A DNA stretch of 36,990 nucleotides, from assembly GCA_947629775.1 (NCBI GenBank), contig CANRFA010000013.1, forward strand, positions 1 through 36,990. The letters are read 5' to 3'. This document shows positions 1 to 36,990 of this stretch, piece by piece (the stretch's first letter is position 1; each line of letters begins with the position of its first letter). The notes under the pieces are model-generated. The model ran no database searches. It was not told where the DNA came from and saw nothing but the letters and a program-made list of their open reading frames with translations. Source of the DNA: an uncultured Oscillospiraceae bacterium (GTDB lineage: Bacteria > Bacillota > Clostridia > Oscillospirales > Oscillospiraceae). A program made the translations under genes and the position numbers.

Positions 1-9
1 TTCGGTCAT
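1..9 (-). CDS. Start of an unidentified gene cut by the left edge
   Basis: On the minus strand a GAGGAGG ribosome binding site (around 17-24) is followed by an ATG at 9-7 and then codons for Thr and Glu before the window ends. Only M-T-E is visible, so no product can be named. It lies downstream of bcp on the same strand and could be the third gene of a metY-bcp transcription unit, although about 80 bases with two small hairpins (70-86 and 31-53) separate it from bcp. Confidence 0.6.
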
Positions 10-90
10 GATTGCGTCCTCCTCTTGAAATCTGATGGGCCTATCCTATCAGACTTCGAGGGGGCGCAGGTCGCCCGGCGGGCGACATTT

Positions 91-549
91 TCAGCCCTGC
101 AGGTACTTCAGGATGTCCGCAGCGCTGGTGTCCGGCTTCACCTTGGGCATGACCTTCTCGATCACGCCGTTCTCATCGATGACGAAGGTGGTGCGCACCA
201 CGCCCATGGAGACCTTGCCGTAGTTCTTCTTCTCCTGCCACACCCCGTAGGCCTCGATGGCCTTCCGCTCGGGGTCCGAAAGCAGGAGGAAGGGCAGGTT
301 GTACTTTTCGGCGAACTTCCGGTGGGACGCCTCCGAGTCCTTGCTGACCCCGATCACCACGGCGTCCAGGCTCCGGAATCCCTCGTACGCCCCGGCGAAG
401 GCGCAGGCCTGGCGGGTGCAGCCGGGGGTGTTGTCCCGGGGATAGAAGTAGAGAACCACTTTCTTCCCGGCAAAGTCCTCCAGGGAGACCGGGTTGCCGT
501 CCTTGTCCGGCAGGGTAAACGCGGGGGCTTTCATTCCGACTTCCAGCAT
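91..549 (-). CDS. bcp: Thioredoxin-dependent peroxiredoxin, BCP/PrxQ type
   Basis: This 152-aa protein is a peroxiredoxin of the BCP (bacterioferritin comigratory protein, PrxQ) class, which reduces H2O2 and organic hydroperoxides in the cytosol using thioredoxin. The motif TPGCTRQAC places the peroxidatic Cys at residue 44 and a likely resolving Cys at 49, the five-residue spacing typical of alpha-type PrxQ. The conserved YFYPRDNTPGCT block and a later Arg in the VRTTFVIDE strand fit the AhpC/TSA fold. The length is normal for the family. The start is supported by AAGGAGG eight bases upstream. The gene lies 66 bases downstream of metY on the same strand, with an 11-bp hairpin between them, so cotranscription is likely. 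A link between sulfur assimilation and thiol peroxidase is plausible but is only inferred from position. Confidence 0.95.
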   Translation of the reverse strand: MLEVGMKAPAFTLPDKDGNPVSLEDFAGKKVVLYFYPRDNTPGCTRQACAFAGAYEGFRSLDAVVIGVSKDSEASHRKFAEKYNLPFLLLSDPERKAIEAYGVWQEKKNYGKVSMGVVRTTFVIDENGVIEKVMPKVKPDTSAADILKYLQG

Positions 550-571
550 ATCGGTTTCCTCCTTCCAGGAT

Positions 572-602
572 CCGGACGGCGGCCTTCGGGCCCGCCGTCC
601 GG
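572..602 (-). repeat. 11-bp perfect inverted repeat between metY and bcp
   Basis: Arms 572-582 and 592-602 pair perfectly around a 9-base loop. On the minus strand, the direction of transcription, no U-run follows, so it does not look like a classic terminator. It could protect or attenuate the metY-bcp transcript. Confidence 0.5.
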
Positions 603-615
603 TCTGTCTCTTCTC

Positions 616-1899
616 TTACACCTGATCCAGGGCCTGGGCGATGTCCGCCACCAGGTCCTCCGCGCCCTCCAGGCCGCAGGACATGCGCACCAGATCCGAG
701 CTGATGCCAGCCGCGATCAGTTCCTCGTCGTTCATCTGCCGGTGGGTGGCGGAAGCGGGGTGCAGGCAGCAGGTGCGGGCGTCCGCTACGTGGGTCTCGA
801 TGGCCGCCAGCTTCAGATGCTTCATGAAGGTCTCCGCCGCGGTCCGTCCCCCCTTGAAGCCGAAGGAGACCACGCCGCAGGTGCCCTTGGGCATGTACTT
901 CTGCGCCAGTTCGTAGTACCGGTCTCCCTCCAGACCCGGGTAGATGACGAAGGAAACCTTGGGATGGTTCTTCAGGAAGGTGGCCACCGCCAGGGCGTTC
1001 TCGCAGTGGCGGGGCATCCGCACGTGGAGACTCTCCAGGCCCAGGTTCAGGATGAAGGCGTTCTGGGGGGACTGGATGGAGCCGAAGTCCCGCATCAGCT
1101 GCGCGGTGCACTTGGTGATGAAGGCGCCGCCCAGGCCGAACTTCTCCGCGTAGGTCACGCCATGGTAGCTGTCGTCCGGCGTAGTCAGGCCCGGGAACTT
1201 ATCCCTGTGGGCCATCCAGTCAAAGCGTCCGCTGTCCACGATGCAGCCGCCGACGCCGGCGCCGTGTCCGTCCATGTACTTGGTGGTGGAGTGGGTGACG
1301 ATATCGCAGCCCCACTCGAAGGGACGGCAGTTGACCGGGGTGGCGAAGGTGTTGTCCACGATCAGGGGCACGCCGTGGGCGTGGGCCGCCTTCGCGAACT
1401 TCTCGATGTCCAGCACGGTCAGGGCCGGGTTGGCGATGGTCTCGCCGAAGACCGCCTTCGTGTTGGGCCGGAAGGCCGCTTCCAGTTCCTCCTCGGAGCA
1501 GTCCGGATCCACGAAGGTGAACTCAATCCCCATCTTGCGCATGGTCACGTGGAAGAGGTTATAGGTACCGCCGTAGATGGTGGCGCAGGAGACCACATGG
1601 TCTCCGCAGTTGGCGATGTTGAAGATAGCGTAGAAGTTGGCGGCCTGGCCGGACGAGGTCAGCATGGCGGCCGTTCCGCCCTCCATGTCGCAGATCTTGG
1701 CCGCCACCATGTCGTTGGTGGGGTTCTGCAGACGGGTGTAGAAGTAGCCGCTCTCCTCCAGGTCGAAGAGCTTGCCCATCTGCTCGCTGGTGGCGTATTT
1801 AAAGGTAGTGGACTGAATGATGGGGATCTGCCGGGGCTCCCCGTTGCCGGGCGTGTAGCCGCTCTGCACACACTTCGTATCCATGCTGTAACTGCTCAT
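616..1899 (-). CDS. metY: O-acetylhomoserine sulfhydrylase (PLP enzyme)
   Basis: This 427-aa protein is a Cys/Met metabolism PLP-dependent transsulfuration enzyme of the O-acetyl-L-homoserine sulfhydrylase group. It makes homocysteine from O-acetylhomoserine and sulfide in methionine synthesis. The N-terminal block with TKCVQSGY and YTRLQNPT, the cofactor-binding stretch TSSGQAA, VDNTFATP and the Schiff-base lysine in THSTTKYMDGHG (Lys207) are all present. The insert-rich C-terminal half ending in SCGLEGAEDLVAD is typical of MetY rather than MetB/MetC. An ATG 32 codons further upstream is in frame, but the start at 1899 is chosen because AAGGAG lies just upstream of it and because the longer start would fall only a few bases after the promoter -10 box. 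Cystathionine gamma-synthase is the main alternative assignment and is less likely on length. Confidence 0.94.
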   Translation of the reverse strand: MSSYSMDTKCVQSGYTPGNGEPRQIPIIQSTTFKYATSEQMGKLFDLEESGYFYTRLQNPTNDMVAAKICDMEGGTAAMLTSSGQAANFYAIFNIANCGDHVVSCATIYGGTYNLFHVTMRKMGIEFTFVDPDCSEEELEAAFRPNTKAVFGETIANPALTVLDIEKFAKAAHAHGVPLIVDNTFATPVNCRPFEWGCDIVTHSTTKYMDGHGAGVGGCIVDSGRFDWMAHRDKFPGLTTPDDSYHGVTYAEKFGLGGAFITKCTAQLMRDFGSIQSPQNAFILNLGLESLHVRMPRHCENALAVATFLKNHPKVSFVIYPGLEGDRYYELAQKYMPKGTCGVVSFGFKGGRTAAETFMKHLKLAAIETHVADARTCCLHPASATHRQMNDEELIAAGISSDLVRMSCGLEGAEDLVADIAQALDQV

Positions 1900-1966
1900 A
1901 GGACGCTCCTTCTGTTCTCTCGGATTACGGCGGGGCCCGTCCCGCCGGAAAGAATCATGTTCATTC

Positions 1967-1995
1967 ATATTAGCAATATTCCCCTTCGTCGTCAA
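1967..1995 (-). promoter_or_regulatory. sigmaA-type promoter for metY
   Basis: On the minus strand a TTGACG -35 box (1995-1990), a 17-base spacer and a TAATAT -10 box (1972-1967) lie about 70 bases upstream of the metY start. The leader between contains a GC-rich hairpin around 1930-1949. I see no SAM riboswitch or T-box in this short leader. Confidence 0.75.
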
Positions 1996-2043
1996 TCTTT
2001 TTGTGCAGTTTTATCCAATCTGCGCGGGGAGCGCCCCGAACGG

Positions 2044-2072
2044 TTGACAAACTCCCTCCCATTCACTAGAAT
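2044..2072 (+). promoter_or_regulatory. sigmaA-type promoter for the orphan gene at 2214
   Basis: A perfect TTGACA (2044-2049), a 17-base spacer and TAGAAT (2067-2072) form a strong promoter. It diverges from the metY promoter 50 bases away. The predicted start near 2079 gives a leader of about 135 bases that can form three successive hairpins: 2083-2110, 2119-2137 and 2139-2156. Confidence 0.85.
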
Positions 2073-2213
2073 ATGTGCGATTGCGCTCCGTCTCTCCCCT
2101 TCCGGAGCGCCGCTCCCCGGACCATGCGACCGGGTCCTCCTGCCTTTTCGTGCAGGAAAACCAGCCTGATCATGCAAAACCAAGAGATAAACATAGCCAC
2201 GGGAGGTACTTCC

Positions 2214-2663
2214 ATGCCAGATCTTTCCGATCTTCAGTCCATCTATGCATCCTACCTGTCTGAAGCTGCAGACGCCGAATGCGACGCCGGAACCCTGGGG
2301 GGACTGTGGGGCCTCAAACAGCGGGCCGCCGACCACCCCTGCCACGACCGCTTTGCCCGCAGGACCAGGGCCCTGCTGGGAGACATCGCCCAGGAGAACC
2401 CCTCCTCTTCCCAGGTCCGGGACATCCTGACGTACATCTACGACGCCCCTCTGGAAAACAGGAAGACCCTCTCCTCCTTCTGGATGCTGACCGCCGTCCA
2501 GGGGCTGACCCTGGACCTGATCCCCCTGCTGAACGGAGACGACGCGCAGAACCTCTGGGTCCATTACGCCAACTGCTTCCCCCGCCGGGATCGGCTGCCC
2601 GTTCAGGAAAAGGTCTTCGAGGCTCTGCAGCACCAGGGAACCTGCGCCCGAACGGCGTCCTGA
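2214..2663 (+). CDS. Orphan 149-aa protein of unknown function
   Basis: I do not recognise this protein. Translation from the ATG at 2214, preceded by GGGAGG seven bases upstream, gives 149 residues of mixed, soluble, probably mostly helical character, with Leu, Ala, Asp and Arg frequent and no membrane segment or signal peptide. The N-terminal half resembles a small helical bundle: LSDLQSIYASYLSEAADAE, then helices around residues 27-60 and 65-90. A few cysteines (residues 23, 43, 122, 143) do not form a metal-binding spacing. The gene has its own strong promoter and an unusually structured leader, so it is likely expressed. It is followed by birA, which has a separate promoter. A real but uncharacterised gene is favoured because promoter, binding site and reading frame agree. 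Confidence 0.7.
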   Translation: MPDLSDLQSIYASYLSEAADAECDAGTLGGLWGLKQRAADHPCHDRFARRTRALLGDIAQENPSSSQVRDILTYIYDAPLENRKTLSSFWMLTAVQGLTLDLIPLLNGDDAQNLWVHYANCFPRRDRLPVQEKVFEALQHQGTCARTAS

Positions 2664-2692
2664 CCGCCTGAACGCCGCGTTCCCCGTCCGGA

Positions 2693-2721
2693 TTGACGCC
2701 CGGGAGCAAATCGCCTATAAT
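2693..2721 (+). promoter_or_regulatory. sigmaA-type promoter for birA
   Basis: TTGACG (2693-2698), a 17-base spacer and TATAAT (2716-2721) lie 68 bases upstream of the birA start. I do not see a convincing BirA operator (two halves related to TTGTAAACC and its complement) around it. Confidence 0.8.
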
Positions 2722-2789
2722 GTTCTGCGGAAGCGCTGCAACCGGTGCCACCCGTTCCCTGACGCCGGCGCGCGCGGAAGGAGGAAACC

Positions 2790-3782
2790 ATGAGTCGGGA
2801 AAAGGTACTGTCCCTGCTGCTGGCGCACCAGGGCGAATCTCTGTCCGGACAGGCCATGAGCCGCGAACTGGGCATCAGCCGGGCCGCCGTCTGGAAGTCG
2901 GTGGAAGCTCTTCGCAAGGAGGGCTATACGATCTCCTCCGCCACCAACCGGGGCTACTGTCTTCACGACGCCCCGGACATGCTGCGGGTGGGAGAACTGA
3001 CCGGCCCGCTGGAGGGATGCCTGGTGGGCAGCCATCTCCTGTGCCTGCATACGGTGGACTCCACGAACACGGAGTGCAAGCGCCGGGCCCTCATCGGGGC
3101 ACCGGAAGGGCTGGTCGTGCTGGCGGATCAGCAGACCGGCGGCCGGGGCCGGCTGGGGCGCTCCTTCCAGTCCCCGCCGCTCAAGGGACTTTACCTCTCC
3201 GCCCTGTTCCGCCCGCGCATGGATCCCCGGGATGTGACGGACTTCACCGCCTGGGTGGCGGTGGCCGTCTGCGACGGCATCGAAGCGGCCTGCGGATTCC
3301 GTCCCCGCATCAAGTGGACCAACGATATCGTCATGAACGGACGCAAGCTGGTGGGCATTCTCACCGAGATGGGACTGGAGAGCGAGACCAACTCCCTGCA
3401 GTACCTGGTCACCGGCATCGGCATCAACGTCAACCAGAATACCGAGGACTTCCTGCCGGAGATCCGGGACATGGCAGGCTCCCTGTCCCAGGTTCTCGGC
3501 CGCCCGGTGCGCCGCGTTCAGCTGGCCGTCCATATCATCCAGGCCCTGAACCGCATGTACGCCGAATATCCGAAGAACCGGGCGAAGTACCTCTCGAAGT
3601 ACCGGGAGGACTGCGTTACCATCGGCAGCCAGGTCCAGCTCATCACCGCCACCACCCGCCAGGAGGCCCGCGCCACAGGCATCGACAGCGAATTCCGCCT
3701 GCTGGTGGAGTATCCGGACGGCACCGAAGCGGCCATTTCCAGCGGAGAAGTGTCCGTGCGGGGCATGTACGGCTACGTCTGA
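2790..3782 (+). CDS. birA: Biotin-protein ligase with N-terminal repressor domain
   Basis: This 330-aa protein is a group II biotin protein ligase. It activates biotin as biotinyl-AMP and transfers it to carrier lysines of carboxylases; the N-terminal winged helix usually represses biotin genes. The HTH spans about residues 18-58 (ELGISRAAVWKSVEALRKEGY). The catalytic domain shows GGRGRLGRSF at 117-126, which is the biotinyl-AMP loop, and KWTNDI with the catalytic lysine at 175. A C-terminal SH3-like domain (about 280-330) ends in SGEVSVRG. The start is supported by AAGGAGG just upstream. No biotin synthesis or transport gene is in the window, so its regulatory targets are not visible. Confidence 0.95.
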   Translation: MSREKVLSLLLAHQGESLSGQAMSRELGISRAAVWKSVEALRKEGYTISSATNRGYCLHDAPDMLRVGELTGPLEGCLVGSHLLCLHTVDSTNTECKRRALIGAPEGLVVLADQQTGGRGRLGRSFQSPPLKGLYLSALFRPRMDPRDVTDFTAWVAVAVCDGIEAACGFRPRIKWTNDIVMNGRKLVGILTEMGLESETNSLQYLVTGIGINVNQNTEDFLPEIRDMAGSLSQVLGRPVRRVQLAVHIIQALNRMYAEYPKNRAKYLSKYREDCVTIGSQVQLITATTRQEARATGIDSEFRLLVEYPDGTEAAISSGEVSVRGMYGYV

Positions 3783-3803
3783 TCGGGATCATCCCGTTTT
3801 TCC

Positions 3804-3833
3804 GGGGGAGGCCAGATATGGCCTCCCCCTTTT
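3804..3833 (+). terminator. Rho-independent terminator after birA
   Basis: A perfect 10-bp stem (3804-3813 with 3820-3829) and a 6-base loop are followed by four Ts, 21 bases after the birA stop codon. Confidence 0.85.
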
Positions 3834-4027
3834 CCGTTCCGGCAGGCCGCCCTCTGTGCCGGTCTTCTCTCTGACAGGGCAACGCCTCAGGCCCGCTCCG
3901 CGCTGCCCCCTGGTCTGCGCAGGAGCGCCCTCATGGCGCCCTTTTCTTCAGATCGGAATCATCCAATCTGAACGTGACACGCAATCTGGCTGCCTTTTCC
4001 CCCAACTTCCCTGCGTTTTGGGCTGAA

Positions 4028-4065
4028 TACGGCGCGGTTCTCCTCTTCGGAAGAACCGCGCCGTA
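4028..4065. repeat. 14-bp perfect inverted repeat between convergent genes
   Basis: Arms 4028-4041 and 4052-4065 are perfectly complementary around a 10-base loop, 31 bases beyond the stop codon of the leftward DUF3237 gene. The position is right for a terminator, but neither strand has a U-run after the stem. The rest of 3834-4096 holds a weak GCGCC/GGCGC hairpin around 3923-3937 and no gene that I can support. Confidence 0.55.
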
Positions 4066-4096
4066 CGCGTCTTCAGGGAAATGCCGTTCCGTCGCC

Positions 4097-4537
4097 TCAG
4101 TCCAGATCCTCCAGACGGTAGTAGCGGATATGGAGGTACCCGTCCTCCTCCCGCATACCCTCCCCCACAAACTGATTGCGCTGCAGGATGGGGGCCAGCT
4201 TCTTCGAATCCGTCAGGAAGGTGGGAACGCTGCGCCAGGGACGGGGATTCTCCCCGTTCGTGAACCAGGCGTTGTTCTCGATGTAGATGTGGCAGTCCTG
4301 CCCGTCGCTGTCCTGACCGGTCAGCATGTAGCGGGCGGACATGTGCCGCACCCCGACCTGATTCGTCACCTGGGTATCCACCCCGCAGGGCTCGATGATG
4401 CCGTGGAAGATCTCTCCGGAGGCGGTGCCCCGAAAGGGAATCATCCGCACGGTACCGGTCTCCCCGGTCATGATCACCACAGCGTCCGGGTCCGTCTCCA
4501 CCCGGAGTTCCAGGAGCGCCTTCTTTTTCTGTTCCAT
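4097..4537 (-). CDS. DUF3237-like beta-barrel protein
   Basis: This 146-aa soluble protein appears to belong to the DUF3237 family, whose function is not established. The evidence is a run of family-like blocks: RMIPFRGTASGEIFHGII near residues 32-49, SARYMLTG plus IYIENNAWFTNG around 68-95, and a C-terminal half resembling the family's large-barrel closing strand (NQFVGEGMREEDGYLHIR). The start at 4537 is chosen over an ATG five codons upstream because GGAGGG lies at the right spacing before MEQKKKA. Members are thought to be single-domain lipocalin-like barrels; a bound ligand is unknown. The gene is transcribed alone from its own promoter. The family call is by eye and moderately sure. Confidence 0.72.
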   Translation of the reverse strand: MEQKKKALLELRVETDPDAVVIMTGETGTVRMIPFRGTASGEIFHGIIEPCGVDTQVTNQVGVRHMSARYMLTGQDSDGQDCHIYIENNAWFTNGENPRPWRSVPTFLTDSKKLAPILQRNQFVGEGMREEDGYLHIRYYRLEDLD

Positions 4538-4583
4538 GATATCCCTCCGCACTCAGCCTGGCCGCACAGGCTGATTTCTCCGC

Positions 4584-4608
4584 CCGTCCGGAGCGGAGCG
4601 CCGGACGG
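4584..4608 (-). repeat. 8-bp hairpin in the leader of the DUF3237 gene
   Basis: Arms 4584-4591 and 4601-4608 pair perfectly around a 9-base loop, in the stretch between the promoter and the start codon. No U-run follows on the minus strand. A second GC-only palindromic stretch lies at about 4613-4626. Confidence 0.4.
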
Positions 4609-4643
4609 AAGAGCGCGCGAACGCGCTTCGTGCCGGCGCAACC

Positions 4644-4672
4644 ATTATAAGCCCATACGCTCCATCCCGCAA
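4644..4672 (-). promoter_or_regulatory. Probable promoter for the DUF3237 gene
   Basis: On the minus strand a perfect TATAAT (4649-4644) sits 17 bases downstream of TTGCGG (4672-4667). The -35 box matches the consensus at its first three positions only. The predicted leader is about 100 bases. Confidence 0.65.
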
Positions 4673-4720
4673 GAACTTCTGCCGGCCGGATCGATATCCG
4701 CCGGGCCCGTCCGCGCGAAA

Positions 4721-4750
4721 GGGGACCGCCTCCCCATGGAGACGGTCCCC
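4721..4750 (-). terminator. Probable terminator after mrp
   Basis: An 8-bp GC-rich stem (4721-4728 with 4743-4750), extended by four more pairs inside, lies 42 bases beyond the mrp stop codon. On the minus strand it is followed by TTTCG only. On the plus strand it is followed by a longer T-rich stretch, so it may act in both directions. Confidence 0.55.
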
Positions 4751-4792
4751 TGTTTTCTGTTTCTCAGCCGGAAGAGCCGGCGCCCGGCAGGA

Positions 4793-5605
4793 TCAGAAGT
4801 CCAGCTGAGCCGCGACCTCTTCCAGGTAATTTTTCTGGCTGCGCTCCACGAATCCGGCGTCGAACTGGGCGGCCAGCGTGGGATCGATGGGCAGGCGGGC
4901 CAGGATGGGCAGCTCCAGGGAGGCCGCCACCTTCTCCAGGCGGCTCTCGCCGAAGATGGCGTGGCGCTTGCCGCAGTCGGGGCACTCGTACCAGCTGTAG
5001 TTCTCGATCAGTCCCAGCACGGGAATCTCCATCAGCTTCGCCATGTTGACCGCCTTGGCGACGATCATGGAGACCAGATCCTGGGGAGAGGTGACCACGA
5101 TGACGCCGTCCACCGGCAGGGACTGGAACACGGTGAGGGGCACGTCGCCGGTTCCCGGCGGCATATCCACGAACATAAAGTCGATGTCGCCCCAGATGAC
5201 GTCCGTCCAGAACTGGGTCACCACACCGGCGATGACCGGGCCCCGCCAGACCACGGGATCCGTCTCGTTGGCAGACAGCAGGTTCAGCGACATGATCTTA
5301 ATGCCGCCGGCGGTGACGGAGGGATTGATCCCGTCGTCCGTGCCGGTCGCTCTCTCGTGAACCCCAAAGGCGGTGGGAATGGAGGGACCGGTGATGTCGG
5401 CGTCCAGAATGGCGACCTTCTTCCCCCGGCGGGCCATGGCAACGGCCAGGGAAGCGGTTACGGTGCTCTTGCCGACGCCGCCCTTGCCGCTGACGACGGC
5501 AATCACCCGCTTGATGCTGGACTGTGCGTTGCCGGGAACCCGCAGGTCCCGGGCCGAGCAGCTGGCTCCGCAGGTCGAGCAGTCGTGGGTGCAGTTTTCA
5601 GGCAT
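4793..5605 (-). CDS. mrp: Mrp/NBP35-family Fe-S cluster carrier ATPase
   Basis: This 270-aa P-loop NTPase of the Mrp/ApbC/NBP35 family is expected to bind a [4Fe-4S] cluster and deliver it to apo-proteins in the cytosol. The deviant Walker A motif GKGGVGKST is at residues 40-48, ILDADITGPS at about 66-75 and VDMPPGTGD at about 146-154. The C-terminal CPDC pair (Cys208 and Cys211) is the bridging cluster site. The N-terminus carries four cysteines in CTHDCSTCGASC (5, 9, 12, 16), an Nbp35-like extension absent from the shorter Mrp proteins. The start is preceded by AAGGAG. It has its own promoter, so it is probably separate from the upstream mrdA run. Confidence 0.94.
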   Translation of the reverse strand: MPENCTHDCSTCGASCSARDLRVPGNAQSSIKRVIAVVSGKGGVGKSTVTASLAVAMARRGKKVAILDADITGPSIPTAFGVHERATGTDDGINPSVTAGGIKIMSLNLLSANETDPVVWRGPVIAGVVTQFWTDVIWGDIDFMFVDMPPGTGDVPLTVFQSLPVDGVIVVTSPQDLVSMIVAKAVNMAKLMEIPVLGLIENYSWYECPDCGKRHAIFGESRLEKVAASLELPILARLPIDPTLAAQFDAGFVERSQKNYLEEVAAQLDF

Positions 5606-5655
5606 TGGATATACATCTCCTTCTGGTTCCGGGCCTGGGCCCGGCCAATGTTAAC

Positions 5656-5684
5656 ACTATATACGGTTTCCCCGTCCGGGTCAA
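5656..5684 (-). promoter_or_regulatory. sigmaA-type promoter for mrp
   Basis: On the minus strand TTGACC (5684-5679), a 17-base spacer and TATAGT (5661-5656) lie in the 95-base gap between mrdA and mrp. This argues for independent transcription of mrp. Confidence 0.8.
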
Positions 5685-5700
5685 GATAAACCGGATGCTT

Positions 5701-7995
5701 TCAGCGGACCATGCTGTTTTCCTGCAGCAGTTCCTCCCGGTTCTCCTTGGAAGTGAAGTAATAGTCCAGAATGTCCGCCGCCATGGCGCCCAGGCCGGAA
5801 CCCGAACCGCCGTGCTCGACCACGATGGAGATGGCGATCTCCGGGTCGTCGTAGGGGGCGAAGCAGACAAAGATGGAGTTGGACTCCGTTTTGGAGCTGA
5901 TCTGGGCGGAACCGGTCTTGGCGCCCACCTGCACGTCCAGCTTCTTGAAGTACTTGGCGACAGAGCCCTTGGTGGTCAGGCGGAGCATGCCCCGCTTGAC
6001 GGCGTCCAGATTCTGCGGCTTGATCTCAAAGGAATTCAGCACCTCCGGCTCCTGGGTATAGATAACCCGGGAGAAGTCGCTGGATTTCACGTTCTTCAGC
6101 AGATGGGCCGCGTTGCGCACGCCGCCGTTGCAGAGGGTGCAGATATAGTTGGCCAGCTGCACCGGAGAAACCTGGGTGCTCTCCTGGCCGATGGCCGCCG
6201 AGAGCGTGGAGCCGGGATACCAGGTTTCGCCCATGCTCTCCGTAAAGGCGGGGCTGGCCATGACGCCGGTGGACTCGTCCAGTTCCAGACCGGACTTCTC
6301 CCCGAAGCCGAAGCGGGCGGCGTAGTCGTCCAGGCGGTCAATCCCCAGCAGACGGCCCACTTCAAAGAAGAAGTAGTTGCAGGAGTCCTCGATGGCGTCC
6401 GATACGTTCTCCAGGCCGTGGGTCCGGCCGGTCTGCCGGTAGATCCAGCACTTCTGGGGCGTACCGCCATAGTAGGTATAGGCGCCCATGTCCCGGATCT
6501 GGGTGGAAGGAGTGATCACGCCTTCCTCCAGTCCCCCGATGGCCGTCACCATCTTGAAGGTGGAACCCGGGGGGTAGGCGCCCTTGAAGGCCCGGTTGTT
6601 GAAGGGCCGCAGGGGGTTGGTGCTGTTCTCCTGGAAGTCCTGGCTGTAGGTGGAGAGGTTGTACGTGGGATAGGAGGCGGCGGCCAGCACTTCCGCGCTG
6701 TCGATATCCATGACGACGCAGGCAGCGCCCTCCGTCTCGGAGCTGGCCAGGTTTCCCAGGGACTCCGCCAGGATATCCTCCACCGCCATCTGCAGGTCCA
6801 GATCCAGGGTCAGAATCACGTTGTCGCCCGGAGAGGGCTCCTTCAGCCAGGTGGAGGAGACGATCTTGCCATTCGTGTTGCGCTCCAGCACCCGGGTGCC
6901 CGGCGTGCCCCGCAGATAGGACTCAAAGGCCTCCTCGGCCCCTTCCCTGCCTATGGTATCGTCCATCTCGTAGTCCGGCTTGCCGTCTCCGTCCAGGTCC
7001 AGCGAGGTGTAATAGTCGATCTCTTCCTGGGACTGCATGGGGGTGACCCGGCCCAGAAGGTGGGCTGCATAGGTGGTATGGTACTGGCGCACCGTGGTGG
7101 CCTCGACGGAGACTCCGGAGAGCCCCAGTTCCTTCACCCGGGAAATGAAGTCGATGTCCACGCCTCTGGCGAAGGTGTACGCCACCTGATAGAAGTTGCG
7201 CGCGCGGATTTCAAGCTCGTAGAGCACCCCCACCGCCGCCCGGGCCATGTTGGGATCCATGTCGCCGATGTTCAGCACCGGCACCTCCGCGCCGCTCTCT
7301 TCCGCCTCTTTGGGATCCACGGCGCCATTGCCCTTCACTTCGAAGTACTCGCAGAGAATGCCCAGCAGCTCCTCCGCCGTGGGCAGCGTATAGGGTTTTT
7401 CCGGTTCCGTCACCACGGGCTCCGGCGTGGTGCCGGTAAAGAAGTTCTGGAGCTTTTCCCAGAAGTCCGGCTCCTCCGGAGCGGTTTCTTCCGGTTCCTC
7501 TTCCGGATCCGCCGTGGGATCCTTGATCCAGCGGCGGTCCACCCCGATCTTCCCCAGGATGGTCAGCTTCCGGACCTGGGTGCCGTCCTCCTGGGTCTCC
7601 GTGGTGAAATAGGGGTTCTCGGTGGTAAAGGTGAAGGGAGCTTCTTTGGAGATGGGGAGTTTGGAGTCGTCCCACTCCACTCCGTTCTCCATGGCCACCT
7701 GCACCAGCTGGAGGATGATACGGGTCTTCTCCTCCGTATCGCCCATCCGTCTGGTGTCCAGCCGGACCTGATAGACCGGGCTGTCCGATACCAGCACCCG
7801 GCCGTTGCGGTCCAGAAGCTGGCCCCGGCCGGCCTCCACCGTCTCGTACTCCGAGATCTTGGTCTGGGACTGGCGGTAATATTCCTCGCCGTCGTTGACC
7901 TGAATGTCGTACAGCGTGACGCCGAGGCTGCTTACCACCACCGCCAGCAGCGCGACCAGCGCCCACACCCGCCGGTGAAACTGTTTGATATCCAT
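5701..7995 (-). CDS. mrdA: Penicillin-binding protein 2 (elongation transpeptidase)
   Basis: This 764-aa class B PBP is the transpeptidase of the rod/elongation complex, working with RodA and MreC/MreD on peptidoglycan. One membrane anchor spans about residues 10-30. The dimerisation region includes GRGQLLDRNGRVL at about 57-69. The catalytic triad motifs are STFK with nucleophile Ser478 and Lys481, SCN at 538-540 and KTG at 693-695. The start at 7995 is set by AAGGAG just upstream. The reading frame continues upstream as open sequence through mreD, but that part is a shadow. Two oddities are an acidic, Pro/Glu-rich insert around 158-205 and an EF-hand-like loop DLDGDGKPDYE at about 333-343. 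It is the last gene of the zapA-to-mrdA run, directly after mreC and mreD. Confidence 0.95.
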   Translation of the reverse strand: MDIKQFHRRVWALVALLAVVVSSLGVTLYDIQVNDGEEYYRQSQTKISEYETVEAGRGQLLDRNGRVLVSDSPVYQVRLDTRRMGDTEEKTRIILQLVQVAMENGVEWDDSKLPISKEAPFTFTTENPYFTTETQEDGTQVRKLTILGKIGVDRRWIKDPTADPEEEPEETAPEEPDFWEKLQNFFTGTTPEPVVTEPEKPYTLPTAEELLGILCEYFEVKGNGAVDPKEAEESGAEVPVLNIGDMDPNMARAAVGVLYELEIRARNFYQVAYTFARGVDIDFISRVKELGLSGVSVEATTVRQYHTTYAAHLLGRVTPMQSQEEIDYYTSLDLDGDGKPDYEMDDTIGREGAEEAFESYLRGTPGTRVLERNTNGKIVSSTWLKEPSPGDNVILTLDLDLQMAVEDILAESLGNLASSETEGAACVVMDIDSAEVLAAASYPTYNLSTYSQDFQENSTNPLRPFNNRAFKGAYPPGSTFKMVTAIGGLEEGVITPSTQIRDMGAYTYYGGTPQKCWIYRQTGRTHGLENVSDAIEDSCNYFFFEVGRLLGIDRLDDYAARFGFGEKSGLELDESTGVMASPAFTESMGETWYPGSTLSAAIGQESTQVSPVQLANYICTLCNGGVRNAAHLLKNVKSSDFSRVIYTQEPEVLNSFEIKPQNLDAVKRGMLRLTTKGSVAKYFKKLDVQVGAKTGSAQISSKTESNSIFVCFAPYDDPEIAISIVVEHGGSGSGLGAMAADILDYYFTSKENREELLQENSMVR

Positions 7996-8018
7996 ATTTT
8001 CTCCTTCTTCGGGCGGCG

Positions 8019-8531
8019 TCAGCGCAGACGCTCTCCGCCCACCCGTTCGTAGACCATCCAGAAAATCGCGTAGATGACAGGCGTCCAGCAGAGGGACAGC
8101 ACAAACTCCGGCACGGCCACCTCCAGCAGCACCGTCAGCTCCGCGCTGCGGGTCAGAAGGCCCCGGGCCACCCGCAGCAGATCCACCAGGGCCAGGATCA
8201 GGGTGGAACAGAACACATACCCCAGGAAGGAGCGGGAGAGGACCAGCTGCGCCGCCTTGCCGGCCAGGAAGCCGGCCAGGGCCATGCCGAAGACCAGCAC
8301 CCCGGAGCCCCCCGGATAGGCCAGCTCCCAGAGCAGCCCCACCCCCATGCCGAAGCCGGTGCCGCAGGTACATCCCTCCCTGACCGCCACCGCCGCCACA
8401 CAGGCCGGCAGCAGCATGGGAGAAACCCCGAACAGCGGCAGCCGGGGCAGAATGAAGGCGTCCAGCAGCCAGATGGGGACCATCGCCAGGGCGTAGGTCA
8501 GCCATTTGTGAATCTGGTTCTGAAGGGTCAA
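8019..8531 (-). CDS. mreD: Rod shape-determining membrane protein MreD
   Basis: This 170-aa hydrophobic protein is placed as MreD by its position between mreC and mrdA and by its five or so predicted membrane segments (about residues 13-35, 37-55, 60-85, 95-115 and 135-160). MreD is an integral membrane member of the elongasome. Sequence conservation in this family is low, so context carries much of the call. The start appears to be TTG at 8531, the only start codon after an in-frame stop at 8540, with GGAAGTGA as a weak binding site upstream. The stop lies 23 bases before the mrdA start, so the two are surely cotranscribed. Confidence 0.88.
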   Translation of the reverse strand: MTLQNQIHKWLTYALAMVPIWLLDAFILPRLPLFGVSPMLLPACVAAVAVREGCTCGTGFGMGVGLLWELAYPGGSGVLVFGMALAGFLAGKAAQLVLSRSFLGYVFCSTLILALVDLLRVARGLLTRSAELTVLLEVAVPEFVLSLCWTPVIYAIFWMVYERVGGERLR

Positions 8532-8578
8532 AGACGATCACTTCCAGTATAGTATCTGCCGGGAATTACAGTCCGTTT

Positions 8579-9421
8579 TCAGTCGTCGATCTGGAAATCC
8601 TTGATGACGGCCACCTCAATCAGCGCGTCCAGGTCGGCGCTGGGAATCACGACGGCGTAGCGGGTCATGCCGGAGGGATCCGTAAACACGCCCTCCACGC
8701 TGCCCACCACCAGGCCGGCGGGGTACACGTCGCCCCGGCCGGAGGTGACCACCTCGTCTCCGGCCACCAGCTGGGCGCCCTCGGGCAGATAGCTCATCTT
8801 CAGCTTCCCGTCCTGCATGAGCGCGAAGTCTCCCTCCAGGATGCCGGCGGAGTAGGTGCGCTCCACAATGCCACCCATCTCGATGTCCGTGTTGATGATG
8901 GTGGAGACCGTCGCCCAGTTGATGCCGACCTCGGACACCACGCCCACCAGCAGCCCGGTGGAGGTGATGACACAGTCCCCCGGCTCAATGCCGGAGGCCG
9001 AGCCCTTGCTGATGGTCAGGGTGGACTCCCAGTTGTCCGTGGAGCGGGCGGTGATGCGGGCGGTATCCAGATCCAGTTCCCGCCGTCTGGTCTTCAGCTC
9101 CAGAAGCTCCCGCAGCTGCTCGTTCTCCCGGCTGGCCTCCAGCCCGTCCCGCACCTGCTCCTGGAGCTGAGCCAGCTCCTCCTGGAGGGCGGTGAGCTCC
9201 TCCTGCATCTCCTGGTAGTGGAAGACGTAGTTGTAGACTCCCTCCGCCCAGTTCAGTACGGCGGTCACGCCGCCGCGGACAGGGGAGGTGATGGTATTCA
9301 CCACATTGGACAGCGGGTCTGCGTTTCCGCCCATCAGCGCGGAGCTCACCCCCAGAAGAATGGACAGCAGCAGGGCGATCACCAGCAGCAGCACCCCGTT
9401 TTGGCGGAAAAAGTCCTTCAC
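8579..9421 (-). CDS. mreC: Rod shape-determining protein MreC
   Basis: This 280-aa protein has the MreC layout: a short cytosolic tail, one membrane helix (about residues 9-30), a Glu/Gln/Leu-rich coiled coil (about 65-105, YQEMQEELTALQEELAQLQEQ) and a two-lobed beta-barrel domain outside the membrane (ITSTGLLVGVVSEVG; VTSGRGDVYPAGLVVG). MreC scaffolds PBP2 and activates elongation. The start is a GTG at 9421 preceded by AAAGGAG, one base after the maf stop codon, so translation is probably coupled to maf. The maf-mreC-mreD order is common in Firmicutes. Confidence 0.94.
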   Translation of the reverse strand: MKDFFRQNGVLLLVIALLLSILLGVSSALMGGNADPLSNVVNTITSPVRGGVTAVLNWAEGVYNYVFHYQEMQEELTALQEELAQLQEQVRDGLEASRENEQLRELLELKTRRRELDLDTARITARSTDNWESTLTISKGSASGIEPGDCVITSTGLLVGVVSEVGINWATVSTIINTDIEMGGIVERTYSAGILEGDFALMQDGKLKMSYLPEGAQLVAGDEVVTSGRGDVYPAGLVVGSVEGVFTDPSGMTRYAVVIPSADLDALIEVAVIKDFQIDD

Positions 9422-9422
9422 G

Positions 9423-10016
9423 TTATTGGCTCCTTTTGGCGGCCAGAGCCAGGGCGTCCACCCCGAATCCGGTCAGAATGCGGCCCAGCCGGCACACCGG
9501 CAGACCCACCACGGTAAAATAATCTCCTTCGATGCGCTCCACCAGCAGGGCCCCCAGGCCCTGGATGCCGTAGGCGCCCGCCTTGTCCATGGGCTCTCCG
9601 GTGTCCACATAGGCCTCGATTTCCTCCTCGGTCAGCGTCCGGAAGAAGACCTTCGCCGCCTCGTGTTCCGTGCGGACCAGGCTTCCCCGCCGGACCGTCA
9701 CGCCGCTGTACACGGTATTGGCCCGGCCGGACAGTTCCCGCAGCATCCGCAGCGCGCTCTCCCGGTCCCGGGGCTTGCCCAGCACCTCGCCGTCGACGGC
9801 GACCACCGTATCCGAGGCGATCACCAGCGCCTCCGGCCAGGCCCGGGCCACTTCCTCCGCCTTCTGAGCGGAGAGGTATTCCACCAGGGGACCGGGGGCC
9901 AGTCCCTCCGGCGAGCGTTCCTCCCCCTTCGCGGGCACCACCCGGAAATCGGTAAAGCCCATCTGCCGCAGCAGCTCCCGGCGGCGGGGGGACTGGGACG
10001 CCAGAATCATCTCCAT
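9423..10016 (-). CDS. maf: Maf-like nucleotide pyrophosphatase
   Basis: This 197-aa protein is a Maf/YhdE-family nucleoside triphosphate pyrophosphatase that hydrolyses dTTP/UTP or modified nucleotides and has been linked to septum formation. The substrate loop ILASQSPRRRELL is at residues 4-16, the catalytic IASDTVV near 67-73 and GKPRD near 80-84. GAYGIQG follows in the C-terminal half. The ATG at 10016 is chosen over one two codons later because GGAGG lies nine bases before it; that binding site overlaps the end of the upstream DUF2262 gene. The C-terminus is a few residues longer than the minimal Maf domain. Confidence 0.95.
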   Translation of the reverse strand: MEMILASQSPRRRELLRQMGFTDFRVVPAKGEERSPEGLAPGPLVEYLSAQKAEEVARAWPEALVIASDTVVAVDGEVLGKPRDRESALRMLRELSGRANTVYSGVTVRRGSLVRTEHEAAKVFFRTLTEEEIEAYVDTGEPMDKAGAYGIQGLGALLVERIEGDYFTVVGLPVCRLGRILTGFGVDALALAAKRSQ

Positions 10017-10020
10017 GGGA

Positions 10021-10890
10021 TCAGACCTCCAGCACGGCGCTCTCGGGGCCGGACTCCAGGGTGCCGGAGACGTGGAAGGAGGAGCCCGCCAGCTCTCCGC
10101 CGTCGTTGAACCAGAACTCGAAGGCCCCCTCCGGGCCGGCCTGGATGGACTCCAGCACCATCTGCTCCCGGAACTGTTCCTCCGTAAGCGGCTCCCCGTC
10201 TTCGTCCGTGGGAGCGGCCTCTTCCAGCAGCGCGCCTGCGGCGTAATCCCGGACGGTCCGGTCCCAGCGCTCCGCCTCCTCCAGCAGGGCCTTCGCGGTC
10301 TCCACGCTGCCGTCCCGGTCCACATCCTGATCGATGGTCAGCTGGATGGTCTCCCCCAGCCACTCCACATCGGCCTCGAACCAGCCCACGGAGCGGGCCA
10401 GGGTAAAGGTTCCCAGACCGTCGATCCAGAAGGTCACGGGTTTGCACTGCTCGTCCCGGATCTCCTTGAGCTCGGCGTCAAACCCGGGCTCCGGCAGGTT
10501 GATCATCAGCAGCCGGTCCCCGCCGTCCTTCTCCAGACGGACCTTCACCTTGAGCACAAAGTCCCCCGGCACATGGCTGCGCAGGTACTCCTTCAGCATC
10601 TCGTCGCCCTTGGTCACCAGACGGAAGGCGCCCTGGTGCACCCCGGGCACGTCCTCCTCCAGCCAGGCGGTCAGCTCCACCCCCAGCGTGTAGAGCTCCT
10701 CGCCGTCTTTCCGCTCGCCCCAGAATCCGTTGGGACCGGTGAGGACCAGGGCGTCCAGAACCTCCGGCTCAAAGTCCGCGGCCAGCGCCCGGAACTCCCG
10801 GCTCTCTCCGCCGCCGGTCTCCTCCTCTGGGGTCTCCGGCTCCGCGGGGGCCGCCTTTTCCTTCTTCTTTTTTCCAAACAGTCCAAACAT
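10021..10890 (-). CDS. DUF2262-domain protein
   Basis: This 289-aa protein starts with a basic MFGLFGKKKKEK tail, then an acidic Pro/Glu linker to about residue 30. A central region of about 130 residues follows (VLTGPNGFWGERKDGEELYTLG; KVKVRLEKDGGDRLLMINLPE). The C-terminal 120 residues resemble DUF2262, with FEADVEWLGETIQLTID, an aspartate-rich DVDRDGS turn and a final FEFWFNDGGELAGSSFHVSG strand set. DUF2262 proteins have no established activity and are often found near toxin-immunity or SUKH-like contexts; here the neighbours are dut and maf, which gives no clear clue. No membrane segment is seen. The binding site is AGGAGGATAACAGC, and the stop codon overlaps the maf ribosome binding region. 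Confidence 0.7.
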   Translation of the reverse strand: MFGLFGKKKKEKAAPAEPETPEEETGGGESREFRALAADFEPEVLDALVLTGPNGFWGERKDGEELYTLGVELTAWLEEDVPGVHQGAFRLVTKGDEMLKEYLRSHVPGDFVLKVKVRLEKDGGDRLLMINLPEPGFDAELKEIRDEQCKPVTFWIDGLGTFTLARSVGWFEADVEWLGETIQLTIDQDVDRDGSVETAKALLEEAERWDRTVRDYAAGALLEEAAPTDEDGEPLTEEQFREQMVLESIQAGPEGAFEFWFNDGGELAGSSFHVSGTLESGPESAVLEV

Positions 10891-10927
10891 GCTGTTATCC
10901 TCCCACTTGAACTCAGACCGGGGCCTG

Positions 10928-11377
10928 TCAGGCGCCGGTGGAGCCGAATCCGCCCGCGCCCCGGGCCGTATCGTCCAGTTCCTCCACCAGCTTCAGCTCC
11001 GCCCGTACCACCGGGGTGAGCATCATCTGGGCGATCCGGTCCCCCGGCCGCACCGTATAGGGGGCGTCGCCGGAATTGTACAGACCCACCATCACTTCGC
11101 CCCGGTAATCGCTGTCGATAACCCCCACACAGTTGGACGGAACGATGCCGTGAAAGATCCCAAGTCCGCTGCGGGCGAAGATCAGGGCCACGTAATCCGG
11201 CGAGGGCACCTGGATGGCAAGCCCGGTGTGAATCACCGTCCGTCCGCCCGGGGGAATGGTCACGGGATCGTCCATGCAGGCGTGGAGATCCATGGCCGCG
11301 GACCCCGGCGTAGCGTACCGGGGCACGGGGATCTCCCGGCCGATCTTCTCCGAGAGGGCTCTCACTTTCATTTCCAT
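10928..11377 (-). CDS. dut: dUTP diphosphatase
   Basis: This 149-aa trimeric-type dUTPase converts dUTP to dUMP and pyrophosphate, keeping uracil out of DNA and supplying dTMP synthesis. All five family motifs are present: PGSAAMDL (24-31), ARSGLG (68-73), GVIDSDYRGE with the catalytic Asp88 (85-94), PGDRIAQM (111-118) and the glycine-rich RGAGGFGSTG (139-148), which closes over the substrate. The start at 11377 is chosen over an upstream in-frame ATG because GGAGG lies eight bases before it. It begins 19 bases after the LuxC-like gene ends, in the middle of the co-oriented run. Confidence 0.96.
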   Translation of the reverse strand: MEMKVRALSEKIGREIPVPRYATPGSAAMDLHACMDDPVTIPPGGRTVIHTGLAIQVPSPDYVALIFARSGLGIFHGIVPSNCVGVIDSDYRGEVMVGLYNSGDAPYTVRPGDRIAQMMLTPVVRAELKLVEELDDTARGAGGFGSTGA

Positions 11378-11396
11378 GGCGCAATCCTCCTGATCC

Positions 11397-12659
11397 CTAT
11401 CGCTCCACATCCACCATCCGGCAGTAGCGGCGCAGGGGGTACTCCCCGTCGTGGGCCTCGCCGGAGAAGGCCTCGGACATGTGCCCGGGACGGGTAATGC
11501 GGGTGACGCCGGCCTTCGCTAAAAGCTCCGTCAGCCGCGCCCGCTTCTCCGGGGAACAGATGAGGCCCGCCGTCTGCAGCCTTCCCTTCTGCCGGCGCAG
11601 GACCCGCAGCAGATCCCGGCGGGGCAGACACTTCACCAGCACATTGCCGTGGAGCGGAGAGAGCTCCAGCTCCGGATCCGGCCGCAGGGTCACGGTGCAG
11701 CCCTGTCCCCGGAAGAGGGTCTCCTTCCGGTCCGCCCGGTCCGTCAGGTGTTCCAGCCAGGTCTCCCGGGCGTAGAGACTGGCCTGGGCCATCTGGCCGG
11801 CGGTCCGGCAGCGCCGGGCCACCGCCCGCTCCAGAGCGGGCACAAACGAGCGGCAGAAGTCCTCCGCCTCCCGGTCTTCCTCCGTATCCAGGTAAATCAC
11901 CTGGCAGGAGGAGCAGAGCAGTCCCTCCGTCTGCGCGATGTGGCGGGCGAGGGCGTCCCGCTCCCGGTCCTCCTCTTCCCAGCCGGACCAGTAGCAGAAA
12001 CTGAGGCGGTGGCCCCATTCCACCAGCCGGCAGCCGGGAGGGGCCAGGGCCCGCACGGCGGAAATCGCGCCGTCGCCGCCCCAGGTAACAATCCCATCCG
12101 CAAGCGCTGCCAGCGCCGAGAGGCTGGCGGTATCCTGCGAGGGGATATCAAAGGCGTAAATCCAGGGCGCCAGGCGGGGCTCCGTCTCCGTCAGCAGCGA
12201 GAGCAGGGCCAGCGAGAGGCCCTTCTCCCCGTGGGGAAGCTTCAGAAGACAGAGATTGCCGGTCAGAAGGCCCTCCACCACGGTAAAGACGGGCAGACCG
12301 GCCATGTTTCCGGGGGCGATGTGGAGCAGCACGCCCAGAGGACGGCGAAGCGTCCCGCCGAAGGGGCGCCGCCCGTCGTCTTCCCCCAGTTCCACCCGCA
12401 GCTTGTACTCCATGCTCTCCCGGCGCAGCATCCAGCGGATGCCGTCCAGCTGCTCCAGCAGACCGGCCGGCACGTAGCGGGCGATCAGGGCGTCCAGTTC
12501 TCCCCGCTCCAGCCGCTTTCCCAGGGTCTCCAGGGCGGCGATCACGGTCTCCGCCTCCAGAGGCGGTCCCGAGAGGGTCTTCCCCAGTTCCTCCTCCAGG
12601 GAGGACAGGATCCCGGGCAGCCGGCTGTCCGGACAGAGGGTTCCGTTTCGGAGAATCAC
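11397..12659 (-). CDS. LuxC-like acyl-CoA reductase
   Basis: This 420-aa protein resembles LuxC, the NADPH-dependent reductase subunit of the fatty acid reductase complex, which turns an enzyme-bound acyl group into a fatty aldehyde. Family-like blocks are RPLGVLLHIAPGNMAGLPVF (about 106-125), WGGDGAIS (about 193-200) and EGLLCSSCQVIYL, whose first Cys (about residue 249) aligns with the LuxC acyl-binding nucleophile (family pattern LCSSPQ; here the Pro is Cys). The start is a GTG overlapping the stop of the LuxE-like gene by four bases (GTGA) with GGAGGAGG upstream, so the two are translationally coupled. No luxA, luxB or luxD is in the window, so bioluminescence is not indicated. The substrate is unknown. 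Confidence 0.88.
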   Translation of the reverse strand: MILRNGTLCPDSRLPGILSSLEEELGKTLSGPPLEAETVIAALETLGKRLERGELDALIARYVPAGLLEQLDGIRWMLRRESMEYKLRVELGEDDGRRPFGGTLRRPLGVLLHIAPGNMAGLPVFTVVEGLLTGNLCLLKLPHGEKGLSLALLSLLTETEPRLAPWIYAFDIPSQDTASLSALAALADGIVTWGGDGAISAVRALAPPGCRLVEWGHRLSFCYWSGWEEEDRERDALARHIAQTEGLLCSSCQVIYLDTEEDREAEDFCRSFVPALERAVARRCRTAGQMAQASLYARETWLEHLTDRADRKETLFRGQGCTVTLRPDPELELSPLHGNVLVKCLPRRDLLRVLRRQKGRLQTAGLICSPEKRARLTELLAKAGVTRITRPGHMSEAFSGEAHDGEYPLRRYCRMVDVER

Positions 12660-13780
12660 AGTCCCTCCTCCTCTCCCAGCAGCTGCGCCGCGCCGGCGGC
12701 GCAGGTGGTGACCCCCGCGAGGCCCACCCGCCCGATGATGTTGAGAACCGGCGAGGCAATGCCGCAGCCGCAGGACGCCCCGGGTTCCAGCACCCCCAGA
12801 TCGTCCGTCATCACGCTGACCGTGGGGGTGGCGCACATCAGGGGAGAAATCAGGTTGATGATTCCCGTCTCCCCCATGGGCAGGGGCTCCAGGGTCCGGG
12901 GATCCCGGATCAGAATCCGGGCATAAGCGGGCACATGGAAGCGGTGGTTGCGGCAGGTATTATAGAAGATGGGATGCTCCACCGCTCCGAACAGTTCGTT
13001 GATGTGGTCCTCGGGAATCCCCAGAACCTTCTTCACCAGGGAATAGAGGCGGGGCTTCTCCACCTCTTCCTGGTAGTGCTGCTTCCAGCCTCCGGCCAGG
13101 ATGATGCGGGAGCGGGCGGGCAGCTTCAGCGAGACCCCCATCTCCTTCATCTTCGTCAGGCCGAACCACAGGTAGGAGGGAAAGCCGATGAGGCGCACGG
13201 GAAACGGGGAGCGGCTCAGCTTCTCCAGGGCCCGGACGGCTCCCTCCAGGTCCGGCACGTAGACGCCCTCCCGCCGCTCCAGCACAAAGTGGCGGCTGAG
13301 AGGCGGCGCGAACCAGGTAAGACCCCACATGGTGCGGGTCACGCCGGTGGTGTTCTTCCGGTCCGGCCGGTAGCCCAGCACCACATAGTGGGCGGGCACG
13401 GGGGAGGCCAGACCGTGGAGCAGACCCAGACGGATCACCATGGGCGCCTCCGCCAGCACACAGCCCCAGTCGAAGCGGATACGGCTGAAGCTTCCGCTGG
13501 TTCCCGAGGAGGTCACCTCGAAGCAGCGGCGCCAGCGGGGCATGGAAAAGATGGCGTGGCGCTTGAAATAGAGGGTGGGAATGGCGGGAATCCGCTTCAG
13601 ATCCTCCACGGCGCGCACCTGCTCCGGCGAAAAGCCCTCCCCTTCCGCCAGGGTCCGATACGCCGGGCAGTGACGGATGTGGTACGCGCAGTTGTCCCGC
13701 ACCGCCCGCAGGAAGGCCCGCTCCGTCCCGGCCAGGTCGTAGGGCCGGGAGAGCCAGAACAGTTTCTGCCTGGAGAGCAT
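12656..13780 (-). CDS. LuxE-like acyl-protein synthetase
   Basis: This 374-aa protein resembles LuxE, the ATP-dependent acyl-protein synthetase that activates a fatty acid as acyl-AMP and passes it to LuxC. The nucleotide-binding motif EVTSSGTSGSFSRI is at residues 88-101. Other adenylate-forming features are FGAVEHPIFY in the middle, NLISPLMCATPT, and MTDDLGVLEPGASCGCG near the C-terminus, as in the LuxE/PaaK superfamily. The start has AGGAGG seven bases upstream. It starts 23 bases after the U32 gene and overlaps the LuxC-like gene. In marine luminous bacteria these sit with luxAB; here they sit among cell-envelope genes, so an aldehyde used in lipid or envelope metabolism is a reasonable guess only. 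Confidence 0.87.
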   Translation of the reverse strand: MLSRQKLFWLSRPYDLAGTERAFLRAVRDNCAYHIRHCPAYRTLAEGEGFSPEQVRAVEDLKRIPAIPTLYFKRHAIFSMPRWRRCFEVTSSGTSGSFSRIRFDWGCVLAEAPMVIRLGLLHGLASPVPAHYVVLGYRPDRKNTTGVTRTMWGLTWFAPPLSRHFVLERREGVYVPDLEGAVRALEKLSRSPFPVRLIGFPSYLWFGLTKMKEMGVSLKLPARSRIILAGGWKQHYQEEVEKPRLYSLVKKVLGIPEDHINELFGAVEHPIFYNTCRNHRFHVPAYARILIRDPRTLEPLPMGETGIINLISPLMCATPTVSVMTDDLGVLEPGASCGCGIASPVLNIIGRVGLAGVTTCAAGAAQLLGEEEGL

Positions 13781-13803
13781 GGGGCAGCCTCCTTTCCCCT
13801 TCC

Positions 13804-15888
13804 TTATTCCACGTCCCGGTAGTACAGCCCCCGGGTAAAGTCGCTGGGGATATAGCGTCCCCGGCCCAGATAGCGCTCCATGATCTTTCTGCACTCCTGG
13901 GCGTCCTCGGTGGTGAACATGAGGCGGGCTCCCCAGATTCCGAGCCGGCTCCAGTCCCGCATCTTGTCCGCCAGGAAGACCTTGCGGGCGTTGAGAATCT
14001 CGTTGCGGCAGCCCCAGGCCTTGACCACGGGGAACCGCTCTCCCTTGCGGTCGATGAGATGGTTGACGTTGTGGCAGGTGTGCTGCCCCGCCTGGCTGTG
14101 GACGATGCAGTTTTCCGTGATCATCAGGGGCAGGCGCCCATAGGCGATGAACTCCAGGGGGATGGCCTTGGACAGATCCCGGATCTGGGCCAGCTTGAGC
14201 TCGAAGGAGGCGGTGGCCGAGGAGAAACCCCGCCGGCGCAGTTCCTTCAGGGTCTGGCTGTTGAATACCCCGATGCCGAAGTCCGCCCGGATGCGGAAGC
14301 CCAGCTCCCGGGCCCGGCGGGCCACCCCCAGGGTTCCGGCCAGGGCGTCCTCCACGCCCAGTTCCAGCAGGGTCAGCAGATCCTGCTCCAGCGCCTCCTG
14401 CTCCCGGTCCGTGCAGATGCGGGGCAGGAGAACCGCGGTGGGCACGCCCGCTCTCCGGCAGTGGTCGAAGATCTCCGGGTGGGAGATTCCCTCCTGGACG
14501 GGAATGTAGAGCAGGGCGGGCTTCATCTTCAGAAGCTCCGGGGAGATCTGGCTGACCTCCCGCACGGAGACCGTGTACACCGGCGGCTCCCGCCGGTTTT
14601 CGTACCGGACTCCCGTTTTAAAGGTCTCCTGCCGGCGCTCCGGCGGCTCCTGGCGCATGCGGGTCAGTTCCTTCAGCGCGTCCCGGCGCAGCGTGTTGAT
14701 GGAGGAGAGGGACAGGGACAGGCCCGGGTCCACCTTGGCCAGGGTCCGCTCCGCGAAGAAGGGCGTGCCGCCGGTGCGGGCCAGCTGGCTCTCCACCTTC
14801 TCCTGAGTCAGGGGGGCGTTGCGGGCGGACTCCGGAACGGCGCCCTCCGCGAAGGCCACCCGGCCCTCCAGATCCTGCACCGCCACCTGAGATGGCTGCC
14901 CGGCCTCGATCAGGGCGTAGATGCGCACCGGCTCCTTCCGGTTCTCCCCGCTTTCATAGGTGCTCCGGGCCTCCTGGTACAGTTCCAGGGGCTCCCGCTC
15001 CTCCTGCCGGGTCCCGAACATGTCCCTCCCCAGTTTCCCGGTGTAGTAGCCGTCCGTAAAGCCCTGACGGGAGAAGGCCTGGCGCAGGGTGTCCATTTCC
15101 TCCCGGGTGGGCTCCCGCTCCTCCTTGAGGGCCTGGGCGAAGATACGGGTCACGATGGCCACATATTCCGGCCGCTTCATGCGCCCTTCGATCTTCAGGC
15201 AGGCCACTCCCATCTCCTGCAGCTCCTTCAGATGCCGGACCAGAGACAGGTCCTTCAGGGAGAGGGGCCAGCGTTCCGCCTTCTCGTTGAGGCCGTATCG
15301 CAGCCGGCAGGGCTGGGCGCACATGCCCCGGTTGCCGCTGCGTCCCCCCAGAACGGAGGAGAAGAAGCACTGTCCGGACCAGCACATGCACAGAGCGCCG
15401 TGGCCGAAGATCTCGATTTCAATGGGGGAATGGGTGCAGATGAACTGGATCTGGTCCCGGCGCAGCTCCCGGCCCAGCACCACCCGGCTCATGCCCAGGT
15501 CCGCGCACTCCTTCACGCCGTCCAGAGAGTGAATGGTCATCTGGGTGGAGCCATGGATGGGCAGATCCGGGGTGGTCTGCCGCACCATCCGCGCCACCCC
15601 CAGGTCCTGTACGATCACCGCGTCCGCGCCGATGCTGCTGGCGTGGGCCGCGGCCTGGGCCACCCGGGGCAGTTCCCGGTCCGTGACCAGGGTGTTGAGG
15701 GTCACATGGACTTTGCACCCCCGCAGATGGCAATAGGAAACCGCCGCCGCGGCCTCCTCTTCCGAAAAGTTCTTCGCGCTGCGGCGGGCATTGAAGTCTC
15801 CATATCCAAAATAAACGGCCCCGGCTCCGTTCTGCACAGCGGCAGTTACCGCTTCCATCGAACCGGCAGGGGCGAGCAGTTCCAGCAT
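13804..15888 (-). CDS. U32-family peptidase/RlhA-like protein
   Basis: This 694-aa protein is a long member of peptidase family U32. The N-terminal TIM-barrel-like part starts with ELLAPAGSMEAVTAAVQNGA and carries the family signature region around residues 160-200 (EIFGHGALCMCWSGQCFFSS, then MCAQPCR), rich in conserved cysteines. A following domain of about 300 residues resembles DUF3656 of the long form, and CIVHSQAGQHTCHN near the C-terminus gives further cysteines. Some U32 proteins are RNA hydroxylation enzymes (RlhA, TrhP) rather than proteases; the long form with DUF3656 is closest to RlhA, which hydroxylates a cytidine in 23S rRNA. Whether this one does so is inference. AGGAGG precedes the start. 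It follows zapA by 63 bases, an arrangement common in Firmicutes. Confidence 0.9.
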   Translation of the reverse strand: MLELLAPAGSMEAVTAAVQNGAGAVYFGYGDFNARRSAKNFSEEEAAAAVSYCHLRGCKVHVTLNTLVTDRELPRVAQAAAHASSIGADAVIVQDLGVARMVRQTTPDLPIHGSTQMTIHSLDGVKECADLGMSRVVLGRELRRDQIQFICTHSPIEIEIFGHGALCMCWSGQCFFSSVLGGRSGNRGMCAQPCRLRYGLNEKAERWPLSLKDLSLVRHLKELQEMGVACLKIEGRMKRPEYVAIVTRIFAQALKEEREPTREEMDTLRQAFSRQGFTDGYYTGKLGRDMFGTRQEEREPLELYQEARSTYESGENRKEPVRIYALIEAGQPSQVAVQDLEGRVAFAEGAVPESARNAPLTQEKVESQLARTGGTPFFAERTLAKVDPGLSLSLSSINTLRRDALKELTRMRQEPPERRQETFKTGVRYENRREPPVYTVSVREVSQISPELLKMKPALLYIPVQEGISHPEIFDHCRRAGVPTAVLLPRICTDREQEALEQDLLTLLELGVEDALAGTLGVARRARELGFRIRADFGIGVFNSQTLKELRRRGFSSATASFELKLAQIRDLSKAIPLEFIAYGRLPLMITENCIVHSQAGQHTCHNVNHLIDRKGERFPVVKAWGCRNEILNARKVFLADKMRDWSRLGIWGARLMFTTEDAQECRKIMERYLGRGRYIPSDFTRGLYYRDVE

Positions 15889-15951
15889 AAGCGGCCTCCT
15901 GTCTGCGTCCTTCCGCAGGCATCCGGCGGACCGGACCTCCCGCGGGGACAG

Positions 15952-16263
15952 TTACTTTTTATTCTGCAGCCGGAAGATCTCCCGGTTTTTCTCCGAAAGT
16001 TCCAGCTTCAGGCGGCTGGCCTCCTCCAGGCTCTCCTTATACTGACGGCGGAGGTTCTCCGCGTCCTCCAGAGCCCTGAAGTACTGATCCGTGATGTTCA
16101 TGGCGGCCAGGACCGCCGCGTCCACCTGACCCAGACGGTCCCCGGCTGTCTCCCGCAGTCTGGCGTCCACGTGAGCCGCACAGCGGCGGACATAGGCCTC
16201 GTCCTCGGTTGCCACCATGGTATAGCTACGGTCCGCGATGGTGACCGTGATCCGGTTTTTCAT
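15952..16263 (-). CDS. zapA: Cell division protein ZapA
   Basis: This 103-aa protein matches ZapA, a small FtsZ-binding protein that bundles Z-ring filaments. The N-terminal globular half contains VTIADRSYTMVATEDEAYVRR and DAAVLAAMNITDQYF. The C-terminal half (about 62-103) is a coiled coil with heptad-like spacing (ENLRRQYKESLEEASRLKLELSE split over two helical turns). Length and layout are normal for Gram-positive ZapA. It is the first gene of the leftward run that ends with mrdA and has its own extended -10 promoter. Confidence 0.88.
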   Translation of the reverse strand: MKNRITVTIADRSYTMVATEDEAYVRRCAAHVDARLRETAGDRLGQVDAAVLAAMNITDQYFRALEDAENLRRQYKESLEEASRLKLELSEKNREIFRLQNKK

Positions 16264-16314
16264 TTTAACATCCTCCCCCGCTGCTCCCGTCTCTGAAAAA
16301 GGAACATCGGGTTC

Positions 16315-16323
16315 AGTATATCA
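16315..16323 (-). promoter_or_regulatory. Probable extended -10 promoter for zapA and its run
   Basis: On the minus strand TGATATACT (16323-16315) gives an extended -10 element with TATACT, about 50 bases upstream of zapA. The -35 region (TTTCTC at 17 bases) is poor, as is common for extended -10 promoters. Confidence 0.5.
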
Positions 16324-16370
16324 TATCTGCGCCCGATGAGAAATAGGCTTTCCTGAAATTTTTTCCGCTC

Positions 16371-16407
16371 AGCGAAAGGGAGGGACCGCCCTCCGGCGGC
16401 CCCTCCC
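16371..16407 (-). terminator. Terminator after lepB
   Basis: A 13-bp stem with one mismatch (16378-16390 with 16395-16407) and a 4-base loop begins six bases beyond the lepB stop codon. On the minus strand it runs into TTTCGC, a short U-tract. It separates lepB from the zapA promoter. Confidence 0.65.
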
Positions 16408-16413
16408 GGCATG

Positions 16414-17040
16414 TTACAGCAGTCCCAGTCTGCTCACGGGCCACACGGCCAGCACGGCCCTGCCCAGTATGTAGGACTCGTCGATGGGACCCAGCGCGCT
16501 GTGGCGTCCGTCCGAGGAGTTGTTGCGGTTGTCCCCCATGACAAAGACGCTCCCCTCCGGGACCTCCCAGGACGTGGCCTGCTCCAGCGGATCCGCGGGC
16601 AGGTACATGGGCTCCTTAATATACGGCTCGTCCAGCGCCAGTCCGTCCACATAAACGGTGCCGGTGGTGTAGTCGATCTCCACCCGCTGTCCGCCGGTGG
16701 CGATGACCCGCTTCACCAGGGCCCTGTCCCCGAAGAAGTCCGTGCTCTTCTTGTTGAAGACCACGATATCCCCCGCCTTGGGGTGGTAGCCCAGAGACCA
16801 GATGATCATCAGCTCTCCGTTCTCCAGGGTGTTGTCCATGGACCCGCCGTCCACCCGAGTCACCCGGGCGCAGCCGTTGAAAATGATGATGGCCGCCAGG
16901 ACGCAGCCCATCAGCATCTGAACCAGGTCAAACAGATCCGCGCCGGGACGGCGCTTTTCCTTCTTCGGTTCCTCCGGGGCCGGCGCCGGCTCCGGTTCTT
17001 CCGGAAATTCCTCGCGCAGAAAATCCAAATCGTCCGCCAA
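16414..17040 (-). CDS. lepB: Signal peptidase I
   Basis: This 208-aa type I signal peptidase cleaves signal peptides from secreted pre-proteins at the outer face of the membrane. After an acidic, Pro/Glu-rich cytosolic tail (about 1-30) comes one membrane helix (about 38-57). The catalytic serine is in GGSM (Ser67) and the general-base lysine in RALVKRVIA (Lys110). The C-terminal box D/E motif GDNRNNSSDGRHSALG is present. The start is taken as TTG at 17040 because AGGAGG lies eight bases before it and the first upstream ATG would leave no leader from the promoter. The length is typical of Gram-positive SipS-like enzymes. Confidence 0.94.
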   Translation of the reverse strand: MADDLDFLREEFPEEPEPAPAPEEPKKEKRRPGADLFDLVQMLMGCVLAAIIIFNGCARVTRVDGGSMDNTLENGELMIIWSLGYHPKAGDIVVFNKKSTDFFGDRALVKRVIATGGQRVEIDYTTGTVYVDGLALDEPYIKEPMYLPADPLEQATSWEVPEGSVFVMGDNRNNSSDGRHSALGPIDESYILGRAVLAVWPVSRLGLL

Positions 17041-17073
17041 GGGGCAGTCCTCCTTTCCGTTGTTACGAAGGCA

Positions 17074-17102
17074 AGTATAATACACTCCCCCGCCGATTGC
17101 AA
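17074..17102 (-). promoter_or_regulatory. sigmaA-type promoter for lepB
   Basis: On the minus strand TTGCAA (17102-17097), a 17-base spacer and TATACT (17079-17074) lie 34 bases upstream of the TTG start. Transcription would begin near 17067, which supports the TTG rather than the upstream ATG as the lepB start. Confidence 0.78.
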
Positions 17103-17106
17103 GTCC

Positions 17107-17883
17107 TTACTCTTCCAGGTCCACCCGCCGCGCCTCGACGCAGCGCTTCTTTTCGGAATCCAGCACGAAGAGGCAGGCGTTGATCTTACAGTTGCCCTCC
17201 GCCTCCTCGTAGCGCCGGGGCAGGCCCCCCAGAAACAGGTTGAGGGAACACTCCGGTTTAATGCCCAGCACGGAGCGGATGGGCCCGGTCATGCCCAGGT
17301 CCGTCACAAAGCCGGTGCCCTGGGGCAGGATCTGGCAGTCCGCGGTGGGAACATGGGTGTGGGTTCCCCATACCGCCTGGACTTTCCCGTCCAGATACCA
17401 GGCCATGGCGCCCTTCTCGCTGGTGGCCTCGGCGTGAAAATCCACCACCGCCAGGTCGTAGCCGCCGTTGCGCAGCAGGTAGCCGGCCGTTTTGAAGGGA
17501 CTGTCCAGATTGGGATTCAGGTCCACGCGGCCCATCAGATTGAGCACCGCCACCCGCAGGCCCTTTACCGGATAGATTCCCATGCCGCGGCCGGGAACCC
17601 GCCCGGCGTAGTTGGCCGGGCGGAGAATGCAGTCGTTCCGGTCCAGAAAATCCCCGATCTGAATGCGGTTCCAGGTGTGGTTGCCCAGCGTGATCACATC
17701 CGCTCCGGCGTCCAGCATGCCCCGGGCCTGCCGGGGCGTAACCCCCACCCCGGAGGCGTTCTCGCCGTTGACCACCGTAAAGTGAACGTCCAGGTCCTCT
17801 TTCATCTCGTGGAGCCGGCGGGACAGGATGTCCTGTCCGCCCTCTCCCACCACGTCGCCTACCGCCAGAACACGCAGAAGCAT
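17107..17883 (-). CDS. YmdB-type metallophosphoesterase
   Basis: This 258-aa protein is a calcineurin-like phosphoesterase of the YmdB group (TIGR00282 type). Family members hydrolyse 2',3'- or 3',5'-cyclic nucleotides, and YmdB in Bacillus subtilis affects motility, biofilm formation and sporulation decisions. Metal-ligand motifs run in order: VGDVVG (8-13), NGENASG (39-45), LGNHTWN (66-72), VDFHAEATSEK (about 148-158) and GTHTHVPTAD (about 173-182). The length is normal. AAGGAGG precedes the ATG, and that binding site overlaps the stop codon of the upstream acyltransferase, so the two are coupled. Confidence 0.93.
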   Translation of the reverse strand: MLLRVLAVGDVVGEGGQDILSRRLHEMKEDLDVHFTVVNGENASGVGVTPRQARGMLDAGADVITLGNHTWNRIQIGDFLDRNDCILRPANYAGRVPGRGMGIYPVKGLRVAVLNLMGRVDLNPNLDSPFKTAGYLLRNGGYDLAVVDFHAEATSEKGAMAWYLDGKVQAVWGTHTHVPTADCQILPQGTGFVTDLGMTGPIRSVLGIKPECSLNLFLGGLPRRYEEAEGNCKINACLFVLDSEKKRCVEARRVDLEE

Positions 17884-17896
17884 GACAGCAACCTCC

Positions 17897-18907
17897 TTAC
17901 CTTGGCGGAATCGCCTGCCGGATCCGCGCCCTTCCGGCCTCCACCATCCGGCGGAGAAGGACGCCCATGACGATGTTGCAGGCGAACAGCGCCAGATAAT
18001 GGAGCAGCCTGGAGGAGAAGGGAAAGACCGCGCTCAGCATCCGATACTCGATAAAGAGGCTGACGTTCAGCAGATAGATCTCCAGACTGTTTTCCCCGAC
18101 CACCCGCAGGAAGCGCCGCACCAGCCCCAGCGGCAGCCGCTCGAACAGCCAGCAGACCGCCAGGCACATGGGCACGGTGGTGAAGAGGAACAGGTGACAC
18201 TCGGGAAGATAGAAGACATCGGGGTCCGTGCGCAGGGCGGCCGCCAGGTAGGCGACCCCGACCCCCAGCCAGACAGCCCAGAACAGCAGGTCCTTCCTCT
18301 CCAGCTTCCGCTCTTCCCGGACCCGGAACCCGATCTCCAGCCCCAGGAAAAACACGGGCACCCGATAGAACACGTCCAGCCAGGACCACTGGTCGCAATC
18401 CACCAGAATCCGACAGACCAGCAGTCCCAGGAGAATCCCGCCGGCGATCCACCCGAGGCGCCGCTTCCTGCCCTTCAGAAACCGCCAGCAGGGAGGCAGC
18501 AGCGCGTAGAAGAGCAGAATACCGGCCACATACCAGTTGAAGGCCCCGGGCGGATTCACCCAGTAGTAGAGCAGCGTGCTGTTCCAGATCAGGGTGGAGA
18601 GGGGCGCCTGGCCCAACCCGACGCGGATCAGGGTGGCGGGAATCATGACGGTATAATAAGCCGGCAGAATCCGGCCGGCCCGCCGGGCCAGAAAGGAGCC
18701 GTAGCTCTGCTCCCGCCGGCTCAGGGACAGGACAAGCCCCATGGCGGAGAGCACGAGAAAGATGTCCACCCCTCCGAAGCCGGCGGCCCGGAACAGGTAG
18801 AGAAGGGTATGCTCCGGCGCCAGGTCCATGGCGTGAAAGAGCATCACCCAGAGCATGGCCATTCCCATCAGCTCGGAGCGGTAGCGGCTCAGAACGCCGT
18901 ATCCCAT
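17897..18907 (-). CDS. Acyltransferase-3 family membrane protein
   Basis: This 336-aa polytopic protein belongs to the acyltransferase 3 family (OatA/NodX-like membrane domain), which moves acyl groups onto sugars or cell-wall glycans. The N-terminus shows YRSELMGMAMLWVMLFHA, the conserved R/E...H signature, then GGVDIFLVLSAMGL (about 45-58) and the RRAGRILPAYY block (about 77-87). About ten membrane helices follow. It lacks the extra SGNH domain of OatA. AGGAAGG precedes the start, immediately after the pnp terminator. The target (peptidoglycan, polysaccharide or other glycan) cannot be told from the sequence. Confidence 0.9.
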   Translation of the reverse strand: MGYGVLSRYRSELMGMAMLWVMLFHAMDLAPEHTLLYLFRAAGFGGVDIFLVLSAMGLVLSLSRREQSYGSFLARRAGRILPAYYTVMIPATLIRVGLGQAPLSTLIWNSTLLYYWVNPPGAFNWYVAGILLFYALLPPCWRFLKGRKRRLGWIAGGILLGLLVCRILVDCDQWSWLDVFYRVPVFFLGLEIGFRVREERKLERKDLLFWAVWLGVGVAYLAAALRTDPDVFYLPECHLFLFTTVPMCLAVCWLFERLPLGLVRRFLRVVGENSLEIYLLNVSLFIEYRMLSAVFPFSSRLLHYLALFACNIVMGVLLRRMVEAGRARIRQAIPPR

Positions 18908-18925
18908 GATCCCTTCCTTCCTGCC

Positions 18926-18961
18926 AAAAACGGCGGAGCAAAGGAAACCTCCGCTCCGCCG
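18926..18961 (-). terminator. Rho-independent terminator after pnp
   Basis: A 9-bp GC-rich stem (18931-18939 with 18953-18961) and a 13-base loop are followed on the minus strand by five Us. It begins 13 bases after the pnp stop codon and ends just before the acyltransferase binding site, which implies that the acyltransferase is read by read-through or from a promoter I could not place. Confidence 0.88.
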
Positions 18962-18973
18962 TCGGGCTGATGC

Positions 18974-21124
18974 TTATTTCGCGGAATTGCCCGCCTGCTT
19001 CCGGGCCCGGATTTCCCGCAGCGCGTCCCGGTACGAGAGGTTGACGCGGCCCTTCTCGTCGATCTCGGTGACCTTGACCCAGATCATGTCGCCGATGTTG
19101 ACCACGTCCTCCACCTTCTCCACCCGGCGCTCGGACAGCTTGGAGATGTGGACCATGCCGTCCTTGCCCGGCGCGAGCTCCACGAAGGCGCCGAAGTTCA
19201 GGATACGGACCACCTTGCCGTAGTACAGCTCGCCCACCTGCGGCACGAAGACGATGGTGTCGATCATCTTCTTGGCCGCTTCGCAGGAGGCGGCGTCCGG
19301 AGAGGCGATGTGGATGGTGCCGTCGTCCTCGATGTCGATCTGGGCGCCGGACTCGGCGGTGATCTTCTGGATGACGGAACCGCCCTTGCCGATGACCTCG
19401 CGGATCTTGTCCGGGTCGATCTTCATGGTGATCATCTTGGGGGCGTAGGGGCTGACCTCCGGCCTGGGGGCGGGGATGCAGGGCAGCATGACCTCGTCCA
19501 GGATGGCCACACGGGCGTCCCGGGTGATCTCCAGGGCCTCTTTGATGATCTCGTGGGTCAGACCGTCGTTCTTCAGGTCCATCTGAATGGCGGTGATGCC
19601 GGCCTTGGTGCCCGCCACCTTGAAGTCCATCTCGCCGTGGAAGTCCTCCACGCCCTGGATGTCGATGAAGGTGGTGAAGGAGCCGTCGTCGTCCTGGATG
19701 AGGCCGCAGGAGATGCCGGCCACGGGGGCCTTGATGGGCACGCCGGCGTCCATCAGGGCCAGGGTGGAGCCGCAGATGGAGCCCTGGGAGGTGGAGCCGT
19801 TGGAGGAGAGCACCTCGGAGACGACGCGGATGGCGTAGGGGAACTCTTCCTCGCTGGGCAGCACGGGCAGCAGAGCCCGCTCCGCCAGGGCGCCATGGCC
19901 GTACTCCCGGCGGTTGGTGGCCCGGGGCGCCCGGGCCTCGCCTACGGAATAGGGCGGGAAGTTGTAGTGGTGGAGATAGCGCTTCTCGGTCTCCTCCCAG
20001 ATGGTGTCCATCTTCTGGGCGGCGGCCAGCGTGTTCAGGGTGCAGACGCTGAGAACCTGGGTCTGGCCGCGGGTAAAGAGGCCGGAGCCGTGTACCCGGG
20101 GCAGGACGCCAACCTCGGCGGCCAGAGGACGGATCTCGTTGCGGGCGCGGCCGTCCACCCGGTGTCCTTCCAGCAGCCAGGCCTTGACGATCTTCTTCTG
20201 GAGTTTGTAGGTAAACTCCTCCAGGTACTGATCCATATCCGGCCAGGTCTCCAGATAGGTCTCGTGCCAGTGATCGATCATGGCGTTCCAGCGGCTCTCG
20301 CGGACGTTCTTGTCGTCGGTGTCCATGGCGGCCCGGGCCTCGTCGATGAAGTTCTCGCAGATGTCGTCGAAGAGCTCCTGGTTGAACTGGGCGTGCTCGT
20401 ACTCCATCTTGGGCTTGCCGATCTCCGCCACGATCTGATCGATGAAGTCGATCTGCTTGCGGATCTCCTCGTGGGCCCGGACAATGCCGGCGTACATGAT
20501 CTCGTCGGGAATCTCGTCGGCGCCCGCCTCGATCATGACCACCTTCTCCCGGGTGGCGGCCACGGTCACATCCATGCGGGAGGTCTTGCGCTGCTCCTGG
20601 TTGGGGTTGAGGACGATCTGTCCGTCCACGTAGCCCACTTCCAGGCAGCCGATGGGGCCGGCGAAGGGGATCTCGGAATAGCTCACGCAGGCGGAGGCGC
20701 CGATCATGGCGGCCACCTCGGGGGAGCAGTCGTAGTCCACGCTCATCACGGTGCAGGTGATGCACACGTCGTTGCGGAAGTCGTAGGGGAACAGGGGACG
20801 CATGGGCCGGTCAATCAGGCGGCTGGCCAGCACGGCGGGCAGGGAGGGACGGCCCTCCCGGCGCATGAAGGAGCCGGGGATGCGGCCCACGGCGTACAGC
20901 TTCTCTTCAAAGTCCACGGACAGGGGGAAGAAATCCACGCCGTCCCGGGGACGGGGCGCTACGGTAACCGCCACCAGGACGGTGGTCTCGCCGTACTTCA
21001 CCATGGCGGAAGCGGAGGCCAGTTCGGCCACCTTGCCCACCTCGATGGTCAGCGGGCGGCCGCAGAGATCCATGGTCCAGCTTCTGAAATTCGGGAATTC
21101 CTTATGTCGGATGATGGTTGACAT
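18974..21124 (-). CDS. pnp: Polyribonucleotide nucleotidyltransferase (PNPase)
   Basis: This 716-aa enzyme is a 3'-to-5' phosphorolytic exoribonuclease of the RNA degradosome. Two RNase PH-like domains are separated by an alpha-helical domain. The first PH domain carries EGRPSLPAVLASRLIDRPMRPLFP. The second carries GRARNEIRPL, then FTRGQTQVLSVCTL, with the catalytic-site pattern DAGVPIKAPVAGI and DFHGEMDFKVAGT. The C-terminus has a KH domain (IGKGGSVIQKI) and an S1 domain (GKVVRILNFGAFVELAPGKDG). Length and order are typical. AAAGGAG precedes the ATG. It sits downstream of rpsO, the classical rpsO-pnp arrangement. Confidence 0.97.
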   Translation of the reverse strand: MSTIIRHKEFPNFRSWTMDLCGRPLTIEVGKVAELASASAMVKYGETTVLVAVTVAPRPRDGVDFFPLSVDFEEKLYAVGRIPGSFMRREGRPSLPAVLASRLIDRPMRPLFPYDFRNDVCITCTVMSVDYDCSPEVAAMIGASACVSYSEIPFAGPIGCLEVGYVDGQIVLNPNQEQRKTSRMDVTVAATREKVVMIEAGADEIPDEIMYAGIVRAHEEIRKQIDFIDQIVAEIGKPKMEYEHAQFNQELFDDICENFIDEARAAMDTDDKNVRESRWNAMIDHWHETYLETWPDMDQYLEEFTYKLQKKIVKAWLLEGHRVDGRARNEIRPLAAEVGVLPRVHGSGLFTRGQTQVLSVCTLNTLAAAQKMDTIWEETEKRYLHHYNFPPYSVGEARAPRATNRREYGHGALAERALLPVLPSEEEFPYAIRVVSEVLSSNGSTSQGSICGSTLALMDAGVPIKAPVAGISCGLIQDDDGSFTTFIDIQGVEDFHGEMDFKVAGTKAGITAIQMDLKNDGLTHEIIKEALEITRDARVAILDEVMLPCIPAPRPEVSPYAPKMITMKIDPDKIREVIGKGGSVIQKITAESGAQIDIEDDGTIHIASPDAASCEAAKKMIDTIVFVPQVGELYYGKVVRILNFGAFVELAPGKDGMVHISKLSERRVEKVEDVVNIGDMIWVKVTEIDEKGRVNLSYRDALREIRARKQAGNSAK

Positions 21125-21179
21125 GATATCGCTCCTTTATATAAGGTATTCGCCCTGGAGCCGTCTGCCCTTCCAGCAC

Positions 21180-21216
21180 TTGAATCCGGGTCCGGCCCTT
21201 CCGGGCCCAGGTTCAA
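21180..21216 (-). promoter_or_regulatory. Leader hairpin upstream of pnp
   Basis: An imperfect 16-position stem (21180-21195 with 21201-21216) with a 5-base loop lies about 55 bases upstream of the pnp start, inside the rpsO-pnp gap. In Escherichia coli a long leader stem in this position is cut by RNase III and lets PNPase control its own synthesis. A similar role here is an analogy, not shown by the sequence. Confidence 0.4.
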
Positions 21217-21253
21217 ATGCAAAAAAGGCGCAATGGCCCCAAAGCGGGGTGAC

Positions 21254-21278
21254 GGGGCGGTCCCGGAAGGACCGCCCG
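21254..21278 (-). repeat. 9-bp perfect hairpin in the rpsO-pnp gap
   Basis: Arms 21255-21263 and 21269-21277 pair perfectly around a 5-base loop. It sits between the probable rpsO terminator and the pnp leader hairpin. A CCCC/GGGG mini-hairpin and a six-U stretch (minus strand, about 21226-21221) follow it, so this part of the gap may also cause partial termination. Confidence 0.45.
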
Positions 21279-21287
21279 CAGATTCGG

Positions 21288-21317
21288 AAAGGAGCCGGGC
21301 CTCGCGGCCCGGACTCC
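21288..21317 (-). terminator. Probable terminator or attenuator after rpsO
   Basis: A strong GC stem (21291-21301 with 21306-21317, one bulged base) with a 4-base loop starts 13 bases after the rpsO stop codon and runs into UUUCC on the minus strand. Partial read-through into pnp would fit the usual rpsO-pnp operon. Confidence 0.55.
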
Positions 21318-21329
21318 GGAAGGCCGTTC

Positions 21330-21596
21330 TTACTTGCGGATGCCCAGCTTGGCGATGATGGCGCGGTAGCGCTCGATGTCCTTGCTCATCAGGTAGTTGA
21401 GCAGCTTGCGGCGGTTACCGATCATCTTATACAGACCGCGGCGGCTGTGGTTGTCGTGGATGTGGACCTTCAGGTGCCTGGTCAGCTCGTTGATGCGGGC
21501 GGTGAGAATGGCGATCTGCACCTCGGGGGAACCGGTATCGTTCTCGTGGGTGCGGTTGGCCTCGATGACGGCCGTCTTTTCGTCCTTGCGGATCAT
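21330..21596 (-). CDS. rpsO: 30S ribosomal protein S15
   Basis: This 88-aa protein is S15, which binds 16S rRNA at a three-way junction and organises the central domain of the small subunit. The diagnostic motif [26 protein letters not shown] is split over residues 22-47, and [23 protein letters not shown] follows at about 49-71. The start at MIRKDEK is preferred to one four codons upstream because GGTGGAG lies at normal spacing before it and S15 proteins begin this way. It has its own promoter with a leader of about 120 bases. Confidence 0.98.
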
Positions 21597-21725
21597 GGGA
21601 AACTCCACCTTTCAGTATTTCCTGCCCAAAGGCTGCGTAACAGGCAGGTGAAACCCCGGAAGTCAGTCCTGTCCGGGCCGTACCCTGAAACGAAGCGGAA
21701 GGGCGCGCACGTTGCATGCCCGGTT

Positions 21726-21754
21726 ACTATAGCATAATTCTCCCCCACTGTAAA
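21726..21754 (-). promoter_or_regulatory. sigmaA-type promoter for rpsO-pnp
   Basis: On the minus strand TTTACA (21754-21749), a 17-base spacer and TATAGT (21731-21726) give a strong promoter. The leader from about 21719 to 21597 contains a stem with arms 21621-21626 and 21643-21648 close to the start codon, a possible S15 autoregulation structure. Confidence 0.85.
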
Positions 21755-21984
21755 GGAAAAAATGAGCGCCCTCCCAACATTTTTTCCGGTCAGATCGCCC
21801 TTCTCCGTCTTCTTCGTCCCTCTCCTGCCCCCAGGCGGAACGGCCCTCCCCGGGCGGGCTGTTCCGGGCGCCAGAGCGCTTTCCGCTCTCCAGTTCCTCC
21901 AGGCCGGCACGCAGAACGCTCTTCCGGCTGTATTCCCCGGCCCCTCGGACCGGGATCTCTTCACCCTTCCCCGAAGCGAAACCG
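21755..21984. other. Intergenic stretch with no gene seen
   Basis: Between the rpsO promoter and the terminator of the kinase gene lie about 230 GC-rich bases. The open frames here are Arg/Pro/Gly-rich shadows without binding sites. I see no RNA gene or repeat that I can name. Confidence 0.5.
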
Positions 21985-22015
21985 CGCCCCCGCCCGGGCG
22001 TTCCGGGCGGGGGCG
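21979..22015 (-). terminator. Terminator after the uridine-kinase-like gene
   Basis: A 13-bp perfect GC stem (21985-21997 with 22003-22015) with a 5-base loop starts 18 bases after the stop codon and is followed by GGUUUCG on the minus strand. It closes the recJ-to-kinase operon. The U-tract is short. Confidence 0.7.
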
Positions 22016-22032
22016 GAAGAACCGTTCCCGTC

Positions 22033-22971
22033 TCAGTGATAGAGGTAGCTTCCTCCCCCGATGAACTCCCGCAGCAGGGAGTCCCGGGCCACCAGCTCCG
22101 GGTCGATGGGCTCAAAGTAGCGGAAGGCCGCCATCAGCTGCATCAGTTCCTCGTGGCGCTCGTTCTCCTCGGGGACGGCGGCCAGCAGAGGCACGGCGTA
22201 GTTGCGCATGACGGACACCTCGTAGGGCAGGGAGGAGTCGAAGATCACGTCGGCCCTGTGCTTGTAGGGGGAGATATACAGCTTCTCGCCCCGGCGCACA
22301 TTGGCCCACATGTCCAGCGTCTGCTCCACCTCGGTGCCCCGGAAGTTGTAGTCCCGGACCGCCCGGCGGCTCAGCCGCATCCAGGTGCCCTTGAAGCGCA
22401 GGGCGCTGCCCTCCACCACGTTGGAGCGGGCGGAGATGTAGACCTTGGTGGCCTCCGGATGGCGGCCGGCGATGTCGTCGTTGAGGGCGTGGATGCCCTC
22501 GAAGATGGCAATCTCGCTCTTCCCCAGCTTCAGAGGCATCGCCAGGGTGTCGTTGCGCATCTGGCGGGCGAATTCGAATTTGGGAACCAGAATCTCCTCG
22601 CCCCGGGACAGGGCGTCGAAATGTTCGTCCAGAAGTTCCATGTCCAGGCACAGGGGGGACTCGTAGTCGATATCCCCCTCGGGCGTGCGGGGACAGGTAC
22701 GGCGGTTCATGGTCCGGAAGTAGTTGTCCATGGCCACGGCGTGGGACTTTACGCCCCGGCGCTCCAGCTCCTCCGCGATCTTCAGAGCCGTGGTGGTCTT
22801 TCCCGAGCCGGAAGGACCGGAGAGGAGCACCACAGGGCTTCTCTCCATGTTGGACAGAATCTTATCCGCCGCAAGAGCCACCCGATGCGTGTAGTTGTCG
22901 TCGCACTCCTGCAGAAAGGCGCGGACGTCCTGCTGGATGTGGCGGTTGATCTCCTGCAATTGGTAGGCCAT
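22033..22971 (-). CDS. Uridine kinase/phosphoribulokinase-family nucleoside kinase
   Basis: This 312-aa protein has a Walker A motif GPSGSGKTTT at residues 52-61 after an N-terminal helical region. The substrate-side block AMDNYFRTMNR (about 79-89), YESPLCLDMELL (about 103-114) and FEGIHALND (about 156-164) place it in the uridine kinase/phosphoribulokinase family. The longer Clostridia form often carries an N-terminal TGS domain, which is absent here. It most likely phosphorylates uridine or a related nucleoside for pyrimidine salvage; the exact substrate is not fixed by the sequence. AAGGAG precedes the ATG. It is the last gene of the operon. Confidence 0.88.
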   Translation of the reverse strand: MAYQLQEINRHIQQDVRAFLQECDDNYTHRVALAADKILSNMERSPVVLLSGPSGSGKTTTALKIAEELERRGVKSHAVAMDNYFRTMNRRTCPRTPEGDIDYESPLCLDMELLDEHFDALSRGEEILVPKFEFARQMRNDTLAMPLKLGKSEIAIFEGIHALNDDIAGRHPEATKVYISARSNVVEGSALRFKGTWMRLSRRAVRDYNFRGTEVEQTLDMWANVRRGEKLYISPYKHRADVIFDSSLPYEVSVMRNYAVPLLAAVPEENERHEELMQLMAAFRYFEPIDPELVARDSLLREFIGGGSYLYH

Positions 22972-23023
22972 AACCTTCTCCTTTCCCGTACGTCGGCATT
23001 GAACATGCCGGAAACACGCCGCG

Positions 23024-24517
23024 TCAGCGGCCGTAGAAGGCCGGAATCTCCCGTTTCTTCTCCAGAACCCGGTCCAGCATCGCCAGATAGTCGTGGGGAT
23101 ATTTGGGATTGGACACCCGGACGATCCGTCCGCTGTCCCGGTCCACCAGTTTGGTTACGCCCCCGCCGCCCACCGAAATCACGGTGTGCAGCTCCTCCAT
23201 CATGGCGATGTTGTAGAGATTTCCGGTCCCCGGCAGACACCAGCCCACGTTTTCCAGCGAGCCGGACATGTATTTCTGCCGGTAGAGGTAATAAGGAACA
23301 AAGCCCGCCTGGCGCAGCCGCTCCAGAGAGGCGTCCACCATGGCGGCCGTCTCTTCTCCGGAGGGCAGGGCCCCTCCCTCCTCCATGAGGCGGGAGCCCT
23401 TCTTCAGCGCCAGGGTGTGGACAGTGATGTTCTCCGGACCCATGGCCAGCACTCCGTCCAGGGAGGCGAGGAATCCCTCCACGCTGTCCCGGGGCAGTCC
23501 GGCGATCAGGTCCATGTTCACGCAGGCGAAGCCCGCTTCCCGGGCCAGCTCCATGGCGCGGACAATATCCCGGGCCGTATGCCGGCGGCCGATGGCCTCC
23601 AGCACTTCGTCCCGCAGGGTCTGGGGGTTGATGGAGATGCGCCCGATGCCCTGCCGGGCCAGAACGGCCAGCTTTTCCCGGGTAATGGTATCCGGCCGCC
23701 CCGCCTCCACCGTGTACTCCGTACACCCCTCCAGAGGCAGCGCCGCCCGGCAGCGGTCCAGAAGCCGGTCCATCTGCGCGGCGGTCAGGGTGGTCGGGGT
23801 CCCTCCGCCCATGTAGAGGGTGCGCACCCGCAGCCCCGTCTCCCGCAGAAGGGCGCCGGTGGCGTCCAGTTCGGTCTCCAGAGCCTCCAGATAGGGTTCG
23901 ATCAGGCGCAGCGTCCGCCCGGCGTCCGCCGAGACGAACGAGCAGTAGGCGCAGCGGGTGGGGCAGAAGGGAATCCCGATGTACAGCGACACCTCTCCCT
24001 CCCGCAGAGACCGGTCCGCCTCCAGACTGGCCAGGGCGCAGTCCGTCGCCAGACGGGCCCGGACCGGCGAGACATGGTACTCCCGCTCCAGTTCCCGCGC
24101 GGCCTCCTCCGCCGTGGCGCCCGCGCGCATGGCGCGGGTGGGCAGTTTCACCGGGCGCACCCCGGTCAGGGCGCCCCAGGGGGGCTCCCGGCCCAGCAGG
24201 GCGGTCCCCGCCTGGTAAAACGCCAGCTTCAGCGCGTGCTGCACCGCGTGGTAGACCTGCTCCGGCGGCGCGTCCAGCTGTCCGCCGGGAAACACGGAGC
24301 GTCCCTCCCGGAGTTCGCCCTGGCGGGCGACCCGGGCGGTCAGGACGGCCTGGTCTCCCTCCCGGGAAAGGGCGAACAGCGCCCCGTTCTCCAGAACCGG
24401 AGGGAGTTCCGGGGGATACTCCGGCCGCTCGCCGGGAAACAGCGTGAGCATCATCTGCTCCGCCGCGTAGCGATAGCGCTCTCCCTGCCAGGGGCCGGGC
24501 TCAAAAAAGAGCTGCAT
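23024..24517 (-). CDS. hemZ: Radical-SAM coproporphyrinogen dehydrogenase HemZ
   Basis: This 497-aa radical SAM protein resembles HemZ, the anaerobic coproporphyrinogen III oxidase-like enzyme of Firmicutes. The cluster motif CPTRCAYC binds the [4Fe-4S] cluster through Cys185, Cys189 and Cys192, after an N-terminal domain of about 175 residues typical of HemZ. MGGGTPTTLTAAQMD follows the cluster loop, as in HemN-type enzymes. The C-terminal part has YYLYRQKYMSGSLENVGW and YNIAMMEELHTVISVG. No other haem synthesis gene is near, and HemZ-like proteins may have other roles, including haem handling. The position downstream of the MBL hydrolase and dtd is conserved in many Clostridia. Confidence 0.93.
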   Translation of the reverse strand: MQLFFEPGPWQGERYRYAAEQMMLTLFPGERPEYPPELPPVLENGALFALSREGDQAVLTARVARQGELREGRSVFPGGQLDAPPEQVYHAVQHALKLAFYQAGTALLGREPPWGALTGVRPVKLPTRAMRAGATAEEAARELEREYHVSPVRARLATDCALASLEADRSLREGEVSLYIGIPFCPTRCAYCSFVSADAGRTLRLIEPYLEALETELDATGALLRETGLRVRTLYMGGGTPTTLTAAQMDRLLDRCRAALPLEGCTEYTVEAGRPDTITREKLAVLARQGIGRISINPQTLRDEVLEAIGRRHTARDIVRAMELAREAGFACVNMDLIAGLPRDSVEGFLASLDGVLAMGPENITVHTLALKKGSRLMEEGGALPSGEETAAMVDASLERLRQAGFVPYYLYRQKYMSGSLENVGWCLPGTGNLYNIAMMEELHTVISVGGGGVTKLVDRDSGRIVRVSNPKYPHDYLAMLDRVLEKKREIPAFYGR

Positions 24518-24555
24518 GACCGCTCATCCCCCTCTCCATCGCTTCCCCGCGGACT

Positions 24556-25170
24556 TCAGTGCCGCAGGGCCTCCATCAGGTACGGATTGTATTTGCGCTC
24601 GTTGGCCAGCGTGGAGGTCCGGTCGTGGCCGGGACAGACGTGGAAGTTGCCCTCCAGCTGGCCCAGACGCTTCAGGGACTCCATGATCTCCTTATAACTG
24701 CCCCCGGGCAGATCCGTGCGTCCGCAGGAGCCGCAGAAGAGGGTGTCGCCCGTAAAGAGGACGTCGCCCACCTGCAGCGTCACGGAGCCGGGGGAGTGGC
24801 CGGGCGTGTGCATCACATGGATGGTCAGGGTGCCCAGCGTCAGGGTATCGCCCTCGTCGTAAAACTTCAGACCCTCCACGTTGCCCGCCAGGGGGTACAG
24901 GTGGCTGCCCGCCCCCTTCGCGTCCGCCTCGTGGATATAGATCTCCGCCTCCGGATAGACCCGGTGCAGCGAGGGCACCGCGGTGGTGTGATCGTAGTGC
25001 CCGTGGGTCAGAAGAATCATCTTCACCTCGGCCCCGACCTCTTCCGCGGCCTCCTGGATGGCCTCCGCCTCGTCGCCGGGATCGATGATGGCCATCACGC
25101 TGGTATCCGTATCCACCAGGAAATAGCAGTTGGTCATGATGTCGCCAACCTGCATGATTTTCACTTTCAT
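24556..25170 (-). CDS. MBL-fold metallohydrolase (glyoxalase II-like)
   Basis: This 204-aa protein has the metallo-beta-lactamase fold. The metal ligands are THGHYDH (His56, His58, Asp60, His61), His125 in HTPGHSPG, Asp142 in FTGDTLF and His182 in CPGHDRTST. The GDTLFCGSCGRTD block is typical of hydroxyacylglutathione hydrolase-like proteins of Firmicutes such as YqgX/BaeB. The natural thioester or other substrate is unknown, and it lacks the extra C-terminal domain of classical glyoxalase II. The start at 25170 is set by GAGGAGGAG upstream. It lies 64 bases after dtd. Confidence 0.92.
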   Translation of the reverse strand: MKVKIMQVGDIMTNCYFLVDTDTSVMAIIDPGDEAEAIQEAAEEVGAEVKMILLTHGHYDHTTAVPSLHRVYPEAEIYIHEADAKGAGSHLYPLAGNVEGLKFYDEGDTLTLGTLTIHVMHTPGHSPGSVTLQVGDVLFTGDTLFCGSCGRTDLPGGSYKEIMESLKRLGQLEGNFHVCPGHDRTSTLANERKYNPYLMEALRH

Positions 25171-25234
25171 GTCCGTCTCCTCCTCTTCGTAACTCCGCCC
25201 GTCCCTCTGTCCGGACGGTACGTCTTTCGGCCGG

Positions 25235-25678
25235 TCAGGCCCGCTCCACATCAAAGAGAATCGTCACGGGTCCGTCGTTGACGGAAGCCACTTTCATGTC
25301 CGCGCCAAAGCGGCCGTGTTCCACCCGGAACCCCTTCTCCCGGCAGCGGGCCAGAAAGCGTTCGTAGAGCGGAACGGCCAGCTCCGGCTTCGCCGCATGG
25401 GAAAACCCCGGCCGCCGGCTGGAGACATCCGCGTAGAGGGTGAACTGGGAGATCACCAGCAGGGAGCCCCCTACCTGGCTCAGATCCCGGTTCATCTTCC
25501 CCCTGTCGTCCTCGAAGACCCGCAGGTTGCAGACCTTATCGGCCAGTCTGTCGCAGATGGCCTCCGTGTCCTGGGGACCGACGCCCAGCAGAACCAGAAA
25601 GCCCGTCTCAATGGCGCCCTCCACCGCGCCGTCAATGGTCACGGAGGCGGAGGTCACCCGGGTCACAACCGCTCGCAT
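25235..25678 (-). CDS. dtd: D-aminoacyl-tRNA deacylase
   Basis: This 147-aa protein removes D-amino acids, and often glycine, wrongly attached to tRNA. The active-site motif SQFTLYAD is at about residues 77-84 with the key Thr, and the second signature NDGPVTI (about 134-140) is the cross-subunit Gly-Pro motif. SRRPGFSHAA lies between them. The length is exactly typical. AAAGGAG precedes the start, 15 bases after the relA stop codon. The relA-dtd order is common in Firmicutes. Confidence 0.97.
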   Translation of the reverse strand: MRAVVTRVTSASVTIDGAVEGAIETGFLVLLGVGPQDTEAICDRLADKVCNLRVFEDDRGKMNRDLSQVGGSLLVISQFTLYADVSSRRPGFSHAAKPELAVPLYERFLARCREKGFRVEHGRFGADMKVASVNDGPVTILFDVERA

Positions 25679-25693
25679 ACACAGACTCCTTTG

Positions 25694-27937
25694 CTATTTC
25701 CCGGCGGAGCGGGAGACATAATAGACGCCCTGGATGTTGCGCAGGCGGCTGATGACGCTGTCCAGTTCCTTCCGGTCCCGGACCTCCAGGCTGATGCTGA
25801 CGGTGGCGTGTCCGTCCGGCAGCGCCTTCGCGGAGAGGGCGCTCACCTTTACCTTGGCGGCGGAGAGCGCCATGGCCACATCCAGCGCCAGTCCGTCCCG
25901 GTCCCGGGCGGACAGTTCCAGAGAGGTGCGGTAGTTGGGCAGTCCCTTTTCCACCCAGGAGACGCTGATCCAGCGGTTTTCCTCGCCGGGCTTGCGCCGG
26001 CTGGGGGAGGCGTTGGGGCAGTCCTGCCGATGGACCGAAACCCCGTAGCCCCGGGTGATATATCCCACCACCGGGTCGCCGGGAACCGGCGTGCAGCACT
26101 TGGCGAACTTCACCAGGCAGTTGCCCATCCCCTCTACAATAATACCGGATTCCGAGCGGATATTCCGGGTGTCCGCCAGACCCGCCGCCGGTTTGGGCGC
26201 CGTATTGGCCGGCACCACCACGCTCTCCTCCAGGGTCCGGGCGGCCTGGGCGGCCTTTTCCGCCTGCAGACGGCCCAGCCGCAGCAGCTCGTCCCGCACC
26301 CGGGCCACCGTCTTGGCGGCCGTGGTGCCGCCATACCCGATGGACGCGTACATCTCGTCCAGCGTCCCGAAGCGCACCTTCTGCAGAATGTGGGGCAGCA
26401 CCTCCGGCGCCGTGACGGCGGAGAGGGGGATCTTGGTGTGGCGCAGCTCCGACTCGAAAGCGGCCCGGCCGGTGGCGATGTTCTCGTCCCGCCGCTCCCG
26501 CTTGAACCACTGCCGGATCTTGTTGCGGGCCTCGCTGGACTGGCAGATGTTCAGCCAGTCCCGGCTGGGGCCCTTGCCGGACTTGGAGGTGACGATCTCC
26601 ACGATGTCCCCGTTGGAGAGAACGAAGTCGAAGGGGACCATGCGCCCGTTGACCCGGGCGCCCACCATGTGGTTGCCCACCTCCGAGTGAATGCTGTAGG
26701 CGAAGTCGATGGGCGTAGCCCGGGTGGGAAGGCTCTTCACATCGCCGTTGGGCGTAAAGACAAAGACCTCGTCGGCGAACATGTCCACCTTCAGGCTGTG
26801 GACGAACTCCTCCGCGTCCGAGTCCTGCTGGTTCTCCAGCAGCCGGCGGATCCACTCGAAGTCCGCCTCGGTGCCCAGCTTGCGGTTCGCCATCCCCTGC
26901 TTGTACTTCCAGTGGGCGGCGATGCCGTACTCGGCGGTGCGGTGCATCTCCCAGGTGCGGATCTGCACCTCGAAGGGGATGCCCTCCCGCCCGATGACCG
27001 TGGTGTGGAGGGACTGATACATGTTGGGCTTGGGGGTGCCGATGTAGTCCTTGAAGCGGCCCAGCACCGGCTTGAACATGTCGTGGATGCAGCCCAGCAC
27101 GTTGTAGCACTCGGGAATGTCGTCCACGATCACCCGGAAGGCGTAGAGATCGAAGATCTCGTCCAGCGTCTTGTTCTGGGTAAACATCTTCCGGTAGATG
27201 GAGTAGATGTGCTTCACCCGGCCGTACACCGCGCAGTGGAGGCCCTCCCGGCTCAGCCGCTGCTGAATGCGCTGCTGGATGGCGGCCAGAAACTCGTCGT
27301 GGGCGGAGGAGCGCTCGGTGAGCTCGTCCTCGATCTCCTTATACCCTACGGGGTCCAGATACCGCAGCGAGAGGTCCTCCAGCTCCCACTTCATCTTCTG
27401 CATGCCCAGGCGATGGGCCAGGGGGGCGTAGATCTCCATGGTCTCCAGGCTCTTCTCCCGCTGTTTCCGGGGAGACTGATACTCCATGGTGCGCATGTTG
27501 TGCAGCCGGTCGCAGATCTTGATGAGGATCACCCGGATGTCCTGGGCCATGGCCAGGAGCATCTTGCGCAGGTTCTCCATCTGCTCCTCTTCCTTGGTGA
27601 CGTACTGCACCCGGGACAGCTTGGTGACGCCCTCCACCAGAGCCGCCACCGGTTCCCCGAATTTACGGCTGATGTCCTGGTGGGTGGCCTCCGTATCCTC
27701 GATGCAGTCGTGGAGCAGGGCGGCAATGACCGAATCCACATCCAGTTCCAGGTCGGCGACAATGTCCGCCACAGCCAGAGGATGAATGATGTAGGGCTCG
27801 CCGCTCTTGCGGCGCTGCCCGTTGTGGGCCTTGTCGGCATAGGAAAAGGCGGAAAACAGCCGCCGGCTGTCCAGGGTGGGGGTATAGCGGCTGACCTTTT
27901 CTTCCAGAGCGTGATAGCGCTCTAATATGGGATCCAT
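25694..27937 (-). CDS. relA: Bifunctional (p)ppGpp synthetase/hydrolase
   Basis: This 747-aa long RSH protein makes and breaks the stringent-response alarmone (p)ppGpp in response to uncharged tRNA on ribosomes. The N-terminal HD hydrolase domain has an intact HD at about 76-77 followed by ED at 80-81, so hydrolase activity is expected. The synthetase domain has the YQSLHTTVIG block at about residue 308-317. The TGS domain starts at FVFTPNGDVKSLPTRATPIDFAYSIH. A zinc-finger-like region with CCTPVPGDPVVGY and a C-terminal ACT domain follow. The length is normal. Recognising both active domains makes a Rel-type enzyme more likely than a synthetase-only RelA. Confidence 0.97.
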   Translation of the reverse strand: MDPILERYHALEEKVSRYTPTLDSRRLFSAFSYADKAHNGQRRKSGEPYIIHPLAVADIVADLELDVDSVIAALLHDCIEDTEATHQDISRKFGEPVAALVEGVTKLSRVQYVTKEEEQMENLRKMLLAMAQDIRVILIKICDRLHNMRTMEYQSPRKQREKSLETMEIYAPLAHRLGMQKMKWELEDLSLRYLDPVGYKEIEDELTERSSAHDEFLAAIQQRIQQRLSREGLHCAVYGRVKHIYSIYRKMFTQNKTLDEIFDLYAFRVIVDDIPECYNVLGCIHDMFKPVLGRFKDYIGTPKPNMYQSLHTTVIGREGIPFEVQIRTWEMHRTAEYGIAAHWKYKQGMANRKLGTEADFEWIRRLLENQQDSDAEEFVHSLKVDMFADEVFVFTPNGDVKSLPTRATPIDFAYSIHSEVGNHMVGARVNGRMVPFDFVLSNGDIVEIVTSKSGKGPSRDWLNICQSSEARNKIRQWFKRERRDENIATGRAAFESELRHTKIPLSAVTAPEVLPHILQKVRFGTLDEMYASIGYGGTTAAKTVARVRDELLRLGRLQAEKAAQAARTLEESVVVPANTAPKPAAGLADTRNIRSESGIIVEGMGNCLVKFAKCCTPVPGDPVVGYITRGYGVSVHRQDCPNASPSRRKPGEENRWISVSWVEKGLPNYRTSLELSARDRDGLALDVAMALSAAKVKVSALSAKALPDGHATVSISLEVRDRKELDSVISRLRNIQGVYYVSRSAGK

Positions 27938-27967
27938 ACGTGCATCACCTTATCCGAATCGTGGGGG

Positions 27968-30025
27968 TTACGTTTCGTCCATCATTTCCCGCAGGCGGAT
28001 CATGATCTCGGAGGCCTCCAGATCCACCTTCTGTTCCCAGCTGCGCAGCGTGATCTGCAGCCGGTCCACCCGGCGGTTGAGGAGAATGAGGCCCCGCTCC
28101 TCCAGCACATCCAGACACAGCAGGGTCCGCACGGCGGTCTCCTTCCTGCGGGTACGGCGGGAGACAGCCCGGTTTATGCGGCGCAGATCCCCTTCCACCG
28201 GAGAGGCCACGGAGGACTGCCGCTCCAGCCAGCGCCACAGAACGGCGAAATCCCTGCGGGAGGGCCGAAGGAAGCGGGCCTCCTCCGGGGTCAGAGCCTC
28301 TCCCCGGGCAAAGCGGTCGTAGATGGCCCTCTCCATGGCGGCCCGGGTGGGCGCCTGGCGCAGGTCTGTCACCTGCAGCTGCACGGCGTGCCTGCCGCGG
28401 AAATCGTTGATCTGGGGGGTAAAGGTCAGGTCCACCCGGCTGCCTGGTGCCGGAGCGAAGTCCGTATCCCCCGCGGAGAACCAGATGGCCTCCATCGGGG
28501 TCCCCCGGCAGTCCAGACGCAGCTTCAGATGCCGGCCCTGTCCCACCCGGGACATGGAGGTAATCGGCGCGCCGGACATCAGAAAGACGGGGCGGGGATT
28601 GCCCGCTCCCCAGGGAGCCAGCAGATCCAGACTCTCCACCGCTTCCGCCGTCAGATCCTGGGGCTTCACCTCGCAGTCCACCTGGAGAACCGGGGCGCTG
28701 GCCGGAAAGGCCGCCATTCCCTGGCGCAGGGCCTGCGTGAGGGCGGGGATGTTCTCCTCCCGGACCGTGAACCCGGCCGCCATGGCGTGACCGCCGTAGC
28801 TGTCCAGCAGAGGCGCGCAGCTCTTCAGCAGCTCGAAGAGGTTCGCGCCGCCCCAGGAGCGGGCGGAGCCCCGGCCCATGCCGTTCTCCAGGCAGATCAT
28901 GAACGCGGGGCAACCGTAGCGCTCCGCCAGGCGGGAGGCCACGATGCCCACCACCCCCTGATGCCAGCCCGCTCCCACCAGAACCAGGGGGCTCTCCTGG
29001 GGGTGCGCGTCCAGCTGCGCCACGCACTGGCTGCAGATCTGCACTTCGATCTCCTGCCGCTCCGCGTTCAGACGGCACAGCCGCTCGGCCAGCTCGTCCG
29101 CCCGGCGGGGATCCCGGGTCAGGAGCAGCTCTTCCGCCACCGCCGCCTCTCCCATCCGCCCCGCGGCGTTGATGCGGGGGGCCAGCGTGAATCCGAGAGA
29201 GATGGAGTTGAGGGAGCGCTCGTTCAGATTGGCCCTCTGAAGCAGGCGGCTGATCCCCAGGCGCCGGGGCGGGTTCAGATCCCGCAGCCCCAGGCTGACA
29301 ATCACCCGGTTCTCCCCCGTCATGGGCATCACATCGGCCACCGTACCCAGGGCCGCCAGATCCCGGTGGGTACGGAAGACGGAACCGGCCCGCCCGGGTC
29401 CGGCCACCGCCATCGCCAGCTTCAGGGCGACCCCTACCCCCGCCAGGCCTTTGAAGGGGTACGGGCAGTCCGGCCGGCGGGGATCCACCACGGCCACCGC
29501 GTCCGGAATTCTGTCCTGACACTCGTGATGGTCCGTAATGATCACGTCCACGCCCCGGCTGCGGGCAAAGTCGGTCTCCTCGATGGCGGTGATGCCGCAG
29601 TCCACGGTGACCAGCAGGGTCACTCCCTGCTCCGCCAGAGAGAGGATCGCGTCCCGGTTCAGACCGTACCCTTCCGCCAGACGGCCCGGAATATAGGTGA
29701 TCGCCCGGGCCCCCATCCAGGTGAGAGCCTGGCTCAGCAGCACCGTGGCGGTGATGCCGTCCACATCGTAGTCTCCGTAGATGGCGATCTGTTCCCGGGA
29801 CGCGATGGCCTTCCGGATCCGGGCCACCGCCCGGTCCATGTCCCGCAGCCGCAGAGGATCCAGCAGAGGTTCGCAGCCGGGCGTCAGCAGGCGCCGGGCC
29901 TCGTCCGGGTTCTGCACGCCCCGGGCCGCCAGCACGGCAGCCAGCAGCGGCGGGATGCCCGCTCCCTCCAGGGCGGCTCTCGCCTCGGGATGAGCGGGAG
30001 AAAGCTTCCATTGACTGTACTTCAT
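27968..30025 (-). CDS. recJ: Single-strand DNA exonuclease RecJ
   Basis: This 685-aa protein is RecJ, the 5'-to-3' single-strand exonuclease of recombination and mismatch/base-excision repair. The DHH phosphoesterase motifs are IYGDYDVDG at 82-90, VDCGI at about 141-145 and TDHHE at 164-168. The DHHA1 part has GRGSARSWGGANLFELL and SYGGHAMAAG, the GGHxxAAG motif. An OB-fold follows, and an extra C-terminal domain of about 110 residues with Arg-rich helices (PSRRDFAVLWRWLERQ), seen in Firmicutes RecJ, ends the protein. The start at 30025 is chosen because GGGGAGGTG lies just before MKYSQWKL; the open frame continues upstream past the promoter. It is the first gene of a six-gene operon. Confidence 0.95.
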   Translation of the reverse strand: MKYSQWKLSPAHPEARAALEGAGIPPLLAAVLAARGVQNPDEARRLLTPGCEPLLDPLRLRDMDRAVARIRKAIASREQIAIYGDYDVDGITATVLLSQALTWMGARAITYIPGRLAEGYGLNRDAILSLAEQGVTLLVTVDCGITAIEETDFARSRGVDVIITDHHECQDRIPDAVAVVDPRRPDCPYPFKGLAGVGVALKLAMAVAGPGRAGSVFRTHRDLAALGTVADVMPMTGENRVIVSLGLRDLNPPRRLGISRLLQRANLNERSLNSISLGFTLAPRINAAGRMGEAAVAEELLLTRDPRRADELAERLCRLNAERQEIEVQICSQCVAQLDAHPQESPLVLVGAGWHQGVVGIVASRLAERYGCPAFMICLENGMGRGSARSWGGANLFELLKSCAPLLDSYGGHAMAAGFTVREENIPALTQALRQGMAAFPASAPVLQVDCEVKPQDLTAEAVESLDLLAPWGAGNPRPVFLMSGAPITSMSRVGQGRHLKLRLDCRGTPMEAIWFSAGDTDFAPAPGSRVDLTFTPQINDFRGRHAVQLQVTDLRQAPTRAAMERAIYDRFARGEALTPEEARFLRPSRRDFAVLWRWLERQSSVASPVEGDLRRINRAVSRRTRRKETAVRTLLCLDVLEERGLILLNRRVDRLQITLRSWEQKVDLEASEIMIRLREMMDET

Positions 30026-30160
30026 GGGCGGCACCTCCCCGGGTCGCTCCGAATCCCATATACGGCGCGATGGGAGCCGGAAACATCCGTTATTACCATT
30101 TAACGGCTGCTTTTCCTGTTTCCGATACGCAGACAGGTCCCGCAGCCGGTATCCTGTCAT

Positions 30161-30188
30161 TATAGCACAGCGGGCATGCCCCCTTCAA
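30161..30188 (-). promoter_or_regulatory. Promoter of the recJ-relA-dtd operon
   Basis: On the minus strand TTGAAG (30188-30183), a 16-base spacer and a perfect TATAAT (30166-30161) lie about 136 bases upstream of recJ. A perfect 10-bp palindrome, GGGCATGCCC (30174-30183), sits in the spacer and touches the -35 box, a possible operator. Confidence 0.78.
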
Positions 30189-30249
30189 GATGAAATCCCC
30201 GCCAGTCCTCCTTTTTTTCCGGCGCCTCCCGTCCCCCGCCGCTCCCCGC

Positions 30250-30278
30250 TTGTCAGAAGAGGCCTCTTATGCTAGAAT
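30250..30278 (+). promoter_or_regulatory. sigmaA-type promoter for the PaaI-type thioesterase
   Basis: TTGTCA (30250-30255), a 17-base spacer and TAGAAT (30273-30278) lie 35 bases upstream of the start codon. It diverges from the recJ promoter about 60 bases away. Confidence 0.82.
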
Positions 30279-30313
30279 GAGCCATCCAACCCGGTACCGA
30301 AGGAGCGTTTTTC

Positions 30314-30748
30314 ATGTCCGAATCCATCCGTTCCGCCGCCGATCTGGTGGTCAACCGGCCCCACCAGTTCTCCTATGAGAACGGGATCGCGGTCACCCGC
30401 CTGGAGCCCGGCCTGTGCGAAGGGGAGCTGACCATCGGCCCGGACTCCATCAATCCCCACGGCACCGTCCACGGAGGGGCCCTCGCCACCCTGGCGGACA
30501 CCGTCTCCGGCTGCTGCGCCTGTTCCCGGGGCGGAAGCTGCGTGACCGCCACCAGCACCATGGAGTTCCTGCGCCCCGCCACCGGAACGAAGATCCGCTG
30601 CCGGGCCACCCCGAAAAAGCTGGGGCGCACCCTCTCCGTGGTCCAGTTCTCCATGACGGACGACCGGGACGCTCTGGTGGCCACCGGGACCTTCACCTTC
30701 TGCATGCTCTGGGACCGGCCCGCCGCGGTTGTGGCAGACTCTGGATAA
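30314..30748 (+). CDS. PaaI-family hotdog thioesterase
   Basis: This 144-aa hotdog-fold protein belongs to the PaaI/YbgC-like acyl-CoA thioesterase group. The signature INPHGTVHGGALATLADTVSG (about 51-71, given here only as a region with HG and the Asp of ADT) is the conserved helix and active-site loop, and TSTMEFLRPATGTKIRC (about 80-96) supplies the central strands. The substrate may be an aryl- or medium-chain acyl-CoA and is not determined by the sequence. AAGGAG precedes the ATG. The stop is only eight bases before the -35 box of the lysine riboswitch promoter, with no terminator between, so some read-through is possible. Confidence 0.92.
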   Translation: MSESIRSAADLVVNRPHQFSYENGIAVTRLEPGLCEGELTIGPDSINPHGTVHGGALATLADTVSGCCACSRGGSCVTATSTMEFLRPATGTKIRCRATPKKLGRTLSVVQFSMTDDRDALVATGTFTFCMLWDRPAAVVADSG

Positions 30749-30755
30749 ATAATTC

Positions 30756-30784
30756 TTGACAGATTTGGTGGATGGTGCTACAAT
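30756..30784 (+). promoter_or_regulatory. Strong promoter of the lysine riboswitch-nhaC unit
   Basis: A perfect TTGACA (30756-30761), a 17-base spacer and TACAAT (30779-30784) precede the riboswitch. Transcription should start near 30791. Confidence 0.9.
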
Positions 30785-30808
30785 TTCTCCAGTTTCAGAC
30801 AAGGAATC

Positions 30809-30967
30809 GGATAGAGGCGCGGTTTTCATGCGTAGAGCGGGACGAAAAGCCTGGCAGGCTCCCGCCCGAGAGGGGAAACCGCCGAAGGAGAGACCGGCCG
30901 CCCGCCCTCTCTCCTGGGCTCCGGGAGAATATCCCGGAGACTGTCACCTGAGAGTGGAGCGCTATCC
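30809..30967 (+). promoter_or_regulatory. Lysine (L-box) riboswitch aptamer
   Basis: The 159-base stretch has the conserved landmarks of the lysine riboswitch in order: GATAGAGGCGC at the 5' end of P1 and J1/2 (30810-30820), GGGGAAACCGCCGAAGG near 30877-30893, the CTGGGCTCC turn near 30914-30922, then ACTGTCAC (30940-30947), GTGGAGCGCTATCC (30954-30967). P1 pairs 30809-30814 with 30962-30967. It binds L-lysine, and the downstream transporter gene agrees with this. Binding residues lie in the five-way junction formed by these blocks. Confidence 0.95.
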
Positions 30968-30998
30968 AGAGATCCCACCTTCGAGGGATGCTGGTTTT

Positions 30999-31028
30999 GC
31001 CGTTGGCGCTCTGCGTCAGCGGCTTTTT
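30999..31028 (+). terminator. Riboswitch-controlled terminator before nhaC
   Basis: A 10-bp stem (30999-31008 with 31014-31023, two G-U pairs) and a 5-base loop are followed by five Us. Bases 31004-31013 of its 5' arm and loop can instead pair for ten bases with 30955-30964 at the 3' end of the aptamer. That antiterminator is exclusive with P1, so lysine binding should cause termination (an OFF switch). Confidence 0.9.
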
Positions 31029-31071
31029 CGCGCAAGGAGAGAAATCTGACCATATTGTGGAGGGATCGTAC

Positions 31072-32706
31072 ATGCATCGAAAATCCTGGCCGGTTCGGAT
31101 CGCGCTCGCCGTGATCTTCGTGCTGGCAATGACCATCCCGGCCTTTGCCGCCGGGGAAGAGGTCGCCACGAGCGGCTTCTACGCCACCTTCTGGGCCCTG
31201 GTGCCCCCCATCATCGCCATCGGACTGGCTCTGATCACCAAGGAGGTCTATTCCTCCCTGTTCATCGGCATCGCGGTCGGCGCTGTCCTGGCCGCGGACG
31301 GGGCTCCCGCCGCCGCCATGGACCATCTGGTCAACGACGGCCTGCTGGCCGCCATCCAGGGCACCGCCGGCATCTTCCTGTTCCTGGTCATTCTCGGCGC
31401 GGTCGTGGCCCTGATGAACCGGGCCGGCGGCTCCGCCGCCTTCGGCCGCTGGGCCAAAACCCACGTCAAGGGCCGCGTCGGCGCGCAGCTGTGCACCTTC
31501 GTGCTGGGCGTGCTCATCTTCATCGACGACTACTTCAACTGCCTCACCGTCGGCTCCGTCATGCTCCCCGTTACGGATAACCACCGGATCTCCCGGGCCA
31601 AGCTGGCCTACCTGATCGACGCCACCGCCGCTCCGGTCTGCATGATCGCCCCGGTCTCTTCCTGGGCCGCCGCCGTCTCCCAGTACGCGGAGGGCACCGG
31701 CTATTCCGGCATCCAGCTGTTCATCCGCGCCATCCCCTTCAACTTCTACTCTCTGCTCACCTTCGTCTTCATTCTCGGCATGATCTTCATCGGCGCCGAC
31801 TACGGCCCCATGCGCCGCCATGAACGCAACGCCATCGAGAAGGGCGACCTCTTCTCCACAGACGAGCGGGTAGACGCCATGGAAGTCAGCCACAACCCCA
31901 AGGGCAAGGTCATGGATCTGGTCCTGCCCGTCGTGGTTCTGGTCATCTTCGCCATCAGCGGCCTTCTGTACATCGGCGGGTTCTTCGGCGTGGACCTCTG
32001 GGGCGGCACCGACTGCGCCGGCGACTTCGTCGCCGCCTTCGCCAACACGGACGCCACCGTGGGTCTCCCCTGGGGCTCCCTGATCGCCCTCATCATCATT
32101 GTCGTCTATCTGATGTGCCGCCGCCTGATCTCCTTCAAGGAGGCCATGGACTGCATTCCCCAGGGCTTCATCGCCATGGTTCCCGCCATCTCCATCCTGA
32201 CCCTGGCCACCTCTCTGAAGAACATCTCCAACGACCTGCTGGGCTCCGCCGTCTTCGTCGAGGGCCTGATGCAGAGCGACGCCGCCAAGAGCCTGCAGAA
32301 CTTCCTGCCCGCCGTCATCTTCATTGTCGCCTGCCTGCTGGCCTTCGCCACCGGCACCAGCTGGGGCACCTTCGGCATCCTGATTCCCATTGTCACCAAC
32401 ATGTTCACCGCGGACAACCCCCTGCTCTATGTGGGCATGTCCGCCTGCCTGGCCGGCGCCGTCTGCGGCGACCACTGCTCCCCCATCTCCGATACCACCA
32501 TCATGTCCTCCGCCGGGGCCCGCTGCGTGCATGTCATCCACGTGTCTACCCAGCTGCCCTACGCGATCACGGTCGCGGCCATCAGCTTCCTCTGCTATAT
32601 CGTGGCGGGCTTTATCCCCAACGCCTTTGTCTGCCTGCCCATCGGCGCTGTTCTGACCATCGGCTGGCTGCTTTTCATGAAGAGCCGCCAGACCAAAGCC
32701 GCCTGA
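31072..32706 (+). CDS. nhaC: NhaC-family antiporter, probable lysine transporter
   Basis: This 544-aa polytopic membrane protein belongs to the NhaC Na+/H+ antiporter family, with about 11-13 membrane helices. Characteristic blocks are FIGIAVGAVLAADG, FIDDYFNCLTVGSVMLP (about 153-169), APVSSWAAAVSQY (about 193-205), and ATGTSWGTFGILIPI and CGDHCSPISDTTIMSSAGA in the C-terminal half. The first 25 residues look like a signal-anchor helix. NhaC-like proteins under lysine riboswitches have been proposed as lysine permeases, and that fits here better than a general Na+/H+ antiporter. The start at 31072 has GGAGGG seven bases upstream; an upstream in-frame ATG lies before the riboswitch terminator and is rejected. 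Confidence 0.93.
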   Translation: MHRKSWPVRIALAVIFVLAMTIPAFAAGEEVATSGFYATFWALVPPIIAIGLALITKEVYSSLFIGIAVGAVLAADGAPAAAMDHLVNDGLLAAIQGTAGIFLFLVILGAVVALMNRAGGSAAFGRWAKTHVKGRVGAQLCTFVLGVLIFIDDYFNCLTVGSVMLPVTDNHRISRAKLAYLIDATAAPVCMIAPVSSWAAAVSQYAEGTGYSGIQLFIRAIPFNFYSLLTFVFILGMIFIGADYGPMRRHERNAIEKGDLFSTDERVDAMEVSHNPKGKVMDLVLPVVVLVIFAISGLLYIGGFFGVDLWGGTDCAGDFVAAFANTDATVGLPWGSLIALIIIVVYLMCRRLISFKEAMDCIPQGFIAMVPAISILTLATSLKNISNDLLGSAVFVEGLMQSDAAKSLQNFLPAVIFIVACLLAFATGTSWGTFGILIPIVTNMFTADNPLLYVGMSACLAGAVCGDHCSPISDTTIMSSAGARCVHVIHVSTQLPYAITVAAISFLCYIVAGFIPNAFVCLPIGAVLTIGWLLFMKSRQTKAA

Positions 32707-32750
32707 TCGCCACTCTTGCCTCTTCCCCGGGCAGCGCCCCGGACTCTGCT

Positions 32751-32785
32751 CCGGCAGGAACCACATGGTTCCTGCCGGGGTTTCT
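32751..32785 (+). terminator. Terminator after nhaC
   Basis: A 12-bp perfect stem (32751-32762 with 32767-32778) with a 4-base loop is followed by GGTTTCT, 45 bases after the nhaC stop codon. Confidence 0.78.
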
Positions 32786-33195
32786 GTCGTCCCCAGACAG
32801 TCCGCCCCGGCATCCGAAACAGCCCCTTGCCGTACCCGACCCGGAGGGAGCGATCGGGACGGGCCATTTGCGCCCCACCCTCCGTCCCGCTCCCCGCCAG
32901 ACAGCGGAGGCCTGGCCTGATCGGAGCCGCCAAGCGGCAGGCAGGCCCGGAAGCGCATCCTGGCCAGGCCATCCCGGCGGCGGGCCTCCCCTTCCTCTGC
33001 CGCATCGTGGCGGATTTCGCCCGCGGCGCAAGAGATCGCGGGTTCTTTCATGGGCGCGCGGACCGCAGCGCCGCGTCGTACGGATCCCGCGGCCGTGGAT
33101 GCGGGAGAGGACCGGCATGGCCGGACCTTCGCGCGGCTCCGGAACGGCAGGCGAAGAGGCGTTTCACGCGCAACAGGCCGCAGAGAGAAGAAAAG
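32786..33195. other. Intergenic stretch with no gene seen
   Basis: About 410 GC-rich bases lie between two terminators. Open frames exist on both strands, but they are Arg/Pro/Gly-rich, lack ribosome binding sites and run into neighbouring genes. I looked for tmRNA, 6S, RNase P and SRP RNA landmarks and saw none. It may be a decayed gene. Confidence 0.5.
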
Positions 33196-33238
33196 CCGTC
33201 CGGAATCAGGGGGCAACCCGGTTCCGGACGGGTGTTTT
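33196..33238. terminator. Bidirectional terminator
   Basis: A 10-bp perfect stem (33196-33205 with 33222-33231) with a 16-base loop is followed by GTGTTTTT on the plus strand and by CTTTTCTTCTCTC on the minus strand. On the minus strand it ends the nuclease gene 67 bases after its stop codon. Confidence 0.8.
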
Positions 33239-33298
33239 TCAGTAGGATGGTCCTGCGATGGCAGGGGTGTCCGGGACTGCCTGGCGGGATCCGGAGGA

Positions 33299-34033
33299 TC
33301 AGTCGTCGTCGATGCCTCCATCGTCATCGTCGTTCAGACCTCCACCATCATCGTCGTTCAGACCCCCGCCGTCATCGTCCTTCAGACCCCCGCCGTCGGT
33401 CAGATCGGGGACGGACGGTCCGCTTTCCGGCCCGGGCCCGGCCGGTTCCTCAAACTCCTCCCGGATGGACGGATACTGCAGGTCCGCGGTCTCCTGGATC
33501 AGCGCCAGTTCCCCGGGGGTGTAGATTTCCCGCTTCATCTCCTCCCACCCGGTATCGTCGGGAACGTCGAGGCGGGCCGCCTCCGCCTCGATTTCGTCCA
33601 TCGTGGCTTTGGACAGGTTGGTCACGGAGTAGTGGACCTCGCTGCGCTTCCCGCTGGCATAGGTGATGGTGTCGTTCACCAGGAAAGCAGACGGCCTGCC
33701 GGGTTCGGACATATAGGCGATCCGTTCCGTCTCGATCGTGGCTCCCCGGTTCAGCTGGCGCTGCTCCGCGTTCTCCAGGGCTTTGAAGGAGCCCTGATTG
33801 ATGCCGCCGTCCTGGGCGAAGTGATTCTCTTCGATGGCGGGGCCGTTCATGCGGGCGCCCACCAGATGTCCGCCGTGATCCGTGGGCAGGCGGGACGCGC
33901 CGCCCGCCTCCCGCTGGAGAGCCGCGTTTCGGGGAGCGGGAGTATTCTGCAGCCGTCCGCTGGCCGTGGTGGTGCCGGTTTCCGTATCCGTCCGGAAGGT
34001 ATAGCCGTTCCGGACTTTTGTGACAGTTGCCAT
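33299..34033 (-). CDS. Endonuclease_NS_2-like nuclease with acidic repeat tail
   Basis: This 244-aa protein resembles the DNA/RNA non-specific endonuclease domain found in EssD-type toxins (Endonuclea_NS_2, beta-beta-alpha-metal fold). TDHGGHLVGARMNGP (51-65) gives the likely catalytic His56, and EENHFAQDGGINQGSFKALEN (69-88 region) gives the metal-binding Asn and the conserved helix Glu. The strand IAYMSEPGRPSAFLVNDTITY follows. There is no signal peptide. After a Glu/Pro linker (about 192-210), residues 213-244 are an Asp-rich tail of octapeptide repeats (L-N/K-D-D-D-G-G-G). AAAGGAG lies eight bases before the ATG. No immunity gene is recognised next to it. It could be a secreted toxin domain or a housekeeping nuclease; the family call is by eye. 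Confidence 0.75.
   Translation of the reverse strand: MATVTKVRNGYTFRTDTETGTTTASGRLQNTPAPRNAALQREAGGASRLPTDHGGHLVGARMNGPAIEENHFAQDGGINQGSFKALENAEQRQLNRGATIETERIAYMSEPGRPSAFLVNDTITYASGKRSEVHYSVTNLSKATMDEIEAEAARLDVPDDTGWEEMKREIYTPGELALIQETADLQYPSIREEFEEPAGPGPESGPSVPDLTDGGGLKDDDGGGLNDDDGGGLNDDDDGGIDDD
33302..33400 (-). repeat. Tandem 24-base repeat coding the acidic tail
   Basis: About three near-identical 24-base units in the 3' end of the nuclease gene code for L-N/K-D-D-D-G-G-G. Units differ by one or a few bases, for example a K for N change in the first unit. Such a tract could change copy number by slippage without shifting the frame. Confidence 0.8.
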
Positions 34034-34145
34034 AGGGGACGCTCCTTTCTGCCGGACCGGCGCCGCCAGGGGTACGGCCCGGAATGGTATGCCTCCAGTT
34101 TACCAGGGAGAGCCGAAGGGAAGAACGGCCGAAGGCCAAAGGAAA

Positions 34146-34183
34146 CAGAAAACCCCTCCGGGCGGCGATACCGACCGGAGGGG
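34146..34183 (-). terminator. Terminator after the phosphoribosyltransferase-like gene
   Basis: A 9-bp perfect stem (34153-34161 with 34175-34183) with a 13-base loop is followed on the minus strand by UUUUCUGUUU, 21 bases after the stop codon. It separates this gene from the nuclease, whose own promoter is not clear (a TGGTAAACT extended -10-like sequence lies at about 34105-34097). Confidence 0.85.
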
Positions 34184-34204
34184 GTGGAAAAACACAGGGA
34201 TGCC

Positions 34205-34846
34205 TTACAGGGTGGAGTAGCCGTAGCGGTCCACAATGGCGTCCAGCTCGATGCCCCTGGCGCACAGGGGGCAGTTGTCCGGGGAGTAGCTCTGATAGTC
34301 CGCCAGATCGTTGGTGTGGAAGAGGGAAATGATGGGTACGCCGTCGATCTGATCCAGATAGCTGTAGATGGAGGCGATGCCGGCGACCGTGCCGCCATAG
34401 TAGCGGACGGTGCGCATGGCCTGCTCCACGGTGCCGCCGGTGGTGATGGAGGCCAGGAGAATCAGCACGTTCTTGCCCATCAGCATGTCGTGGGTGTTGT
34501 CGCGGAAGATCAGCTTGCCGTTTACGTAGACGTTATCCCGCAGGAGATAGATGTCCTCGCCGGAGTTCATGGAGCGGTAGCCGCCCTTGGTCAGCTGCTG
34601 GGCGAGACAGGTGCCGATGACCCGGGTGTTGTCCATGCAGATGATGGTGTTGATCATGGTGCTCTGGAGCTGGGCCCTCAGCTGGGTCGCCACGGATTCG
34701 GCCTGCTTGAGGCTGCAACGGGTCCCCGTCACATCAATGAAGTAGTTGATGTGGCTGTTTTTGGTCGCGAAGTGGCCCCTGGCCACCCGCAGAGCAACCT
34801 CGCCGGTTCTGGTGGGAATGTTGTAGAAGTTCAGTTTCTTTTCCAT
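34205..34846 (-). CDS. Phosphoribosyltransferase-like protein (orotate PRTase type)
   Basis: This 213-aa protein has the layout of a type I phosphoribosyltransferase similar to orotate phosphoribosyltransferase. The hood-like N-terminus contains NSHINYFIDVTGTRCSLKQAES, and the PRPP-loop region is VLILLASITTGGTVEQAM (127-144). In ordinary enzymes this loop reads VDDVITTGGT with two acidic residues that bind Mg-PRPP; here they are Leu-Ala. A CPLC pair (Cys192, Cys195) near the C-terminus could bind a metal. It may be a divergent enzyme or a ligand-binding relative, as in PurR-type regulators. The start at 34846 is set by AAGGAGG upstream. It is transcribed alone from a strong promoter. Confidence 0.8.
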   Translation of the reverse strand: MEKKLNFYNIPTRTGEVALRVARGHFATKNSHINYFIDVTGTRCSLKQAESVATQLRAQLQSTMINTIICMDNTRVIGTCLAQQLTKGGYRSMNSGEDIYLLRDNVYVNGKLIFRDNTHDMLMGKNVLILLASITTGGTVEQAMRTVRYYGGTVAGIASIYSYLDQIDGVPIISLFHTNDLADYQSYSPDNCPLCARGIELDAIVDRYGYSTL

Positions 34847-34880
34847 GGTCTGATTCCTCCTTCGTGTTGCTGGCTGGTTC

Positions 34881-34892
34881 GGTAAATTTACC
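34881..34892. promoter_or_regulatory. Perfect 12-bp palindrome at the transcription start
   Basis: GGTAAATTTACC lies four bases downstream of the -10 box of the phosphoribosyltransferase-like gene, so it covers the expected start point near 34889. This is where a dimeric repressor would act. The regulator is not identified. Confidence 0.55.
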
Positions 34893-34895
34893 AAA

Positions 34896-34924
34896 ATTAT
34901 AGCACGGAATCGGACCGCTGTCCA
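34896..34924 (-). promoter_or_regulatory. sigmaA-type promoter for the phosphoribosyltransferase-like gene
   Basis: On the minus strand TGGACA (34924-34919), a 17-base spacer and a perfect TATAAT (34901-34896) lie 50 bases upstream of the start codon. Confidence 0.88.
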
Positions 34925-34934
34925 GCGGTTTTTT
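34914..34934 (+). terminator. Plus-strand terminator-like hairpin
   Basis: A 7-bp stem (34914-34920 with 34923-34929) runs into six Ts on the plus strand. No plus-strand gene precedes it, and it contains the -35 box of the minus-strand promoter. It may stop antisense transcription or be chance. Confidence 0.4.
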
Positions 34935-34980
34935 CAGAAAGTCAGGAATCTTTGTCAGAATCAGGCAGAGGTTCCGGGAA

Positions 34981-36525
34981 TCAGGAGGGAAGCCAGGCGG
35001 TGGGGCCGTCCGCGCCGCCGATGAGCCCCATGTCGGGGATCAGGTCGGAAGAGGTCATGTCCTCCACATTGGCCCCCGCGGGAGGCTCTGTCTCCGGTGT
35101 CTCGGTGGTGGTGGCCATGGTGCCGTCCATATCAAAGGCGAAGGAGAAGCTCATGGCATCGTCGCCGGTTCCCGTGTCCATGTCCATGGTCATGGAGGCG
35201 TCCAGAGCCATATCCTTCTGGGTAAGATCCAGGCTCATGCCGAGAGCGGTGTCTTCTTCGCTGGCGTTCACCTTCATCTCCATCCCCACGCCGTTGACCT
35301 TGCCGCCCGCGGTGTAGAGGGTGATCTTCATGGTGCCGGCGCCATCGAGGGCCTCGGACATGTCGTTGACCCAGGTGTCGTTCTGCTTTTCAAAGGCGCG
35401 GTCGCCCAGGGTCAGAGCGATGGCGTCCAGATAATCGGTGGTGGTGGCGTACATGCTCTCCACGGGGATGCTGTGCAGAATCCGGGGCAGCTGCTCCTCG
35501 AAGGAGGCGTCCGACTGTCCGATCTCCATCAGCTGGCTCCAGGTGAGGCCGGTTTCGCTGAAGGAGCTGTCCCACAGGGAAGCCATGTCGATCTTATACC
35601 AGGCGTCCTCCTTCTTCTCCGTCTCTCCGATGTTCATCAGGTCCGTCAGGCCCTTGGAGTGGAAGTAAAAGGCGCCGGTGCTCTGATCGCCCCGCATGTC
35701 CAGGTCCACGTCGACGGGCATCTCGGGCATGCCGGAGCCGGGGATCTGACCCAGCGTCTCCACCATGTCCTGGCCGTCCATCAGGAAGGAGGCGTCCACC
35801 TTCAGGTTGCCGGTCAGCTGGAAAGCGCGGTTGTCCATCACCAGGGAAGCGTAGTCTCCGTCCGCGGTCATCGTGAACTCCATGGGACTCTCGCTGGCGC
35901 TGGAAGAGAGGCCGAGCTTCGCGTCACAGCTGCCGGTCTGCTTCCACTTGCCGGTCTCGAAGGCGCGGGAATAGTCCATGAGCTGATCCATCAGGGTAAA
36001 GGTCTCCTGGTTCGCCGCCACGATGCGGTCCACATCGTCCAGAATGGCGACGCCATTGGTGGCGTCCCAGCCCACGTTGTAGTTGTCCAGCGCCCGGGCA
36101 ATGAGGCCGATGGGGACGAAGGTGCGCTGTAGCTTCATATCCGCGAAGGCGGCGGTGTCGGTCTCCACCACCCGGGATTTGCCGTTCTCCGTGATGGTGA
36201 GGGCCTGCTCGCCCAGCTTCACGGCGACGGAGGTGCCGTCCGCCCGGGTCGCGGAGGCTGTGGAGGTCTCCTGGTTCCACTGGATGTCGTCAAAGCCCAG
36301 CAGCTCGAAGGTGTGGCGGAAGGGCAGGAACGAGCGGTTGTCTTTCGCCCGCGGAAGGGCGTCCGTGAAGGAGGTGACGAACTCCCCGTTCATCATCAGG
36401 TAGAAGTCGCCCTGCTTCTCCGGCAAAGTCACGCCGGCAGGGGCCGCGGAGGCGGCGAAGGCCGGCAGGCACAGAGAGGCCGCCAGCGCCAGGACGCACA
36501 GCAGCGCGCGAAGGGTCTTTTTCAT
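34981..36525 (-). CDS. Secreted copper-amine-oxidase-N-domain protein with GGADGPT tail
   Basis: This 514-aa protein has a Sec signal peptide (about 1-25, cleavage near AFA-AS) and no membrane anchor, lipobox or LPXTG motif. Residues about 40-155 resemble the copper amine oxidase N-terminal domain (PF07833), with SFLPFRHTFELLGF and TFVPIGLIARALDNYNVGWDATNGVAIL. That domain is common in secreted Firmicutes proteins and is not an oxidase by itself. The remaining 350 residues form a Met/Asp-rich, beta-rich region (KLGLSSSASESP; DVDLDMRGDQSTGAFYF; MSLDLTQKDMALDASMTMDMDTGTGDD) similar in feel to LolA/LppX-like lipoprotein barrels, but I cannot name it. The last residues read LIGGADGPTAWLPS (501-514); GGADGPT is the signature of the beta subunit of Na+-pumping decarboxylases. 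Function unknown. Confidence 0.82.
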   Translation of the reverse strand: MKKTLRALLCVLALAASLCLPAFAASAAPAGVTLPEKQGDFYLMMNGEFVTSFTDALPRAKDNRSFLPFRHTFELLGFDDIQWNQETSTASATRADGTSVAVKLGEQALTITENGKSRVVETDTAAFADMKLQRTFVPIGLIARALDNYNVGWDATNGVAILDDVDRIVAANQETFTLMDQLMDYSRAFETGKWKQTGSCDAKLGLSSSASESPMEFTMTADGDYASLVMDNRAFQLTGNLKVDASFLMDGQDMVETLGQIPGSGMPEMPVDVDLDMRGDQSTGAFYFHSKGLTDLMNIGETEKKEDAWYKIDMASLWDSSFSETGLTWSQLMEIGQSDASFEEQLPRILHSIPVESMYATTTDYLDAIALTLGDRAFEKQNDTWVNDMSEALDGAGTMKITLYTAGGKVNGVGMEMKVNASEEDTALGMSLDLTQKDMALDASMTMDMDTGTGDDAMSFSFAFDMDGTMATTTETPETEPPAGANVEDMTSSDLIPDMGLIGGADGPTAWLPS

Positions 36526-36569
36526 GGAATCACTCCTCGTTTCGGTTTCGGGTAAAATTCCCCAACCTG

Positions 36570-36598
36570 ATTTTATACCGGATCCGCCGGAAAAACAA
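36570..36598 (-). promoter_or_regulatory. Probable promoter for the secreted-protein gene
   Basis: On the minus strand TTGTTT (36598-36593), a 17-base spacer and TAAAAT (36575-36570) lie 45 bases upstream of the start codon, which is preceded by GAGGAG. Confidence 0.55.
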
Positions 36599-36656
36599 GG
36601 AGGGTTCCGGGAAAAGTACAGAAGACTTCAGGCAGTCGGAACCGCGGAAAAAGTGG

Positions 36657-36684
36657 TTGACAGGAGCGAAAATCGTGCTAGAAT
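36657..36684 (+). promoter_or_regulatory. Promoter of the T-box leader
   Basis: A perfect TTGACA (36657-36662), a 16-base spacer and TAGAAT (36679-36684) precede the T-box. Transcription should start near 36691. Confidence 0.85.
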
Positions 36685-36687
36685 AGA

Positions 36688-36917
36688 CGGGCAAACGCGA
36701 CGAAGGAGCCCAGTGCGACGGTGGAAGCCTCCAGCGAGGGGGGGACGGTGAAAGCCCCCGGCCGGCCACGCGCACACGCCACTCCCAAGCAGCCCGGGAA
36801 GACCGGGACGGGGCGTTCCCGTTACAGGACGGCTGAGAGGTCCGGGATGTCTCCGGATAATCAGGGTGGTACCGCGGTAATTCCGCCCCTGGCGATGGTC
36901 AGGGGCGTTCTTTTTTT
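36688..36917 (+). promoter_or_regulatory. T-box riboswitch leader
   Basis: The diagnostic T-box sequence AGGGTGGTACCGCGG is at 36863-36877. It is preceded by a long structured Stem I region (about 36690-36797, with GGGC near 36689-36692 able to pair with GCCC near 36792-36795) and a smaller stem around 36802-36822. In the antiterminator, CAGGG (36862-36866) pairs with CCCTG (36887-36891). Uncharged tRNA would stabilise this and let transcription continue into the gene beyond the window, most often an aminoacyl-tRNA synthetase or amino-acid gene. I could not fix the specifier codon, so the amino acid is left open. Confidence 0.93.
36884..36917 (+). terminator. T-box terminator
   Basis: An 8-bp perfect stem (36884-36891 with 36900-36907) and an 8-base loop are followed by TTCTTTTTTT. 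Its 5' arm is shared with the antiterminator, as in a standard T-box. Confidence 0.93.
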
Positions 36918-36935
36918 AAGGATCGGCGCGGGAAT

Positions 36936-36957
36936 TCTCGGCCACTTGTGGCCGAGA
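36936..36957. repeat. Perfect 10-bp inverted repeat near the right edge
   Basis: Arms 36936-36945 and 36948-36957 are perfect reverse complements with only two bases between them. It lies 18 bases after the T-box terminator. No U-run follows. It could be a protein-binding palindrome or a copy of a dispersed repeat. The rest of the sequence to 36990 shows no start codon with a binding site. Confidence 0.6.
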
Positions 36958-36990
36958 TGAAAGCGCCGCTCCCAGAGTTTGCCCCTTCCC

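Follow-up and report, generated by a model that had tools for sequence, protein, structure and literature searches.

A run of cell-division and cell-shape genes in an uncultured Oscillospiraceae bacterium holds, between a peptidase U32 gene and dut, two genes of the luxE and luxC families, which raises the question of what such a pair makes in this organism and whether it belongs to the work of the genes around it. We addressed this question in the window (the whole stretch of 36,990 nucleotides that was analysed) and in the genomes of its relatives. The reading that we favour, and hold to be likely, is that the two proteins form a self-contained, luciferase-free two-subunit fatty-acid reductase, carried as one cassette in the U32-dut slot and without a tie to division.

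The luxE-luxC pair and its neighbours

The luxE-like gene (12656..13780, minus strand, 374 aa, ATG start) encodes an adenylating acyl-protein synthetase, and the luxC-like gene (11397..12659, minus strand, 420 aa, GTG start) encodes an acyl reductase with an ALDH-superfamily fold. Both reading frames are intact, and they share the four bases GTGA (12656..12659, minus strand), which contain the luxE stop and the luxC start and suggest translational coupling of the two genes. The Pfam matches are near full length in both proteins: LuxE matches PF04443 over residues 9-365 and profile positions 22-387 of 391 (E=1.1e-35; 123.7 bits against a gathering threshold of 24.9), and LuxC matches PF05893 over residues 39-414 and profile positions 9-400 of 401 (E=1.9e-53; 182.3 bits against 21). 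These searches bear out the family identities given in the original prediction, and what it said of the layout and motifs of the pair also stands: the GTGA overlap is at 12656-12659, the range 11397-13780 is correct (the strand, which it had left out, is minus), and both the intact nucleotide loop (TSSGTSGS) and the LCSS cysteine are present. LuxE and LuxC are, in our assessment, a real and well-formed enzyme pair. Their arrangement is the same in the relatives: in all 80 named ones the two genes share a strand with luxE upstream, and the overlap is exactly 4 nt in 71 of the 80. In the window's genome, profile searches gave a single match to LuxC and a single full-length one to LuxE, besides a further LuxE match of 25.5 bits that spans 105 profile positions.

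Upstream, the slot is bordered by the gene for a peptidase U32 with DUF3656 (13804..15888, minus strand; PF01136, PF12392), beyond which lies zapA (15952..16263, minus strand; PF05164, E=8e-18), and its downstream border is dut, the dUTPase gene (10928..11377, minus strand, with the start set to 11377; PF00692). The run continues on the minus strand with a gene for a DUF7021-DUF2262 protein (10021..10890; Pfam), which has a tblastn match in most, not all, relatives, and with maf (9423..10016; PF02545, start reassigned), mreC (8579..9421; PF04085), mreD (8019..8531; PF04093 at 23.7 bits, just below the cut-off of 24) and mrdA, encoding the PBP2 transpeptidase (5701..7995; PF00905 and PF03717, start reassigned). 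All of these genes point the same way; neighbours between zapA and mreD are separated by -4 to 63 nt, and by -4 to 23 nt around the pair, a spacing so short that a single transcript is likely. A Shine-Dalgarno-like GGAGG or GGAG is found at seven of the eight starts listed and is absent at mreD. While Pfam confirmed the neighbours that the original prediction had named, zapA is not the start of the run as it had stated: co-oriented genes continue upstream with lepB, ymdB, an acyltransferase gene and pnp. A weak sigma-70-like match is located upstream of zapA (16342-16315), in a region with three promoter-like sites against 1.7 expected. Terminator-like sites number 21 against 8.6 expected, and those on the minus strand within the zapA-mreD run fall inside genes.

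Comparison with known reductases and with the lux system

In an alignment of 87 rows (the window, 80 named loci, which overlap partly with the genus genomes, and 6 others), the predicted acyl-transfer Cys360 of LuxE and nucleophile Cys249 of LuxC are each a cysteine in 87 of 87 rows, and the SSGTSG motif occurs in at least 71 of the 87 LuxE rows, with gaps at this place in two rows and SSGTKG in two. A profile built from 13 LuxE proteins matched the LuxE of 7xc6, the LuxC-LuxE reductase of Photobacterium phosphoreum in the PDB (E=7e-30), and pairs Cys360 with chain position 364 of 7xc6_E. The corresponding LuxC profile, from 14 proteins, matched the LuxC of that entry (E=5e-19) and puts Cys249 opposite the cysteine of ..ACFSTQ.. 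in 7xc6_A. In Photobacterium, the acyl-transfer cysteine of LuxE is Cys364, near the C-terminus, and the nucleophile of LuxC is Cys286. AlphaFold models built from 31-row alignments reached a pLDDT of 87 for LuxC and 86 for LuxE, in which residues 354-359 and 361-363 are below 50; such low model confidence in the tail around the predicted acyl-transfer Cys360 may reflect a mobile arm. Foldseek ranked 7xc6_A, the LuxC of the Photobacterium LuxC-LuxE complex, first for the LuxC model (E=4e-18), and gave PaaK-type AMP ligases as the best matches of the LuxE model, with 7xc6_E not among the best 50 matches listed.

The likeness to the Photobacterium reductase covers both subunits by sequence profile, the LuxC fold, both catalytic cysteines, the gene pairing and the SSGTSG motif. 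The window's LuxC differs in being shorter (420 versus 477 residues in the chain), with 19% identity in the fold alignment, and the locus differs from the lux system in its order, luxE-luxC with a 4-nt overlap. As for PaaK-type phenylacetate-CoA ligases, these share the adenylating fold with LuxE, but LuxE is shorter and, in the place of PaaK's CoA-binding part, has a C-terminal tail that bears the Cys. Both proteins also fall below the cut-offs of the NCBIfam bioluminescence equivalogs (78.6 of 550 bits for LuxE, NF052244; 40.6 of 750 for LuxC, NF052251), so far below that substrate and product may differ from those of the bioluminescence enzymes. The window's pair is a luciferase-free, stand-alone two-gene version of a known kind of system, probably of the LuxCE fatty-acid reductase.

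Homology is the one point in favour of reading the pair as the leftover of a lux bioluminescence operon. Against this reading, the 3.07-Mb assembly of the window's genome (95% complete) contains no Bac_luciferase (PF00296) match, the named kin of the pair are mostly Oscillospiraceae, which are strict anaerobes, and the equivalog scores are those just given. The genes flanking the pair are by Pfam U32 and dut, with luxD beside neither, so that the earlier statement that neither luxAB nor luxD is near holds, for luxAB across the whole assembly. The missing luciferase match led us to reject a bioluminescence remnant, to which we assign practically no chance.

Distribution, slot census and history of the pair

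Within the genus, LuxC scores above 130 bits in 38 of 64 genomes, a count that leaves out LuxC matches of 90 bits or less, among which are those of a second LuxE/LuxC type, seen in G151 and G172; of the 31 genomes that combine a completeness of 90% or more with a contamination of 5% or less, 18 carry it. The pair is scarcer in wider samples: LuxC reaches at least 160 bits in 7 of 150 genomes of the family sample (three more have 73-98 bits), and LuxE exceeds 120 bits in 13 of the 295 genomes that sample the order and in 6 of the 398 that sample the phylum. The 13 genomes of the order sample are the same ones in which LuxC has at least 70 bits, both thresholds having been chosen after a gap in the scores was seen, and the two genes are adjacent in 13 of 13, which indicates that the pair is a unit. 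By score, eight of these genomes have the window's type and five the second type. In one of them, G274, the LuxE and LuxC matches both lie within 789-aa frames, probably one and the same frame. LuxE and LuxC are therefore sparse, yet tied strictly to each other. Among named organisms, the carriers include Pseudoflavonifractor capillosus, P. phocaeensis, Flintibacter muris and Colidextribacter sp.; in the titles and abstract openings of the literature, with few subscription papers among them, we recognised no description of this pair in Oscillospiraceae.

Our census covers the surroundings, to contig limits, of all 38 carriers (the window and L051-L087) and of all 26 non-carriers (L216-L241); the dut query used in it and for the backbone tree had five extra N-terminal residues, and the maf query had two. 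The pair is located between U32 and dut in 32 of the 38 carriers, and U32-[luxE,luxC]-dut without an extra gene is found in 27 of the 64 genomes. Where an extra gene precedes luxE in the slot, it is a small gene (2 cases), a membrane-protein gene (1) or an endonuclease V gene together with that small gene (2). In the six carriers whose context is cut off or changed, four show luxE-luxC-dut with U32 out of view (two of them, L051 and L061, at contig edges, the other two, L071 and L082, away from such edges), L060 has zapA and U32 inverted, and in L072 the stretch ends after luxC. Among the non-carriers, 25 of 26 have U32 and dut together without the pair: nothing was recognised between them in 20, the membrane-protein gene alone in 4 and the small gene alone in 1, and the 26th, L232, has a contig without U32, which its stretch does not reach. 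The endonuclease V was identified by PF04493 in the L066 copy; the other two cargo proteins have no Pfam match, and one of them is called a membrane protein by eye. A tblastn search at E up to 0.01 found no trace of luxE or luxC in any of the 26 non-carrier stretches. In G154 (one contig), compared with its sister G201, there is no trace of the two genes, while the small cargo gene is kept and the dut leader is nearly the same. The 80 named loci divide into 35 of the slot group, 3 with the pair upstream of zapA and 42 with neither U32 nor dut in the stretch, 10 of these 42 stretches being shorter than 12 kb.

These results provide evidence that the zapA-mre backbone is conserved and the pair an optional cassette within it. 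The order U32-luxE-luxC-dut, shared by 32 of 38 carriers, belongs to many species of the genus, and the pair is not the strain-specific insertion that the original prediction had named as a possible refutation. The two genes are kept and lost together as one cassette. On a quick backbone tree of six proteins, with mrdA left out, presence of the pair changes 12 times, at least nine of these changes being forced by starred branches, in counts that cannot separate gain from loss. A quick, midpoint-rooted tree of LuxE and LuxC gathers the pairs found in the slot into a single group of 38 rows, whose SH-aLRT of 90 is under the starred level. Beside it stands a group of 22 rows: in 3 the pair is located upstream of zapA, at a distance of a few kb, and in the other 19 the stretch shows no U32 and no dut. 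The history is most simply explained by a single arrival in the slot and repeated loss thereafter, with spread by homologous recombination as a possible alternative. Median NG86 dN/dS is below one for both genes, 0.32 for luxE and 0.40 for luxC (1709 pairs, luxE dS 0.03-1.2), with dS close to saturation in many of the luxE/luxC pairs listed.

A working part in the division and shape operon, for example in tuning the membrane lipid at the septum, would be consistent with the tight spacing and co-orientation, which make co-transcription probable, with the placement kept in 32 of the 38 genus carriers, and with the three named loci of the sister group (L121, L135 and L163) in which the pair precedes zapA by a few kb. 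Nevertheless, the pair is not obligate to the zapA-mre operon, being missing from U32-dut in 25 of 26 non-carriers, at least nine gains or losses are forced on the backbone tree, the slot is used by other cargo (endonuclease V and two proteins without a Pfam match), and 42 of the 80 named relatives show neither U32 nor dut in their stretch. After the census we consider such a role very improbable, and the special tie to cell division and shape implied by the original description of the locus is not sustained. The absence of the pair from U32-dut in 25 of 26 non-carriers marks it as an optional cassette that is probably uncoupled from division and shape; the U32-dut position looks like a permissive slot, and the pair there like cargo. 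In L121, DnaD/DnaC-like replication genes lie between the pair and zapA.

Predicted activity and fate of the aldehyde

In the reductase that we favour, LuxE would bind ATP and a free fatty acid, form the acyl-AMP and move the acyl group onto Cys360 on its own C-terminal tail; LuxC would then take the acyl group onto Cys249, and reduction, presumably by NADPH, would yield a long-chain aldehyde. The free fatty acid might come from an acyl-ACP thioesterase found genus-wide, standing in the place of LuxD, from lipid turnover or from the gut. The acyl-ACP thioesterase family PF01643 has a match in 60 of the 64 genomes of the genus, among them all 26 non-carriers and 34 of the 38 carriers; the four without a match (G167, G170, G185 and G189) are all carriers whose genomes are 65-86% complete, and the copy in the window's own genome lies on contig C32, not on the contig of the pair. 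Such a wide presence makes the family uninformative as a partner test, and it is no specific partner.

A conserved third partner was also sought by clustering the ORFs around the 80 named loci, and no co-directional family recurs across contexts, in a screen, not a proof, in which genes were picked mechanically and some loci are mis-split. Some neighbours do recur within the sister group. One is a DUF4130 gene (family 16), seen at 10 loci and at most of these placed just downstream on the opposite strand. Family 14 (11 loci) is an ORF that lacks a Pfam match and could be spurious, and family 53 (3 loci) encodes a pyridine-nucleotide oxidoreductase. All three look like genes fixed in the neighbourhood rather than partners of the pair.

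The substrate may also be another acid: an aryl acid, a short hydroxyacyl group or an acyl group bound to a protein or a glycan. This may be the case for LuxE and LuxC of flagellin-glycan islands. The likeness of the LuxE model to PaaK-type ligases points this way, and so does the divergent second LuxE/LuxC type, which some clostridial genomes carry within glycan-like or secondary-metabolism clusters, with transketolase, TPP enzyme and AMP ligase genes in L096 and glycosyltransferase and SDR genes in L094. Two reports describe flagellar glycan islands that contain LuxE and LuxC, in Aeromonas and in Enterobacteriaceae (PMC7874193, PMC4875605). These island proteins and the second clostridial type (L094-L097) belong to the same two Pfam families as the window's pair, outside a lux operon, and have ACP, FabG, AMP-ligase and glycosyltransferase genes as neighbours (PMC7874193 and PMC4875605; L094, L096). 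The window's type, unlike them, is a stand-alone two-gene cassette without such neighbours, clearly distinct from the second type in sequence (26-31% identity), and in the order sample it fits the LuxC model better (165-198 bits in 8 genomes, versus 73-105 in 5 for the second type). We consider another acid unlikely, though worth keeping in mind. LuxE scores in the same sample are mostly reversed, with 123-149 bits for the window's type and 147-194 for the second.

Feeding of the aldehyde into plasmalogen or other ether-lipid synthesis, where it would end as an alkenyl or alkyl chain, had been proposed in the original prediction. A review by Goldfine states that bacteria used long-chain aldehydes, not alcohols, for plasmalogen synthesis (PMC9702350), and a paper on Flavonifractor and Flintibacter lists dimethylacetal (DMA) fatty acids, which mark plasmalogens, for some of its comparison strains (PMC12050419). 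However, the known anaerobic route reduces the sn-1 ester of the diacyl lipid in place by PlsA/PlsR (PMC9702350, PMC13274423), and the window's own genome has a BadFG+DUF2229 gene of PlsA type, running off the start of contig C17. DUF2229, which we used as a marker for PlsA-type genes and which alone is no proof of PlsA, occurs in 52 of 64 genus genomes and does not track luxEC: it is found in 33 of 38 carriers versus 19 of 26 non-carriers (Fisher p=0.20, with incomplete genomes included and relatedness uncorrected), and G202, a high-quality carrier genome, has no DUF2229 match. The association between DUF2229 and the pair is thus not significant in this sample. As PlsA-type genes are present with and without the pair, and a diacyl route is described in PMC9702350, ether-lipid feeding finds no support as the main role, and we consider it doubtful, a little more so than another acid.

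Should the predicted activity hold, these anaerobes would be able to produce long-chain aldehydes in free form. We suggest, tentatively, that the pair is a luciferase-free aldehyde module with no luxD beside it, a common but optional trait of the genus that is scattered more thinly in the order and by which sister species differ in two genes, and that its aldehyde, or an alcohol or amine derived from it, might go into an undescribed lipid or secreted molecule. The U32-dut slot takes unrelated cargo, which is a warning against reading function from operon position. Natural pairs of genomes with and without luxEC make product and role testable; the sister pairs G154/G201 and G039/G152 would suit a clean lipidomic comparison.

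The interval between the peptidase U32 gene and dut

In the window's genus, the interval between the peptidase U32 gene and dut is a slot for cargo. The genes found there encode endonuclease V, a membrane-like protein of about 235 aa and a protein of about 140-165 aa without a Pfam match, either alone or alongside the LuxE-like/LuxC-like gene pair (luxEC). Such cargo occupies the U32-dut interval at positions 2873-4134 of locus L066 and 4973-6598 of locus L084, as well as in loci L220, L221, L226, L228, and L237; these last five come from members of the genus that do not carry luxEC. In the window itself, the co-oriented run that contains luxEC also includes, between ymdB and pnp, a gene for an acyltransferase-3 family membrane protein (PF01757; 17897-18907, minus strand).

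Variation around the pair in relatives

In genome G197 (locus L060 / L115), zapA and the U32 gene stand in inverted orientation to luxE-luxC-dut and are displaced from these genes, a layout that reflects either a rearrangement or an assembly join. A luxE-luxC gap of 1.0-1.6 kb was identified in L154 / L092 (genome G014) and L161; only two of the 80 named loci are so spaced. The sister group on the LuxE+LuxC tree repeatedly has a DUF4130 gene, encoded on the opposite strand, directly downstream of luxC or one gene beyond (L111, L120, L123, L130, L134, L141, L144, and L153).

A second clostridial type and a candidate fusion

A divergent second LuxE/LuxC type was also observed in clostridia (L094, L096, and L097). 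In the two annotated loci, L094 and L096, it is accompanied by a transketolase half, a TPP enzyme and an AMP ligase in L096, which seems to hold two LuxE/LuxC pairs, and by a glycosyltransferase and an SDR in L094; small ACP-like ORFs without a Pfam match lie nearby. In genome G274 (contig C88, 23243-25531), the LuxE match and the LuxC match each fall within an open frame of 789 aa on the same strand, and this looks like a natural fusion of LuxE and LuxC.
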